NCBI GenBank assembly: GCA_012841635.1
Contig: DUUJ01000023.1
Location: 1-49,222, forward strand
Reading direction: 5' to 3'
Length of the DNA: 49,222 nt
Origin: Clostridiales bacterium
GTDB taxonomy: Bacteria; Bacillota; Clostridia; Oscillospirales; CAG-272
Position numbers and translations under genes: made by a program. How positions within the stretch are numbered: position 1 is the first letter of the stretch; the number at the start of each line of letters is the position of its first letter. Under the pieces are notes generated by a model, which ran no database searches, had not been told where the DNA came from, and was given only the letters and a program-made list of their open reading frames with translations. This document shows positions 1-49,222 of the stretch, piece after piece.

Positions 1-916
1 TATAGCCGTCTTTGCGGAGTTCTTCAAGCCCGCCGCCGTCTTCTTTATCCTGCTCGCGGCCGCTGCGTTCGGCGATGTTCGAGAATTTGCCGGTCCTGAG
101 CTCTTCGATGATATCGTCAAGGTTCTTCGCCGTCGATTCGACCGGGGTTGTGCAGGGAGCGCAGCCCAATGAGCGGTAGCGTCTGCCGCTGCCCTGATCG
201 AAATAGAGGGAAACGACGGGGATCGACTCGCGGCGGATATATTCCCAGATGTCGAGCTCGGTCCAGTCAAGCAGGGGATGGATACGGACATGAGTTCCGG
301 GGGCGAAGTCGGTTTTATACTGTCCCCAGAATTCCGGAGGCTGATCGCCGACGTCCCAGTCGTTATTTTTATCGCGGGGGCTGAAATAGCGCTCTTTGGA
401 GCGGCTGCCCTCTTCGTCGGCGCGGACGCCGACTATAACGCCGGTATAAGGCTCGGTGTTGCTGTCGACTTCGTAGCGGCCGGTGTCGTGATTCATGCGA
501 TAACGGGGCCAGTCGCCGGCGAGAGTGTGAGCCAGACCTTCTGTCTTGAGTTTGCGGCAGCACTCGATATGATTGAGCTTGCCGTCCGGGAAAGTTTCCT
601 TCGCATCGAGGGCGGCTCTGTTTTCGCCGTATATCATGTCGATGCGCCACTCGCGGGCGAGGCGGTCGCGGTATTCGATCATCTCGGGAATTTTATAATG
701 CGTGTCGACATGAACGAGGGGGAAGGGGACATGACCGTAAAAAGCCTTGCGCGCAAGCCAGAGCATTACTGTCGAGTCTTTGCCGATACTCCAGAGCATA
801 CATAGCTCCTTGAAGTTTGCGTATGCTTCGCGCAGGAGATAAACGCTTTTGTTTTCCAGCTCGACAAGATGCGCTTCATAGGCGGCTTTGTCGTATGTTC
901 TGCGGGATTCCGCCAT
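1..916 (-). CDS. cysD: Sulfate adenylyltransferase subunit 2 (CysD), 3' end truncated by window edge
   Basis: Minus-strand reading from ATG at 914-916 gives [87 protein letters not shown]..., including the SIGKDS PP-loop typical of CysD. The frame is open to base 1. Confidence 0.93.
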
Positions 917-956
917 TTATGAATCCTCCGTGGTTTGTTTTATCGTTTCCTTCCGA

Positions 957-2357
957 TCACTCAAGGATGTTTTCCTCGCGGTTCAGGATGTAAAATCCGT
1001 CGCGGTTGAGAGTGTCGGGGCGGTTATATGTCATCTTCTGACCGTGCATCTGACGGAAAACTCCGCCGGCTGCTTCGATAATGCACTGCATTGCGGCGGT
1101 GTCCCATTCATGGGTAAGCCCGAAGCGGTAGTAGATATCGGCGCGTCCGTCGGCTATGCGGCAGCCTTTTAAGGAACTGCCCGAGCTTATGGTTTTTGAG
1201 ATACGGTTTGCGTTCTTTTCAAGAAGCGCGTCAAGACGGTCGGAACCGAAGCTGCGGCTCTGCATAACCACAAGCTCGTCGGTTCTGTCGGAGACTTTGA
1301 TTTCGCGGGGCGGCTCGGATGTCGAGTCGGTCCCGACAGCCAGCCGGCTTCGCTCGGCGCGGCGAACACCTCGCCAATTGATGCCTTTATACAGCTCTCC
1401 GGTAACCGGAACGTAAATAACGCCTATGACGGGATTTCCGTCGAAAACAAGGGCGATATTAACGGTAAACTCCCCGTTGCGGCTGATAAATTCCTTTGTG
1501 CCGTCAAGCGGGTCGACAACGAAGCACCAGCGGCGGCGGAGGCGGGTTATATCGTCCTCCGACTCTTCGGCGAGCACCGATATCTCCGGCCAAAGACGGT
1601 TAAGAGCGGAGACTATAACGGCGTTGCTGCGCTTGTCGGCGGCGGTTACCGGGGTTCTGTCGTCTTTGGTTTCGATGTTGAAATCGTCGCTGCCGTAGAC
1701 TTCCATTATCGCCTCTCCGGCTTCGACCGAGATTTTGCATAGCTTTTCGGCCGCGTCTTCCGCGTCGAGCTGCAAGTCCAGAATCTTTGCCATGACTTCG
1801 TCCGCGCAGGAATCAACGGATTTTTCGGAGGTATCAAGGACGACTTCCGGCGAAATAGGCGCATCAAACGGCGCGTCGATGCCGGTGAAGTATTTTATCT
1901 CGCCTGCCAGCGCTTTTTTGTAAAGTCCTTTCGGATCGCGATCTTTACAGACTTCGAGAGGCGTCGAGACATGGCATAAAATGAATTCGTTTTCGGATGA
2001 AACAATCTTTCGCGCCAGCTCCTGAAGCTCATGAGTCGGGGTTATCGCCGAAACAAGGACGATAAGTCCGGCTTTCGCCATAAGCGACGCGGTTTCGGCT
2101 GCGCGGCGGATGTTCTCGCGGCGGTCGGCGTCGGAAAAACCTAAGTCCGAGTTGAGACCGTGGCGCAGATTGTCGCCGTCCAATAGATAACTTTTGAAGC
2201 CGTGCGCGTGGAGCTGCTTTTCGCAGGCTTTCGCAACCGTCGTCTTCCCGGAACCGGAAAGACCGCAGAACCAGAAAACGCAGGAATATTGCCCCATTTC
2301 CGCCTGACGCTCGAATGAGGTGACGGCGTCTTTTGTATAAAAAATATTTTCAGACAT
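957..2357 (-). CDS. Fusion protein: N-terminal adenylylsulfate kinase (CysC) and C-terminal 3'(2'),5'-bisphosphate nucleotidase (CysQ)
   Basis: N-terminus has Walker A GLSGSGKTT and DGDNLRHGLNSDLGFS (APS kinase). C-terminus has EESEDD and DPLDGTKEFI followed by WDTAA (inositol monophosphatase/CysQ superfamily). Confidence 0.9.
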   Translation of the reverse strand: MSENIFYTKDAVTSFERQAEMGQYSCVFWFCGLSGSGKTTVAKACEKQLHAHGFKSYLLDGDNLRHGLNSDLGFSDADRRENIRRAAETASLMAKAGLIVLVSAITPTHELQELARKIVSSENEFILCHVSTPLEVCKDRDPKGLYKKALAGEIKYFTGIDAPFDAPISPEVVLDTSEKSVDSCADEVMAKILDLQLDAEDAAEKLCKISVEAGEAIMEVYGSDDFNIETKDDRTPVTAADKRSNAVIVSALNRLWPEISVLAEESEDDITRLRRRWCFVVDPLDGTKEFISRNGEFTVNIALVFDGNPVIGVIYVPVTGELYKGINWRGVRRAERSRLAVGTDSTSEPPREIKVSDRTDELVVMQSRSFGSDRLDALLEKNANRISKTISSGSSLKGCRIADGRADIYYRFGLTHEWDTAAMQCIIEAAGGVFRQMHGQKMTYNRPDTLNRDGFYILNREENILE

Positions 2358-2371
2358 ATTTATCTCCGGAA

Positions 2372-3265
2372 TCAGATATCCGAAAGGCTTATCGGAGACG
2401 ACCAGGCTTTTCTGCCTTCAAAATCGGTAATCTCGAATCGGACGTAACTTTCGCCTGAGACGAAAAAGTATTCTGCTTCGTTTATCGAGGGCGTGTCCCC
2501 TTTTTCTTTGCCGAATACTCGGTCGGAGCCGAGCGCGTCGGAAAAGAAGACGACTTCACGCGCGTCGGTGCATCTGACCTTTATGCTTTTTTTATCGTGG
2601 GATATTTCATATGAAAAACGCGGTCCCTGGCTTGCGTAAAAATCTCCGCGCTTCAAAGCGGATAAAATATGCTGCTTGTCGAGGACATCGGTTTTCAGCC
2701 AGATATAGCTGACTCCCTGCTCTCCTTCGTATAAATGCGCGTCGTCGACGGCGACAAGCGGGATAAGCCGTCCCTGAGCTGAGACCAGATCGGATATCAT
2801 CGACGAATCGGGGCGGACGCCGTACGGCTTTGCGCTGAGGGTGGTATATACCTCCATCGCGCAGATGTTTTCAAGATTGATAATCATCGCCGGTGAGTTG
2901 AGCGACCACGCGGGATGAGCGAGTATCGCGGCGCCGCCGCAGCGGATGATCTCGTCGATCGCGTCCTGGGGATTACTCCGGCAATTTGATACATCGATTT
3001 CTTTATCCATCCCGACGCCGACGATATGGAAGTGACCTTCCCGCACACCGGTCGAAGTATGAATCTCAATTCCGGAAATTGTCAAAAGCCGATCCGACTC
3101 GTTATCCGAAGACTGGTATAAATGGTCGGCAAGAACAAGAAAATCAAAACCCTTGTCGGCGTAAACATCCGCGGCTTCAGCCGGAGTGAAATTGCCGTCG
3201 CTGCGCGTTGTGTGGTTGTGAAGACTTCCTTTGTACCAGCTGCAGCCTTTTTCGTCGGTATACAT
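2372..3265 (-). CDS. PHP-domain metallohydrolase (CehA/McbA-like), copy 2
   Basis: SLHNHTTRSDGNF, DFLVLADH and AILAHPAWS motifs typical of PHP phosphoesterases; close paralogue of 3307-4203. Confidence 0.8.
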   Translation of the reverse strand: MYTDEKGCSWYKGSLHNHTTRSDGNFTPAEAADVYADKGFDFLVLADHLYQSSDNESDRLLTISGIEIHTSTGVREGHFHIVGVGMDKEIDVSNCRSNPQDAIDEIIRCGGAAILAHPAWSLNSPAMIINLENICAMEVYTTLSAKPYGVRPDSSMISDLVSAQGRLIPLVAVDDAHLYEGEQGVSYIWLKTDVLDKQHILSALKRGDFYASQGPRFSYEISHDKKSIKVRCTDAREVVFFSDALGSDRVFGKEKGDTPSINEAEYFFVSGESYVRFEITDFEGRKAWSSPISLSDI

Positions 3266-3306
3266 TATATATTCCTCAAATATCCGAATAAATCAAGGCA
3301 AATCGA

Positions 3307-4203
3307 TCAAAGGCTCGAAAGGCTTATCGGAGACGACCAGGCTTTTCTGCCTTCGAAATCGGTGATCTCAAAGCGGATGAAGCTTTCGGTTGATTTGAAA
3401 AAGTATTCGACTTCTTTGAGCGGCAAAGCGTCTCCTTTTGCTTCGCAGAATACCCGGTCGCCCGACCAGACCGCGTCGGAGAAGAAAGCAACTTCGCGGG
3501 CGTCGGTGCACCGGACTTTTATGCTCTTTTTGACGGGAGATATCTCATACGAAAAACGCGGTCCCTGACTTGCGTAAAAATCTCCGCGCTCAAGAGCGGC
3601 AACGATATGCCGTCTGTCGAGGACATCGGTTTTAAGATAAATAAAGCTGACACACTGATCCCCGTCGTAAAAATGCGCGTCATCGGTCGAAACTGTCGGA
3701 ATCAGCCGCCCGCGGGAGGAGAGCATGTCGGATATCAGCGACGAATCGGGGCGGACGTTATGCGGCTTGTCGGAAACGGTGTTGTATATCTCCATCGCGC
3801 AGATGTTTTCAAGCGGCAGAATCATCTCGGGAGTGTTGAGAGACCATGCGGGATGCGCGAGGATTGCGGCGCCTCCGCAGCTGCGGATCTCGTTTATCAT
3901 CTCCTGCGCTCCGATTCCGCGTTTTGACGTGTTGACTTCTTTGTCCATCCCGACGCCGACTATATGGAAGATACCGTCAAGCACATTCGGCGAATAATCA
4001 AGCTCAATTCCGGGAACAGTCAGAAGTTTTTTCGACTCGTTGTCGGGGGACTGGCGCCAATGGTCGGTCAGAACCAGAAAGTCATAGCCTTTGCAGGCGT
4101 AAACATCGATTACCGCACCCGGGTCAAACCTGCCGTCGCTGCGTGTGGTATGGGTGTGAATGTTGCCTTTGTACCAGACGAAGCCTTTTTCATCGGTATA
4201 CAT
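3307..4203 (-). CDS. PHP-domain metallohydrolase (CehA/McbA-like), copy 1
   Basis: NIHTHTTRSDGRF, DFLVLTDH and AILAHPAWS motifs; paralogous over its full length to 2372-3265. Confidence 0.8.
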   Translation of the reverse strand: MYTDEKGFVWYKGNIHTHTTRSDGRFDPGAVIDVYACKGYDFLVLTDHWRQSPDNESKKLLTVPGIELDYSPNVLDGIFHIVGVGMDKEVNTSKRGIGAQEMINEIRSCGGAAILAHPAWSLNTPEMILPLENICAMEIYNTVSDKPHNVRPDSSLISDMLSSRGRLIPTVSTDDAHFYDGDQCVSFIYLKTDVLDRRHIVAALERGDFYASQGPRFSYEISPVKKSIKVRCTDAREVAFFSDAVWSGDRVFCEAKGDALPLKEVEYFFKSTESFIRFEITDFEGRKAWSSPISLSSL

Positions 4204-4239
4204 TATATATTCCTCAAATATTCGAATAATTCAAGGTAC

Positions 4240-4269
4240 ATTATAACATATTTCCGATAGTATTTTCAA
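4240..4269 (-). promoter_or_regulatory. Predicted sigma-70/SigA promoter for the PHP-PHP-cysCQ-cysD operon
   Basis: Minus strand: TTGAAA - 18 nt - TATAAT (plus coordinates tttcaa 4264-4269, attata 4240-4245), upstream of the ATG at 4203. Confidence 0.7.
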
Positions 4270-4412
4270 CGGCATAATGTAAAAATTAACAGGTCTTATA
4301 TTCGGATAATATGTGAAATATTATGCAATCCGAAGATAACAGCTCCGCAGGCACCGGAAGATGCCTGCGGAACCGATAAGTTTTGTAAATATATGCGTTA
4401 ATTCGCCGCTCC

Positions 4413-5879
4413 TCAGCCGAACTTATAATACTGCTGTATCGGGGCGAACTGCTTCTGGGTCTTGCTTTCCATTTTTGCCATAACCGAAGCGATGTTGTCT
4501 TTGTCACTTATTATCAGACTGCAGAGACTGCCGTAAATATCGCTTCCCCATTGACCCAGATCATAGAATTTCGTTGTGAAGATAAGCTCGAGCATCTCGG
4601 CGGATTCCTCGTCGCGGGTGCCCTTGGTAAGAACGTTTTTATCAATTACCGCCGGAAGAATAGTGTCCTGAGAGTAAAAGCCCATGACGTTCATGATAAG
4701 TCCGGTATCTTCGAGGGCTGTATTTGTCACCGGAATTGCATAACAGGAGCCGGACGCCGTACTGTAAAGGTCGAAATATTCGGTCTGGGCTTCGTCGTAT
4801 TTCGGGGACGGGATGATACCGAAGTCATCTTCCATCTCCTGCCGCAGCCCGAAGACGGAGTTTACCTGATCGGATCCTACAAGAATCTGTCCGTCGCGGA
4901 ACATCTTGTTTGTTTTGTGGTTGTCGATCTCGCGGTCGGCGATAACGGTCGTGGTAATGCTTTTTGCGGTCAGATTGTTTCTCATCCGCAGAAACACATC
5001 CATCATCTTTTCGCTTTGATTCAATGTTACGCTGCCGTCGGAAGCAATCTTGAGAACCCCTTCGCCGGAACCGGCAAGCAGCCGGTTAAATACGCCGGCG
5101 TTTTCGGTGAAGCCGTATGTGTCGTTTGTGGTGTATTTGCCGTCGCCGTCGACGTCCGAGCCGTAAGAAGTCGCCAGCTCAAACAGTCTGTCGAGGACCC
5201 ATACGCCGTCGCGCACCATCTGATATGGGTATTCGACGCCGATATTATCGCAGATGACTTTATTGAAGAGCAGTATGGATATCGAAAGGTCGTCGAGATA
5301 GTTTATCGCTCCGCTGACAAAATACAGCGATTTGCTGCCGAGACTGTACATCTCTAATTTTTCGCCTTCCCACCATTCGTTGTCAAGCCCCAGGCTGTCG
5401 ATGCCGTTGAGCTCATAGAGGTAGCCGTTTACCGAGCAGAGATACATGAACCACATGGAGCAGCAAAAAGCGTCATAGGGACAGTCGCCGGCGTTCATCA
5501 TCTTCTGTATCGTCGATAATATGTCGACCCAATCGCAGATGTTGGTGCCCTTTATCTTTACGTTCAGAGCTTCTTCCGCCAGGCGGTTCCGCTCGTAGAC
5601 GGCTTCGTTTATCGAATCCCCGGCGGTTTCTTCGAGGGTGAAGGCGACTTCGTTGAATCCGTATTGAATCGACCAGCCGATGTTGAACTCACGGCCGCCT
5701 AAGTCTTTGCCGGCGATAATCTCTCTTATGATTTTCTGTTCGTCCTCGGTTTCCGTCGCGTCGGCAGCCGTTTCCGCCGTCGTTCCGTCCTGCGGGGCAT
5801 CTCCCCATCCCTTCGCAGCGCCGCAGCCTGTAAGCAGCAAAGCCAAAATCAGGAGTATTGCCGTAAGCTTGTTTTTCAT
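4413..5879 (-). CDS. Extracellular solute-binding lipoprotein
   Basis: Lipobox LLLTGCG after a basic/hydrophobic signal peptide; overall pattern (GREFNIGW..., NRLAEEALNVKI, DVDGDGKYTTNDTYGF) typical of carbohydrate ABC-transporter binding proteins. Confidence 0.75.
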   Translation of the reverse strand: MKNKLTAILLILALLLTGCGAAKGWGDAPQDGTTAETAADATETEDEQKIIREIIAGKDLGGREFNIGWSIQYGFNEVAFTLEETAGDSINEAVYERNRLAEEALNVKIKGTNICDWVDILSTIQKMMNAGDCPYDAFCCSMWFMYLCSVNGYLYELNGIDSLGLDNEWWEGEKLEMYSLGSKSLYFVSGAINYLDDLSISILLFNKVICDNIGVEYPYQMVRDGVWVLDRLFELATSYGSDVDGDGKYTTNDTYGFTENAGVFNRLLAGSGEGVLKIASDGSVTLNQSEKMMDVFLRMRNNLTAKSITTTVIADREIDNHKTNKMFRDGQILVGSDQVNSVFGLRQEMEDDFGIIPSPKYDEAQTEYFDLYSTASGSCYAIPVTNTALEDTGLIMNVMGFYSQDTILPAVIDKNVLTKGTRDEESAEMLELIFTTKFYDLGQWGSDIYGSLCSLIISDKDNIASVMAKMESKTQKQFAPIQQYYKFG

Positions 5880-5920
5880 CCGTATACCTCCCTAAATTTT
5901 TATACTGTTTGACTGAAATC

Positions 5921-5949
5921 ATTATACTACGGAGTTAATAAAAAGGCAA
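5921..5949 (-). promoter_or_regulatory. Predicted SigA promoter for the solute-binding lipoprotein
   Basis: Minus strand: TTGCCT - 17 nt - TATAAT upstream of GGGAGG and the ATG at 5879. Confidence 0.6.
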
Positions 5950-5993
5950 CAAGGTTTAAACAATTCACATTTATTTAACAACTGTGCTTACAC

Positions 5994-6026
5994 CGAAAAA
6001 ACCGGACACGAAAATCGCGTCCGGTT
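5994..6026 (-). terminator. Rho-independent terminator downstream of araD
   Basis: Minus strand: AACCGGAC-GCGATTTTCGT-GTCCGGTT followed by a T-run (TTTTCGG); arms at 6000-6007 and 6019-6026. Confidence 0.75.
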
Positions 6027-6030
6027 AGGT

Positions 6031-6729
6031 TTATTTCTGGCCGTAATAGGCGTTTTTGCCGTGCTTGCGAAGATAATGGCGGTCAAGCAGCGATTGTTTT
6101 ATCCCGGGTATCTCAGGATTCAGCGCTACCGCTGCGGCAGCCATCGCCGCCGCTTCTTCAAGGGTGACGGCGGCATGGACGGCTTCGGCGGCGTTTTTAC
6201 CCCAGGTGAAGGGTCCGTGGCTCATGACAAGCACCGCCGGAACCGCGAATGGTTCAATCTTTCTTGTATTAAAGGTTTCGGCAATCAAAAGACCGGTGTT
6301 TTTTTCATATTCGCCGACAATTTCGCTGTCTTTCAGCTGTCGGGTGCAGGGAACCGAGCCGTAAAACAGGTCGGCGTGGGTAGTTCCGAGGCATGGCAGG
6401 TCTCTGCCCGCCTGAGCCCATGCCGTTGCGTGGCGGGAGTGAGTGTGAACGACACCGCCGATAGAAGGAAAAGCCTTATACAGCTCGGCGTGAGTCGGCG
6501 TGTCGGAAGAAGGGCGGAGGGAGCCGTCAACCGTTTCTCCATCCAGATTTACAATTACTATATCCTCCGGCTTAAGGCTGTCATAAGAGACGCCGGAAGG
6601 TTTTATCGCAAAGACTTTTTTCTCCCGGTCGAGCTGCGAGGCGTTGCCCCAGGAAAGGACGATAAGCCCTTCCTCTTTGAGCGCCATATTCGCCGCCCAG
6701 CATTCCCGCCGAAGCGTTTCAAAAGTCAT
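6031..6729 (-). CDS. araD: L-ribulose-5-phosphate 4-epimerase
   Basis: Class II aldolase/AraD family: LSWGNASQLDRE, KPSGVSYDSL, HTHSRHATAWAQAGRDLPCLGTTHADLFYG, SHGPFTWGK; adjacent to araA and araB. Confidence 0.95.
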   Translation of the reverse strand: MTFETLRRECWAANMALKEEGLIVLSWGNASQLDREKKVFAIKPSGVSYDSLKPEDIVIVNLDGETVDGSLRPSSDTPTHAELYKAFPSIGGVVHTHSRHATAWAQAGRDLPCLGTTHADLFYGSVPCTRQLKDSEIVGEYEKNTGLLIAETFNTRKIEPFAVPAVLVMSHGPFTWGKNAAEAVHAAVTLEEAAAMAAAAVALNPEIPGIKQSLLDRHYLRKHGKNAYYGQK

Positions 6730-6730
6730 C

Positions 6731-8206
6731 TCAGATACCTAATCTGGACGCGACTTCGTTTATGAGCAGCGTCTGCTTCAGCGCTTCCATCGTGACTCCG
6801 TCGCCGATCCTGACGCACTCGATTCCGACCATTTCGGCGAACCGCGCCATATCCGCGTACGTAAGCTGCTGACTTAAAACGAAATGATGCGCGCCGCCGC
6901 TGTATATATACATTTCGGACGCCGAGAGCATATCCGGTTTCGGACGCCACATCGTAGCGGCAACCGGCAGATTCGGCATATGATGTATCGGCGGGATAGT
7001 GCTTATCTCCTGCACTATCATGCGCAGCCGTCCGCCCATGTCGACCAAGGTAACGTTTATCGCTTCGCTCTCGCCCGATTCGAAAACCAGGCGCGCCGGG
7101 GGTTCCTTGCCGCCGATTCCGAGCGGATGAACCTCGATTTTCGGCTTATCCGCGGCGATTGAGGGACAGACTTCCAGCATATGCGCGCCTAATACCGTCT
7201 CGTCGCCTTTTTTGAGGTTATAGGTATAGTCTTCCATGAAGGTAGTTCCGCCGGGAGTTTTCTTCGCCTCCGCCATCACCTTCATCACCCGCGTAAGGCA
7301 GGATGTCTTCCAGTCGCCCTCCGCGCCGAAACCATAGCCCTCCGCCATAAGCAGCTGAGACGCCATTCCGGGGAGAGATTTCATGCCGTGAAGATCCTGG
7401 AAACCGGTGACAAATGCGGATATCTTGTTCTCTTTCATGAATCCGCGCAGCGCAATGGTTATCCTCAGCTGATTTTTCACTTCGGAAATATCGTCGGTGC
7501 AAAGCTCGTATTTCTCGCATACCGCCTCAAATTCCGCGTCGACGGCTTTGTCGGGAACTTCCCGCATCATATCGCAGAGGTCGCCGATTCCCCAGGAATT
7601 GACCTGCCAGCCGAGTTTTATCTGGGCTTCGATCTTGTCGCCCTCTGTTACCGCGACATTGCGCATATTGTCGCCGAACCGGGCGCAGCGGAGTTTTCTG
7701 CCTTCCATTACCCCGGCGGCGGCCGCCATGAAATCGGCGATTTTTTCCTGTGTTTCTGCGTCTTTCCAGTAACCGGCGGCGACGGCATGCGGCTTTCTGA
7801 GCCTGGCCGCCATGAAGCCGTGTTCGCGGTCGCCGTGCGCCGACTGGTTCAGGTTCATGAAATCCATGTCGATTTCATCCCAGGGAATTTCGCGGTTGAA
7901 CTGGGTGTGAAGGTGTAAGTAAGGCTTGTCGAGCAGCCGCAGTCCTTCAATCCACATTTTTGCGGGTGAGAAGGTGTGCATCCAGGTGATGATGCCGCCG
8001 CAGTCGGGATCCGAGTTGGCTTCAAGCATAACTTCGGTGATCGCCGAATCGGATATCGCGGTGTTCTTGAGCTCGAGTTTAAAAGGCAGAGTTTCCGCCT
8101 TGTTCAGTCCGTTTACGATAGCCCGGCTGTTCTTTGCCACAAGGCGAAGGGTTTCCTCGCCGTAAAGGTCCTGCGCTCCGGTTATAAAATAGAATTTCAT
8201 GGTCAT
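6731..8206 (-). CDS. araA: L-arabinose isomerase
   Basis: FYFITGAQDLYGEETL, WMHTFSPAKMWI, LHTQFNREIPW, EGDWKTSCL, GAHMLEVCPSIA motifs. Confidence 0.97.
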   Translation of the reverse strand: MTMKFYFITGAQDLYGEETLRLVAKNSRAIVNGLNKAETLPFKLELKNTAISDSAITEVMLEANSDPDCGGIITWMHTFSPAKMWIEGLRLLDKPYLHLHTQFNREIPWDEIDMDFMNLNQSAHGDREHGFMAARLRKPHAVAAGYWKDAETQEKIADFMAAAAGVMEGRKLRCARFGDNMRNVAVTEGDKIEAQIKLGWQVNSWGIGDLCDMMREVPDKAVDAEFEAVCEKYELCTDDISEVKNQLRITIALRGFMKENKISAFVTGFQDLHGMKSLPGMASQLLMAEGYGFGAEGDWKTSCLTRVMKVMAEAKKTPGGTTFMEDYTYNLKKGDETVLGAHMLEVCPSIAADKPKIEVHPLGIGGKEPPARLVFESGESEAINVTLVDMGGRLRMIVQEISTIPPIHHMPNLPVAATMWRPKPDMLSASEMYIYSGGAHHFVLSQQLTYADMARFAEMVGIECVRIGDGVTMEALKQTLLINEVASRLGI

Positions 8207-8212
8207 TCCCCT

Positions 8213-9871
8213 TTATCTGTTTTCCTGTGCGATCGCTCTGAGGCGCTTCATCATGTCATCGGTTCTACCGAAGCAGTCGTGAAGCTTTTCGTATTCCGAG
8301 AATAATTTATCGTATGTTTTGACGTTTTCGGGATTCGGGTCGTAGGTTTTTCCTTCGGTGGCTCCCATCTTTTCTCCCGCCGAATATATGTCGTCATAAC
8401 CGCCCCCGGCTTTTCCCGCTGCTACCGCGCCGAAGATTGCGGCGCCGAGCGCCGGTCCCTGAGTCGAGGAAACGACTCTTACCGGTATGTTCAGCACGTC
8501 GCTGTAAATCTGACAGAGCATCGGGTTTTTGTTCGGTATTCCGCCCGATGCGGTAAAGGCGCTTACTCCGACGCCGGATTTTCTGTAATTTTCGATTATT
8601 TCGCGGGTTCCGTAAGCGGTGGCTTCAATCAGGGCGCGGTAAATCTCCTCCGGCTTCGTCGCGAGTGTCATTCCGATCATTAGCCCGGAAAGCCTTGAAT
8701 CGACGAGGATAGAGCGGTTGCCGTTCCACCAGTCGAGCGCGACAAGCCCGCTTTGTCCCGGTTTCAGAAGTTCCGCCTTTTCCGTCAGCAGCACATGCGG
8801 GGAGATACCGCGGCTCTTTGCTTCATCGCGATATCCGCCCGGCAGGCAATTTTCGACAAACCAGGCAAAATGATCTCCGACACAGCCCTGCCCCGCTTCG
8901 TAGCCGTACATTCCCGGCAAAATGCCGTCTTCGACGATGCCGCAGACGCCGTTTACCGGACGGTATTCGGGGTCGACAAGCATATGGCAGGTCGATGTGC
9001 CGACGATAGCCAGCATATGTCCCGGCTCGGTTATCCCGAATGCGGGAACCGAAACGTGCGCGTCAAGATTCATCACCGCGACCGGGGTGCCTGCGGCAAG
9101 TCCCGTCAGAGCAGCCATCTTCTCGGTGAGTCCTCCGGCGCAAGTGCCCACCGGGGCGAGCTTGCCAGAAAGCTTTGTTTCTGCTGCGTCTTCAAGTCCC
9201 GGGGCAAGTGCTTTGAAGAATTCTCTTGAAGGATACCCGTCTTTCCGGCTCCATATCGATTTATAGCCGGCGGCGCAGGTGTTGCGAACCAGGTTTCCGG
9301 TTAGCTGCCAGACAACCCAGTCGCCGGATTCGACGAAATAATCCATATCCGAATAAAGCTCCGGACATTCGTCGAGTATCTGCATCAGCTTGGGTATCAT
9401 CCATTCGCTGGAAATCTTCCCGCCGTATGTCGAAAGCCACTTCTGACCGGTTTTTTCGGCGGTTTCGTTTAATCTGTCCGCCTGCGGCTGTGAGGCGTGA
9501 TGCTTCCAGAGTTTGACATATGCGTGAGGTTCCTCCTTCCACCTCTCCGCAAAACAGAGCGGAGTTCCGTCCTTATAAACCGGCAGCGGGCTGCAGGAGG
9601 TGAAGTCAATTCCTACCCCGACTATGTCTTTCGGGTCGACTTTTGTCTCTGCAAGCAGCGCGGGAACGGCGTTTCCGAGCACCCCGAGATAATCGTGCGG
9701 ATCCTCGAGCGCCCAGTCCATCGGCAGTTTTTTCCCGCCGAGGCTGTCCGACATTACGCCGTGAGGATATTCGTAAGTGACGCAGGCGATTTCGCGGCCG
9801 TTTGAAACATCGGCTAAAAGCGCGCGGCCGGAAAGAGTTCCGAAATCAATGCCAACAGAATATTTTGCCAT
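8213..9871 (-). CDS. araB: Ribulokinase
   Basis: FGGY kinase: VGIDFGTLSGRALL, GVGIDFTSCSPLP, NGNRSILVDSRLSGLMIGMTL, ASGGIPNKNPMLCQIYSD. Confidence 0.96.
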   Translation of the reverse strand: MAKYSVGIDFGTLSGRALLADVSNGREIACVTYEYPHGVMSDSLGGKKLPMDWALEDPHDYLGVLGNAVPALLAETKVDPKDIVGVGIDFTSCSPLPVYKDGTPLCFAERWKEEPHAYVKLWKHHASQPQADRLNETAEKTGQKWLSTYGGKISSEWMIPKLMQILDECPELYSDMDYFVESGDWVVWQLTGNLVRNTCAAGYKSIWSRKDGYPSREFFKALAPGLEDAAETKLSGKLAPVGTCAGGLTEKMAALTGLAAGTPVAVMNLDAHVSVPAFGITEPGHMLAIVGTSTCHMLVDPEYRPVNGVCGIVEDGILPGMYGYEAGQGCVGDHFAWFVENCLPGGYRDEAKSRGISPHVLLTEKAELLKPGQSGLVALDWWNGNRSILVDSRLSGLMIGMTLATKPEEIYRALIEATAYGTREIIENYRKSGVGVSAFTASGGIPNKNPMLCQIYSDVLNIPVRVVSSTQGPALGAAIFGAVAAGKAGGGYDDIYSAGEKMGATEGKTYDPNPENVKTYDKLFSEYEKLHDCFGRTDDMMKRLRAIAQENR

Positions 9872-9884
9872 ATCAACTTTCCTT

Positions 9885-12800
9885 TCAGAATTCGGCGCGT
9901 ATATGCGACCCGTCCGGGCCGCGGGTTACTATGAGTTTCTTTTCTATTGAAGATGCGAGTTCCTCGATATGCGATATCACCCCTATCGAGGTGTCGACGC
10001 CGGCAAGGTCGGAAAGCACTCCGACCGCCCGAGACAAATGTTCACGGTCGAGGGTTCCGAAGCCTTCGTCTATAAAGAGCGAATTGAGTCTGACTCCGCC
10101 GCTGCGCATCGAGACTACGTCGGAAAGTCCGAGGGCGAGAGACAGCGACGCCATAAAGGATTCGCCGCCGGAAAGGGTGCTGACTTCCCGGGTTTTTCCG
10201 GTATATGAATCGAAGATATCGACGGCAAAGGCGTTTTTGCCTCTGCTTGAAAGCTCTTCCGCCGGGCGGCGGCGCATCTCGAAGCGCCCTCCCGACATCC
10301 GGGTGAAGCGGCGGTTGGCCTGATCCATGATTTCATCCATGAATTTCATCTGGACATATGTTTCAAACGCCAGCTTCGCTTTGCCCCTGAGATTGCCGGA
10401 GGCGGTTCTGTAAAGGCTGTCAAGCATGATACGCCGCTTTGTGAGCGCGGGATATTCGGCAGACAAGGCATTTAAAATATCCAGCCTGTCGCTGTTGCGG
10501 GCTACGCGGGCATTTATCTCACCAAGCAAAAGCTCTGCCGTTTGGGCTTTTTTGTCGGCGTCGGATTTTTCTGCTTCAAGCGATGTGATATCGGTAAGCG
10601 TTCTGCCGTCTACCGCGCTTTGAGCCGCCCCGAACCTTGCGGATGCTTCGGTAAGCGATTTGTCATGAATTTCTATCCGCTGTTTTAAGGCTTTAAAGTC
10701 ATCGTCAGACATCGAGGCGCGGAGATATTCCCCTTCGGAGGCGAATCCCGCCGCGGCCAAGGCTGAATGATATCGCTCGGATGCCGCGGCAAGGGCGGAT
10801 GTAAGCTCGGCGGCACGCCGGCTGAGTTCATCGAGTCGCCCTTCTGCGGCGCTGAGCTGCTGAAGCACCGCATTATAGGAATTTCGGCAGTCGTCAATTT
10901 TAGTGGCAAGATCCCGCCTTTCGATTTCCGCCTTTTTGACAGCAGATTCAGCTTCAGCGCCGGACGGGAATTCCGAAAGCTTTTCTTTCAGATCGGAGGT
11001 CATTTCCTCGCCGGTCTTGAGCTTGGCTTCAAGCGATGCCAGCTCTTCGTTTATCCGGTTCTGCGCCGTTCGGAGCAGTTCCAGACGTTTTTCCGTTTCC
11101 TGTGCTTTTTGAAGTTCCTCTTGTCTTTGGACCTGCCTTTTTTGCAGGAGCTCGGCGGTGGCTTTTATCCGATCTAAGTTTTGGCGCTCGTCATCTAAGG
11201 CTGCCGAAGCACCGGATTTGATTTCTTTCTTATTGAAGGCATCGCCTAACAGTGCCTTTGCTGCGGCTTCGACCGCCGTCCGGGATGATTCGGCTTTTGA
11301 ATTTGCCGCGCCGCTTATTTCAGCCGCGTCGGCGGTAAGCGTCAGCAGCTTGTCTTTTTCGACACGCGCGTCGTCAACGCTGTCCTGTGTGGGCATACCT
11401 TCGGGCAGTATCGCGGGAGCGGGGTGCGAAGTTGAACCGCAGACCGGGCAAGGCTTGCCGTCTTCAAGCTTTTCGGCAAGAATCCCTGCCTGGGCGTCAA
11501 GAAACGCCGATTCCAGCATATCGCAGTCGGACTTTGCTTTATCGTATTTTTCTTTGGAGATGCGATATTCTTCATTCAGTCTCGCCGCTTCCCGCTCGTT
11601 TTCTTCCGCTGATTCAATTTCCGAAATCAATGTTTCGATAACGTTTATCCGATTTTCGGAATTATTGAGCGAAGCTTCGTTTTTTATTATTTTTTCGCCG
11701 ATCCCTTCGCTAAGGGCAAGGGAAGCCGCGAGAGTGTCCCTTTGGGAAATTTCATCGGCTATCTCCTTTTCCATGTTTTCTTTGCGGATCTTGCTTTCTT
11801 TTATTTCGCCTCTTAATTCTTCGACGCGGCGATTGTATGCCGCAAGGGTTTTATAATCGTTTAAAAGTCCCTTTATCCTTGCTATCTCGCCGTCAAGCTC
11901 GTTTATACGGGGCTGCCGCTCTTCGGCTTTGAGCATTATTTCCTTGATTTTTCCGGCCTTCTGCTCGTTCTCTGCATGCTCTTTTGCCAGCTTATCGCGG
12001 CTGTTTTGAGTGTTATGGAGATCCGAAACAAGCCCGCCGTATCTGCTCTCAAATTCCCGCACTCCGCTTCTTGCCCTCGTCGCCGCTTCAAACCTGATTT
12101 TTTCCGGCTTTGATTCAGCTTCTTCCGATTTCAGCCGCGCAAGTTCGGCTTCGGCTTTATCGCGGGCGACGATAAGCTCATTTGTCTGTCTTCCGGCTGT
12201 CAAAGCCGCGATAAGTTCCGCCGAGCGGTTCGATGCCGCTTCTTTTATTTCGGCGTTTTGTCTTCCCAGCGCCGTATCGCGCGAGATTACCCGCCTCGCC
12301 AGCTCTTCGGCCGTTTTCAGCGACTCGGGGGTGATATCTCCTTCCAATATTGCATCCGCTTCGGATTTTTCTGTTTCATCGATGATCTTAAGGTCGGAAA
12401 TAGCGGATTTTGCTCTTTCGCTTGCGGAAGAAAGGGCGGCTTCGGCTTCGTCATTCTGACGCTTCAGCTCATCCTGGAATTTTCCTATCACCGCCGTGCC
12501 GAACAAGTCGGACATAAGCTGCTTTTTTTCGTCTCCGCCGTCGGTCAGAAGCTTTCGGAATTCCCCCTGAGCTATCATCGCAAGCTGCTTGAAGCGCCCG
12601 CGGTCAACTCCGATGATGCGGCTGATTTCTGCCGCCACCTCTCTGTCGCGGTCGATTATGCTGCCGTCCGGAAGGGTGAGCTCAGCTCCGCCTTTTTTGG
12701 TTGTAGTCCCCTCTCCGCGCTTTTTTTCTACTTCGTATTCGAGCCAGCGTTTTACCGAGTATATTTTATCCCTGACTTCAAATGTGAATGTGACCGCGGT

Positions 12801-13028
12801 CTGCTCATCCGGGTCTGAGTAATCGGAGCGAAGGCTTTTCCCGGTCCTGTCGTCGCCGGACGGCGCGCCGTAAAGGGCGTAGGTCAGCGCGTCGAAAATG
12901 GTGGTCTTGCCGGCGCCGGTATCCCCGGTTATAAGATACAGTCCGCCGCGTCCGAGCTTTGAAAAATCTATCTTTTCCGTACCGCGGAAAGGTCCGAAGG
13001 CGGTGATTTCAAGCATTACCGGTCTCAC
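9885..13028 (-). CDS. sbcC: Exonuclease SbcC (Rad50-like SMC-type ATPase)
   Basis: N-terminal FGPFRGTEKIDF and TGDTGAGKTTIFDALTYALYG; zinc hook CPVCGS; C-terminal LSGGESFMASLSLALGLSD and FIDEGFGTLD. Confidence 0.95.
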   Translation of the reverse strand: MRPVMLEITAFGPFRGTEKIDFSKLGRGGLYLITGDTGAGKTTIFDALTYALYGAPSGDDRTGKSLRSDYSDPDEQTAVTFTFEVRDKIYSVKRWLEYEVEKKRGEGTTTKKGGAELTLPDGSIIDRDREVAAEISRIIGVDRGRFKQLAMIAQGEFRKLLTDGGDEKKQLMSDLFGTAVIGKFQDELKRQNDEAEAALSSASERAKSAISDLKIIDETEKSEADAILEGDITPESLKTAEELARRVISRDTALGRQNAEIKEAASNRSAELIAALTAGRQTNELIVARDKAEAELARLKSEEAESKPEKIRFEAATRARSGVREFESRYGGLVSDLHNTQNSRDKLAKEHAENEQKAGKIKEIMLKAEERQPRINELDGEIARIKGLLNDYKTLAAYNRRVEELRGEIKESKIRKENMEKEIADEISQRDTLAASLALSEGIGEKIIKNEASLNNSENRINVIETLISEIESAEENEREAARLNEEYRISKEKYDKAKSDCDMLESAFLDAQAGILAEKLEDGKPCPVCGSTSHPAPAILPEGMPTQDSVDDARVEKDKLLTLTADAAEISGAANSKAESSRTAVEAAAKALLGDAFNKKEIKSGASAALDDERQNLDRIKATAELLQKRQVQRQEELQKAQETEKRLELLRTAQNRINEELASLEAKLKTGEEMTSDLKEKLSEFPSGAEAESAVKKAEIERRDLATKIDDCRNSYNAVLQQLSAAEGRLDELSRRAAELTSALAAASERYHSALAAAGFASEGEYLRASMSDDDFKALKQRIEIHDKSLTEASARFGAAQSAVDGRTLTDITSLEAEKSDADKKAQTAELLLGEINARVARNSDRLDILNALSAEYPALTKRRIMLDSLYRTASGNLRGKAKLAFETYVQMKFMDEIMDQANRRFTRMSGGRFEMRRRPAEELSSRGKNAFAVDIFDSYTGKTREVSTLSGGESFMASLSLALGLSDVVSMRSGGVRLNSLFIDEGFGTLDREHLSRAVGVLSDLAGVDTSIGVISHIEELASSIEKKLIVTRGPDGSHIRAEF

Positions 13029-14176
13029 AGCAGCGCCTCCTCTCCTCCGGCGGCTTCAACGGCTTTATTTATTACCTCGGCGCCGCTTTCTCCGAAGCCG
13101 TCTTCCGGAGATATGCCGTTCTGCATAAGATAAAATTCGTAGAACCACTCGGATATCGTTCTTTTCCGGGTAACAGCTTCACTTGAAAACTCCGTTCGTT
13201 CATTGTCAGGCAGATCAATCTTCATCTCCATCAGATTCGGATAATAAAACAAAAGCCGTCTTCTTGCGTCGGGATCGGGTATCGGGTCGGTTACGACTGC
13301 GTAGATATAATCTTCAGAAACGCCTTCCGTCTCGGCAGCGGCGCACAACTCGGCAAGCGGACCTTTTATTCTTCGCACCTGACGGAGCGGCTCGAGTGGG
13401 ATGAATTCGATATCTTCAAGACCGCTTTTGCCGAGTGAAACGAGAGGCAGGGATTTTTCCGAGTGCACTTCGGAGGCGGAGTATTTCAGAATTGAACCGG
13501 AATATCTGACACCGCTTCTGCCGACCGATTGAGGGGTATGTATATGTCCGAGCGCGGCATAGCAGTATCTGTCAAGCAGGCTTACCGGCAGGCCGTCAAG
13601 GCCGCCGACGGTCGGCGGCTCCGAGTCGCATCGGACGAGTTCGCCGCTCAGGGGCAGCCAGAACTGATGCGAAAGAATGACTTCGCGGCCGGAAAATTCC
13701 CCGGCGGAATTGAGTATTTTAGTTAAAGTATCAGAAACGGTTTCGCCGTCTTCGGCAAAACGCCGTATATCGGCGGGCCGAAGATAGGGCAGGAGAGTAA
13801 AGCGGACTGGACCGTATTCGTCGCTCAAAGTAACCGTTTTAACCGGCAGCTCCGCTTCCGCCGCGATATGGATCCCGCTGCCTTCGAATATTCTGCCGCC
13901 GTAATTCAGCCGTTCGCGGCTGTCGTGGTTGCCGGATATCATCAGAACGCTGAGCGGAAGTCCGGCAAGCTCGAAAAGAAAGTCATCGAGCAGCGACACC
14001 GCGTCGCGCGGAGGCAGGGCGCTGTCGTATACGTCGCCTGCAATAAGCAGGACATCCGGCTTTTTTTCGAGGCAGATTTTTACAATGGATTTAAGGGCGT
14101 GCTTCTGATCTTCGATGAGATCGAATTCATGTTGTCTGCGGCCGAGATGCAGGTCGGAGACTGCGAGCAGCTTCAT
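13025..14176 (-). CDS. sbcD: Exonuclease SbcD (Mre11-like nuclease); start placed at internal ATG (MKLLAVSDLHLG)
   Basis: MKLLAVSDLHLGRRQHEFDL, IAGDVYDSALPP, ISGNHDSRERL, GHIHTPQ motifs; stop overlaps the sbcC start by 4 bp. The longer ORF (to 14221) begins at or near the predicted promoter. Confidence 0.94.
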   Translation of the reverse strand: MKLLAVSDLHLGRRQHEFDLIEDQKHALKSIVKICLEKKPDVLLIAGDVYDSALPPRDAVSLLDDFLFELAGLPLSVLMISGNHDSRERLNYGGRIFEGSGIHIAAEAELPVKTVTLSDEYGPVRFTLLPYLRPADIRRFAEDGETVSDTLTKILNSAGEFSGREVILSHQFWLPLSGELVRCDSEPPTVGGLDGLPVSLLDRYCYAALGHIHTPQSVGRSGVRYSGSILKYSASEVHSEKSLPLVSLGKSGLEDIEFIPLEPLRQVRRIKGPLAELCAAAETEGVSEDYIYAVVTDPIPDPDARRRLLFYYPNLMEMKIDLPDNERTEFSSEAVTRKRTISEWFYEFYLMQNGISPEDGFGESGAEVINKAVEAAGGEEALL

Positions 14177-14212
14177 TTCGTTTTCCTTTATGGAGTTATT
14201 GTCTTTACACAT

Positions 14213-14241
14213 ATTATACAATAGTCCGGGCGTAAAATCAA
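14213..14241 (-). promoter_or_regulatory. Predicted SigA promoter upstream of sbcD
   Basis: Minus strand: TTGATT - 17 nt - TATAAT (attata 14213-14218, aatcaa 14236-14241). Confidence 0.6.
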
Positions 14242-14269
14242 GCGGTTTTGACTATTTCCGCGGCAAAAT

Positions 14270-14294
14270 AAAAAGGCCGCCGTAAGGCGGCTTT
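14270..14294 (-). terminator. Hairpin terminator, probably for the 14426-15223 gene
   Basis: aaaaaggccgcc-gtaa-ggcggcttt; on the minus strand the GC stem is followed by TTTTTATTTT. Confidence 0.6.
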
Positions 14295-14425
14295 CCGGCG
14301 CGGTCTGCAGAGCGCCGAAGGAATCTGCATTCCCTCTGAGGCAATCGGTGTATTTATGTCAAGCCGTCGGTCGGTATAAGATTATGATACCGAACATTCC
14401 CCCTTCTCAAAAGTTGTAAATACCG

Positions 14426-15223
14426 TTAAGTATCTTTTCTGCGGACAGCCAGGACCGCAGCCAGTGAGGAGCAAATCAGGGCAGCAAGCACGGAAAGGGT
14501 GTCAGATGTCTGCGGAGCAGTTGTTACGGGAGCGGCTGTCTCAGCGACCGGTGCTTCTGTTTCGGGAGCTGCTTCCTCAGGGGGAGCTGCTTCTTCGGCA
14601 GAAGCGGCTTCTTCGGCAGAAGCGGGTTCAACTGCCGGAAGCTCGGCTTCGACATAAAGGAAATCGGCAAAATAAAGTGATTTTACACTTGAATCATCAA
14701 AATCTTCGGCGAGGGAAAGCGTTACGGTGTGCTCGCCTTTGGTGAGAATCGCGGAAACGCCGGTCCAGTAATCATTATGGTGCTGGTTTTCTTCAGCATA
14801 ATCGCGCATGATATAAACCCAGGGGCCGTCGTCGATTCTGATGTTGGTGGAACGCGGAACCGAAGCTGTCCATCCCATAAGGCGGAAGCCGAAGAAATAA
14901 TAACCGTCATTCTCTACGGTAAACGGAACGGTATAATCACCCAGACCGTCGGCTTTGAGATAGACATAATTGAATTCGTTTTCTTCCCCGGTGTCTCCGG
15001 TAGTTCCGACTACAGTTCCCGAACGGGCGTTGGTCGCGCCCTCTTCAAAGAAATCAGTCAAAGCCACCGTCTTCGCGCCGGCATATTCCGGCGGCAAAGT
15101 GTCAAAATTTCCGGTTATTTCCGAGGTGACATACTCAAGAGCGGCAAAGGACGGAATCCCTGCCAAAACAATAAGAGCGATCGGCAAAATACAGCAAAAC
15201 AGCTTTTTTGCAATTTTTTTCAT
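14426..15223 (-). CDS. Secreted protein with Glu/Ala/Pro-rich linker and C-terminal sorting-signal-like tail
   Basis: N-terminal signal peptide (MKKIAKKLFCCILPIALIVLAGIPSFA); C-terminus PQTSD-hydrophobic stretch-RRKDT resembles an LPXTG-type anchor; central region looks carbohydrate-binding-module-like. Confidence 0.55.
   Translation of the reverse strand: MKKIAKKLFCCILPIALIVLAGIPSFAALEYVTSEITGNFDTLPPEYAGAKTVALTDFFEEGATNARSGTVVGTTGDTGEENEFNYVYLKADGLGDYTVPFTVENDGYYFFGFRLMGWTASVPRSTNIRIDDGPWVYIMRDYAEENQHHNDYWTGVSAILTKGEHTVTLSLAEDFDDSSVKSLYFADFLYVEAELPAVEPASAEEAASAEEAAPPEEAAPETEAPVAETAAPVTTAPQTSDTLSVLAALICSSLAAVLAVRRKDT
14589..14624. repeat. Tandem duplication of an 18-bp unit (gcttcttcggcagaagcg x2)
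   Basis: Two identical adjacent 18-mers, each internally palindromic, encoding EEAASAEEAASA-type linker in the minus-strand CDS. Confidence 0.8.
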
Positions 15224-15644
15224 TGTTACACCTCTTTTGATAATTTAAAAATAACTGACCGTGTCATTTTCCGGCAGCTCCTCACCGAAGCCGGACCAAA
15301 GACACAGACCAATCCTTTTGCGATGTCAATACTTTGCGTGAATTTTACATGAATTTTACATAGATTTATTTTATCATAAAATTTCAAAAAATCAAGACTA
15401 ATATTCAACAAATTTAATATAATTATTTAGCAAATATGCATAACAAAAGGGAAGGTTTTGAAAGTCATAAAGTATACAATCATCGGAAAAAGACTTTGAC
15501 ATTTTTTTATTTTTAACCATATTGCATGGATATGCGGGAAAGTCAATAAATCAGTAAGAATAGTAAAATCGACGTAAAACCGGGTGTTTTTGAGCCTGAT
15601 ATTTGTAAATTTTTTTCAATATACAGCGACTCTAAACAAAAAGC

Positions 15645-15673
15645 TTGAAAAAAACCGACGAAATGATTATAAT
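15645..15673 (+). promoter_or_regulatory. Predicted SigA promoter for the XpaC/TelA/TPM operon
   Basis: TTGAAA (15645-15650) - 17 nt - TATAAT (15668-15673). Confidence 0.65.
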
Positions 15674-15692
15674 ATATATAGAAGCAATAATA

Positions 15693-16727
15693 ATGAGAGA
15701 GGCAAAGACATTGTCAAACAGCAACGACCAGAAAAACAACGGCTCGCTGCATCTTCCCGGTATCGATATAGACGGCAAAAAGGTCAGGGTCGGCGGGCTT
15801 AACATTAACGACAAGCGTATCCAAATAGGAAACGCGGTAGACATAGACGGCGATAACGAGGTCATCAGACTCGGTTCTCTTGTTGTAGACGGAAAAAACA
15901 ACAGGGTTTTTACGATTAAAAAAGATCCGCCGCTTCCACAGAAGCCGCAGCAGCAGCAACAGAAGCCGCCGCAGTCGTTCTCCCGGCCGAGTACCCCTAT
16001 ATATGCATCCGGAAAGCAAGGCGCTTATTCCCCTCCCCCGCAGAAACAGCCGGAACCGAATCCGCCCGCTGTTCAAAATGAAGCCGACGGCCGTGAATAC
16101 AAGCTGATTCCCTCCCCGTGGCCGTTTGTCTTCTGCGGAGGTTTCTGGGTTTTATACGCGCTGTTCTTTCCGCTTTATGCCTGGTTTCATATAATCATCT
16201 GCGGCTTGTTTTCGTTTGGCGTATATAAAATATTCAGCAAAATATTCCCGCCGAAAAAAGTTGAAGTAATAAAGCCTTATGTACCGCCGCAGAGCACCGA
16301 CGAGGCATTTAATCAAACCATCTCAACGACGACAAAGCTGCTTGAATCGATTGGCGAATCATCAAAACAGATAGCGCCGAAATGCCCCTCTCTCGCGTCA
16401 AACGCCGATTCTCTCATAAAACGGACAAAAATGATTCTTGAATATCTCGCGGAAAACCCGCACAAAGCTTCTCTTGTCCGCCGGCTTTTCAACTATTATC
16501 TGCCTACCCTCGACAAGCTTCTCAAGAGCTGGCTGCTTTTTGACGAACACGGCGAAGGCGACGGAGAATGGGCAGGCAAGCCGGAAATCGAAGAAGCGGT
16601 CGCGGAAATGGAAAATGTTTTCCGCAAGCAGCACGACAAGCTGATTAACGACGCCGCGCTCGATATTTCCGCCGAAATCGACGTCCTCGAAAAAATGCTT
16701 GACGATCAGATTTCCCAAAACAATTAA
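15693..16727 (+). CDS. XpaC-like (5-bromo-4-chloroindolyl phosphate hydrolysis family) membrane protein; alternative TTG start at 15711
   Basis: N-terminal short repeats (IDIDGKKVRVGGLNI, IDGDNEVIRLGSLVVDG), Pro/Gln-rich linker, two TM segments, then an XpaC-like helical C-terminus. The ORF-track start at 15645 coincides with the -35 box, so it is moved downstream. Confidence 0.65.
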   Translation: MREAKTLSNSNDQKNNGSLHLPGIDIDGKKVRVGGLNINDKRIQIGNAVDIDGDNEVIRLGSLVVDGKNNRVFTIKKDPPLPQKPQQQQQKPPQSFSRPSTPIYASGKQGAYSPPPQKQPEPNPPAVQNEADGREYKLIPSPWPFVFCGGFWVLYALFFPLYAWFHIIICGLFSFGVYKIFSKIFPPKKVEVIKPYVPPQSTDEAFNQTISTTTKLLESIGESSKQIAPKCPSLASNADSLIKRTKMILEYLAENPHKASLVRRLFNYYLPTLDKLLKSWLLFDEHGEGDGEWAGKPEIEEAVAEMENVFRKQHDKLINDAALDISAEIDVLEKMLDDQISQNN

Positions 16728-16772
16728 TAACACCAATAACAACCCACATACAGACCAATAAAGAGGTAAAAA

Positions 16773-17996
16773 ATGTCCGAGAACAACAATCTCAACCCCA
16801 ACTCGATCGATCTTTCCGCCGTATCCGCAAGCGCTTCGATGCCCGAGCTGACTTTAAAAACCGGTACCGCCGAGGAAAATATCGCGCCTGCGCCTCAGCT
16901 TACACAGACGGCTCAGCAGGCCGCCGTCGACACATCTCTCGACGAGTCCAAGCTTTCGCCCGAAGAACAGAAGCTTGTAACTGATTTTTCAAAGAAGATA
17001 GACCTCAGCGACTCCACCATGGTAATGACATACGGCGGAACCGCTCAGCACAAGGTCGCAGAATTCAGCGACTCCGCGCTTTCCACCGTCCGCACAAAAG
17101 ACTTGGGCGATACCGGAGAAATGATCCTCGATCTCGTCGGTCAGCTGCGCTCCTTCTCTGCCGTGGAAGACGACAATAAGCCTTTCAAATGGTTCCGCCG
17201 TCAGGCAGACAAACTCGCCGACATGAAGAACAGGTATGACAAAGTCGAAGTATCGGTTGACAAGATAGCCACCGAACTTGAAAATCATCAGGTCCAGCTG
17301 CTCAAAGACATTTCGATAATGGATAAACTCTATCAGGTCAATCTTACAAACTTCAAGGAGCTGACCCTTTATATAATCGCCGGAAACAAAGCCCTCAATT
17401 CCGCCAGAACCACAAAGCTCAAGGAGCTCACCGAAAAGGCTCACAAGACGGGGCTTCCGGAAGACGCTCAGGCGGCAAACGACTACGCTCAGCTCTGTGA
17501 CCGCTTCGAGAAGAAGCTGCACGACCTTGAGCTTACAAGGATGGTCGCGATACAGTCGGCTCCGCAGATCCGGCTGATCCAGAACAACGATACCATAATG
17601 ACGGAAAAGATTCAGACGACCATTATGAACACCATCCCGCTCTGGAAATCCCAGATGCTGATCGCATTGGGGCTTCAGCACAGCCAGCAGGCGCTCGCCG
17701 CTCAGAAAGCCGTCACCGACACGACAAACCAGCTTCTAAAAAAGAATGCCGATTTGCTCAAAACCGGAACCATCGCGGTGGCTAAAGAAGCCGAGCGCGG
17801 TATCGTAGATATCGAAACGCTGAATTACACCAATCAGCAGCTTATATCGACTCTTGACGAGGTTCTGAAGATACAGAACGAAGGCAGAGCGAAACGCCGC
17901 AGCGCCGAAACCGAACTGAGACGGATAGAAGGCGAGCTCAAAAACAAACTGCTCGACATACAGACCTATCAGAGCAGCGATGCGGCTCAGCAATAA
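16773..17996 (+). CDS. Toxic anion resistance protein, TelA/KlaA family
   Basis: Conserved TelA pattern: MVMTYGGTAQHKVAEFSDSAL, WFRRQADKLADMKNRYDKVEVSVDKIATELENHQVQLLKDI, YIIAGNKAL, IPLWKSQMLIALGL. Confidence 0.92.
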   Translation: MSENNNLNPNSIDLSAVSASASMPELTLKTGTAEENIAPAPQLTQTAQQAAVDTSLDESKLSPEEQKLVTDFSKKIDLSDSTMVMTYGGTAQHKVAEFSDSALSTVRTKDLGDTGEMILDLVGQLRSFSAVEDDNKPFKWFRRQADKLADMKNRYDKVEVSVDKIATELENHQVQLLKDISIMDKLYQVNLTNFKELTLYIIAGNKALNSARTTKLKELTEKAHKTGLPEDAQAANDYAQLCDRFEKKLHDLELTRMVAIQSAPQIRLIQNNDTIMTEKIQTTIMNTIPLWKSQMLIALGLQHSQQALAAQKAVTDTTNQLLKKNADLLKTGTIAVAKEAERGIVDIETLNYTNQQLISTLDEVLKIQNEGRAKRRSAETELRRIEGELKNKLLDIQTYQSSDAAQQ

Positions 17997-18016
17997 TTTA
18001 AAAGGAATCTTATTAA

Positions 18017-18580
18017 ATGATAAAACGTTTGTCAGAAATAAACCTCAGCCGCGGCGCGGGAATCGCGATAATGATCGCGCTGATAATCCTTTCCCTGCTG
18101 CTCGGTTGTCTTCGCTCGCTGCTGCCGGAATATCTTAAGGTAAAAAAAGCGTTTAATAACGGCGCTTACGGCGACGGTTTTTCGATCTCGGCCGACCTTT
18201 CGAAATTAGGCGAAAGCGCCTGGAACATGGCGGCTCTGGCGGAGCAGGCGATCGGAGAAACCGACAATGTAAAGAAGGTAAAGCAGGCACGCAGGGCGCT
18301 TGACGATGCAAAAAACATCAAAGACAAGCACACCGCATATACGGCGCTGACATACGCATCCGAAAAGTTATACGCCGAAGCGGCTGATGACGAGCGGCTG
18401 AGCGAAACTCAGGCAAAGCTGATCAAACAATGCTATACCGATATTCACAGCCGGATACTGACCATCAAAGGCGACGAATACAACGAGATGGCTGCGGATT
18501 ACAACAAAAAGGTATCCGGATTCCCCGCCCGCTATATCGGCTTGCTGGTGGGGGTAAGAGAAGCCGAACTGTTTGAATGA
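18017..18580 (+). CDS. Small membrane-anchored protein, possibly LemA-like helical domain
   Basis: One N-terminal TM helix then an alpha-helical region ending with YNKKVSGFPARYIGLLVG. Overlaps the next CDS by 4 bp. Confidence 0.6.
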   Translation: MIKRLSEINLSRGAGIAIMIALIILSLLLGCLRSLLPEYLKVKKAFNNGAYGDGFSISADLSKLGESAWNMAALAEQAIGETDNVKKVKQARRALDDAKNIKDKHTAYTALTYASEKLYAEAADDERLSETQAKLIKQCYTDIHSRILTIKGDEYNEMAADYNKKVSGFPARYIGLLVGVREAELFE

Positions 18581-19635
18581 CGAGAAAATCAAAAGGCAGA
18601 TTGTCGATATTTGCCGTTTTCCTGATACTGCTTACGGTTTTAGCGGCACCTGCTGCCGCTTTTTCCGTTCCCGAAAAGCCGGATAACAGCGCCGTTTACG
18701 ACGACACCGGACTGATATCCGCCGAGACCCGGGAATATCTGATTGCTCTGAACGATATGCTGTATGAAAACTGCCGCGGTCAGACGGTCATAGCCATGTT
18801 TACCGGGATCGGCGGAGAGGATATCGCGGAGTATGCAAAGCAGTGCTTCAACGAATGGGGAGTCGGCGAGAGCGAATACAACAGGGGCGTTCTGTTCCTG
18901 ATGAGCGCCGCCGAAGACGACTACTGGGCGGTACAGGGCAAGGGGCTGGAAGACAGTCTGACATCCGGCGAGATCGGCACCATCCTTGACGAATCCGTCG
19001 AATCTTATTTCGCCGCGAAGGATTACGACGGCGCGGCGAAGGCTTTTGCAGAAGCCGTATATAAAAAGCTCGCCGGGATATACGGTTTTTCCGGCAAGCT
19101 GCCGAATGAACCGGCGTATTCCGGAAAAACAAAGCTGACAGAAACCGCCGCGGAAGAATATTTTTCCGGAACTCCGGAGAACGAATACGGCTATACCTTC
19201 GCCGACCGGGTACGGGATTTTTTCAATAATATCTTCTCGGCGTTATTCAATTTTGCCGGTATATTTTTTATAATCATTGCAATTATTGCTTTCATAATTA
19301 TTCTTTCCTCCTGCAACTGCGGCTGTTGTGATCTATGCAGATGCTGCGGCTGCTGCAGAAACGACTTCGGAGGAGGCGGTTACGGAGGAAGTAATTTCGG
19401 AGGAAGCAGCTTCGGAGGAAGCAGCTTCCGCGGAAACAGCTACCGCGGCTCTTCCGTCGGAGGCTCCAGTTTCGGCGGCAGCCGACGTCCGACAGGCGGC
19501 AGTTCTTCCGGCGGCTCCGGTCGTTCTTTCGGAGGTTCACGTGGCAGCAGCGGGGGCAGCCGAAGCAGCAGCCGAAGCGGCGGTTTCGGCGGAGGTTCTA
19601 CCCGAGGGGGCGGAGCCGGCCGCGGAAGGAGATAA
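18577..19635 (+). CDS. TPM-domain (YgcG family) membrane protein with Cys cluster and Gly/Ser-rich C-terminus
   Basis: Signal peptide; VYDDTGLISAETREYLIALND...GGEDIAEYAKQCFNEWGVG...NRGVLFLMSAAEDDYWAVQGKGLED (TPM domain); TM; CNCGCCDLCRCCGCC; GGSSFGGSSF-rich tail. Confidence 0.85.
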   Translation: MTRKSKGRLSIFAVFLILLTVLAAPAAAFSVPEKPDNSAVYDDTGLISAETREYLIALNDMLYENCRGQTVIAMFTGIGGEDIAEYAKQCFNEWGVGESEYNRGVLFLMSAAEDDYWAVQGKGLEDSLTSGEIGTILDESVESYFAAKDYDGAAKAFAEAVYKKLAGIYGFSGKLPNEPAYSGKTKLTETAAEEYFSGTPENEYGYTFADRVRDFFNNIFSALFNFAGIFFIIIAIIAFIIILSSCNCGCCDLCRCCGCCRNDFGGGGYGGSNFGGSSFGGSSFRGNSYRGSSVGGSSFGGSRRPTGGSSSGGSGRSFGGSRGSSGGSRSSSRSGGFGGGSTRGGGAGRGRR

Positions 19636-19725
19636 ATCCTTCGTTGTATTTAAGCAAAACAACCGGCAGCCGGGAGCTGACTGCAGTCATTTCTACGCAT
19701 AAAAACACGAATTTCGAAAAAACCC

Positions 19726-19754
19726 TTGACAAACAATTCAAAATGAGGTATAAT
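19726..19754 (+). promoter_or_regulatory. Consensus SigA promoter for tRNA-Arg
   Basis: TTGACA (19726-19731) - 17 nt - TATAAT (19749-19754), both hexamers perfect consensus. Confidence 0.9.
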
Positions 19755-19781
19755 ATATATCGCACATGAAAGATGTGTGAT

Positions 19782-19859
19782 GCGTTTGTAGCTCAGCCTG
19801 GATAGAGTGCCCGGCTACGAACCGGTAGGTCGGGGGTTCGAATCCCTCCAGACGCGCCA
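19782..19859 (+). tRNA. tRNA-Arg(ACG), CCA encoded
   Basis: GCGTTTG/CAGACGC acceptor stem, GGGGG TTCGAAT CCCTC T-arm, anticodon loop CTACGAA, terminal GCCA; cloverleaf folded by hand. Confidence 0.95.
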
Positions 19860-19863
19860 GATA

Positions 19864-19906
19864 AGGTAGCAGGTTTTGATACAAAGTCTGCTGCCTTTTC
19901 TTTTGC
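19864..19906 (+). terminator. Terminator for tRNA-Arg
   Basis: aggtagcag (19864-19872) pairs with ctgctgcct (19888-19896), followed by ttttcttttg. Confidence 0.7.
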
Positions 19907-19991
19907 AGAAACTTTTTGAAATTAAAAATTTTCAGTAAATACAATCCATAAAACAACCACACCTGACTTTACTCAATACACAACGCATGCA

Positions 19992-20041
19992 AATTCCTAT
20001 TCCGAGAATTTCAATATTTTGATTTTCTCGGAATAGGAATT
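19992..20041. repeat. Perfect 17-bp inverted repeat upstream of the AAA ATPase gene
   Basis: AATTCCTATTCCGAGAA (19992-20008), 16-nt spacer TTTCAATATTTTGATT, TTCTCGGAATAGGAATT (20025-20041). The arms are exact reverse complements. Confidence 0.95.
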
Positions 20042-20066
20042 ATATAAAAAGATTTGGAGGTGCGTT

Positions 20067-21260
20067 ATGAGACTGATTGAGCGAACTTTTTATTTGAATC
20101 AACTTAAGCAAGTCAAAGGTGTTCCGGATATAAAAGTTGTAACCGGAATACGACGCTGCGGCAAATCGAAACTAATGGCATCCTGTGAGGAATATATCCG
20201 CCTAGTTGATCGCAAAGCGAATATAATCAGCATAGATTACAGCGATATTAAGTATGAGAACCTGAAAAATTATCAGGCTCTGAATTTATATGTGGAAGAA
20301 CGCCATATCGGTTCAAAGAATAATTACCTCTTCATAGATGAGGTTCAAATGTGCGAAGGTTTTGAATTTGCATTGAATAGTCTTCACGCATCGGAAAAAT
20401 ATGATATATATGTAACCGGCTTAAATGCGTTTTTGCTCAGCAGCGACCTTGCCACACTTTTTACAGGCAGAACATTCAGCATTGAGCTGTTTCCGTTTTC
20501 TTTGCGAGAATACATGGAATATTTTGAAAAGACGGATGTTCAAGAAGCTTTTATAGAATACAGAAAAATCGGGGGAATGTCCGGGTCATATGTATATCAC
20601 GACGAAGAGAGCAGGATCAGGTATTTAAACGATGTCTTTGATACGCTTGTAATCCGGGATATCGTTCAAAAATACAGAATCCGAAATACGCCGCTTTTGG
20701 AGAAAATAACAGATTTCCTTATGGACAATGTTTCAAATCTTGTATCTGCAAATAAAATGACGGAAACATTGCTTTCGAACAAGACCAGAACGAGCGACAA
20801 AACAGTCGGCACATATATATCATACCTATGCAATGCATTTGCCTTTTATCGCATCAGAAGATATGACATAAGGGGAAAGAAATACCTGGCTTCGAATGAC
20901 AAGTATTATCTTGCCGATCCTGCATTCAGAAATGCCCGACTTGGCAGCCGCAACCCGGATTTCGGCAGAATGTCAGAAAACCTCGTTGCATTGGAACTGT
21001 TAAGACGCGGATACGAAGTTTATGCCGGTGTATTATACAAGAAAGAAATCGATTTTGTCGCGATTAAACAAAACGAGAAGCTGTATATTCAAGTAGCGGA
21101 ATTCATCGACAATCCGGAAACGTTTGAACGGGAATACTCGTCGTTGTTGGCTATCAATGATGCCTATCCAAAAATGATTCTGGCAAGAACACGTCAAGAG
21201 CCTTATCAATATGAGGGAATTATAATAAGAGATATCGCAGATTGGCTTTATGACAACTGA
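20067..21260 (+). CDS. AAA family ATPase with C-terminal DUF4143 / PD-(D/E)XK-like domain
   Basis: Walker A GIRRCGKSKLM, Walker B NYLFIDEVQM, FPFSLREYMEYF, C-terminal KKEIDFVAI...YIQVAEF; typical DUF4143 ATPase layout. Confidence 0.88.
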   Translation: MRLIERTFYLNQLKQVKGVPDIKVVTGIRRCGKSKLMASCEEYIRLVDRKANIISIDYSDIKYENLKNYQALNLYVEERHIGSKNNYLFIDEVQMCEGFEFALNSLHASEKYDIYVTGLNAFLLSSDLATLFTGRTFSIELFPFSLREYMEYFEKTDVQEAFIEYRKIGGMSGSYVYHDEESRIRYLNDVFDTLVIRDIVQKYRIRNTPLLEKITDFLMDNVSNLVSANKMTETLLSNKTRTSDKTVGTYISYLCNAFAFYRIRRYDIRGKKYLASNDKYYLADPAFRNARLGSRNPDFGRMSENLVALELLRRGYEVYAGVLYKKEIDFVAIKQNEKLYIQVAEFIDNPETFEREYSSLLAINDAYPKMILARTRQEPYQYEGIIIRDIADWLYDN

Positions 21261-21424
21261 AAACTCCCGGTTTGTTTTAAACGCACACCGGCCCTATGTA
21301 TAGAAATACTGTCAGCATAAGGTTTCTTTTCTTTTTTCTACGGCATATCTGCTGTTTTTTGGCAAGCGTTGATTCAATTAAAGTAAGATAATTGTTAATT
21401 TTTTGATTTAAGAACCGTCTGCTA

Positions 21425-21454
21425 TTGTATTATGTGGCTGTTTAGTAGTATAAT
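21425..21454 (+). promoter_or_regulatory. Possible SigA promoter upstream of the lipoprotein gene at 21528
   Basis: TTGTAT - 18 nt - TATAAT. Confidence 0.45.
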
Positions 21455-21527
21455 ATATATAATTACGTTAATTTAATAAGAACACACCCGAAATTACAAT
21501 CACCGAAAACAAAAGGAGCAATTCCGG

Positions 21528-23117
21528 ATGAAAAAACCATTCCGCCGTATAATCGCGCTGCTGCTCGCAGCCTGCTGTCTTTACTCTTTTTCCGGCTGCG
21601 CGAGCGTTAAAGACATTATTTCGACCCTGATTAAAATAAAAGAAAAATACGGCAGCGAAGAAACCACAACTTTTGAAACAGATCTGCCGGAAACCTTGGC
21701 TGAGGCCGATACAACGGCTTCCGAAACGGTAAATCCGATTAATGCCGAAGAAGAACCTGCCGCCGACAGCAGCGTCACATTCCGGGAATATATAGTTCCG
21801 GCCGTTTTCGCCCTCTCCTTCACAAACTATTCGGTCGATGAATATAAAGCCCTATCCGATCCGAACACTTTATGGGAAGCTCTCGGATGGTATACCGGAT
21901 ATCTTTACATGTCCGACGGAACGACTGAGCTTTCAAAGGAAACGATAGCCGTTCTGACAAAACTGTTCTGCGGCTCCGACGAATTTATCGACTGCCCCGC
22001 CGATTTCATTGACGGAGAATACATCGAGAAAAGAGTCGCGACATACAGTTTCCCCGGCTTCTGCTACATGATGGAAGATTATTTCGGCGATGAAGGAACA
22101 ATGCAATTTGCCGTCGAAACGGACGGCTTTGCGGTTTACTCGCATATTCTGGAAATCATCGACGGCGAGGGAATTTACACGACCGACTATGAATGGTACT
22201 TCGAAGAGTCCGGCGGAAACCCGCCGTATGCGCTGACGGATTATGCGCTGCCTTCTCTCGGAGAAGACTATTACGACGGCGAGTATTATCTTGTATCGGC
22301 AGATGAGCTTGAAGAGTATATCGATATCAACAACATGCAGCACGTCTGTCTTGCCGACGGCAACCGGGTATTTATCGATTACAGCGCAACTTACGACGAT
22401 ATGCCGGAAGGCGAAGGAATCTATCAGCAGTCGTATTATGAGCGGAGAGACGGCTGGCTTGCCGTATCTTTTCTTTCGTCTGACAGCGTAAGCGGCGAAT
22501 ACTGGGGCGGATATTACCGCGGCTTCAACTACTGGCATGACTTTGAAAGCGGCAGAATGATCTGCACGATCGAAGCGGCAACCGAAGCGCCGGAATGGCA
22601 ATACGACAATGTGATTAACTTCCATTTAATCGATCCGATTGAATTGGGGCTGGATGTCTGGGGCATATATACCGATTACGGGACAATCGAACTTTCCTAC
22701 GTTATAGAATACGCAGATACCGAATATACATATTATGTAATAACCGAAATCGATGCCGAGAGCAAGCTTATTCAGTTTGTAAAAACCTATTCGGTCTTCT
22801 CTCCGGGTACCGATTCGGAATCTCATTCCTATACAGAATATACCTGCTATTACAACGATGAGCTTGACGATGAGTTCGTTTCATACTATACGCAGAATTT
22901 CGATGAGATGGAAAACAACACCCGCACGGTAACCGTTAATTATCCCTCTATCGATGAAAACTATAATGCGGCATACGAGGTCCCGAAGACTTGGGAGCTC
23001 ATACCCGCCGGATACAGTTACGAACAGCTATATCTAAACAAAGGTCTGACGAAAAGCTACGAATACCCCGGAGACAATATTAACTACGAAATCTGGGCAA
23101 GTATGGCGGTCGGCTGA
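21528..23117 (+). CDS. Secreted lipoprotein of unknown function, paralogue of 23201-24646
   Basis: Lipobox YSFSGCAS; shared pattern with the next gene: VPAVFALSF...LWEALGWYTGYLYMSDG...IDCPADFIDG...SYEYPGDNINYEIWA. Confidence 0.7.
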   Translation: MKKPFRRIIALLLAACCLYSFSGCASVKDIISTLIKIKEKYGSEETTTFETDLPETLAEADTTASETVNPINAEEEPAADSSVTFREYIVPAVFALSFTNYSVDEYKALSDPNTLWEALGWYTGYLYMSDGTTELSKETIAVLTKLFCGSDEFIDCPADFIDGEYIEKRVATYSFPGFCYMMEDYFGDEGTMQFAVETDGFAVYSHILEIIDGEGIYTTDYEWYFEESGGNPPYALTDYALPSLGEDYYDGEYYLVSADELEEYIDINNMQHVCLADGNRVFIDYSATYDDMPEGEGIYQQSYYERRDGWLAVSFLSSDSVSGEYWGGYYRGFNYWHDFESGRMICTIEAATEAPEWQYDNVINFHLIDPIELGLDVWGIYTDYGTIELSYVIEYADTEYTYYVITEIDAESKLIQFVKTYSVFSPGTDSESHSYTEYTCYYNDELDDEFVSYYTQNFDEMENNTRTVTVNYPSIDENYNAAYEVPKTWELIPAGYSYEQLYLNKGLTKSYEYPGDNINYEIWASMAVG

Positions 23118-23200
23118 TTCCGTTCATCCTTCCCTCCCTGACCGGCAACGGTTTTATTTAATTGTTTGACGCAAAATAATATCGAAAGGACATATATTCA

Positions 23201-24646
23201 ATGTCAAGAATCGCAAGAAGAACGCTTTCTCTGATTTTGGTTTTGCTGATGGCCGCATCAGCCGGACTTTCCGTCTTTGCCGAAGGCGTGCCGGACGACG
23301 GAATGACGGCGCCGCAGCGAAAATTCCACAGAACCGTTTTGCCCTATGTCTTCGCCCTTTCCTGTGCCTATGTGGGTATCAGCGATACAGGCGCTGTCAA
23401 GACCCCCGACAAGATGTGGGATGCTATGGGCTGGTATACCGCCTACAAATATCTGGAGACGGGAACCGATTACCTGACCGCTCACGAAGCCGCCGGATTC
23501 CAGGAGGCGGTCTATCCGGGCGGCAACATGATAGACTGTCCGCAGCGTCTTCTTGACTGCGGCGTCGTCGAAAAAGATTACCTGGGCGGACCGATAGGCA
23601 ATGTTTTTTACTTCCCCTATCATATCGCTTTCGCTGAAAATCTTCTTGACAATGCGATAGAATTAAAGACCGAATATGCCGGCATCCGCAAGATTGCAGC
23701 CGAGCTTACTCTGAATATACCGGGGGAAACGGTGGTTTACAATTACAGCTTTACATTCCGTCCGAACGATGTAAAGGTAAGCAAAGCCTTAAAGCAGTTC
23801 CGGCCGACATATGTGATCAACAAAATCTGTGTGTCGATATCCGACGCGGCCGCCGAAGCGGAAGAACTGAGCGAGACAAGCATTATCGATTCCCTGCTTA
23901 GGCGGCGTAATTCGATAAGAGCGGTAAGCGAATCCCCGGACCGAAAGACCGTTACTTTATATTACATCAGAAATAATGCGACTTGTATGCTCGCCAGGAC
24001 AAAATTCAGCGACGGGACGAGCGCGGTTAACGGCATTTTCAAAAACTTTGTTTACAAAAAAGACAAGTCAACCGATAACCGGGTGTTTGCTTATTCCGAT
24101 TTAAGGGGCGGAACCGACTTTTGCGCAAATCTCGGCTCGGAATCGATGATCATAAACGACACCCTTTTCCTTGAAAGCGAGGGGGAAAAGAATTCCGTGT
24201 ACGGCGCCTTTGTACTTGGCAAGGAAGGACTCGAATGCTTCCGCTATACGATTGACAAATCGACGCTTTTATGCCGGAAAGCCGAATGGTGCACCTTTTA
24301 CGGATACCAGGATTACTCCGAGAACGGAGAAGCTACCGGAAATTATGACATGGAATTTGACTACGCCAATATTTCATACGAATACAATGTCAGCGTTGAT
24401 GACAGCGCTTATATAGACTGCTGGAATCTGAAGCTGAGAACCGTCACCGTAGTTTATATAATCGACGAAGCCGACTCCGCCGACAGATACGAGTACCGGG
24501 TTTCGATGCCTTACAACTGGGAATATCTTCCGATCGAAGCCGTCGAAAATCCCGGAATTGTCTATCTCGATGCAGCCTGCCAAAGAGAGTACAGCTATCC
24601 TGGCAACAGCACGGATTATACCGTATACGTTAAAATCGACGGTTGA
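23201..24646 (+). CDS. Secreted protein of unknown function, paralogue of 21528-23117
   Basis: Signal peptide; LPYVFALSC...MWDAMGWYTAYKYLETG...IDCPQRLLDCG...REYSYPGNSTDYTVYV matches the preceding gene. Confidence 0.7.
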   Translation: MSRIARRTLSLILVLLMAASAGLSVFAEGVPDDGMTAPQRKFHRTVLPYVFALSCAYVGISDTGAVKTPDKMWDAMGWYTAYKYLETGTDYLTAHEAAGFQEAVYPGGNMIDCPQRLLDCGVVEKDYLGGPIGNVFYFPYHIAFAENLLDNAIELKTEYAGIRKIAAELTLNIPGETVVYNYSFTFRPNDVKVSKALKQFRPTYVINKICVSISDAAAEAEELSETSIIDSLLRRRNSIRAVSESPDRKTVTLYYIRNNATCMLARTKFSDGTSAVNGIFKNFVYKKDKSTDNRVFAYSDLRGGTDFCANLGSESMIINDTLFLESEGEKNSVYGAFVLGKEGLECFRYTIDKSTLLCRKAEWCTFYGYQDYSENGEATGNYDMEFDYANISYEYNVSVDDSAYIDCWNLKLRTVTVVYIIDEADSADRYEYRVSMPYNWEYLPIEAVENPGIVYLDAACQREYSYPGNSTDYTVYVKIDG

Positions 24647-24694
24647 AACGACACGGCTTGCGCCGATAATTTTTTTGCAAAGGAGCTGACTTAA

Positions 24695-25801
24695 TTGGAT
24701 CGTCCGGATACCAACATATACGAATATAAATGTCCGAATTGCGGCGGAGCGGTGGAATTTGACAGCACGATACAGAAGCTGAAATGCCCCTACTGCGACA
24801 CCGAGTTCGACATCGAAACGCTCAGAAACCATGATGCTCAGCTGGCAAACGAGCTGCCTGATCAGATGAGCTGGATCGGCTCGCGGGACAACGAATGGCG
24901 GGAAGGCGAAGTTGAAGGGATGCGGGTCTATATCTGCAATTCCTGCGCCGGCGAAATAATCGGCGACGCCAACACCGGAGCTTCCTCCTGCCCTTACTGC
25001 GGCAACCATGCGATAATGATGACGAATTTTACCGGCGCTCTCCGCCCCGATTATGTCATCCCCTTCAAGCTGGACAAGAATGCCGCAAAAGCGAACCTGC
25101 TTAAATTCTATAAAGGCAAAACCCTGCTGCCGAAGATATTCAAGGACGCGAACCATATCGATGAAATCAAGGGCATTTATGTTCCCTTCTGGCTCTTCAA
25201 CGCCGATGTATACGCTGACATAAAATATAAGGGAACAAAGACCAGAAGCTGGTATTCGGGCGGCGAAGACTGGACATCAACCGAATATTTCTCCCTCGAC
25301 CGCACGGGAACCGTCTCCTATGACTGCGTTCCGGTGGACGGTTCAAAAAAGATGGCGGATGACCTGATGGAGTCACTCGAGCCGTATGATTTCAATGAAG
25401 CCGTCGATTTTAACACCGCTTATCTCTCCGGCTTTTTCGCCGACAAATATGACGTTACCGCCGACGAAAGCATAGATCGTGCTAACGAGCGAATCAAAAA
25501 AAGCACCGAAGACGCCTTTAAAACCACTACCGGAGACTACGGCGGGGTCGTTGTCGAAAGCTCCCATGTTCAGTTTGAAAACGGCACCTATCATTATGCG
25601 CTCTACCCAGTCTGGCTGCTTAACACAAACTATAACGGCAAGCGATATACCTTTGCGATGAACGGTCAGACCGGCAAATTCGTCGGCGACGACCTGCCGG
25701 TCGACCGGGGCAAATACCTTGCTTATCTTTTCGGTCTTGCCATGGCCTGGGGGGTGGGCATCTTCGCCGTCCTCTCGCTGCTTGTCAAATTCGTACTTTA
25801 A
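24695..25801 (+). CDS. Zinc-ribbon membrane protein (two CxxC-CxxC ribbons, C-terminal TM), TTG start
   Basis: CPNCGG...CPYCDT and CNSCAG...CPYCGN; C-terminal hydrophobic segment. Confidence 0.8.
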   Translation: MDRPDTNIYEYKCPNCGGAVEFDSTIQKLKCPYCDTEFDIETLRNHDAQLANELPDQMSWIGSRDNEWREGEVEGMRVYICNSCAGEIIGDANTGASSCPYCGNHAIMMTNFTGALRPDYVIPFKLDKNAAKANLLKFYKGKTLLPKIFKDANHIDEIKGIYVPFWLFNADVYADIKYKGTKTRSWYSGGEDWTSTEYFSLDRTGTVSYDCVPVDGSKKMADDLMESLEPYDFNEAVDFNTAYLSGFFADKYDVTADESIDRANERIKKSTEDAFKTTTGDYGGVVVESSHVQFENGTYHYALYPVWLLNTNYNGKRYTFAMNGQTGKFVGDDLPVDRGKYLAYLFGLAMAWGVGIFAVLSLLVKFVL

Positions 25802-25814
25802 GGAGGCGGCCGAG

Positions 25815-27080
25815 ATGAAAATAAATAATAAAAAAGTAACGGCGATCGCCGCGCTGACTCTGATTTCGGTATTCCTGATTGCGATTGTCATATCCGCCGC
25901 AGCGCCCGCTTTTGCAGCCGGAAAGCAGTATGTATTCGCGTCGAGCGATCAGTACTTCACCGAGGAAAGCATGGCCGCGCTTGACGCTCAGGCTCAGTCG
26001 GTATATGACAGATTCGGCATCGAATGCTACTTCGATATATCCGAAGTAAGTCTCGAAGAAACCGACGGCTACGCAAAAAGCGTGTTTGCTTCCCGCGGCG
26101 GCAGCGATCCGGGCATGATAATGGTCGTAACCGCCGACCATGTGATAACCTGGGTCAGCCAAACCATCGCGCCGGAATTCACCGACGAGGATATGGAGGC
26201 TTTGCATAATGCTTACGACAAGCCTGAGACATATTACGACGCGGTTGCGGCGGTATTTTCGGAATTTGAAAGAATACTTACGGAGCGCGGCTTTGCCCGG
26301 ACCGGCAGCTCAGCCGCTCCCGAAACAAGGTTGATCCCCGAAGACAGACAGCGCCCTCTGCTCGTCGATGATGCCGGAATTCTCTCGAACACCGAACGCA
26401 CCGAAGTCGAAGCAAGGCTCAATGAGCTCAGCCGGAAGCACAGCTTCGACATCGCCGTTGTAACGGTGGATTCGCACGATTACTACGGCGTAACCGACTA
26501 CGCCGACGACTTTTACGACTACAACGGTTACGGCCAAGGTGATGACAACAGCGGAATAATGTTTCTGATTGCGATGGATACCAGGGAGTGGCATATCACG
26601 ACTACCGGCAAGGGAATACCGTATTTTACCGACGCAGGTCAGGAATACATCATGGACAAGGTAGTTCCTTATCTTTCGAGCGGAAATTACGGCGGCGCCT
26701 TCCTTGAGTTTGCAAATATCTGCGACGAGTTTCTTGCGCAGGCAGAAACCGGCGATCCTTATGATATTCATAACCTTCCCCGCCCGACTCTCAGCTGGAA
26801 GTATCTGCCCGTCTGCCTGCTGATCGGTTTCCTTCCCTCCTTCGGAATCACCAAGGGCATGAAAAATCAGCTGAAGACCCGGCGTTTTCAGTCGAGGGCA
26901 AATCAATACCAGCGTAAAGACAGCTTCAACCTCTATAACGCTAATGACACCTTCCTCTATCGCCGTGTGACTCATGTGCCCCGCGTCGAATCATCAAGCA
27001 GCGGCAGCAGCAGAGGAGGCTCATCGACTCACACCAGCAGCTCCGGCACCAGCCACGGCGGATCGAGCGGCCGTTTCTGA
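25815..27080 (+). CDS. TPM-domain protein, apparently with two tandem TPM-like modules, TM and Ser/Gly-rich tail
   Basis: Signal peptide after ATG at 25815 (AGGAGG upstream); second module LLVDDAGILSNTERTEVEARLNELSRKHSFDIAVVTVDS...SGIMFLIAMDTREWHITTTGKG; first module is a divergent version. Confidence 0.8.
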   Translation: MKINNKKVTAIAALTLISVFLIAIVISAAAPAFAAGKQYVFASSDQYFTEESMAALDAQAQSVYDRFGIECYFDISEVSLEETDGYAKSVFASRGGSDPGMIMVVTADHVITWVSQTIAPEFTDEDMEALHNAYDKPETYYDAVAAVFSEFERILTERGFARTGSSAAPETRLIPEDRQRPLLVDDAGILSNTERTEVEARLNELSRKHSFDIAVVTVDSHDYYGVTDYADDFYDYNGYGQGDDNSGIMFLIAMDTREWHITTTGKGIPYFTDAGQEYIMDKVVPYLSSGNYGGAFLEFANICDEFLAQAETGDPYDIHNLPRPTLSWKYLPVCLLIGFLPSFGITKGMKNQLKTRRFQSRANQYQRKDSFNLYNANDTFLYRRVTHVPRVESSSSGSSRGGSSTHTSSSGTSHGGSSGRF

Positions 27081-27099
27081 CAACATTACGGACATGCAT

Positions 27100-27128
27100 A
27101 AAGGCGCCGCTCGGCGCCTTTGTTTTGG
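27100..27128 (+). terminator. Rho-independent terminator
   Basis: aaaggcgcc-gctc-ggcgccttt followed by gtttt. Confidence 0.75.
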
Positions 27129-27173
27129 AAAACATATCATCTGCGCTTATTTTGACGGAAGAAGGGAATTATT

Positions 27174-27980
27174 ATGACGCCTATTGACGATATATTGAAA
27201 AAAGCCGGTAAAGCCATAAGAAATACGGCTAAAGAAGCGGCCGACACCGCCGGTTCCGCGCTTAAAGAGAACATCGGCAAAGCGGGGAAACAGCTTTCGG
27301 ATAAAGCTGTAAATACCGCCGCCGATAAAGCAAAAGAGGCGGCTGAGACAGCGGAAAACAAACTTAAAGAAGTCGTAAGAGCGCGGAGACCCGGCTTAAA
27401 AGATTTCCCCCGCCCGAAAGATTCTCAAAAGCAGGAAGAACCGGCAGAACAGCCACAAGCGCCGGTTAAACAGAAGGAAGCTTCCGCAGTCGATGAAATA
27501 CAAAACTCGGACAGTTCGTTTACATATGTGTTCAGCGCCCTTCCTCAAAACCGCGCCGAGCTTGAAGGGCTTTCGATAGCCGACCTCAGCTCCCCCTTCC
27601 GCTGCGCGGCGCTGACCGTCGCCGCTCTCTGCCGGTACAGGGACTCAAAAGACGACTGCCACGAAATGCTCGGAGCGCTGAAGGGCTCCGCTTACACTCC
27701 GTTTGAGCGGCAGTTCCTACGCGACAGGCTTTCGGGAAAGGAATCAATTCCCTTCTCTTATTTTGCCGGTTCGGCTACCGGGAACGGCTACGCGCCGACT
27801 CAGCCTTATACTCTGACGGTAACTGCCGGAGCTGCGGCTTATAACCGGGACGGTTATGCGACGCTTGAGCTTATCTCCTCCGGCTCCGATTCGCCGAAGC
27901 GGATAACGCTTATCCGAAACGGTGACAAATGGCAGCTCTATGATCAGGCGCTGCTCGGAATGATAAAATCTCCGCAATAA
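27174..27980 (+). CDS. Hypothetical protein: N-terminal amphipathic LEA/apolipoprotein-like repeats plus a conserved-looking C-terminal domain
   Basis: KKAGKAIRNTAKEAADTAGSALKENIGKAGKQLSDKAVNTAADKAKEAAETAENKLKE repeats; C-terminal FRCAALTVAALCRYRDSKDDCHEMLGALKG region. Family not identified with certainty. Confidence 0.65.
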   Translation: MTPIDDILKKAGKAIRNTAKEAADTAGSALKENIGKAGKQLSDKAVNTAADKAKEAAETAENKLKEVVRARRPGLKDFPRPKDSQKQEEPAEQPQAPVKQKEASAVDEIQNSDSSFTYVFSALPQNRAELEGLSIADLSSPFRCAALTVAALCRYRDSKDDCHEMLGALKGSAYTPFERQFLRDRLSGKESIPFSYFAGSATGNGYAPTQPYTLTVTAGAAAYNRDGYATLELISSGSDSPKRITLIRNGDKWQLYDQALLGMIKSPQ

Positions 27981-27986
27981 ACGGAA

Positions 27987-28026
27987 CCGGCAGCGGGAAA
28001 ATTTCCCGCTGCCGGAGATTTTTTTA
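27987..28026 (+). terminator. Strong Rho-independent terminator ending the plus-strand cluster
   Basis: ccggcagcgggaaa-a-tttcccgctgccgg (14-bp arms) followed by agattttttt. Confidence 0.85.
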
Positions 28027-30888
28027 ATTTAAATTATCTTTGCTCTGATGATAGACGTTTGATATCAGCTTGAATATCTCATACACCAGCATCAGCACTG
28101 CCGGAGGCAGGAGCGCGCAGAGCCAGCCTACCGGCGGCAGCGGCACTATTCCGAATGGAGAACCGAGCGGGGTAAGCATCGCAAGCGCCACGAAAGCAGC
28201 TATTGCGAGAAAGAAACCGCCGTTGATAAAGTTGAATTTCACGCTCGGCATGAATATGCTCTTGTCCTTCATCGTCTCGTTCATCGCAATCAGCTGAGAC
28301 ATTATGAATCCGAGAAAGACGGCGCAGCCGGTCTGAGAGGATGAGAGAGAGGTGAAGAGCGCGGTGGAATTTGCCAAATACGGCGCGGCTATCGCGCAAG
28401 CCGCCCAGAAAAGACCGAACGCAAGGCAGGTCATATTATGGGCAAAAGGTTTTTTCAGCCGCTCGTCGGTGTTTTCCCGGCTTTTAAGTATATCGTATTC
28501 CGGCCGCTCGAATGCAATTATCAGAACCGCCGCAAAGTCAACAATCAGTCCGGTGAAGATTATCTGGGTCGGCGTCATCATCTCGTAGCGGATTATGACC
28601 GAATAGAGCACTATAAAGAGCCTTGACAGCTGCGAGGTTATCAGATACTGCACCATCCGGAGGATGTTTTTATAAATTACCTTCGCCGTGGATATCGCGC
28701 CGACAAGGGCGTTGAAGGCACCGCGGCCGTCGGTGTCTCCATCCGAGACTATGACGTCGGAGATAAATTTCAGCGCTTCGCAGCCGGCTTTGCGGCTGTC
28801 GCCTGCCGCCTTTACCGGCGGCTTATTTTTTGAAAAGAAACGGGATTTCCGCGATTCCATCGAAATGGTGCTGCTGCGGCAGGCGCTTACTCCCGACTGA
28901 CGCATAACGCCGGTTTCGTCAAGGTCCTGACCGAGATAAAGCACATTGTCTCCCTCTTCTTTGAGAAAGTTTACAAGTTTATACTTCTGGTCGACGCGCA
29001 GGCCTTCGTAGACCCGATATGTGTGGATATTTGTCCTGAGCATGCCGTCTGAGAGCCTGTCCATCTGCTTTGAGGAAATGATGTCGGTCGAGTTATTGGC
29101 GACGCCGACGGTTTTTGCAAGCTGGAGGTTGTTTTCCGAGCTGTCGTCGCAGAGCATTATAACCCGGATTCCGGCGTCGGCAAGTCTTGACATATTCTTT
29201 GCAGCTCCCGGCAGCAAAGGCTCGCGGATAGCTAAATATCCTTCAAAATTGAGGTCGTTCTGCAGCTTTTCGATACGGGTAAGGTCGGTATCGGCGGTAG
29301 TTTTCGACGCTATGCCGACGACCCGGTAAGCAGCGCGGCTGCGGGACAGAGCCGAGATTCTGATTTCATTCAAAGCCGCCATATCAAGCGGCACCCTCAC
29401 TCCGTTGAGCGAATAGGTTCGGCAGCGGGCGAGAACGGCGGAAAGCTCGCCTCTCAGTATAACCAGATAATCTTCGCCGGCTTCGTGCGCCCTCGCGTCG
29501 TCCGAAATGCCGTCTATACCGTTTCCTAAATAATCAATGGCGAAGTTGCCGACAAGAGAGGTTTCAAAGCGAGAGCTGCCGCTCGCCTTCATATGGTCGA
29601 GGATCGGGTAATCGCGGTCAAGAGCGACGTTATAAAGCTTCATCTTTTCGGCGGAGGAAATTATCGCTTCTTCTTCTCCGCGATAAGCCGGGGAAACGTC
29701 TCCCGAAGCGGCTTTTTCGGCGCCGAGTTTGTTTCTTCCGTAAAGCGCCGTTGAAACTACCGCGAATTTCATCAGCATCGCGCATCTTTTTTCGAAATGA
29801 GGGAGATCGCGGGTATATTCCATGCCTCCGCTGAATGCGGCTTCGACCGACTGTTCGTTCAGCGTCAGTATCCCTTCCTTAGGGATTATGATTGTGTTTA
29901 TATCTTTAAGCTTCTCGAGCGAGCCGACGTTGCGGATAAGCGCCCCGGTGTTCGGCGCGTCGAATTGATGAACGGCGTTGTAAATGCCGCTGGCGATGAT
30001 GATATATCCGAAAGCGGTGTACAGCTCCGACATCGAAGCGACGGCAAGCGAAAGCCCGGTAAGGAAAACGTCGAAAAATCCCCGCGTCCGCAGTCCGGTG
30101 ACCGCGCCTGTGACGGTCAGGAGAAAGACGAGTATTATCATGCAGAGGCTCCACATCGAGCAATAGCTGCGAAGCGTGGTTATTACCGGCAGCGATTCGT
30201 GGCGGGTCAAAGTCTCGGCTTTTCCCTCGCGGCAGACGAGCTGATCCTCGCCGCTGGCAACTACGATGGCTTTTCCGGTTCCGCGGGTGAGAATCGTCGA
30301 AGCGAAAAGCATATTCTTTCGGTCTTTGACCTCTATTTCGCGGAATTCCCGGAAGGAGGCGTCCTTTTTCTGCGCTCTCGGAATCCCTGTCAGCGGGGCT
30401 TCAAAGGCATAGAGATCCTTTGCTTCCAAAAGACGGCAGTCGGCGGGGACAACATCCCCGGCGGCGACAAAAATGACATCCCCGGCAACAAGCTGCTCGG
30501 AGCGTATCGTATAAAGCACTCCTTCCCGCAGCACCCTAGCGACGGGAAGAGCGCCGGAAGCCGTGTCTTCCAGCACATGCTGAGCCTTGATATATATAAT
30601 TATCGAAGCTATGTAGTTCAGAACGAGTACGCAGATGAGCGCAATGGCGGCCGCGCTGCGCTCAAGCGACGCCTGAATAAGCGCCGTGAGCAGCAGCAGA
30701 ATCGACATGCTGTCGGTCATCACGTGTCCCAGATAGGCTTTAAACGCGCCTTTCGGCACCGGGTATATGATATTCGGGCCGTTCGTTTTCAGCCTCCGCT
30801 CGGCTTCCTCCCGGCTGAGACCATTTTCAATGTCGGCGCTCAACCGTTCGGCGATCTGCTCCGGCGTATGGTCATACCATTTATCCAT
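28024..30888 (-). CDS. P-type ATPase homologue with degenerate catalytic motifs (predicted pseudoenzyme)
   Basis: Overall P-type layout: N-terminal cation-ATPase domain (HTPEQIAERLSADIENGLSREEAERRLKTNGPNII), actuator (LVAGDVIFVAAGDVVPADCRLLEAKDL), C-terminal TM bundle. DKTGTLT is replaced by PKEGILT, TGE(S) by TGI(P), TGDGVND by LGQDLDE. Confidence 0.85.
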   Translation of the reverse strand: MDKWYDHTPEQIAERLSADIENGLSREEAERRLKTNGPNIIYPVPKGAFKAYLGHVMTDSMSILLLLTALIQASLERSAAAIALICVLVLNYIASIIIYIKAQHVLEDTASGALPVARVLREGVLYTIRSEQLVAGDVIFVAAGDVVPADCRLLEAKDLYAFEAPLTGIPRAQKKDASFREFREIEVKDRKNMLFASTILTRGTGKAIVVASGEDQLVCREGKAETLTRHESLPVITTLRSYCSMWSLCMIILVFLLTVTGAVTGLRTRGFFDVFLTGLSLAVASMSELYTAFGYIIIASGIYNAVHQFDAPNTGALIRNVGSLEKLKDINTIIIPKEGILTLNEQSVEAAFSGGMEYTRDLPHFEKRCAMLMKFAVVSTALYGRNKLGAEKAASGDVSPAYRGEEEAIISSAEKMKLYNVALDRDYPILDHMKASGSSRFETSLVGNFAIDYLGNGIDGISDDARAHEAGEDYLVILRGELSAVLARCRTYSLNGVRVPLDMAALNEIRISALSRSRAAYRVVGIASKTTADTDLTRIEKLQNDLNFEGYLAIREPLLPGAAKNMSRLADAGIRVIMLCDDSSENNLQLAKTVGVANNSTDIISSKQMDRLSDGMLRTNIHTYRVYEGLRVDQKYKLVNFLKEEGDNVLYLGQDLDETGVMRQSGVSACRSSTISMESRKSRFFSKNKPPVKAAGDSRKAGCEALKFISDVIVSDGDTDGRGAFNALVGAISTAKVIYKNILRMVQYLITSQLSRLFIVLYSVIIRYEMMTPTQIIFTGLIVDFAAVLIIAFERPEYDILKSRENTDERLKKPFAHNMTCLAFGLFWAACAIAAPYLANSTALFTSLSSSQTGCAVFLGFIMSQLIAMNETMKDKSIFMPSVKFNFINGGFFLAIAAFVALAMLTPLGSPFGIVPLPPVGWLCALLPPAVLMLVYEIFKLISNVYHQSKDNLN

Positions 30889-30902
30889 TAGTTAAAACAG
30901 GG

Positions 30903-30937
30903 GGTTGCCCTATCCGGTAATGCCGGAGGGGGCAACC
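30903..30937 (-). terminator. Hairpin between clpE-like and P-type ATPase homologue genes
   Basis: Minus strand GGTTGCCC...CCGGCATTACCGG...GGGCAACC followed by CCCTGTTTT. Confidence 0.45.
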
Positions 30938-30988
30938 GAGTCCTCCGGCTTTAAGACGATTCCTATATTTATTAATGTCAGCGAAAGG

Positions 30989-33307
30989 TCAGATTTTTAC
31001 AGATTCGAGGACAAGCGAGCCGTCGCGGACGGCAAGCGAAAGCTCCCCGACTTCGGCTCCGGCGGCATTGATAATGTTCTCCGCGGCTTTGTCTTCGACA
31101 TTTGTCTGAATGTAGCGACGCATGTTTCTCGCCCCGTATTTTGTGGAATAGCTTTCACGGGCGATCTTCTGCGCGGCTTCCTCCGTCCAGACAAAGCCGA
31201 TATCTTTCTCCGCGAGGGTAGTCCTGAGATCTCCCAGCATAAGAACGGCGATCTTTACAAAGTCTTCCTCGGAAAGCTGGCGGAATGTTACGATTTCGTC
31301 GACGCGGTTTATGAATTCCGGGCGGAGGAATTCGTTCAGCGCCTTCATTGTCCGGTCTTCGTTCTGCTGCATGGTATCGCCGCCGAAACCGGCGCGGTTG
31401 GTGACGTTCACCGAACCGGCGTTTGTCGTCATAACGATAACGGTGTTTTCGAAATTTACGACTCTGCCCTGCGCGTCGGTGATGCGGCCGTCGTCGAGTA
31501 TCTGTAAAAGGATATTCAGAACGTCCGGATGCGCCTTTTCGATCTCGTCGAAAAGCACTACCGAATAAGGCTTGCGGCGGATCTTCTCGGTAAGCTGACC
31601 GGCTTCGTCATAGCCGACATATCCGGGCGGCGCGCCGATAATCCTCGATACGCTGAATTTTTCCATGAATTCCGACATATCGAGGCGGATAAGCGTCTCC
31701 GGCGAATCGAACAGGTCTAAGGCAAGCAGTTTTACAAGCTCGGTTTTTCCGACGCCCGTCGGGCCTGCGAAGATGAAGCTGACCGGCTTGCGCTTATAAG
31801 CAACTCCGGCGCGGCCGCGCTTGATGGCTCTCGCGACGGCGTCTACCGCTTGATCCTGACCTATCAGGCGGGATTTAAGCCTGTCCGCAAGCTTGTCTAT
31901 CCGGTTGAATTCATGCTCGGTTATATTCGATGCGGGAACACCCGTCCAAATCTCAATAACCCGGGCAAGGTCGCCTAAAGTAAGCTCGGCTGTTTCGAGC
32001 GCCGGCTTAAGCGTATCAAGTTCGTTCTGCGTCTTCAGCGCTTCGACCTTGACTTCCGCAAGGCGCTTATACTGCGCGTCCTGCTTTTCGGAATCGGTCT
32101 CGGTTGAGGCTTCGATATCGCCTTGCTCCTTTTTGAGCGCGGCAAGCTTATCGTTAAGCTCAAGACTGCGCCCGATCTCGGGGGTGTTGAGCGACTTATA
32201 TGACGCCGCTTCGTCAAGCAGATCGATGGCTTTATCCGGCAGATACCTGTCGGTGATATACCGCTCGGAGAGGACGACGATCCGTTTCAGAGTTTCCTCC
32301 GGAATCTTTATGCCGTGGAATTCCTCGTAATAGGATTTAATGCCGCGAAGTATCTCGACGGTGTCTTCGATCGAAGGTTCTTCGATTATGACCGGCTGGA
32401 AGCGGCGCTCGAGTGCGGAGTCCTTTTCGATGTATTTGCGGTATTCGGTAAGCGTTGTCGCGCCGATTACCTGAATTTCCCCGCGGGAAAGGGCGGGTTT
32501 CAGAATGTTCGCGGCGTTCATTGAGCCTTCCGCGTCGCCGGCGCCGACGATGGAATGGACTTCATCGATGACAAGGATTATGTTGCCCAAAGCCCTCACC
32601 TCGTCAATCAGCCCCTTCATTCTCGTTTCAAACTGGCCCCTGAACTGAGTGCCCGCGACGATGGCGGTAAGGTCGACCAGGTGAACTTCCTTATCCCGCA
32701 GCTTGTACGGCACATCCCCGGCGACGATCCTCTGCGCCAGCGCTTCGGCTATCGCGGTTTTTCCGACTCCCGGCTCGCCTATAAGGCAGGGATTGTTTTT
32801 CTGGCGGCGGCAGAGAATGCCGATTACCCGCTCAAGCTCTTTTTCCCGGCCGACGATCCTGTCCATCTTGCCGTCGATGACCCTCTGGTTGAGCGAACGG
32901 CAGTATTGCTCAAGGAATTTGCGCTTGGGATTTCCCCCTTTTTGATTTTTCTGGCGTTCTCCCGGCTTGGCTCTGGGATCCTGCATCGGATTCCCGCCGC
33001 CCAAAAAACTGCGGAAGTCGATGGTAGGCGCCCGGCCTTCCTCGCCGTCTTCCGGGTCGCCCGGAGGAGTATCCGGCAGATTCGGGTTGCCGGATGAATC
33101 GGGGCCGAATATGCTGTTCATCTCCTCATCGACGCGGTCGAGTTCCTCGTCGGTGATCCCCATCTTCTTCATGATGTCGTCGACCGACTTAATGCCGAGT
33201 TCCTTGGCGCATTTGAGGCAAATTCCCTCGTTGACGGTGCGCCCGTTTTCAATATGTGATATGTAGACCACAGCTACGCGCTTGTGGCATCTTGAACAAA
33301 GCTCCAA
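30989..33307 (-). CDS. ClpE-like AAA+ ATP-dependent Clp protease ATP-binding subunit with N-terminal zinc finger (TTG start)
   Basis: N-terminal CSRCHK...CLKCAKELG zinc motif; two AAA+ modules (GEPGVGKTA; GPTGVGKTELVK); DIGFVWTEEAAQKIARESYSTKYGARNMRRYIQ. GAGGAG precedes TTG. Confidence 0.88.
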   Translation of the reverse strand: MELCSRCHKRVAVVYISHIENGRTVNEGICLKCAKELGIKSVDDIMKKMGITDEELDRVDEEMNSIFGPDSSGNPNLPDTPPGDPEDGEEGRAPTIDFRSFLGGGNPMQDPRAKPGERQKNQKGGNPKRKFLEQYCRSLNQRVIDGKMDRIVGREKELERVIGILCRRQKNNPCLIGEPGVGKTAIAEALAQRIVAGDVPYKLRDKEVHLVDLTAIVAGTQFRGQFETRMKGLIDEVRALGNIILVIDEVHSIVGAGDAEGSMNAANILKPALSRGEIQVIGATTLTEYRKYIEKDSALERRFQPVIIEEPSIEDTVEILRGIKSYYEEFHGIKIPEETLKRIVVLSERYITDRYLPDKAIDLLDEAASYKSLNTPEIGRSLELNDKLAALKKEQGDIEASTETDSEKQDAQYKRLAEVKVEALKTQNELDTLKPALETAELTLGDLARVIEIWTGVPASNITEHEFNRIDKLADRLKSRLIGQDQAVDAVARAIKRGRAGVAYKRKPVSFIFAGPTGVGKTELVKLLALDLFDSPETLIRLDMSEFMEKFSVSRIIGAPPGYVGYDEAGQLTEKIRRKPYSVVLFDEIEKAHPDVLNILLQILDDGRITDAQGRVVNFENTVIVMTTNAGSVNVTNRAGFGGDTMQQNEDRTMKALNEFLRPEFINRVDEIVTFRQLSEEDFVKIAVLMLGDLRTTLAEKDIGFVWTEEAAQKIARESYSTKYGARNMRRYIQTNVEDKAAENIINAAGAEVGELSLAVRDGSLVLESVKI

Positions 33308-33385
33308 TGGTCTCCTCTTCCCCTGCGGGGATGTTGCTTTACTTCCGGAAGCGGCAATGCTTCAGCCGCTTTCCGGTGTTGCGTA

Positions 33386-34123
33386 TTAACTTATATTATA
33401 CAGCGCGAGGAGCTTATCCGCCGCGCCGGAATAAATATTGTGATTGAGCAAAAATTGTGTTATATATGAGCTTTCAAGCTGCCCCGGATAGAAAATATCC
33501 GGCTGCATCGCGCAGAAGGCAGGCCAGGCTTTCCAGAGTATCACCACGAACAGCGATACGAGAAGATAGCTCCATAATACTCCGAAGCAGGCGCCCAAAA
33601 TGCGGTTTACAACTCCCAGCGGAGTCGCGTTTACCGCGCGGTTGAGCTGTTTGAATATCAGCTTGGTTATGAGCATAACAAGCAAAAAGATTATCAGGTA
33701 TGAGACGGCGTTTGAAAGCATTTCGGCTATCGGATCGGCTATCGCGTCTCTCACCAGAATTTTTGCCGTTTCGGTTCCCAAACCGTCAAGCGCGCCGTAA
33801 TACTCTTCAAGCGCGGCTGCATCCGCGCCGAAACGGCTGAGTAAATCCATAAAAACATCGGGTTTTTCTTCGAAAAGCTTTGCAAGGCCGGTATCACCGC
33901 TGAAAAGTCCGACTGCGGCGGTTTCAACCGCTGCCGAAACCCGATCAAGCATAAAACCGTCATAAAGCAATGCCGACAAAACGGGGGTCAGGAGCAATGC
34001 GGCTGCAAAGGCGGCAAGCAGGGAGAATATCCAGGAAACGGAGCCGATAAAGCCTTTTATAATCCCGTATATCACGGCAAAGATAAATATCAGGGCTATG
34101 ATAAGGTCTATTGCAGCTGCCAT
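33386..34123 (-). CDS. CvpA family membrane protein
   Basis: AAAIDLIIALIFIFAVIYGIIKGFIGSVSWIFSLLAAF and LGVVNRILGACFGVLWSYLLVSL pattern of CvpA-type proteins. Confidence 0.8.
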   Translation of the reverse strand: MAAAIDLIIALIFIFAVIYGIIKGFIGSVSWIFSLLAAFAAALLLTPVLSALLYDGFMLDRVSAAVETAAVGLFSGDTGLAKLFEEKPDVFMDLLSRFGADAAALEEYYGALDGLGTETAKILVRDAIADPIAEMLSNAVSYLIIFLLVMLITKLIFKQLNRAVNATPLGVVNRILGACFGVLWSYLLVSLFVVILWKAWPAFCAMQPDIFYPGQLESSYITQFLLNHNIYSGAADKLLALYNIS

Positions 34124-35562
34124 CAGATGTCATCCTCCGCCCAGGTTTCCTCTTCATAAGGCTGATCTTCCGGGACGGCGTCCGGATCTCCCTCGGGGGT
34201 ATATATAAGCTCTTCGGTCGATCCCGGCTCGGCTTCATAAAGATCTTCCTTTGACGGTTCAGGCGCCGAAGGTTGGGCTGCAGCTGTCGTTTCGGGAACT
34301 GCGGCGCCGACTTCCGGGAAAAGCTCCTCGGGACGGTACATCTTGACCCGCTGGGAATATGCCACTATAAGGGTCAGCGCGTCCTTTCTGAGCATCCTTT
34401 TTCCGCCGCTTTCGATTTCTGCCTCGGATATGCCGCCGTCGGCTGTCCTTATCCGGATGATCTTCGAATCGAAAAGGGCGTATATCCTGTCTTCATATGA
34501 GACTAGATCGAGTATCTGACCGTCAAGGCTGACTTCGCTGAGTTTGTTTCCCTCGCGGTCGAGCATCACTACAAGCTCTCCCGAGCCGATGATGTTCTGC
34601 GAGAAGACCACGTCGGCTCCGCGGGGGGTGAGGGCGCAGCGCTGCGGTACCTTTCCTTCAAAATTATACGTTGATACAAGCTCGAAATTCCTGTCGTAAA
34701 AGTGAAGAGCGGAGTCGGTCAGAACGACGAGGCCTCCGCCGTCGAGCCAGCCGACGCGGCAGCCCATTTCTCCCTGCAGTGTCTGCACGCTGAGCGGCGT
34801 TTCCGAGCGTGGATCGAAGATCATCAGCTCGGTCATGAAGCCGCCGTTTTCGTTGTAAACTGAGAGCATCGCAACCCGGCTGTCGTCGCGGAAAACCGTG
34901 TCCATGACCAGCTTGTCTTTATATATAACCGAAATTTTGCGGAAGCTCGAATCATATATTGTGACCGCAGATCGGTACTCCATCGTATTTGACACTATAG
35001 CGAACAGATTGTCGGATATCGAAGCGCCCCAGATAGGGTATTCGAGCGTTTCGCTGTATATCTTGGAAAAAGCGTTGGATACGGTAAATGTGTTTTCCCC
35101 CAGACCGTATACCAGCATATATCTGTCGGAAGTGAGCAGCATCGGAGTCTGCATATTGATCGAATAGGTCAAAGTCGAGTTGCCGAGCATATTATACAGC
35201 GTGACGGATTTTTCGTCGACAACCGCGAGTTCGCCCTTATAGGAGCCGACCTGAAGCTTGTCCGACTGGTTAAAGTAGATCGTTCTGTATCTTCCGGTAT
35301 ATTCCGGGCTGTCGGTGTTGAGGTAGCGCATCATATACTGGAGGTTTTCGAGCGTCAGATCGCTGTGATACTCAAAGATCATAACGACCAAAAAGATGAT
35401 GAGAGCGGTGAGCAGAAGATACCTTGCGAGTTTGATTCTGAACGCTATCGCGCCCCAATAGGACGAATAGTTGTCGCTTCTGCGCATAAAGCGCGACGGT
35501 ATGCGCGGGAATTTAATATGCGGTTTGGCCGGCTTCGTTCCGGCGGTTTTTTCTTCGGCCAT
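34123..35562 (-). CDS. Membrane-anchored beta-propeller-like protein (DUF5711-like)
   Basis: One TM helix followed by repeating beta-rich blades (LQVGSYKGELAVVDEKSVTLYNMLG..., GCRVGWLDGGGLVVLTDSALHFYD...) and an acidic/Pro tail. Confidence 0.6.
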   Translation of the reverse strand: MAEEKTAGTKPAKPHIKFPRIPSRFMRRSDNYSSYWGAIAFRIKLARYLLLTALIIFLVVMIFEYHSDLTLENLQYMMRYLNTDSPEYTGRYRTIYFNQSDKLQVGSYKGELAVVDEKSVTLYNMLGNSTLTYSINMQTPMLLTSDRYMLVYGLGENTFTVSNAFSKIYSETLEYPIWGASISDNLFAIVSNTMEYRSAVTIYDSSFRKISVIYKDKLVMDTVFRDDSRVAMLSVYNENGGFMTELMIFDPRSETPLSVQTLQGEMGCRVGWLDGGGLVVLTDSALHFYDRNFELVSTYNFEGKVPQRCALTPRGADVVFSQNIIGSGELVVMLDREGNKLSEVSLDGQILDLVSYEDRIYALFDSKIIRIRTADGGISEAEIESGGKRMLRKDALTLIVAYSQRVKMYRPEELFPEVGAAVPETTAAAQPSAPEPSKEDLYEAEPGSTEELIYTPEGDPDAVPEDQPYEEETWAEDDI

Positions 35563-35589
35563 GCTCTCACCTCCTTTTTTTATACAGAG

Positions 35590-36363
35590 TTATCGTTTCA
35601 GTTTGGCGAATCCTTCGAGATAGCCGACTTCGATCAGGTAAAGTCCTTCCGGCGGAGCCGTCATTCCGGCTCTGTTTCTGTCGCCGGACGCGATTATCGC
35701 CGGCAGTTCCGACGGGTCTATCTTGCCGTAAGATGCCATTGCCAGTGTTCCGGCGATTATCCTGACCATGTTGTAAAGAAATCCGTCGGCTCTTATTGTC
35801 ATTGAGACGAAGCCGTTTTCGCGGCGGACGGAGATGTCGGCGACCGTTCTTGTTGTATCTTCGATCTTGCCGCCTGTCGACATGAAAGCAGAGAAATCAT
35901 GAGTTCCCAGAAACGCCTTTGACGCCGCATCCATGGCGGCTTCGTCGAGCGGGCGGTGAAAATGCCAGCAGCGCTTATCCATGAACGGGTCGCGGTGGAC
36001 GGTATCTTCAAAAATGTATTTATATTCTTTATAAACCGCGTCGTATCTCGGATGAAAGGGGAGAGGGACATGTTCCGCCTTTATCACGGCGCAGTCATAC
36101 GGCAGCTTAAGATTCAGCGCCAGCGGCAGTCTTTCGAGCGGGATTTCCGGCGAATCTTCGGGCAGAACATACGCCGCGCGGAAAGCCTTTGCGTGAACGC
36201 CGGCATCGGTGCGGCTGCAGCCTGTCAGCGCATAGCGCTCGCCGTAAACGGCTTCGATCGCGTCCTGAACCGTCGCCTGAACCGTCCTCAGTCCGTCCCC
36301 CTGAACCTGCCAGCCGCAAAATTCGGTTCCGACATAGGAAATGGTCAGCAGCAACTTTTTCAT
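35590..36363 (-). CDS. truA: tRNA pseudouridine(38-40) synthase TruA
   Basis: ISYVGTEFCGWQVQ, ALTGCSRTDAGVHAKAF, RAYKEYKYIF-like region and DGFLYNMVRIIAGTL. Confidence 0.95.
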   Translation of the reverse strand: MKKLLLTISYVGTEFCGWQVQGDGLRTVQATVQDAIEAVYGERYALTGCSRTDAGVHAKAFRAAYVLPEDSPEIPLERLPLALNLKLPYDCAVIKAEHVPLPFHPRYDAVYKEYKYIFEDTVHRDPFMDKRCWHFHRPLDEAAMDAASKAFLGTHDFSAFMSTGGKIEDTTRTVADISVRRENGFVSMTIRADGFLYNMVRIIAGTLAMASYGKIDPSELPAIIASGDRNRAGMTAPPEGLYLIEVGYLEGFAKLKR

Positions 36364-37181
36364 ATCGAAAATCCGGGGGCGAATATGTTGAGCAATATTA
36401 TACCCGCGATGAAAATCATGAAAATCAGCACCATCAGCCAGTCAAGCGGCTTCATATGCAGCTCGGTCATCCTTGTCCGTCCGACGTCTCCGCGGTAGCA
36501 GCGGCACTCCATCGCGACGGCGAGATCGTCGGCGCGGCGGAAAGCCGAAACGAAGAGCGGTATCATGACAGGTATCAGCGCTTTTGCACGGTTAACCAGG
36601 CTCCCCTGCGAAAAATCCGCCCCTCTGGCTTTCTGCGCCGACATTATTTTATCGGTTTCTTCGATCAGGGTCGGGATAAACCGGAGGGCGATGGTCATCA
36701 TCATCGAAAACTCATGAACCGGCATTCTCAGCTTTTTTAAAGGACCCAGCAGCCGCTCGAGGCCGTCCGTCAGGGCGATAGGCGACGTGGTATATGTGAG
36801 TACCACTCCGGTGCCGGCGAGCAGGGCGATAATCCGGATTATCATCAGCCCGGCGAATTTCAGTCCTTCCGGGTAAACGCGGATGATACCGAATTCAAAA
36901 AGCGGGGTTTCCCCTTTTGTCCAGAAGATATTGATGACCGCCGTGAACGCAACGACATAGATAACCGGCTTCATGCCCTTAAGAATGATCCTGAGCGGGA
37001 TTTTACATAAAACGATCAAAAACAGGGTAAACAGCACGACGAAAAGGAACGCAAATACGTTTTTTGCCGTGAAGATGCCGATAATATACAAGAGGGTAAG
37101 GATTATCTTTGCCCGGGGGTCGGTTTTATGCAGCGGCGAGTCGCCGGGGAAAAACTGACCGAGAGTAATTTCTTTCAGCAT
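36360..37181 (-). CDS. ecfT: Energy-coupling factor transporter transmembrane protein EcfT
   Basis: QFFPGDSPLHKTDPRAKI; Ala-Arg-Gly motif AQKARGADF; between ecfA2 and truA. Confidence 0.94.
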   Translation of the reverse strand: MLKEITLGQFFPGDSPLHKTDPRAKIILTLLYIIGIFTAKNVFAFLFVVLFTLFLIVLCKIPLRIILKGMKPVIYVVAFTAVINIFWTKGETPLFEFGIIRVYPEGLKFAGLMIIRIIALLAGTGVVLTYTTSPIALTDGLERLLGPLKKLRMPVHEFSMMMTIALRFIPTLIEETDKIMSAQKARGADFSQGSLVNRAKALIPVMIPLFVSAFRRADDLAVAMECRCYRGDVGRTRMTELHMKPLDWLMVLIFMIFIAGIILLNIFAPGFSI

Positions 37182-38059
37182 ATCGCTTCTCCCCTCGTCC
37201 CGGTTTTTGCAAGGCCCAATTTAGCTGCTATCGCTTCACAGGCCGCGTCGACGGTGAAGATATCCCCTTCGAGAACGACGCCGTTTGCGCGAAGCAGGTT
37301 TACCAGTCTTGTTATCTGCGGCACGTCAAGCCCGACTTTTACAAGGGTTTCCGCCTGACGGAAGATCTCGGCGGTAGTTCCGGTCATAAATATTTCCGCG
37401 CCGTTCATGACGACAAGCTCGTCGCTGTATCTCGCCATATCCTCCATCGAGTGGCTGACGATTATGACCGTCTTTTGGCGCTCTTTCTGATAGCGGCGGA
37501 CTCCGCCGAAGATTTCCTCCCGCCCGACGGGGTCGAGGCCGGCGGCCGGCTCGTCTAAAACCAAAATCTCCGGATCCATCGCAAGTATCCCGGCTATCGC
37601 GACGCGGCGCTTTTCTCCGCCGGAAAGCTCAAACGGGCTTTTATTCAGCATAGACGGCGCAAGACCGACAAAATCCGCCGCTTCATGAACTTTAAAAGCG
37701 ACTTCCGCTTCGGAAAGCCCGCGATTGCGCGGACCGAATGCGATATCCCGGCTGACGGTTTCTTCAAAGAGCTGATATTCGGGGTATTGAAAGCAAAGAC
37801 CTACCCGGAATCTGACATCCCGGATCTTTTTCGGCTCCGCCCAGATATCCTTGCCGTCGAGGGCAACGATGCCGGAAGTCGGCTTCAAAAGTCCGTTCAG
37901 CAGCTGAACCAGGGTCGACTTGCCGGAACCTGTATGGCCGATCAGTCCGGTTATCACGCCCGGACGGAATTTAATGTTGACGCCGTCGAGAGCCTTTTTT
38001 TCGAAAGGAGTGCCGGCGCTGTATATATAGCTTACGTTTGTAAGAGTTAATTCAGACAT
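37175..38059 (-). CDS. ecfA2: Energy-coupling factor transporter ATPase EcfA2
   Basis: GLIGHTGSGKSTLVQLLNGLLKPTSG, FQYPEYQLFEETV, LSGGEKRRVAIAG, LVLDEPAAGLDP. Confidence 0.94.
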   Translation of the reverse strand: MSELTLTNVSYIYSAGTPFEKKALDGVNIKFRPGVITGLIGHTGSGKSTLVQLLNGLLKPTSGIVALDGKDIWAEPKKIRDVRFRVGLCFQYPEYQLFEETVSRDIAFGPRNRGLSEAEVAFKVHEAADFVGLAPSMLNKSPFELSGGEKRRVAIAGILAMDPEILVLDEPAAGLDPVGREEIFGGVRRYQKERQKTVIIVSHSMEDMARYSDELVVMNGAEIFMTGTTAEIFRQAETLVKVGLDVPQITRLVNLLRANGVVLEGDIFTVDAACEAIAAKLGLAKTGTRGEAIC

Positions 38060-38085
38060 TTAATTTTAAAATGCGGTTCTGCCGC

Positions 38086-38955
38086 TTATACTTTCAAAAG
38101 GGGAAGCATCGCCTCCGCTGCCGCCTCCGGACTTAACGCATCGCCGGAAACCGGGCAGCCGAGTTTTTTCAGCCGCCAGATAAGGTCGGTTACCTGAGGC
38201 ACGTCAAGACCGACGCTTTTCAGCTTTTCCACCTGCGAAAACACTTCGGCGGGAGTGCCGTCCATATAAACTTCGCCGTCGTTTATCACTATTACCCGAT
38301 CGGCTTCGATGGCTTCGCTCATGTTGTGGGTTATGTGCAGCACGGTGATGCCGTAATCGTGATTCAGGGAGGATATCGTTCTCATGACTTCGTCCCTGCC
38401 GGCGGGGTCGAGCATCGCGGTCGATTCGTCGAAAATAATAGTGTCGGGAAGCATGGCTATTATTCCGGCGATCGCGACGCGCTGTTTCTGTCCGCCGGAG
38501 AGCTGATGCGGTTCATGGCGGGCAAATTCCGTCATTCCAACCGTTTCGAGGGCGTCGTCAACCCTCTTTCGTATCTCTTTCGGCGGAATGCCTAAGTTTT
38601 CACAGCCGAATGCGATATCTTCCTCGACTATCGTCGCAACGAGCTGGTTGTCCGGGTTCTGGAAAACCATTCCGACATGGCGGCGGATATCGAAAACATC
38701 GTCTTCGGTCATGTCCTTTGAGGTTATGTCTTTGCCGTCAATAATAATTGTCCCCGAATCGGGCGCGAGTATCATGTTAAGCAGCTTTGCAAGCGTCGAT
38801 TTGCCGGAACCGTTATGGCCGAGAACGGCGACGAAATCCCCTTTGTTTATATCGAGGGAAACGTTCTTCAGCGCGCTCAGCCGCACGCCGTCTTCGATTT
38901 CGTATGAGAAGCTGACGTTGCGCAGGCTTATATAGGGTGTTGTATTGTCATTCAT
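38086..38955 (-). CDS. ecfA1: Energy-coupling factor transporter ATPase EcfA1
   Basis: VLGHNGSGKSTLAKLLN, FQNPDNQLVATIVEEDIAFG, LSGGQKQRVAIAG, IIFDESTAMLDP. Confidence 0.94.
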   Translation of the reverse strand: MNDNTTPYISLRNVSFSYEIEDGVRLSALKNVSLDINKGDFVAVLGHNGSGKSTLAKLLNMILAPDSGTIIIDGKDITSKDMTEDDVFDIRRHVGMVFQNPDNQLVATIVEEDIAFGCENLGIPPKEIRKRVDDALETVGMTEFARHEPHQLSGGQKQRVAIAGIIAMLPDTIIFDESTAMLDPAGRDEVMRTISSLNHDYGITVLHITHNMSEAIEADRVIVINDGEVYMDGTPAEVFSQVEKLKSVGLDVPQVTDLIWRLKKLGCPVSGDALSPEAAAEAMLPLLKV

Positions 38956-38970
38956 ATTAAATCAGTTAAA

Positions 38971-39882
38971 TCACTCTGCCTGCCAGCGGGCGGACGCGCC
39001 GCACGGCAGAACAAGTCCGCTTGCCGTGACCGGCAGTCCGAGCTCCTCGCAGCAGCTCTTTCCCGAAAGGCCGGGAAAACGCTTTTTCAGAATCGATAAA
39101 AGAATATATCCGGTCGCCGAGGAGGAAAGCCCGGTGGTGTAGGAATTTATCAGCACAAAAAGCGGCTCGTAGGTCAGAACTCCGACTGCCAGATCGACAA
39201 GCTCGGTTATGCTGTCTTCCAGCTTCCAGAGCTCGCCGCCGGGCCCTCTGCCGTATGACGGCGGGTCCATTATAACCGCGTCGTAGCGGCTGCCGCGGCG
39301 GATTTCCCGCTCAAGGAATTTCAGGCAATCGTCGACGATATATCTTATTTTTGCGTCTTCAAGCCCGCAGAGAGCGGCGTTGCGCCGCGCCTGGGATACC
39401 ATTCCCTTCGCAGCGTCGACATGGCAGACTTCCGCCCCGGCAAGCGCCGCGGCGCAGGTGGCGGCGCCGGTATATGCGAAGAGATTCAATACTCTTATCG
39501 GGCGTCCGGCGTTTTTGATAAGCTCCGACGCCCAGTCCCAGTTTGTCGCCTGCTCGGGAAAGATGCCGGTATGCTTGAAACCGGTCGGACGGCAGATCAG
39601 CCGAAGATCGCGGTAGCTGACTTCCCATTCTTCGGGAACCGTCCGTCCCGACTTGCCGCCGCCCCAGCTTCCGCCCCCGCGGTTCGAACGGAGATAAACT
39701 CCGTCGGCGGATTTCCAGAGAGGGGAAGACTTCATGCCTTTCCAGACTACCTGCGGGTCGGGGCGGATGAGGATATATTCTCCCCAGCGCTCCAGCCGCT
39801 CGCCGCTGTCGCAGTCGATAAGTTCGTAATCTTTCCATCCGTCGGATAACAGAATGCTCAATTCAGTTATCCTCCGAAACAT
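38971..39882 (-). CDS. Class I SAM-dependent methyltransferase (RlmI/RlmK-like family)
   Basis: [44 protein letters not shown] and [23 protein letters not shown] motifs. Confidence 0.85.
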
Positions 39883-40966
39883 CGAAAACGCTTATCTGCC
39901 CTGAGTCGGATGAGGATTGGCGGTTAAATTTGATTCCGAGATGCTCATAGGCAAGCTCGGTCGCGCAGCGGCCGCGAGGGGTACGCGCAAGGTAGCCTAT
40001 CTGCATGAGATACGGCTCGTACACGTCTTCGATCGTGATCGCCTCTTCCCCTATCGTGGCGGCGAGAGTGTCGAGGCCGACGGGGCCGCCGTTGTAGTTT
40101 TTGATTATCGATGTAAGCATGCGGCGGTCGATGCCGTCGAGACCAAGTTTATCTATCTCAAGCGCCTTGAGGGCGAAATCGGCGATTTCTATGTCAATTA
40201 CGCCGCTTCCCTTAACCTGCGCGAAGTCGCGGACCCGCCGGAGCAGCCTGTTTGCGATACGCGGGGTGCCGCGGGAGCGTGAGGCTATCTCATACGCGCC
40301 GGTTTTGTCTATTTCTATATTTAAAATCCCGGCGGAGCGTGTCACAATAGAGCAAAGCTCGTCAGGCGAGTAGTATTCAAGTTTTAAGATAACGCCGAAT
40401 CGGTCGCGCAGCGGCGCCGATATCTGTCCGGCGCGGGTGGTGGCGCCTATTAATGTGAATCGGGGAAGGTCAAGCCTTATGCTGCGGGCGGCCGGGCCTT
40501 TGCCGATGATGATATCGAGGGCGTAGTCCTCCATCGCGGGATAGAGGATTTCCTCTACCGTCCGCTGAAGACGGTGAATTTCGTCGATAAAAAGCAGGTC
40601 GCGCTCGGCTAAGTTTGTCAGCAGCGCCGCAAGATCGCCGGCTTTTTCGATTGCCGGTCCCGAAGTCACGCGGATATTAGAGCCTAATTCCGCCGCAATT
40701 ATATTGGCAAGGGTGGTTTTTCCGAGTCCCGGCGGGCCGTAGAGCAGCACGTGGTCGAGGGTCTCCCCTCTCAGCTTCGCGGCGTCGATGTATATTTTTA
40801 AATTTTCCTTGGCTTTGGTCTGCCCGATGTATTCGTCAAGGGTCTTCGGGCGGAGGGAAAGTTCTGCCTGAGAATCCTCCGGCGACTCGGCGGAGCTGAC
40901 TATTCGATTTTCGAAATCGGCAAAGCCGATGCCGTTCTCTTCGTCAAGAAAACCGGTTCTTCCCAT
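39863..40966 (-). CDS. ruvB: Holliday junction branch migration DNA helicase RuvB
   Basis: [88 protein letters not shown]. Confidence 0.97.
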
Positions 40967-41000
40967 TATCTCGCCTCCCGTCCGCGTTTATATAAATTAA

Positions 41001-41609
41001 TCATCCGATTGAAGACAGCTTTTTAAGCGCCGCCTTTATCATTTCTTCAAGCGTCATGCCGGAAAGTCCGGCGAGCGCCGAGATTGCTTCCGACCTTGAA
41101 TAGCCCAACACCATTAAGGTGTTCACCGCGTCGGATACATCCGAGCTGCCGGCTGTCCCGGCCGTTTCGAAGGCGGGCGCGCCGGTATCCTTTGCGCCGA
41201 ATTCTTTGGCTACTTTATCTTTGAGCTCAAGTATTATCCGCGCCGCGGTTCTCGCGCCGACGCCCGGCGCCCTTGAAAGCGCCTTTGAATCTTCCGTTGT
41301 GACGGCCAAAGCGAACTTTTCCGGCGTAAGAGCGCCGAGAACGGCTATCGCCGATTTTGCGCCGATTCCGGATACCGTTATCAGCATTTTAAAGGCGGCG
41401 AGCTCGTCGCGGAAGGCAAAACCGTAGAGTTCCAGCGCGTCCTCACGGACGGCCAAGTGGGTAAAAAGCCGTATCTTCTCGCCTTTTTTCCCGGAGATCT
41501 CGTTCAGGGTGTTGGTCGAGACGGTAAGCAGAAATCCTACCCCTCCGACGTCTAAAACGCAGGAATTGAGGCTTGTGGAGATAAGTTCTCCCGAAAGCTG
41601 TGCAATCAT
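41001..41609 (-). CDS. ruvA: Holliday junction branch migration protein RuvA
   Basis: MIAQLSGELIS...VGGVGFLLTVS..., FRDELAAFKMLITVSGIGAKSAIAVLGALTPEKFALAV, C-terminal LMVLGYSRSEAISAL. Confidence 0.95.
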   Translation of the reverse strand: MIAQLSGELISTSLNSCVLDVGGVGFLLTVSTNTLNEISGKKGEKIRLFTHLAVREDALELYGFAFRDELAAFKMLITVSGIGAKSAIAVLGALTPEKFALAVTTEDSKALSRAPGVGARTAARIILELKDKVAKEFGAKDTGAPAFETAGTAGSSDVSDAVNTLMVLGYSRSEAISALAGLSGMTLEEMIKAALKKLSSIG

Positions 41610-41632
41610 TTATATAATATTCCTTAATGTTA

Positions 41633-42127
41633 TCAGTTGAAAAATGCGGCTATCCTTGAGCTGCCGGTGTGCGCGTGGCAGACGGCTATCGCAAGCGCGT
41701 CGGCGGCGTCGTCCGGCTTCGGCGCTTCTTTTAAACCGAGCAGTTTGGTAGTCATTGTAATAACCTGCGACTTTTCGGCGCGGCCGTAACCGACGACCGA
41801 TTGTTTTACCTGCAGGGGGGTATATTCAAATATCTCGATGCCTAAGTTTTGCGCCGCAAGCAGGATTACCCCGCGCGCTTCGGCAACGACGATGGCGGTC
41901 TTCTGGTTGGTATTGAAAAAAAGCTCCTCGACTGCCAGCGCCTCCGGCTTATAAAGCTTGAGCAGCCGGGTGAGTTCATCGTATATTATCTGAAGCCGGC
42001 GCTCCGGTTTTACCCCCGCCTTTGTCGTTATCGCGCCGTATGCGAGGGTCTTGAAACTGCTGCCTTTATAATCAACGACCCCCCAGCCGGCGATGGCGTA
42101 TCCGGGGTCGACTCCGAATATTCTCAA
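41633..42127 (-). CDS. ruvC: Crossover junction endodeoxyribonuclease RuvC
   Basis: MRIFGVDPGYAIAGWGVVDY, AVEELFFNTNQKTAIVVAEARGVILLAA, DDAADALAIAVCHAH. Confidence 0.96.
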   Translation of the reverse strand: MRIFGVDPGYAIAGWGVVDYKGSSFKTLAYGAITTKAGVKPERRLQIIYDELTRLLKLYKPEALAVEELFFNTNQKTAIVVAEARGVILLAAQNLGIEIFEYTPLQVKQSVVGYGRAEKSQVITMTTKLLGLKEAPKPDDAADALAIAVCHAHTGSSRIAAFFN

Positions 42128-42197
42128 AATATATTCCCTTTAACCGAATTTGCCGTATGAAAAACAAAACCGCACAATACTTCCATTCTATTCTAAT

Positions 42198-42226
42198 ATT
42201 ATAGCATACAATATGAGTATTTTCAA
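42198..42226 (-). promoter_or_regulatory. Predicted SigA promoter for the ruvC-led operon
   Basis: Minus strand: TTGAAA - 17 nt - TATAAT. Confidence 0.7.
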
Positions 42227-42296
42227 AAGATATTTGTAAATTATATTTCAAATGAACGCATCCGGCGGTTCGGCGGGCATTTTTTGGGCAAAAAGG

Positions 42297-42325
42297 TTTA
42301 CAAAATCGGCTCTTGGTGATATAAT
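42297..42325 (+). promoter_or_regulatory. Predicted SigA promoter for DUF951-yfhO
   Basis: TTTACA - 17 nt - TATAAT, divergent from the ruv promoter. Confidence 0.65.
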
Positions 42326-42400
42326 ATTATCAAATGAACCGGAAAAGGCAGAGGCGGGAAGAAGCCTTTTTTCGTAACCGATTCCCGCGCGTTTATAAGT

Positions 42401-42628
42401 ATGAAAATTATCTCTCTTAAAACAGGCGATATCCTGACGCTGAAAAAGCAGCATCCTTGCGGATCGTCCGAGTTCAGGGTTAATCGGGTCGGCTCGGATA
42501 TCGGAGTAAGCTGCTGCGGCTGCAGCCGCGAAATGATGATCTCCCGCGTCAAGCTGGAAAGAAGCATCAGGCGGGTCAACGGGCAGCCGATCGAATTTTT
42601 GGTCAATAAGACGGAGAAAAGGACTTAG
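42401..42628 (+). CDS. DUF951 family protein
   Basis: LKTGDILTLKKQHPCGSSEFRVNRVGSDIGVSCCGCSREMMISRVKLERSIRRV matches the DUF951 pattern. Confidence 0.85.
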   Translation: MKIISLKTGDILTLKKQHPCGSSEFRVNRVGSDIGVSCCGCSREMMISRVKLERSIRRVNGQPIEFLVNKTEKRT

Positions 42629-42633
42629 ATATA

Positions 42634-45522
42634 ATGAACGATACTGCGGCTAATGCCGATATTTTGACAAAGAAAAAAGAAAGAAAACCGATGGGAAATC
42701 CGTTTGCAAAGATAATGAACCGGCTGCGGGAGTCTGAATACGGCTACCTTGTCGGGGCTTTTCTGCTGCCTTCGGCTATTATGTGGCTGATCTTCATTTC
42801 GATGCAGGTTTATCCGTTCGGCGGAAATTCGGTGCTGGTGCTTGATCTGAACGGTCAGTATGTTTCCTTTTTCGAAAAGCTTCGGAATATAATCCTCCAC
42901 GGCGACTCGATGGTTTATACCTTTGAGCGGTCGCTCGGCGGCGAGTTTTTGGGCATTTACGCCTATTATATCGCGTCGCCCTTATCCGCCATCGTCGCGC
43001 TCTTTCCGAAAATACATATAACCGAGGCGCTGCTGGCGATGCACCTCATCAAATGCGGCATCTGCGGGGTCACGATGGCGCTTTATCTGCATCAGACCGC
43101 GTATACGAAGCGTTCGAGAATAATAACTTTCTCGACGATGTACGCTCTATCCGCCTATGCGGTGGTTCAGGCGCACAATACCATGTGGATAGACGAGCTT
43201 ATCATCCTGCCGCTGCTTGTACTCGGAATTGAGCGGATGATCCGGCGCCGAAACAACACCCTTTACTGCTCGGCGCTGGCTCTTGCGATGATAGTCAATT
43301 TCTACATCGGCTACATGATGTGCATCTTCGCCGTTTTTTACGCCGTATACCGTTATTTTTCCTACTCGGAATTCGAGCGCAACCCGGAGGGGGTAAAAAA
43401 TCACTTTCTGCGAGTTCTTCTGAGAATGGTTATACTTTCAGTTATCGCCGCGATGATAGCCTCGGTTATCATCCTTCCGACATGGTATTCCCTTCAGTTC
43501 GGGAAAACCACCTTCTCAAATCCCGATTACTCGTTCAATCAGCGCTTCGACTTCCTTGACCTGCTGGTAAAGTTTTATCCCGGCTCTTACGACACCGTTC
43601 GCCCTGAGGGACTTCCCTTTGTTTACTGCGGCACTCTGACCCTTATAATGCTGCCGCTTTATTTCATGACGCCCGGCGTCAAAAAACGGGAGAAGGTCTG
43701 GGGCGGAATTGCGCTGCTCTTCTTCAGCTTCTGCTTCAACGGCTCGACTATCGACATTTTCTGGCACGGAATGCAGAAGCCGAACTGGCTCAACTACCGG
43801 TACAGCTTCATGCTGATATTCTTTGTCGTGCTGTTCGGATACAAGGCGTTCTGCGCCTATGCCGAGCAGCGGATCCCCGTCAAAGCTCCGCTTATCGTCT
43901 GCGGCGCGCTGACTCTTATGGCGCTGATTATACAGAAATTAGACTATGAGTTTTTGAACGATTTCAAGTTCATGTGGGTGTCTGTCGCCTGTCTTGCGAT
44001 GTGGGCGGCTATATTGGGTTCCCTTTACGGCACTAAAAAAGCCGCCGTCGGCTCGGCGTCCGCGCTTCTGGTAATCTGCATGTCGCTTGAAGCTTTCGGG
44101 GCGGGACTGCTGAACACCACTTCTCTTGACGAAGACGTGGTATACACCTCGCGGACGACTTATGTCACGCATATGGAGCGCTGCAATCCGCTTTTCAACC
44201 GCATACTTTCCTCGGACGACTCCTTTTTCCGGATGGAAAAGGCTTTCCACCGCAAGACAAACGACCCGATGGCTTTCGGCTACAACGGCATCTCAAACTC
44301 CTCGTCGCTTATGTTTACCGCTGTTGTAAAGTATCTGAATCAGCTGGGACTTGCGTCGAAATCCAACTGGTCGAAGTTTCTGGGCGGAACGCCGGTTTCC
44401 GACTCGCTTTTGGGGCTTAAATATGTCATCTTCGAGGAGGAGCTTGATAACAGCTTCTATGAAGACTATGACAGCGACCCAGACAATAGTCTTTACGCCT
44501 ACAAAAACCCCTATTACCTTGAAATAGCCTACGCCGCTGACGACGCTATCCGCGACCTTGACCTTTACAAGCCGGAAAATCCCTTTGAGCTGATGAACGC
44601 GATGATTACCGCGATGCTGGGAGAGGAAGACACCGTTGAGATTTGGAAGAACATAAAGGCGGACGACCTCGACTATATCAACTGCGACATAAGCTTCGTG
44701 ACCGGGCATAAAAAGTACACCCCGGAAGCCGGGAAATCCGACGCTAAGTTATCGATGAAGATAAAGGGCGCCGGCGATGAAAACGAAATCTATATCTTCG
44801 TTCCCACCGAATATCCCCGCGAATGTACGATTTATATCGGCGGGACGAAATTCGGCTCGATCCTCGGCAACGACACCGACTGCATTCAGAAATTAGGCGC
44901 CTTCGAACAGGACGAGGAGGTCTATGTCTCTCTCAGGATGGAAAAAGAGGACCTTTATATCGCCAACTCGTCGAAATATTTCTACTACCTCGACGCGGAG
45001 GTGTTCCGGGAGACGATGCCGCGGCTGCGCCGGGCGATGCTCAATATAGAGAAATTCTCCGATACGCATCTTTACGGGCATATCGACATTCCGGAAGGTT
45101 CCGGGCTGACGACGCTTTATACCACGATTCCCTACGACGAGGGCTGGCAGGTCTATATCGACGGAGAGAAAGCCGAGATATTCAAAACCTCCGGCGACGC
45201 CCTGCTTGCCTGCGAAATAACCGAGGGCAGGCACGAGGTTGAGTTCAAATACCGTCAGAAGACCCTCATCATCGGCGCTTGGCTCTGCGCCGCGGGACTG
45301 CTGATGCTCGCCGCGGTGATATTCTTCGACCGGCGCTGGCAGGAAAAGCATCCGCCGTTTGCCGAAACAGTATATATGACGGATCGCGGCGCGGCGGGGG
45401 AGGAAGAGGAAGAGGATTCAGATACCTGCGAAGCCGACGGTGACGGTGGCGGTGATGCTGACAGCGAAAACAGGAATGAAACTGTCGGTGAAGTCGAGGG
45501 TGGAACCTATCGTCGACGATAA
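42634..45522 (+). CDS. YfhO family multi-pass membrane protein
   Basis: Many TM segments; DLNGQYVSFFEKLRNII..., SPLSAIVALFP, TIPYDEGWQVYIDGEKAEIFKTSGDALLACEITEGRHEVEFKY are YfhO-like. Acidic low-complexity C-terminal tail. Confidence 0.88.
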   Translation: MNDTAANADILTKKKERKPMGNPFAKIMNRLRESEYGYLVGAFLLPSAIMWLIFISMQVYPFGGNSVLVLDLNGQYVSFFEKLRNIILHGDSMVYTFERSLGGEFLGIYAYYIASPLSAIVALFPKIHITEALLAMHLIKCGICGVTMALYLHQTAYTKRSRIITFSTMYALSAYAVVQAHNTMWIDELIILPLLVLGIERMIRRRNNTLYCSALALAMIVNFYIGYMMCIFAVFYAVYRYFSYSEFERNPEGVKNHFLRVLLRMVILSVIAAMIASVIILPTWYSLQFGKTTFSNPDYSFNQRFDFLDLLVKFYPGSYDTVRPEGLPFVYCGTLTLIMLPLYFMTPGVKKREKVWGGIALLFFSFCFNGSTIDIFWHGMQKPNWLNYRYSFMLIFFVVLFGYKAFCAYAEQRIPVKAPLIVCGALTLMALIIQKLDYEFLNDFKFMWVSVACLAMWAAILGSLYGTKKAAVGSASALLVICMSLEAFGAGLLNTTSLDEDVVYTSRTTYVTHMERCNPLFNRILSSDDSFFRMEKAFHRKTNDPMAFGYNGISNSSSLMFTAVVKYLNQLGLASKSNWSKFLGGTPVSDSLLGLKYVIFEEELDNSFYEDYDSDPDNSLYAYKNPYYLEIAYAADDAIRDLDLYKPENPFELMNAMITAMLGEEDTVEIWKNIKADDLDYINCDISFVTGHKKYTPEAGKSDAKLSMKIKGAGDENEIYIFVPTEYPRECTIYIGGTKFGSILGNDTDCIQKLGAFEQDEEVYVSLRMEKEDLYIANSSKYFYYLDAEVFRETMPRLRRAMLNIEKFSDTHLYGHIDIPEGSGLTTLYTTIPYDEGWQVYIDGEKAEIFKTSGDALLACEITEGRHEVEFKYRQKTLIIGAWLCAAGLLMLAAVIFFDRRWQEKHPPFAETVYMTDRGAAGEEEEEDSDTCEADGDGGGDADSENRNETVGEVEGGTYRRR

Positions 45523-45648
45523 GACGATGGATTGAAAATTTACATTTCCGGTGCGAAGCCGGTGGGTATATTCAGCGGTGAGTATGCTGCGATGTTCCGG
45601 ATTTATCTCAGTTGTTTCTATTAAAATTAAATCGAAGGGGGGATTATT

Positions 45649-47418
45649 ATCAACCTTCGCAGAAAAATACTATTCTTATTAAGTAATGCGTGGAAAAGTG
45701 CCAAGGGTTATGTCTTGATTTCTGCCATTACAAATATTCTTCAAGCAATCCTGTCATTTGGCAACATAATCGGAATCGGTCTGATTGTTGACGCACTCAT
45801 TTCCAAGCAGAATTCATCGCAGATTTTTACCTTGATTCTTATTTTTATATCCGTCAATTTAGTGATTTCGGTAATAAAAGAATTGCTGATGCTCGCGATG
45901 AATTATATGGGACGAAAGGCGACGAATACCGCGCAATATATGTACGCACAGGATTCTGTGGACGTAAACTACCATTACGCACAGGACGGAACCATTCTCG
46001 ACTTGAAGAAGAAATCAATGGTTGCTCTTCCTGCTTTTTACATTGATCATTTGGGAGACATAATCAGATATATTGTTCAGTTTTTTTCAGTTATTACCAT
46101 TGTATCTTATTTCAGCCCACTGTTTCTGCTCATTCTTTCCTTAACCTCCGCCGTATCTGTTTATTTTATCTTTCAAACAAAAAAGGATGACCTCGCATTC
46201 CAAAATGAAAAGGTGAAGGACGACCGTAAGCTCGATTATCTTTATCTTGTTATGACAGAGTACGGTTACGCCAAGGAAGTGAGAATCAACCGTGCGGAAG
46301 ACTACGCCATGAACAAGTATGACGGAATTATGCGCGAGCAATTCAAAAGACTGAAGACACTGCTTGGCAGGAGAATGAAAATAAACATCGGAAGTACGGT
46401 CATTGCAGTCGTGCAGACAGCTCTCATGTATCTTTATTTCTCATATATGGCGTTTTCCGACCGCATATCCATTTCCGAATACACGGTACTATTGGGAAGC
46501 ACAGCGCTGTTTGTATCCTTGATCTTGGGATTTTTCGAGAAGATAGCGTTGTTCGGCAGGACTTTGAACGTTCTTGACTACTATTTTGAATACCGTGATA
46601 CCACCACCGCCGGCAGCGATATTCACGCGAGCAACGCCATGCCTTATAAGAAACTGGATTTCTCACACCCGGTTATAAGGTTTGAAAATGTCTCCTTTAC
46701 ATATCCGAAGACCGAAAAAACAGTGCTGGAAAATATAAATTTAGAACTGAGACCGAGTGAAAGAATCGGTTTGGTAGGACTAAACGGCTCCGGAAAAACC
46801 ACCCTTGTAAAATTGCTTACGCGTTTGTACGACCCTACCGAGGGACGAATTACGCTGAACGGCATTGATATCCGGGAAATTCCGTATGAGCAGTACGCGT
46901 CTAAAATCGGTATCGTTTTGCAGGATTATTACTTATTCGCATATTCTGTGAAGGAAAACATCGTTTTAGCCGCACCTTATGATGAAGAAAAGCTCTCCTC
47001 ATGCCTTGAAAAGAGCGGAAGTGACGAAAAAATTGACAAACTGCCGAATGGGATAAACACACCCATCACCAAAACGCTTGACAACGACGGAATTGAATTC
47101 TCCGGCGGCGAAGGACAAAAGTTGGCTTTAGCGAGAGCCATATACAAGGACACTCCAATTCTAATTTTAGATGAGCCTTCCAGTGCATTGGACCCGATAG
47201 CGGAATATGAACTGTTCTCACAACTGGACGAACTTTCTGAAAACAAACTCGCCTTATTTATTTCTCACAGACTTTCAAGCACAAAATTCTGCGATAGAAT
47301 AGTCGTGCTCTCCGATGGAAAAATTGTTGAAACAGGCTGTCACGACGATTTGATGCACAAAAAAGGTGAGTATTATGATCTGTTCAATTCTCAGGCAAAA
47401 TACTACAAGGAGGGTTGA
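45649..47418 (+). CDS. ABC transporter half-exporter (permease + ATP-binding domain), first of pair; start codon uncertain (ORF track uses TTG at 45715)
   Basis: GLVGLNGSGKTTLVKLL, FSGGEGQKLALARAIYKDTPILILDEPSSALDP, FISHRLSS; N-terminal TM region. SD-like GAAGGGGGG at 45634-45642 precedes in-frame ATT ATT ATC with no ATG/GTG/TTG nearby. Confidence 0.85.
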   Translation: MNLRRKILFLLSNAWKSAKGYVLISAITNILQAILSFGNIIGIGLIVDALISKQNSSQIFTLILIFISVNLVISVIKELLMLAMNYMGRKATNTAQYMYAQDSVDVNYHYAQDGTILDLKKKSMVALPAFYIDHLGDIIRYIVQFFSVITIVSYFSPLFLLILSLTSAVSVYFIFQTKKDDLAFQNEKVKDDRKLDYLYLVMTEYGYAKEVRINRAEDYAMNKYDGIMREQFKRLKTLLGRRMKINIGSTVIAVVQTALMYLYFSYMAFSDRISISEYTVLLGSTALFVSLILGFFEKIALFGRTLNVLDYYFEYRDTTTAGSDIHASNAMPYKKLDFSHPVIRFENVSFTYPKTEKTVLENINLELRPSERIGLVGLNGSGKTTLVKLLTRLYDPTEGRITLNGIDIREIPYEQYASKIGIVLQDYYLFAYSVKENIVLAAPYDEEKLSSCLEKSGSDEKIDKLPNGINTPITKTLDNDGIEFSGGEGQKLALARAIYKDTPILILDEPSSALDPIAEYELFSQLDELSENKLALFISHRLSSTKFCDRIVVLSDGKIVETGCHDDLMHKKGEYYDLFNSQAKYYKEG

Positions 47419-47421
47419 ACC

Positions 47422-49197
47422 GTGGGAAAAATCAATGATAGACTGAAAACTCCGCTGAAAATCGTCAAAATCATCGCAGAATATGAACCGCTGTATTTCG
47501 CCGTCTCTCTGCCGCAGATCATTGTAAACACTTTTTTGACTCTCGCAGCCGTTTATTTTCCTAAACTGATTATCGAGCAGTTGACTGACGGGCAGTCTTT
47601 TTCTTCATCCCTCACTATAATACTCGGCTATGCTTTGGCGCTTATCTTGCTGAAAGTCGGCGGCGTTATCCTGCGAAACAAAAGCAGTCTTCATGCGGCG
47701 ATGTTTTCATCCAAGATTAAAAAAAGTGTCGGCTATAACTCCATGCACATTGAACTGAGCGATATTGAAGACCCGAAAACACGTGATATTATTCGTTTGG
47801 CCGGTCGTGTAGCTGATCTTACAAATACAATGGGAACTATAGAGGGAATCGTTTCCGATGTAATTGCTATTTTAGGCTTAGCATGGATAGTAATGCGTTT
47901 AGATTTTTTGTTCATACTTTTGGTACTCTTGACCCTTACTGCGAAGACCGTATTTGTCAGGATAGAATACTTATACACTCAAAAAAGCAGGACTATGGAG
48001 GCGGAGAACAACAGAAACGGTGATTACCTGAACCACATTTCCTATTTCAACGATGGTGCCGAGAAAGAGATACGCTTGAACAACCTGCAAAACTGGTTTA
48101 TGAAGAAGGTGTCGAAATACAGAAACACCATGCTCTGCATTGAATACATGGAATACAAGAGATCTGCTTTTTTTAATATTCTGTTGGCGGTTCTTGTTGG
48201 CATACAGACTTTTCTTTTGCTGTGGATACTCTCGAAAAGATATATCGGCGGCATAATTTCAATTGCGGAGTTTACTATGTATTTTTCTGCCGTGACCATG
48301 CTTTCTGCACAGCTTTCTTCCGTCAGCGACAAAATTGGGAGGTACAACGGGCAGGCACTTGATATTAACGAATACAACAAGCTGCTGACTGCGGTTCAAG
48401 CAACAAACGACACCGAGGATAATACCGATGGAAGCTGTCCTGCACCGGAAAAAACGGAAATCGTATTTCATGACGTTTCTTTTTCTTACCCAAACACGGA
48501 TAAAATGGTGCTGGAACACATAAGCATAGCCATATCCGACAGAGAAAAGCTCGTAATAGCAGGCGCAAACGGCTCAGGAAAAAGTACTTTTATCAAGCTT
48601 TTGTGTAAATTCTATCGCCCGACTGACGGAATGATAACGCTGAATGGCACTGACATTTGGGATATACCGAACGACAGCTACTTTCAAACGATATCCGCAG
48701 TGTTTCAGGATTTCAAGAATTTTTCTTTTACCGTCAGAGAGAACATAACGATGAGCGAGGAGTCGGACTCAAATGCGATAGAAGCTGCGATTGAAGCGAC
48801 AGGACTCTCGGAATGCATAGAAAGACTTCAAAACAATCTCGATACTTATCTCACCCGTCAATTCGACACGGAAGGGATCGAGCTTTCGGGAGGGCAGGCA
48901 CAAAAGCTGGCAATCGCACGCGCAATGTATAAAAACGCGCCTATTCTGATTCTGGATGAACCAACGGCAAATCTGGATCCCAAAGCCGAAAGTGCGATTT
49001 ATATGGATCTTTTTAATGCAGCGAAGGACAAAACAACGATATTTATTTCACATCGTCTTGCTGCGTCATCCGTTGCGGATAAAATTGCTGTTTTCTGCGA
49101 GGGAAAAATCATAGAATACGGCACACACGAGTCTCTTATGGCACAAAACGGCAGTTATTCAGAAATGTACCGCAAGCAAAGCAGAGAGTATATTTGA
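47422..49197 (+). CDS. ABC transporter half-exporter (permease + ATP-binding domain), second of pair
   Basis: IAGANGSGKSTFIKLLCKFYRPTDG, LSGGQAQKLAIARAMYKNAPILILDEPTANLDP, FISHRLAA; N-terminal TM region. Confidence 0.92.
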   Translation: MGKINDRLKTPLKIVKIIAEYEPLYFAVSLPQIIVNTFLTLAAVYFPKLIIEQLTDGQSFSSSLTIILGYALALILLKVGGVILRNKSSLHAAMFSSKIKKSVGYNSMHIELSDIEDPKTRDIIRLAGRVADLTNTMGTIEGIVSDVIAILGLAWIVMRLDFLFILLVLLTLTAKTVFVRIEYLYTQKSRTMEAENNRNGDYLNHISYFNDGAEKEIRLNNLQNWFMKKVSKYRNTMLCIEYMEYKRSAFFNILLAVLVGIQTFLLLWILSKRYIGGIISIAEFTMYFSAVTMLSAQLSSVSDKIGRYNGQALDINEYNKLLTAVQATNDTEDNTDGSCPAPEKTEIVFHDVSFSYPNTDKMVLEHISIAISDREKLVIAGANGSGKSTFIKLLCKFYRPTDGMITLNGTDIWDIPNDSYFQTISAVFQDFKNFSFTVRENITMSEESDSNAIEAAIEATGLSECIERLQNNLDTYLTRQFDTEGIELSGGQAQKLAIARAMYKNAPILILDEPTANLDPKAESAIYMDLFNAAKDKTTIFISHRLAASSVADKIAVFCEGKIIEYGTHESLMAQNGSYSEMYRKQSREYI

Positions 49198-49222
49198 ACA
49201 CTGAGAATTGGATTAAAGAAAA

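Follow-up and report, generated by a model that had tools for sequence, protein, structure and literature searches.

A conserved clade of pseudo-P-type ATPases encoded beside clpE in a family of Clostridia, a possible membrane partner of the ClpE unfoldase

The window analysed here is a stretch of 49,222 nucleotides of contig DUUJ01000023.1 (assembly GCA_012841635.1) from a Clostridiales bacterium of the family CAG-272. On its minus strand, directly behind clpE, lies an intact open reading frame of 954 codons, with an ATG start and a TAA stop, which codes for a relative of the P2A-type ATPases (Table 1). The hairpin just past its stop codon is the probable end of the transcription unit.

Table 1 Features of the clpE/pseudo-ATPase locus, in positions of the window.
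Feature	Positions	Strand	Evidence
Terminator-like hairpin, 13-bp stem, just past the pseudo-ATPase stop	27987..28015	.	
Pseudo-P2A-type ATPase, 954 aa	28024..30888	minus	Pfam, alignments, AF2 model, Foldseek
M6 Asp784, at the SERCA D800 position	28537..28539	minus	alignment
M5 Arg756, at the SERCA E771 position	28621..28623	minus	alignment
Degenerate hinge LGQDLDE for TGDGVND	28915..28935	minus	alignments
Degenerate phosphorylation motif PKEGILT for DKTGTLT; catalytic Asp is Pro336	29863..29883	minus	DNA, alignments
M4 SMSELY for AIPEGL; Pro lost, Glu E288 kept	30019..30036 (derived from residue numbers)	minus	alignments
Degenerate actuator motif LTGIPR for LTGES; residues 166-171	30376..30393 (derived from residue numbers)	minus	alignments
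clpE, directly upstream of the pseudo-ATPase; Zn ribbon, two intact Walker A motifs, GF-type ClpP loop	30989..33307	minus	
CvpA-like (Colicin_V) membrane protein, conserved upstream block	33386..34123	minus	
DUF5711 protein, conserved upstream block	34123..35562	minus	
TruA-type tRNA pseudouridine synthase, conserved upstream block	35590..36363	minus	
ECF transporter module, CbiQ/EcfT-like protein and two ABC ATPases, conserved upstream block	36360..38955	minus	

In fold and domain order, the encoded protein is a P-type ATPase of P2A (SERCA/SPCA/LMCA1-like) type, as a preliminary description had read from the 954-aa frame and its transmembrane layout; Pfam, AlphaFold2 (AF2) and Foldseek together support this arrangement of A domain, split P/N domain and membrane helices. 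The Pfam domains Cation_ATPase_N, E1-E2_ATPase and Cation_ATPase_C score above their gathering scores and the P-domain (Hydrolase) below its cut-off, while the nearest NCBIfam models, of PMR1/SPCA, Mg2+ and SERCA type, all remain far below theirs. In a sequence search, the closest PDB relatives are LMCA1, then MgtA-type, SPCA1, Na,K-ATPase and SERCA. The AF2 model, built from 31 sequences, can be called confident (pLDDT 84, pTM 0.83), with poor prediction at the N-domain loops 385-401 and 452-470 and in the stretch 677-702. Its best 50 Foldseek matches are P-type pumps only, SERCA, SPCA1 and Na,K-ATPase being found at E values of about 1e-42 to 1e-45; SERCA and SPCA1 in E1-like states come closest (TMq 0.72-0.76), ahead of E2 states (about 0.51-0.54). 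A role in anti-phage defence was rejected, since PADLOC gave no match for the protein.

When aligned to Listeria LMCA1, PKEGILT stands at DKTGTLT, LTGIPR at LTGESE, LGQDLDE at TGDGVND, and SMSELY in the AIPEAL stretch, so that the four motif readings given before (PKEGILT, TGIP, LGQDLDE and SELY) were right. A true DKTGT elsewhere in the 954-aa protein, which would have spoken against them, is absent, and the N-domain KGA lysine, for ATP, is also lost (RGE). Copies from three genomes of the same genus, at 96, 94 and 69% identity, read PKEGI, PKEGI and PKDGF, respectively, and are all open end to end. Because these independent genomes share the same or similar substitutions, chance and sequencing or assembly error are excluded, and because all the copies are open, so is a frameshift, in agreement with the earlier claim. 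A Post-Albers cycle is impossible without the phospho-acceptor Asp, the glutamate of TGES and the GDGxND hinge, all of which the protein has lost.

Many other genera of the same bacterial family have copies at 22-45% identity. In a profile search, about 99 of 198 sampled family genomes (a count of result rows) exceed the scores that canonical pumps reach; orthologues whose substitutions are the same or equivalent, which the preliminary description had proposed to look for, thus occur in about half of the sampled genomes. These genomes are largely metagenome assemblies, that of the window being 73% complete. We extracted 69 distinct proteins of this clade and 63 canonical relatives and placed them in one alignment. 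The catalytic Asp is present in all 63 controls and missing from 68 of the 69 clade members, where the column contains Pro (40), Ser (5), Phe (4), Leu (4), Glu (3), His, Arg, Gly and Ala (2 each), and Asp, Tyr, Ile, Val and Cys (1 each). The glutamate of TGE is found in 11/68 members, compared to 63/63 controls, and the KGA lysine column is Arg in 46/68 members and Lys in 62/63 controls. GDGxND occurs in none of the 69, whereas the hinge Asp is kept in all of the canonical proteins. The sole Asp-bearing member, L034 (DREGALT, TGEA, hinge lost), looks like an intermediate. The status of the family as a conserved dead pump is well supported.

Clade members range widely, from L034, in which Asp and TGE are still held, to proteins whose N domain is gone. 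L213 (2333-4387; 684 aa) has lost its N domain, L217 (2316-4421; 701 aa) is barely recognisable as P-type at 28 bits, and L205, L209, L218 and L220 are far more eroded versions in other genera of the family; all six lie directly behind clpE. Together, the eroded versions are a graded decay series of one scaffold. One set of members (L056, L057, L059 and L199) and, besides it, L036 carry C-terminal extensions of 150-300 aa past the last membrane helix, acidic and apparently disordered by eye, which gave no functional clue.

A tree calculated without the motif columns separates 27 sampled members from 28 canonical pumps by one branch (SH-aLRT 100), which disfavours independent origins across many lineages. 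It is consistent with a single origin of the clade rather than proof of it, because it was computed quickly under LG+G4, contains some long branches and is rooted at its midpoint rather than by an inferred root. Searches of the order and class gave only canonical DKTGT/TGES/GDGVND pumps among the best 20 matches inspected outside the family, a search that degenerate pumps unlike the profile would escape. As far as tested, the clade is confined to this bacterial family. Spread by plasmids was rejected, as the best matches had 22-24% identity and were annotated as ordinary P-type ATPases. We found no published description of the family in the open-access literature, the range of our search.

Selection on the gene was estimated by the Nei-Gojobori method (NG86), by comparing the window gene with its 96, 94 and 69% relatives. 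The dN/dS values are 0.042, 0.052 and 0.142, respectively, the last being rough because dS to the 69% relative is near saturation; those of clpE for the same comparisons are 0.047, 0.051 and 0.113. The pseudo-ATPase values are below those of TruA and CvpA, and most other neighbours are higher as well. The two closer within-genus values are far from the value near 1 that the preliminary description had named as contrary evidence, and they lead us to reject a recent pseudogene. Its wording "rather than recent decay" holds for the clade, but in some other genera of the family the gene is strongly eroded or missing. The fold, the actuator core and the membrane domain are still under strong purifying selection. 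Nearly every member, in dozens of genera, has an open frame, and several conserved residues are specific to the clade: R/K756, G780, A196, G629 and a GGFNA stretch. Conservation of the actuator core (residues 121-150) has a mean of 0.64, compared to 0.66 in canonical pumps, whereas the phosphorylation-site region, at 0.57 in canonical pumps, has 0.37 in the clade, and the hinge region about 0.39 where canonical pumps have 0.71-0.83. Judged from the alignment, constraint has left the P-domain and now rests on the actuator core and on a charge cluster in the membrane formed by the M4 Glu, the M5 Arg/Lys and the M6 Asp.

This cluster lies at the former ion site. We take Arg756, Asp784 and E288 to be equivalent to E771, D800 and E309 of SERCA, respectively. 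At the positions of the Ca2+ ligands, the M6 Asp is kept in 69/69 members and the M4 Glu in 65/69, whereas the residue equivalent to E771, mostly Glu in canonical pumps, is Arg in 62 members and Lys in 7, 67/69 members have Gly for the M6 Asn, and hardly any retain the M4 Pro. The strongly eroded L205, L209 and L218 still have the M5 Arg/Lys and the M6 Asp. The three charged residues probably form an internal salt bridge that takes the place of the ion and keeps its former site locked, and not a site for transport.

The most constant feature of the clade is its neighbour. clpE is found on the same strand and directly upstream in all 66 loci with enough contig, and a ClpE cut by the contig end makes it 67 of 67; two further loci without ClpE begin at contig edges. 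The neighbourhood with clpE that had been suggested from the window alone is therefore absolute where the contig allows. The gap between the two genes has a median of 22 nt, lies between -20 and +50 in 48 of the 66 loci, and is a 4-nt overlap in six. Further upstream, the order CvpA, DUF5711, TruA, EcfT-like protein, two ABC ATPases and methyltransferase is widely conserved; genes 3' of the pseudo-ATPase are conserved within the genus only. Genera that lack the pseudo-ATPase have no constant gene in its place behind clpE; unrelated genes stand there, such as those for a HAD hydrolase, a ParA-type ATPase or a solute-binding protein. Some genera of the family keep clpE with the pseudo-ATPase missing or heavily eroded, and ClpE is therefore not dependent on it everywhere. 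The catalytic motifs of ClpE are intact, and ClpP and CtsR are encoded in all eight genomes checked.

Several other features surround the operon. At 24695-27980, and convergent with the pseudo-ATPase, lie zinc-ribbon, TPM-domain and DUF6935 genes, which are conserved in the closest two genomes only. A cluster of XpaC-like (Halogen_Hydrol), TelA, LemA and TPM-domain genes lies about 8-12 kb off, at 15645-19635; the association with XpaC/TelA that had been suggested together with that of ClpE was not seen within 8-9 kb in other genera. No match to a CtsR-like operator was found upstream of the window clpE, the number of matches in the window being no better than chance. In the window genome (G000), CtsR itself matches on contigs C62 and C84 at nearly the same positions, perhaps as strain variants or through assembly duplication. 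The 100-nt gap between clpE and the pseudo-ATPase (30889-30988, minus strand) contains inverted repeats, and a strong RNA hairpin (z -2.4) is predicted there immediately ahead of the start codon, as a possible translational control element; L031 and L032 have inverted repeats of differing sequence.

Among known proteins, the P2A-type Ca2+ ATPases (LMCA1 lmo0841, SPCA1 and SERCA) share with the clade the domain order, the helix layout, the predicted fold, the actuator core GDVI..AGD.VP.D.R, the M4 Glu and the M6 Asp. They differ from it in that the clade is without the Asp, TGES and GDGxND, has mostly Arg for the KGA Lys and Arg/Lys at the E771 position, and has nearly always lost the M4 Pro. 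The nearest conceptual case is TMEM94/ERMA, a P-type fold without TGES and with GSSANL for GDGVND (PMC13322241). However, this eukaryotic ER protein keeps the Asp, as DKQGI (PMC13322241), and has no known link to ClpE, whereas the Asp is Pro in the window protein. Its ATPase activity is disputed (PMC12134183). PfGC-beta likewise contains a degenerate P-type-like domain from which most signature residues are missing (PMC6592433), but this domain is P4-like, eukaryotic and part of a guanylate cyclase. Adaptors of Clp unfoldases, such as MecA and McsA/McsB for ClpC, resemble the pseudo-ATPase as partner genes of an unfoldase, clpC often adjoining mcsA/mcsB (PMC13125188); they are not P-type-ATPase-like, and the likeness lies in the gene neighbourhood.

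The scaffold probably now has a new function other than pumping. The pseudoenzyme reading of the preliminary description holds, and we refine its proposed "sensor, scaffold or partner subunit" to a putative ClpE-linked membrane partner. The reading that we prefer, with chances that we regard as even, is that this catalytically dead relative of P2A pumps hydrolyses no ATP and serves the AAA+ unfoldase ClpE as a partner in the membrane, a partnership that we infer from synteny alone. A more specific version, which we put forward tentatively and with slightly less confidence, is that the family gave up pumping to become a membrane receptor or adaptor of the ClpE-ClpP protease. The cytosolic head (A, P and N domains) would dock ClpE or present clients, which might be membrane or misfolded proteins, and the membrane domain would anchor ClpE-ClpP at the membrane or report the state of the membrane. 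In a published study, Enterococcus ClpE-ClpP worked without an adaptor, although the study did not exclude adaptors, and clpE is usually monocistronic (PMC13125188). Against this background the operon described here is unusual, and the same findings speak most strongly against an obligatory role of the pseudo-ATPase.

Two alternatives, both of which we consider unlikely, deserve weight. The protein could be a passive ion or pH sensor, a gated leak or a receptor, in which a cation or proton at the M4 Glu or M6 Asp shifts its shape without ATP, ClpE being a mere operon neighbour. Retention of these two residues despite the loss of catalysis fits such a sensor, as does the pairing of M5 Arg and M6 Asp, which resembles the arrangement in P3A proton pumps. 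Against it, the other SERCA-site ligands are replaced (N796 by Gly, E771 by Arg/Lys, N768 by Gln, with P308 lost), an Arg in the ion site disfavours cation binding, and the linkage to clpE is absolute. The conserved gene order may also reflect co-expression alone. The pseudo-ATPase would be a co-regulated passenger, kept there for shared expression while its membrane role is unrelated, or else ClpE would have it as a regulated substrate. This would agree with conservation of the whole ECF-TruA-DUF5711-CvpA-ClpE-pseudo-ATPase block, whose other genes have no evident common pathway. It agrees less well with a pseudo-ATPase that keeps its place beside clpE in particular, in some loci so closely that start and stop codons overlap, while the genes after it are not conserved beyond the genus.

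A regulatory subunit that pairs with an active P2A paralogue seems improbable. Many genomes of the family do encode a DKTGT-bearing P2A pump, and in genome G010 (L035, 5385-11115) such a canonical pump adjoins the pseudo-ATPase, convergent and tail to tail; this adjacency was seen in one genome only, however, and the window genome (73% complete) has no other P-type match at E<=0.001. Even less probable is that the protein still pumps in a non-canonical way, which has been claimed of mammalian ERMA/TMEM94. Transport has been reported for ERMA although it is without TGES and GDGVND (PMC13322241), and L034 retains the Asp; yet ERMA keeps and needs this residue, D427N abolishing uptake (PMC13322241), whereas the clade has lost it in 68/69 members, mostly to Pro, and a second group saw no ATPase activity of TMEM94 (PMC12134183). 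A decaying pseudogene, to which the short or barely recognisable L213 and L217 might point, is hardly credible in view of dN/dS values of 0.04-0.05, open frames across dozens of genera and shared clade-specific residues.

Dead kinases, proteases and rhomboids are well-known regulators. Dead P-type pumps, to our knowledge, have hardly been described, and the one much-discussed case, TMEM94, is contested. If the partnership with ClpE is true, this would be, as far as we know, the first such bacterial pseudo-pump and the first membrane partner of ClpE. The clade provides a large set of bacterial dead pumps with intermediates, always tied to one partner gene. It makes testable how a P-type scaffold can be used without ATP, and whether a membrane-bound partner exists in these gut bacteria for ClpE, which has so far been described as independent of adaptors.
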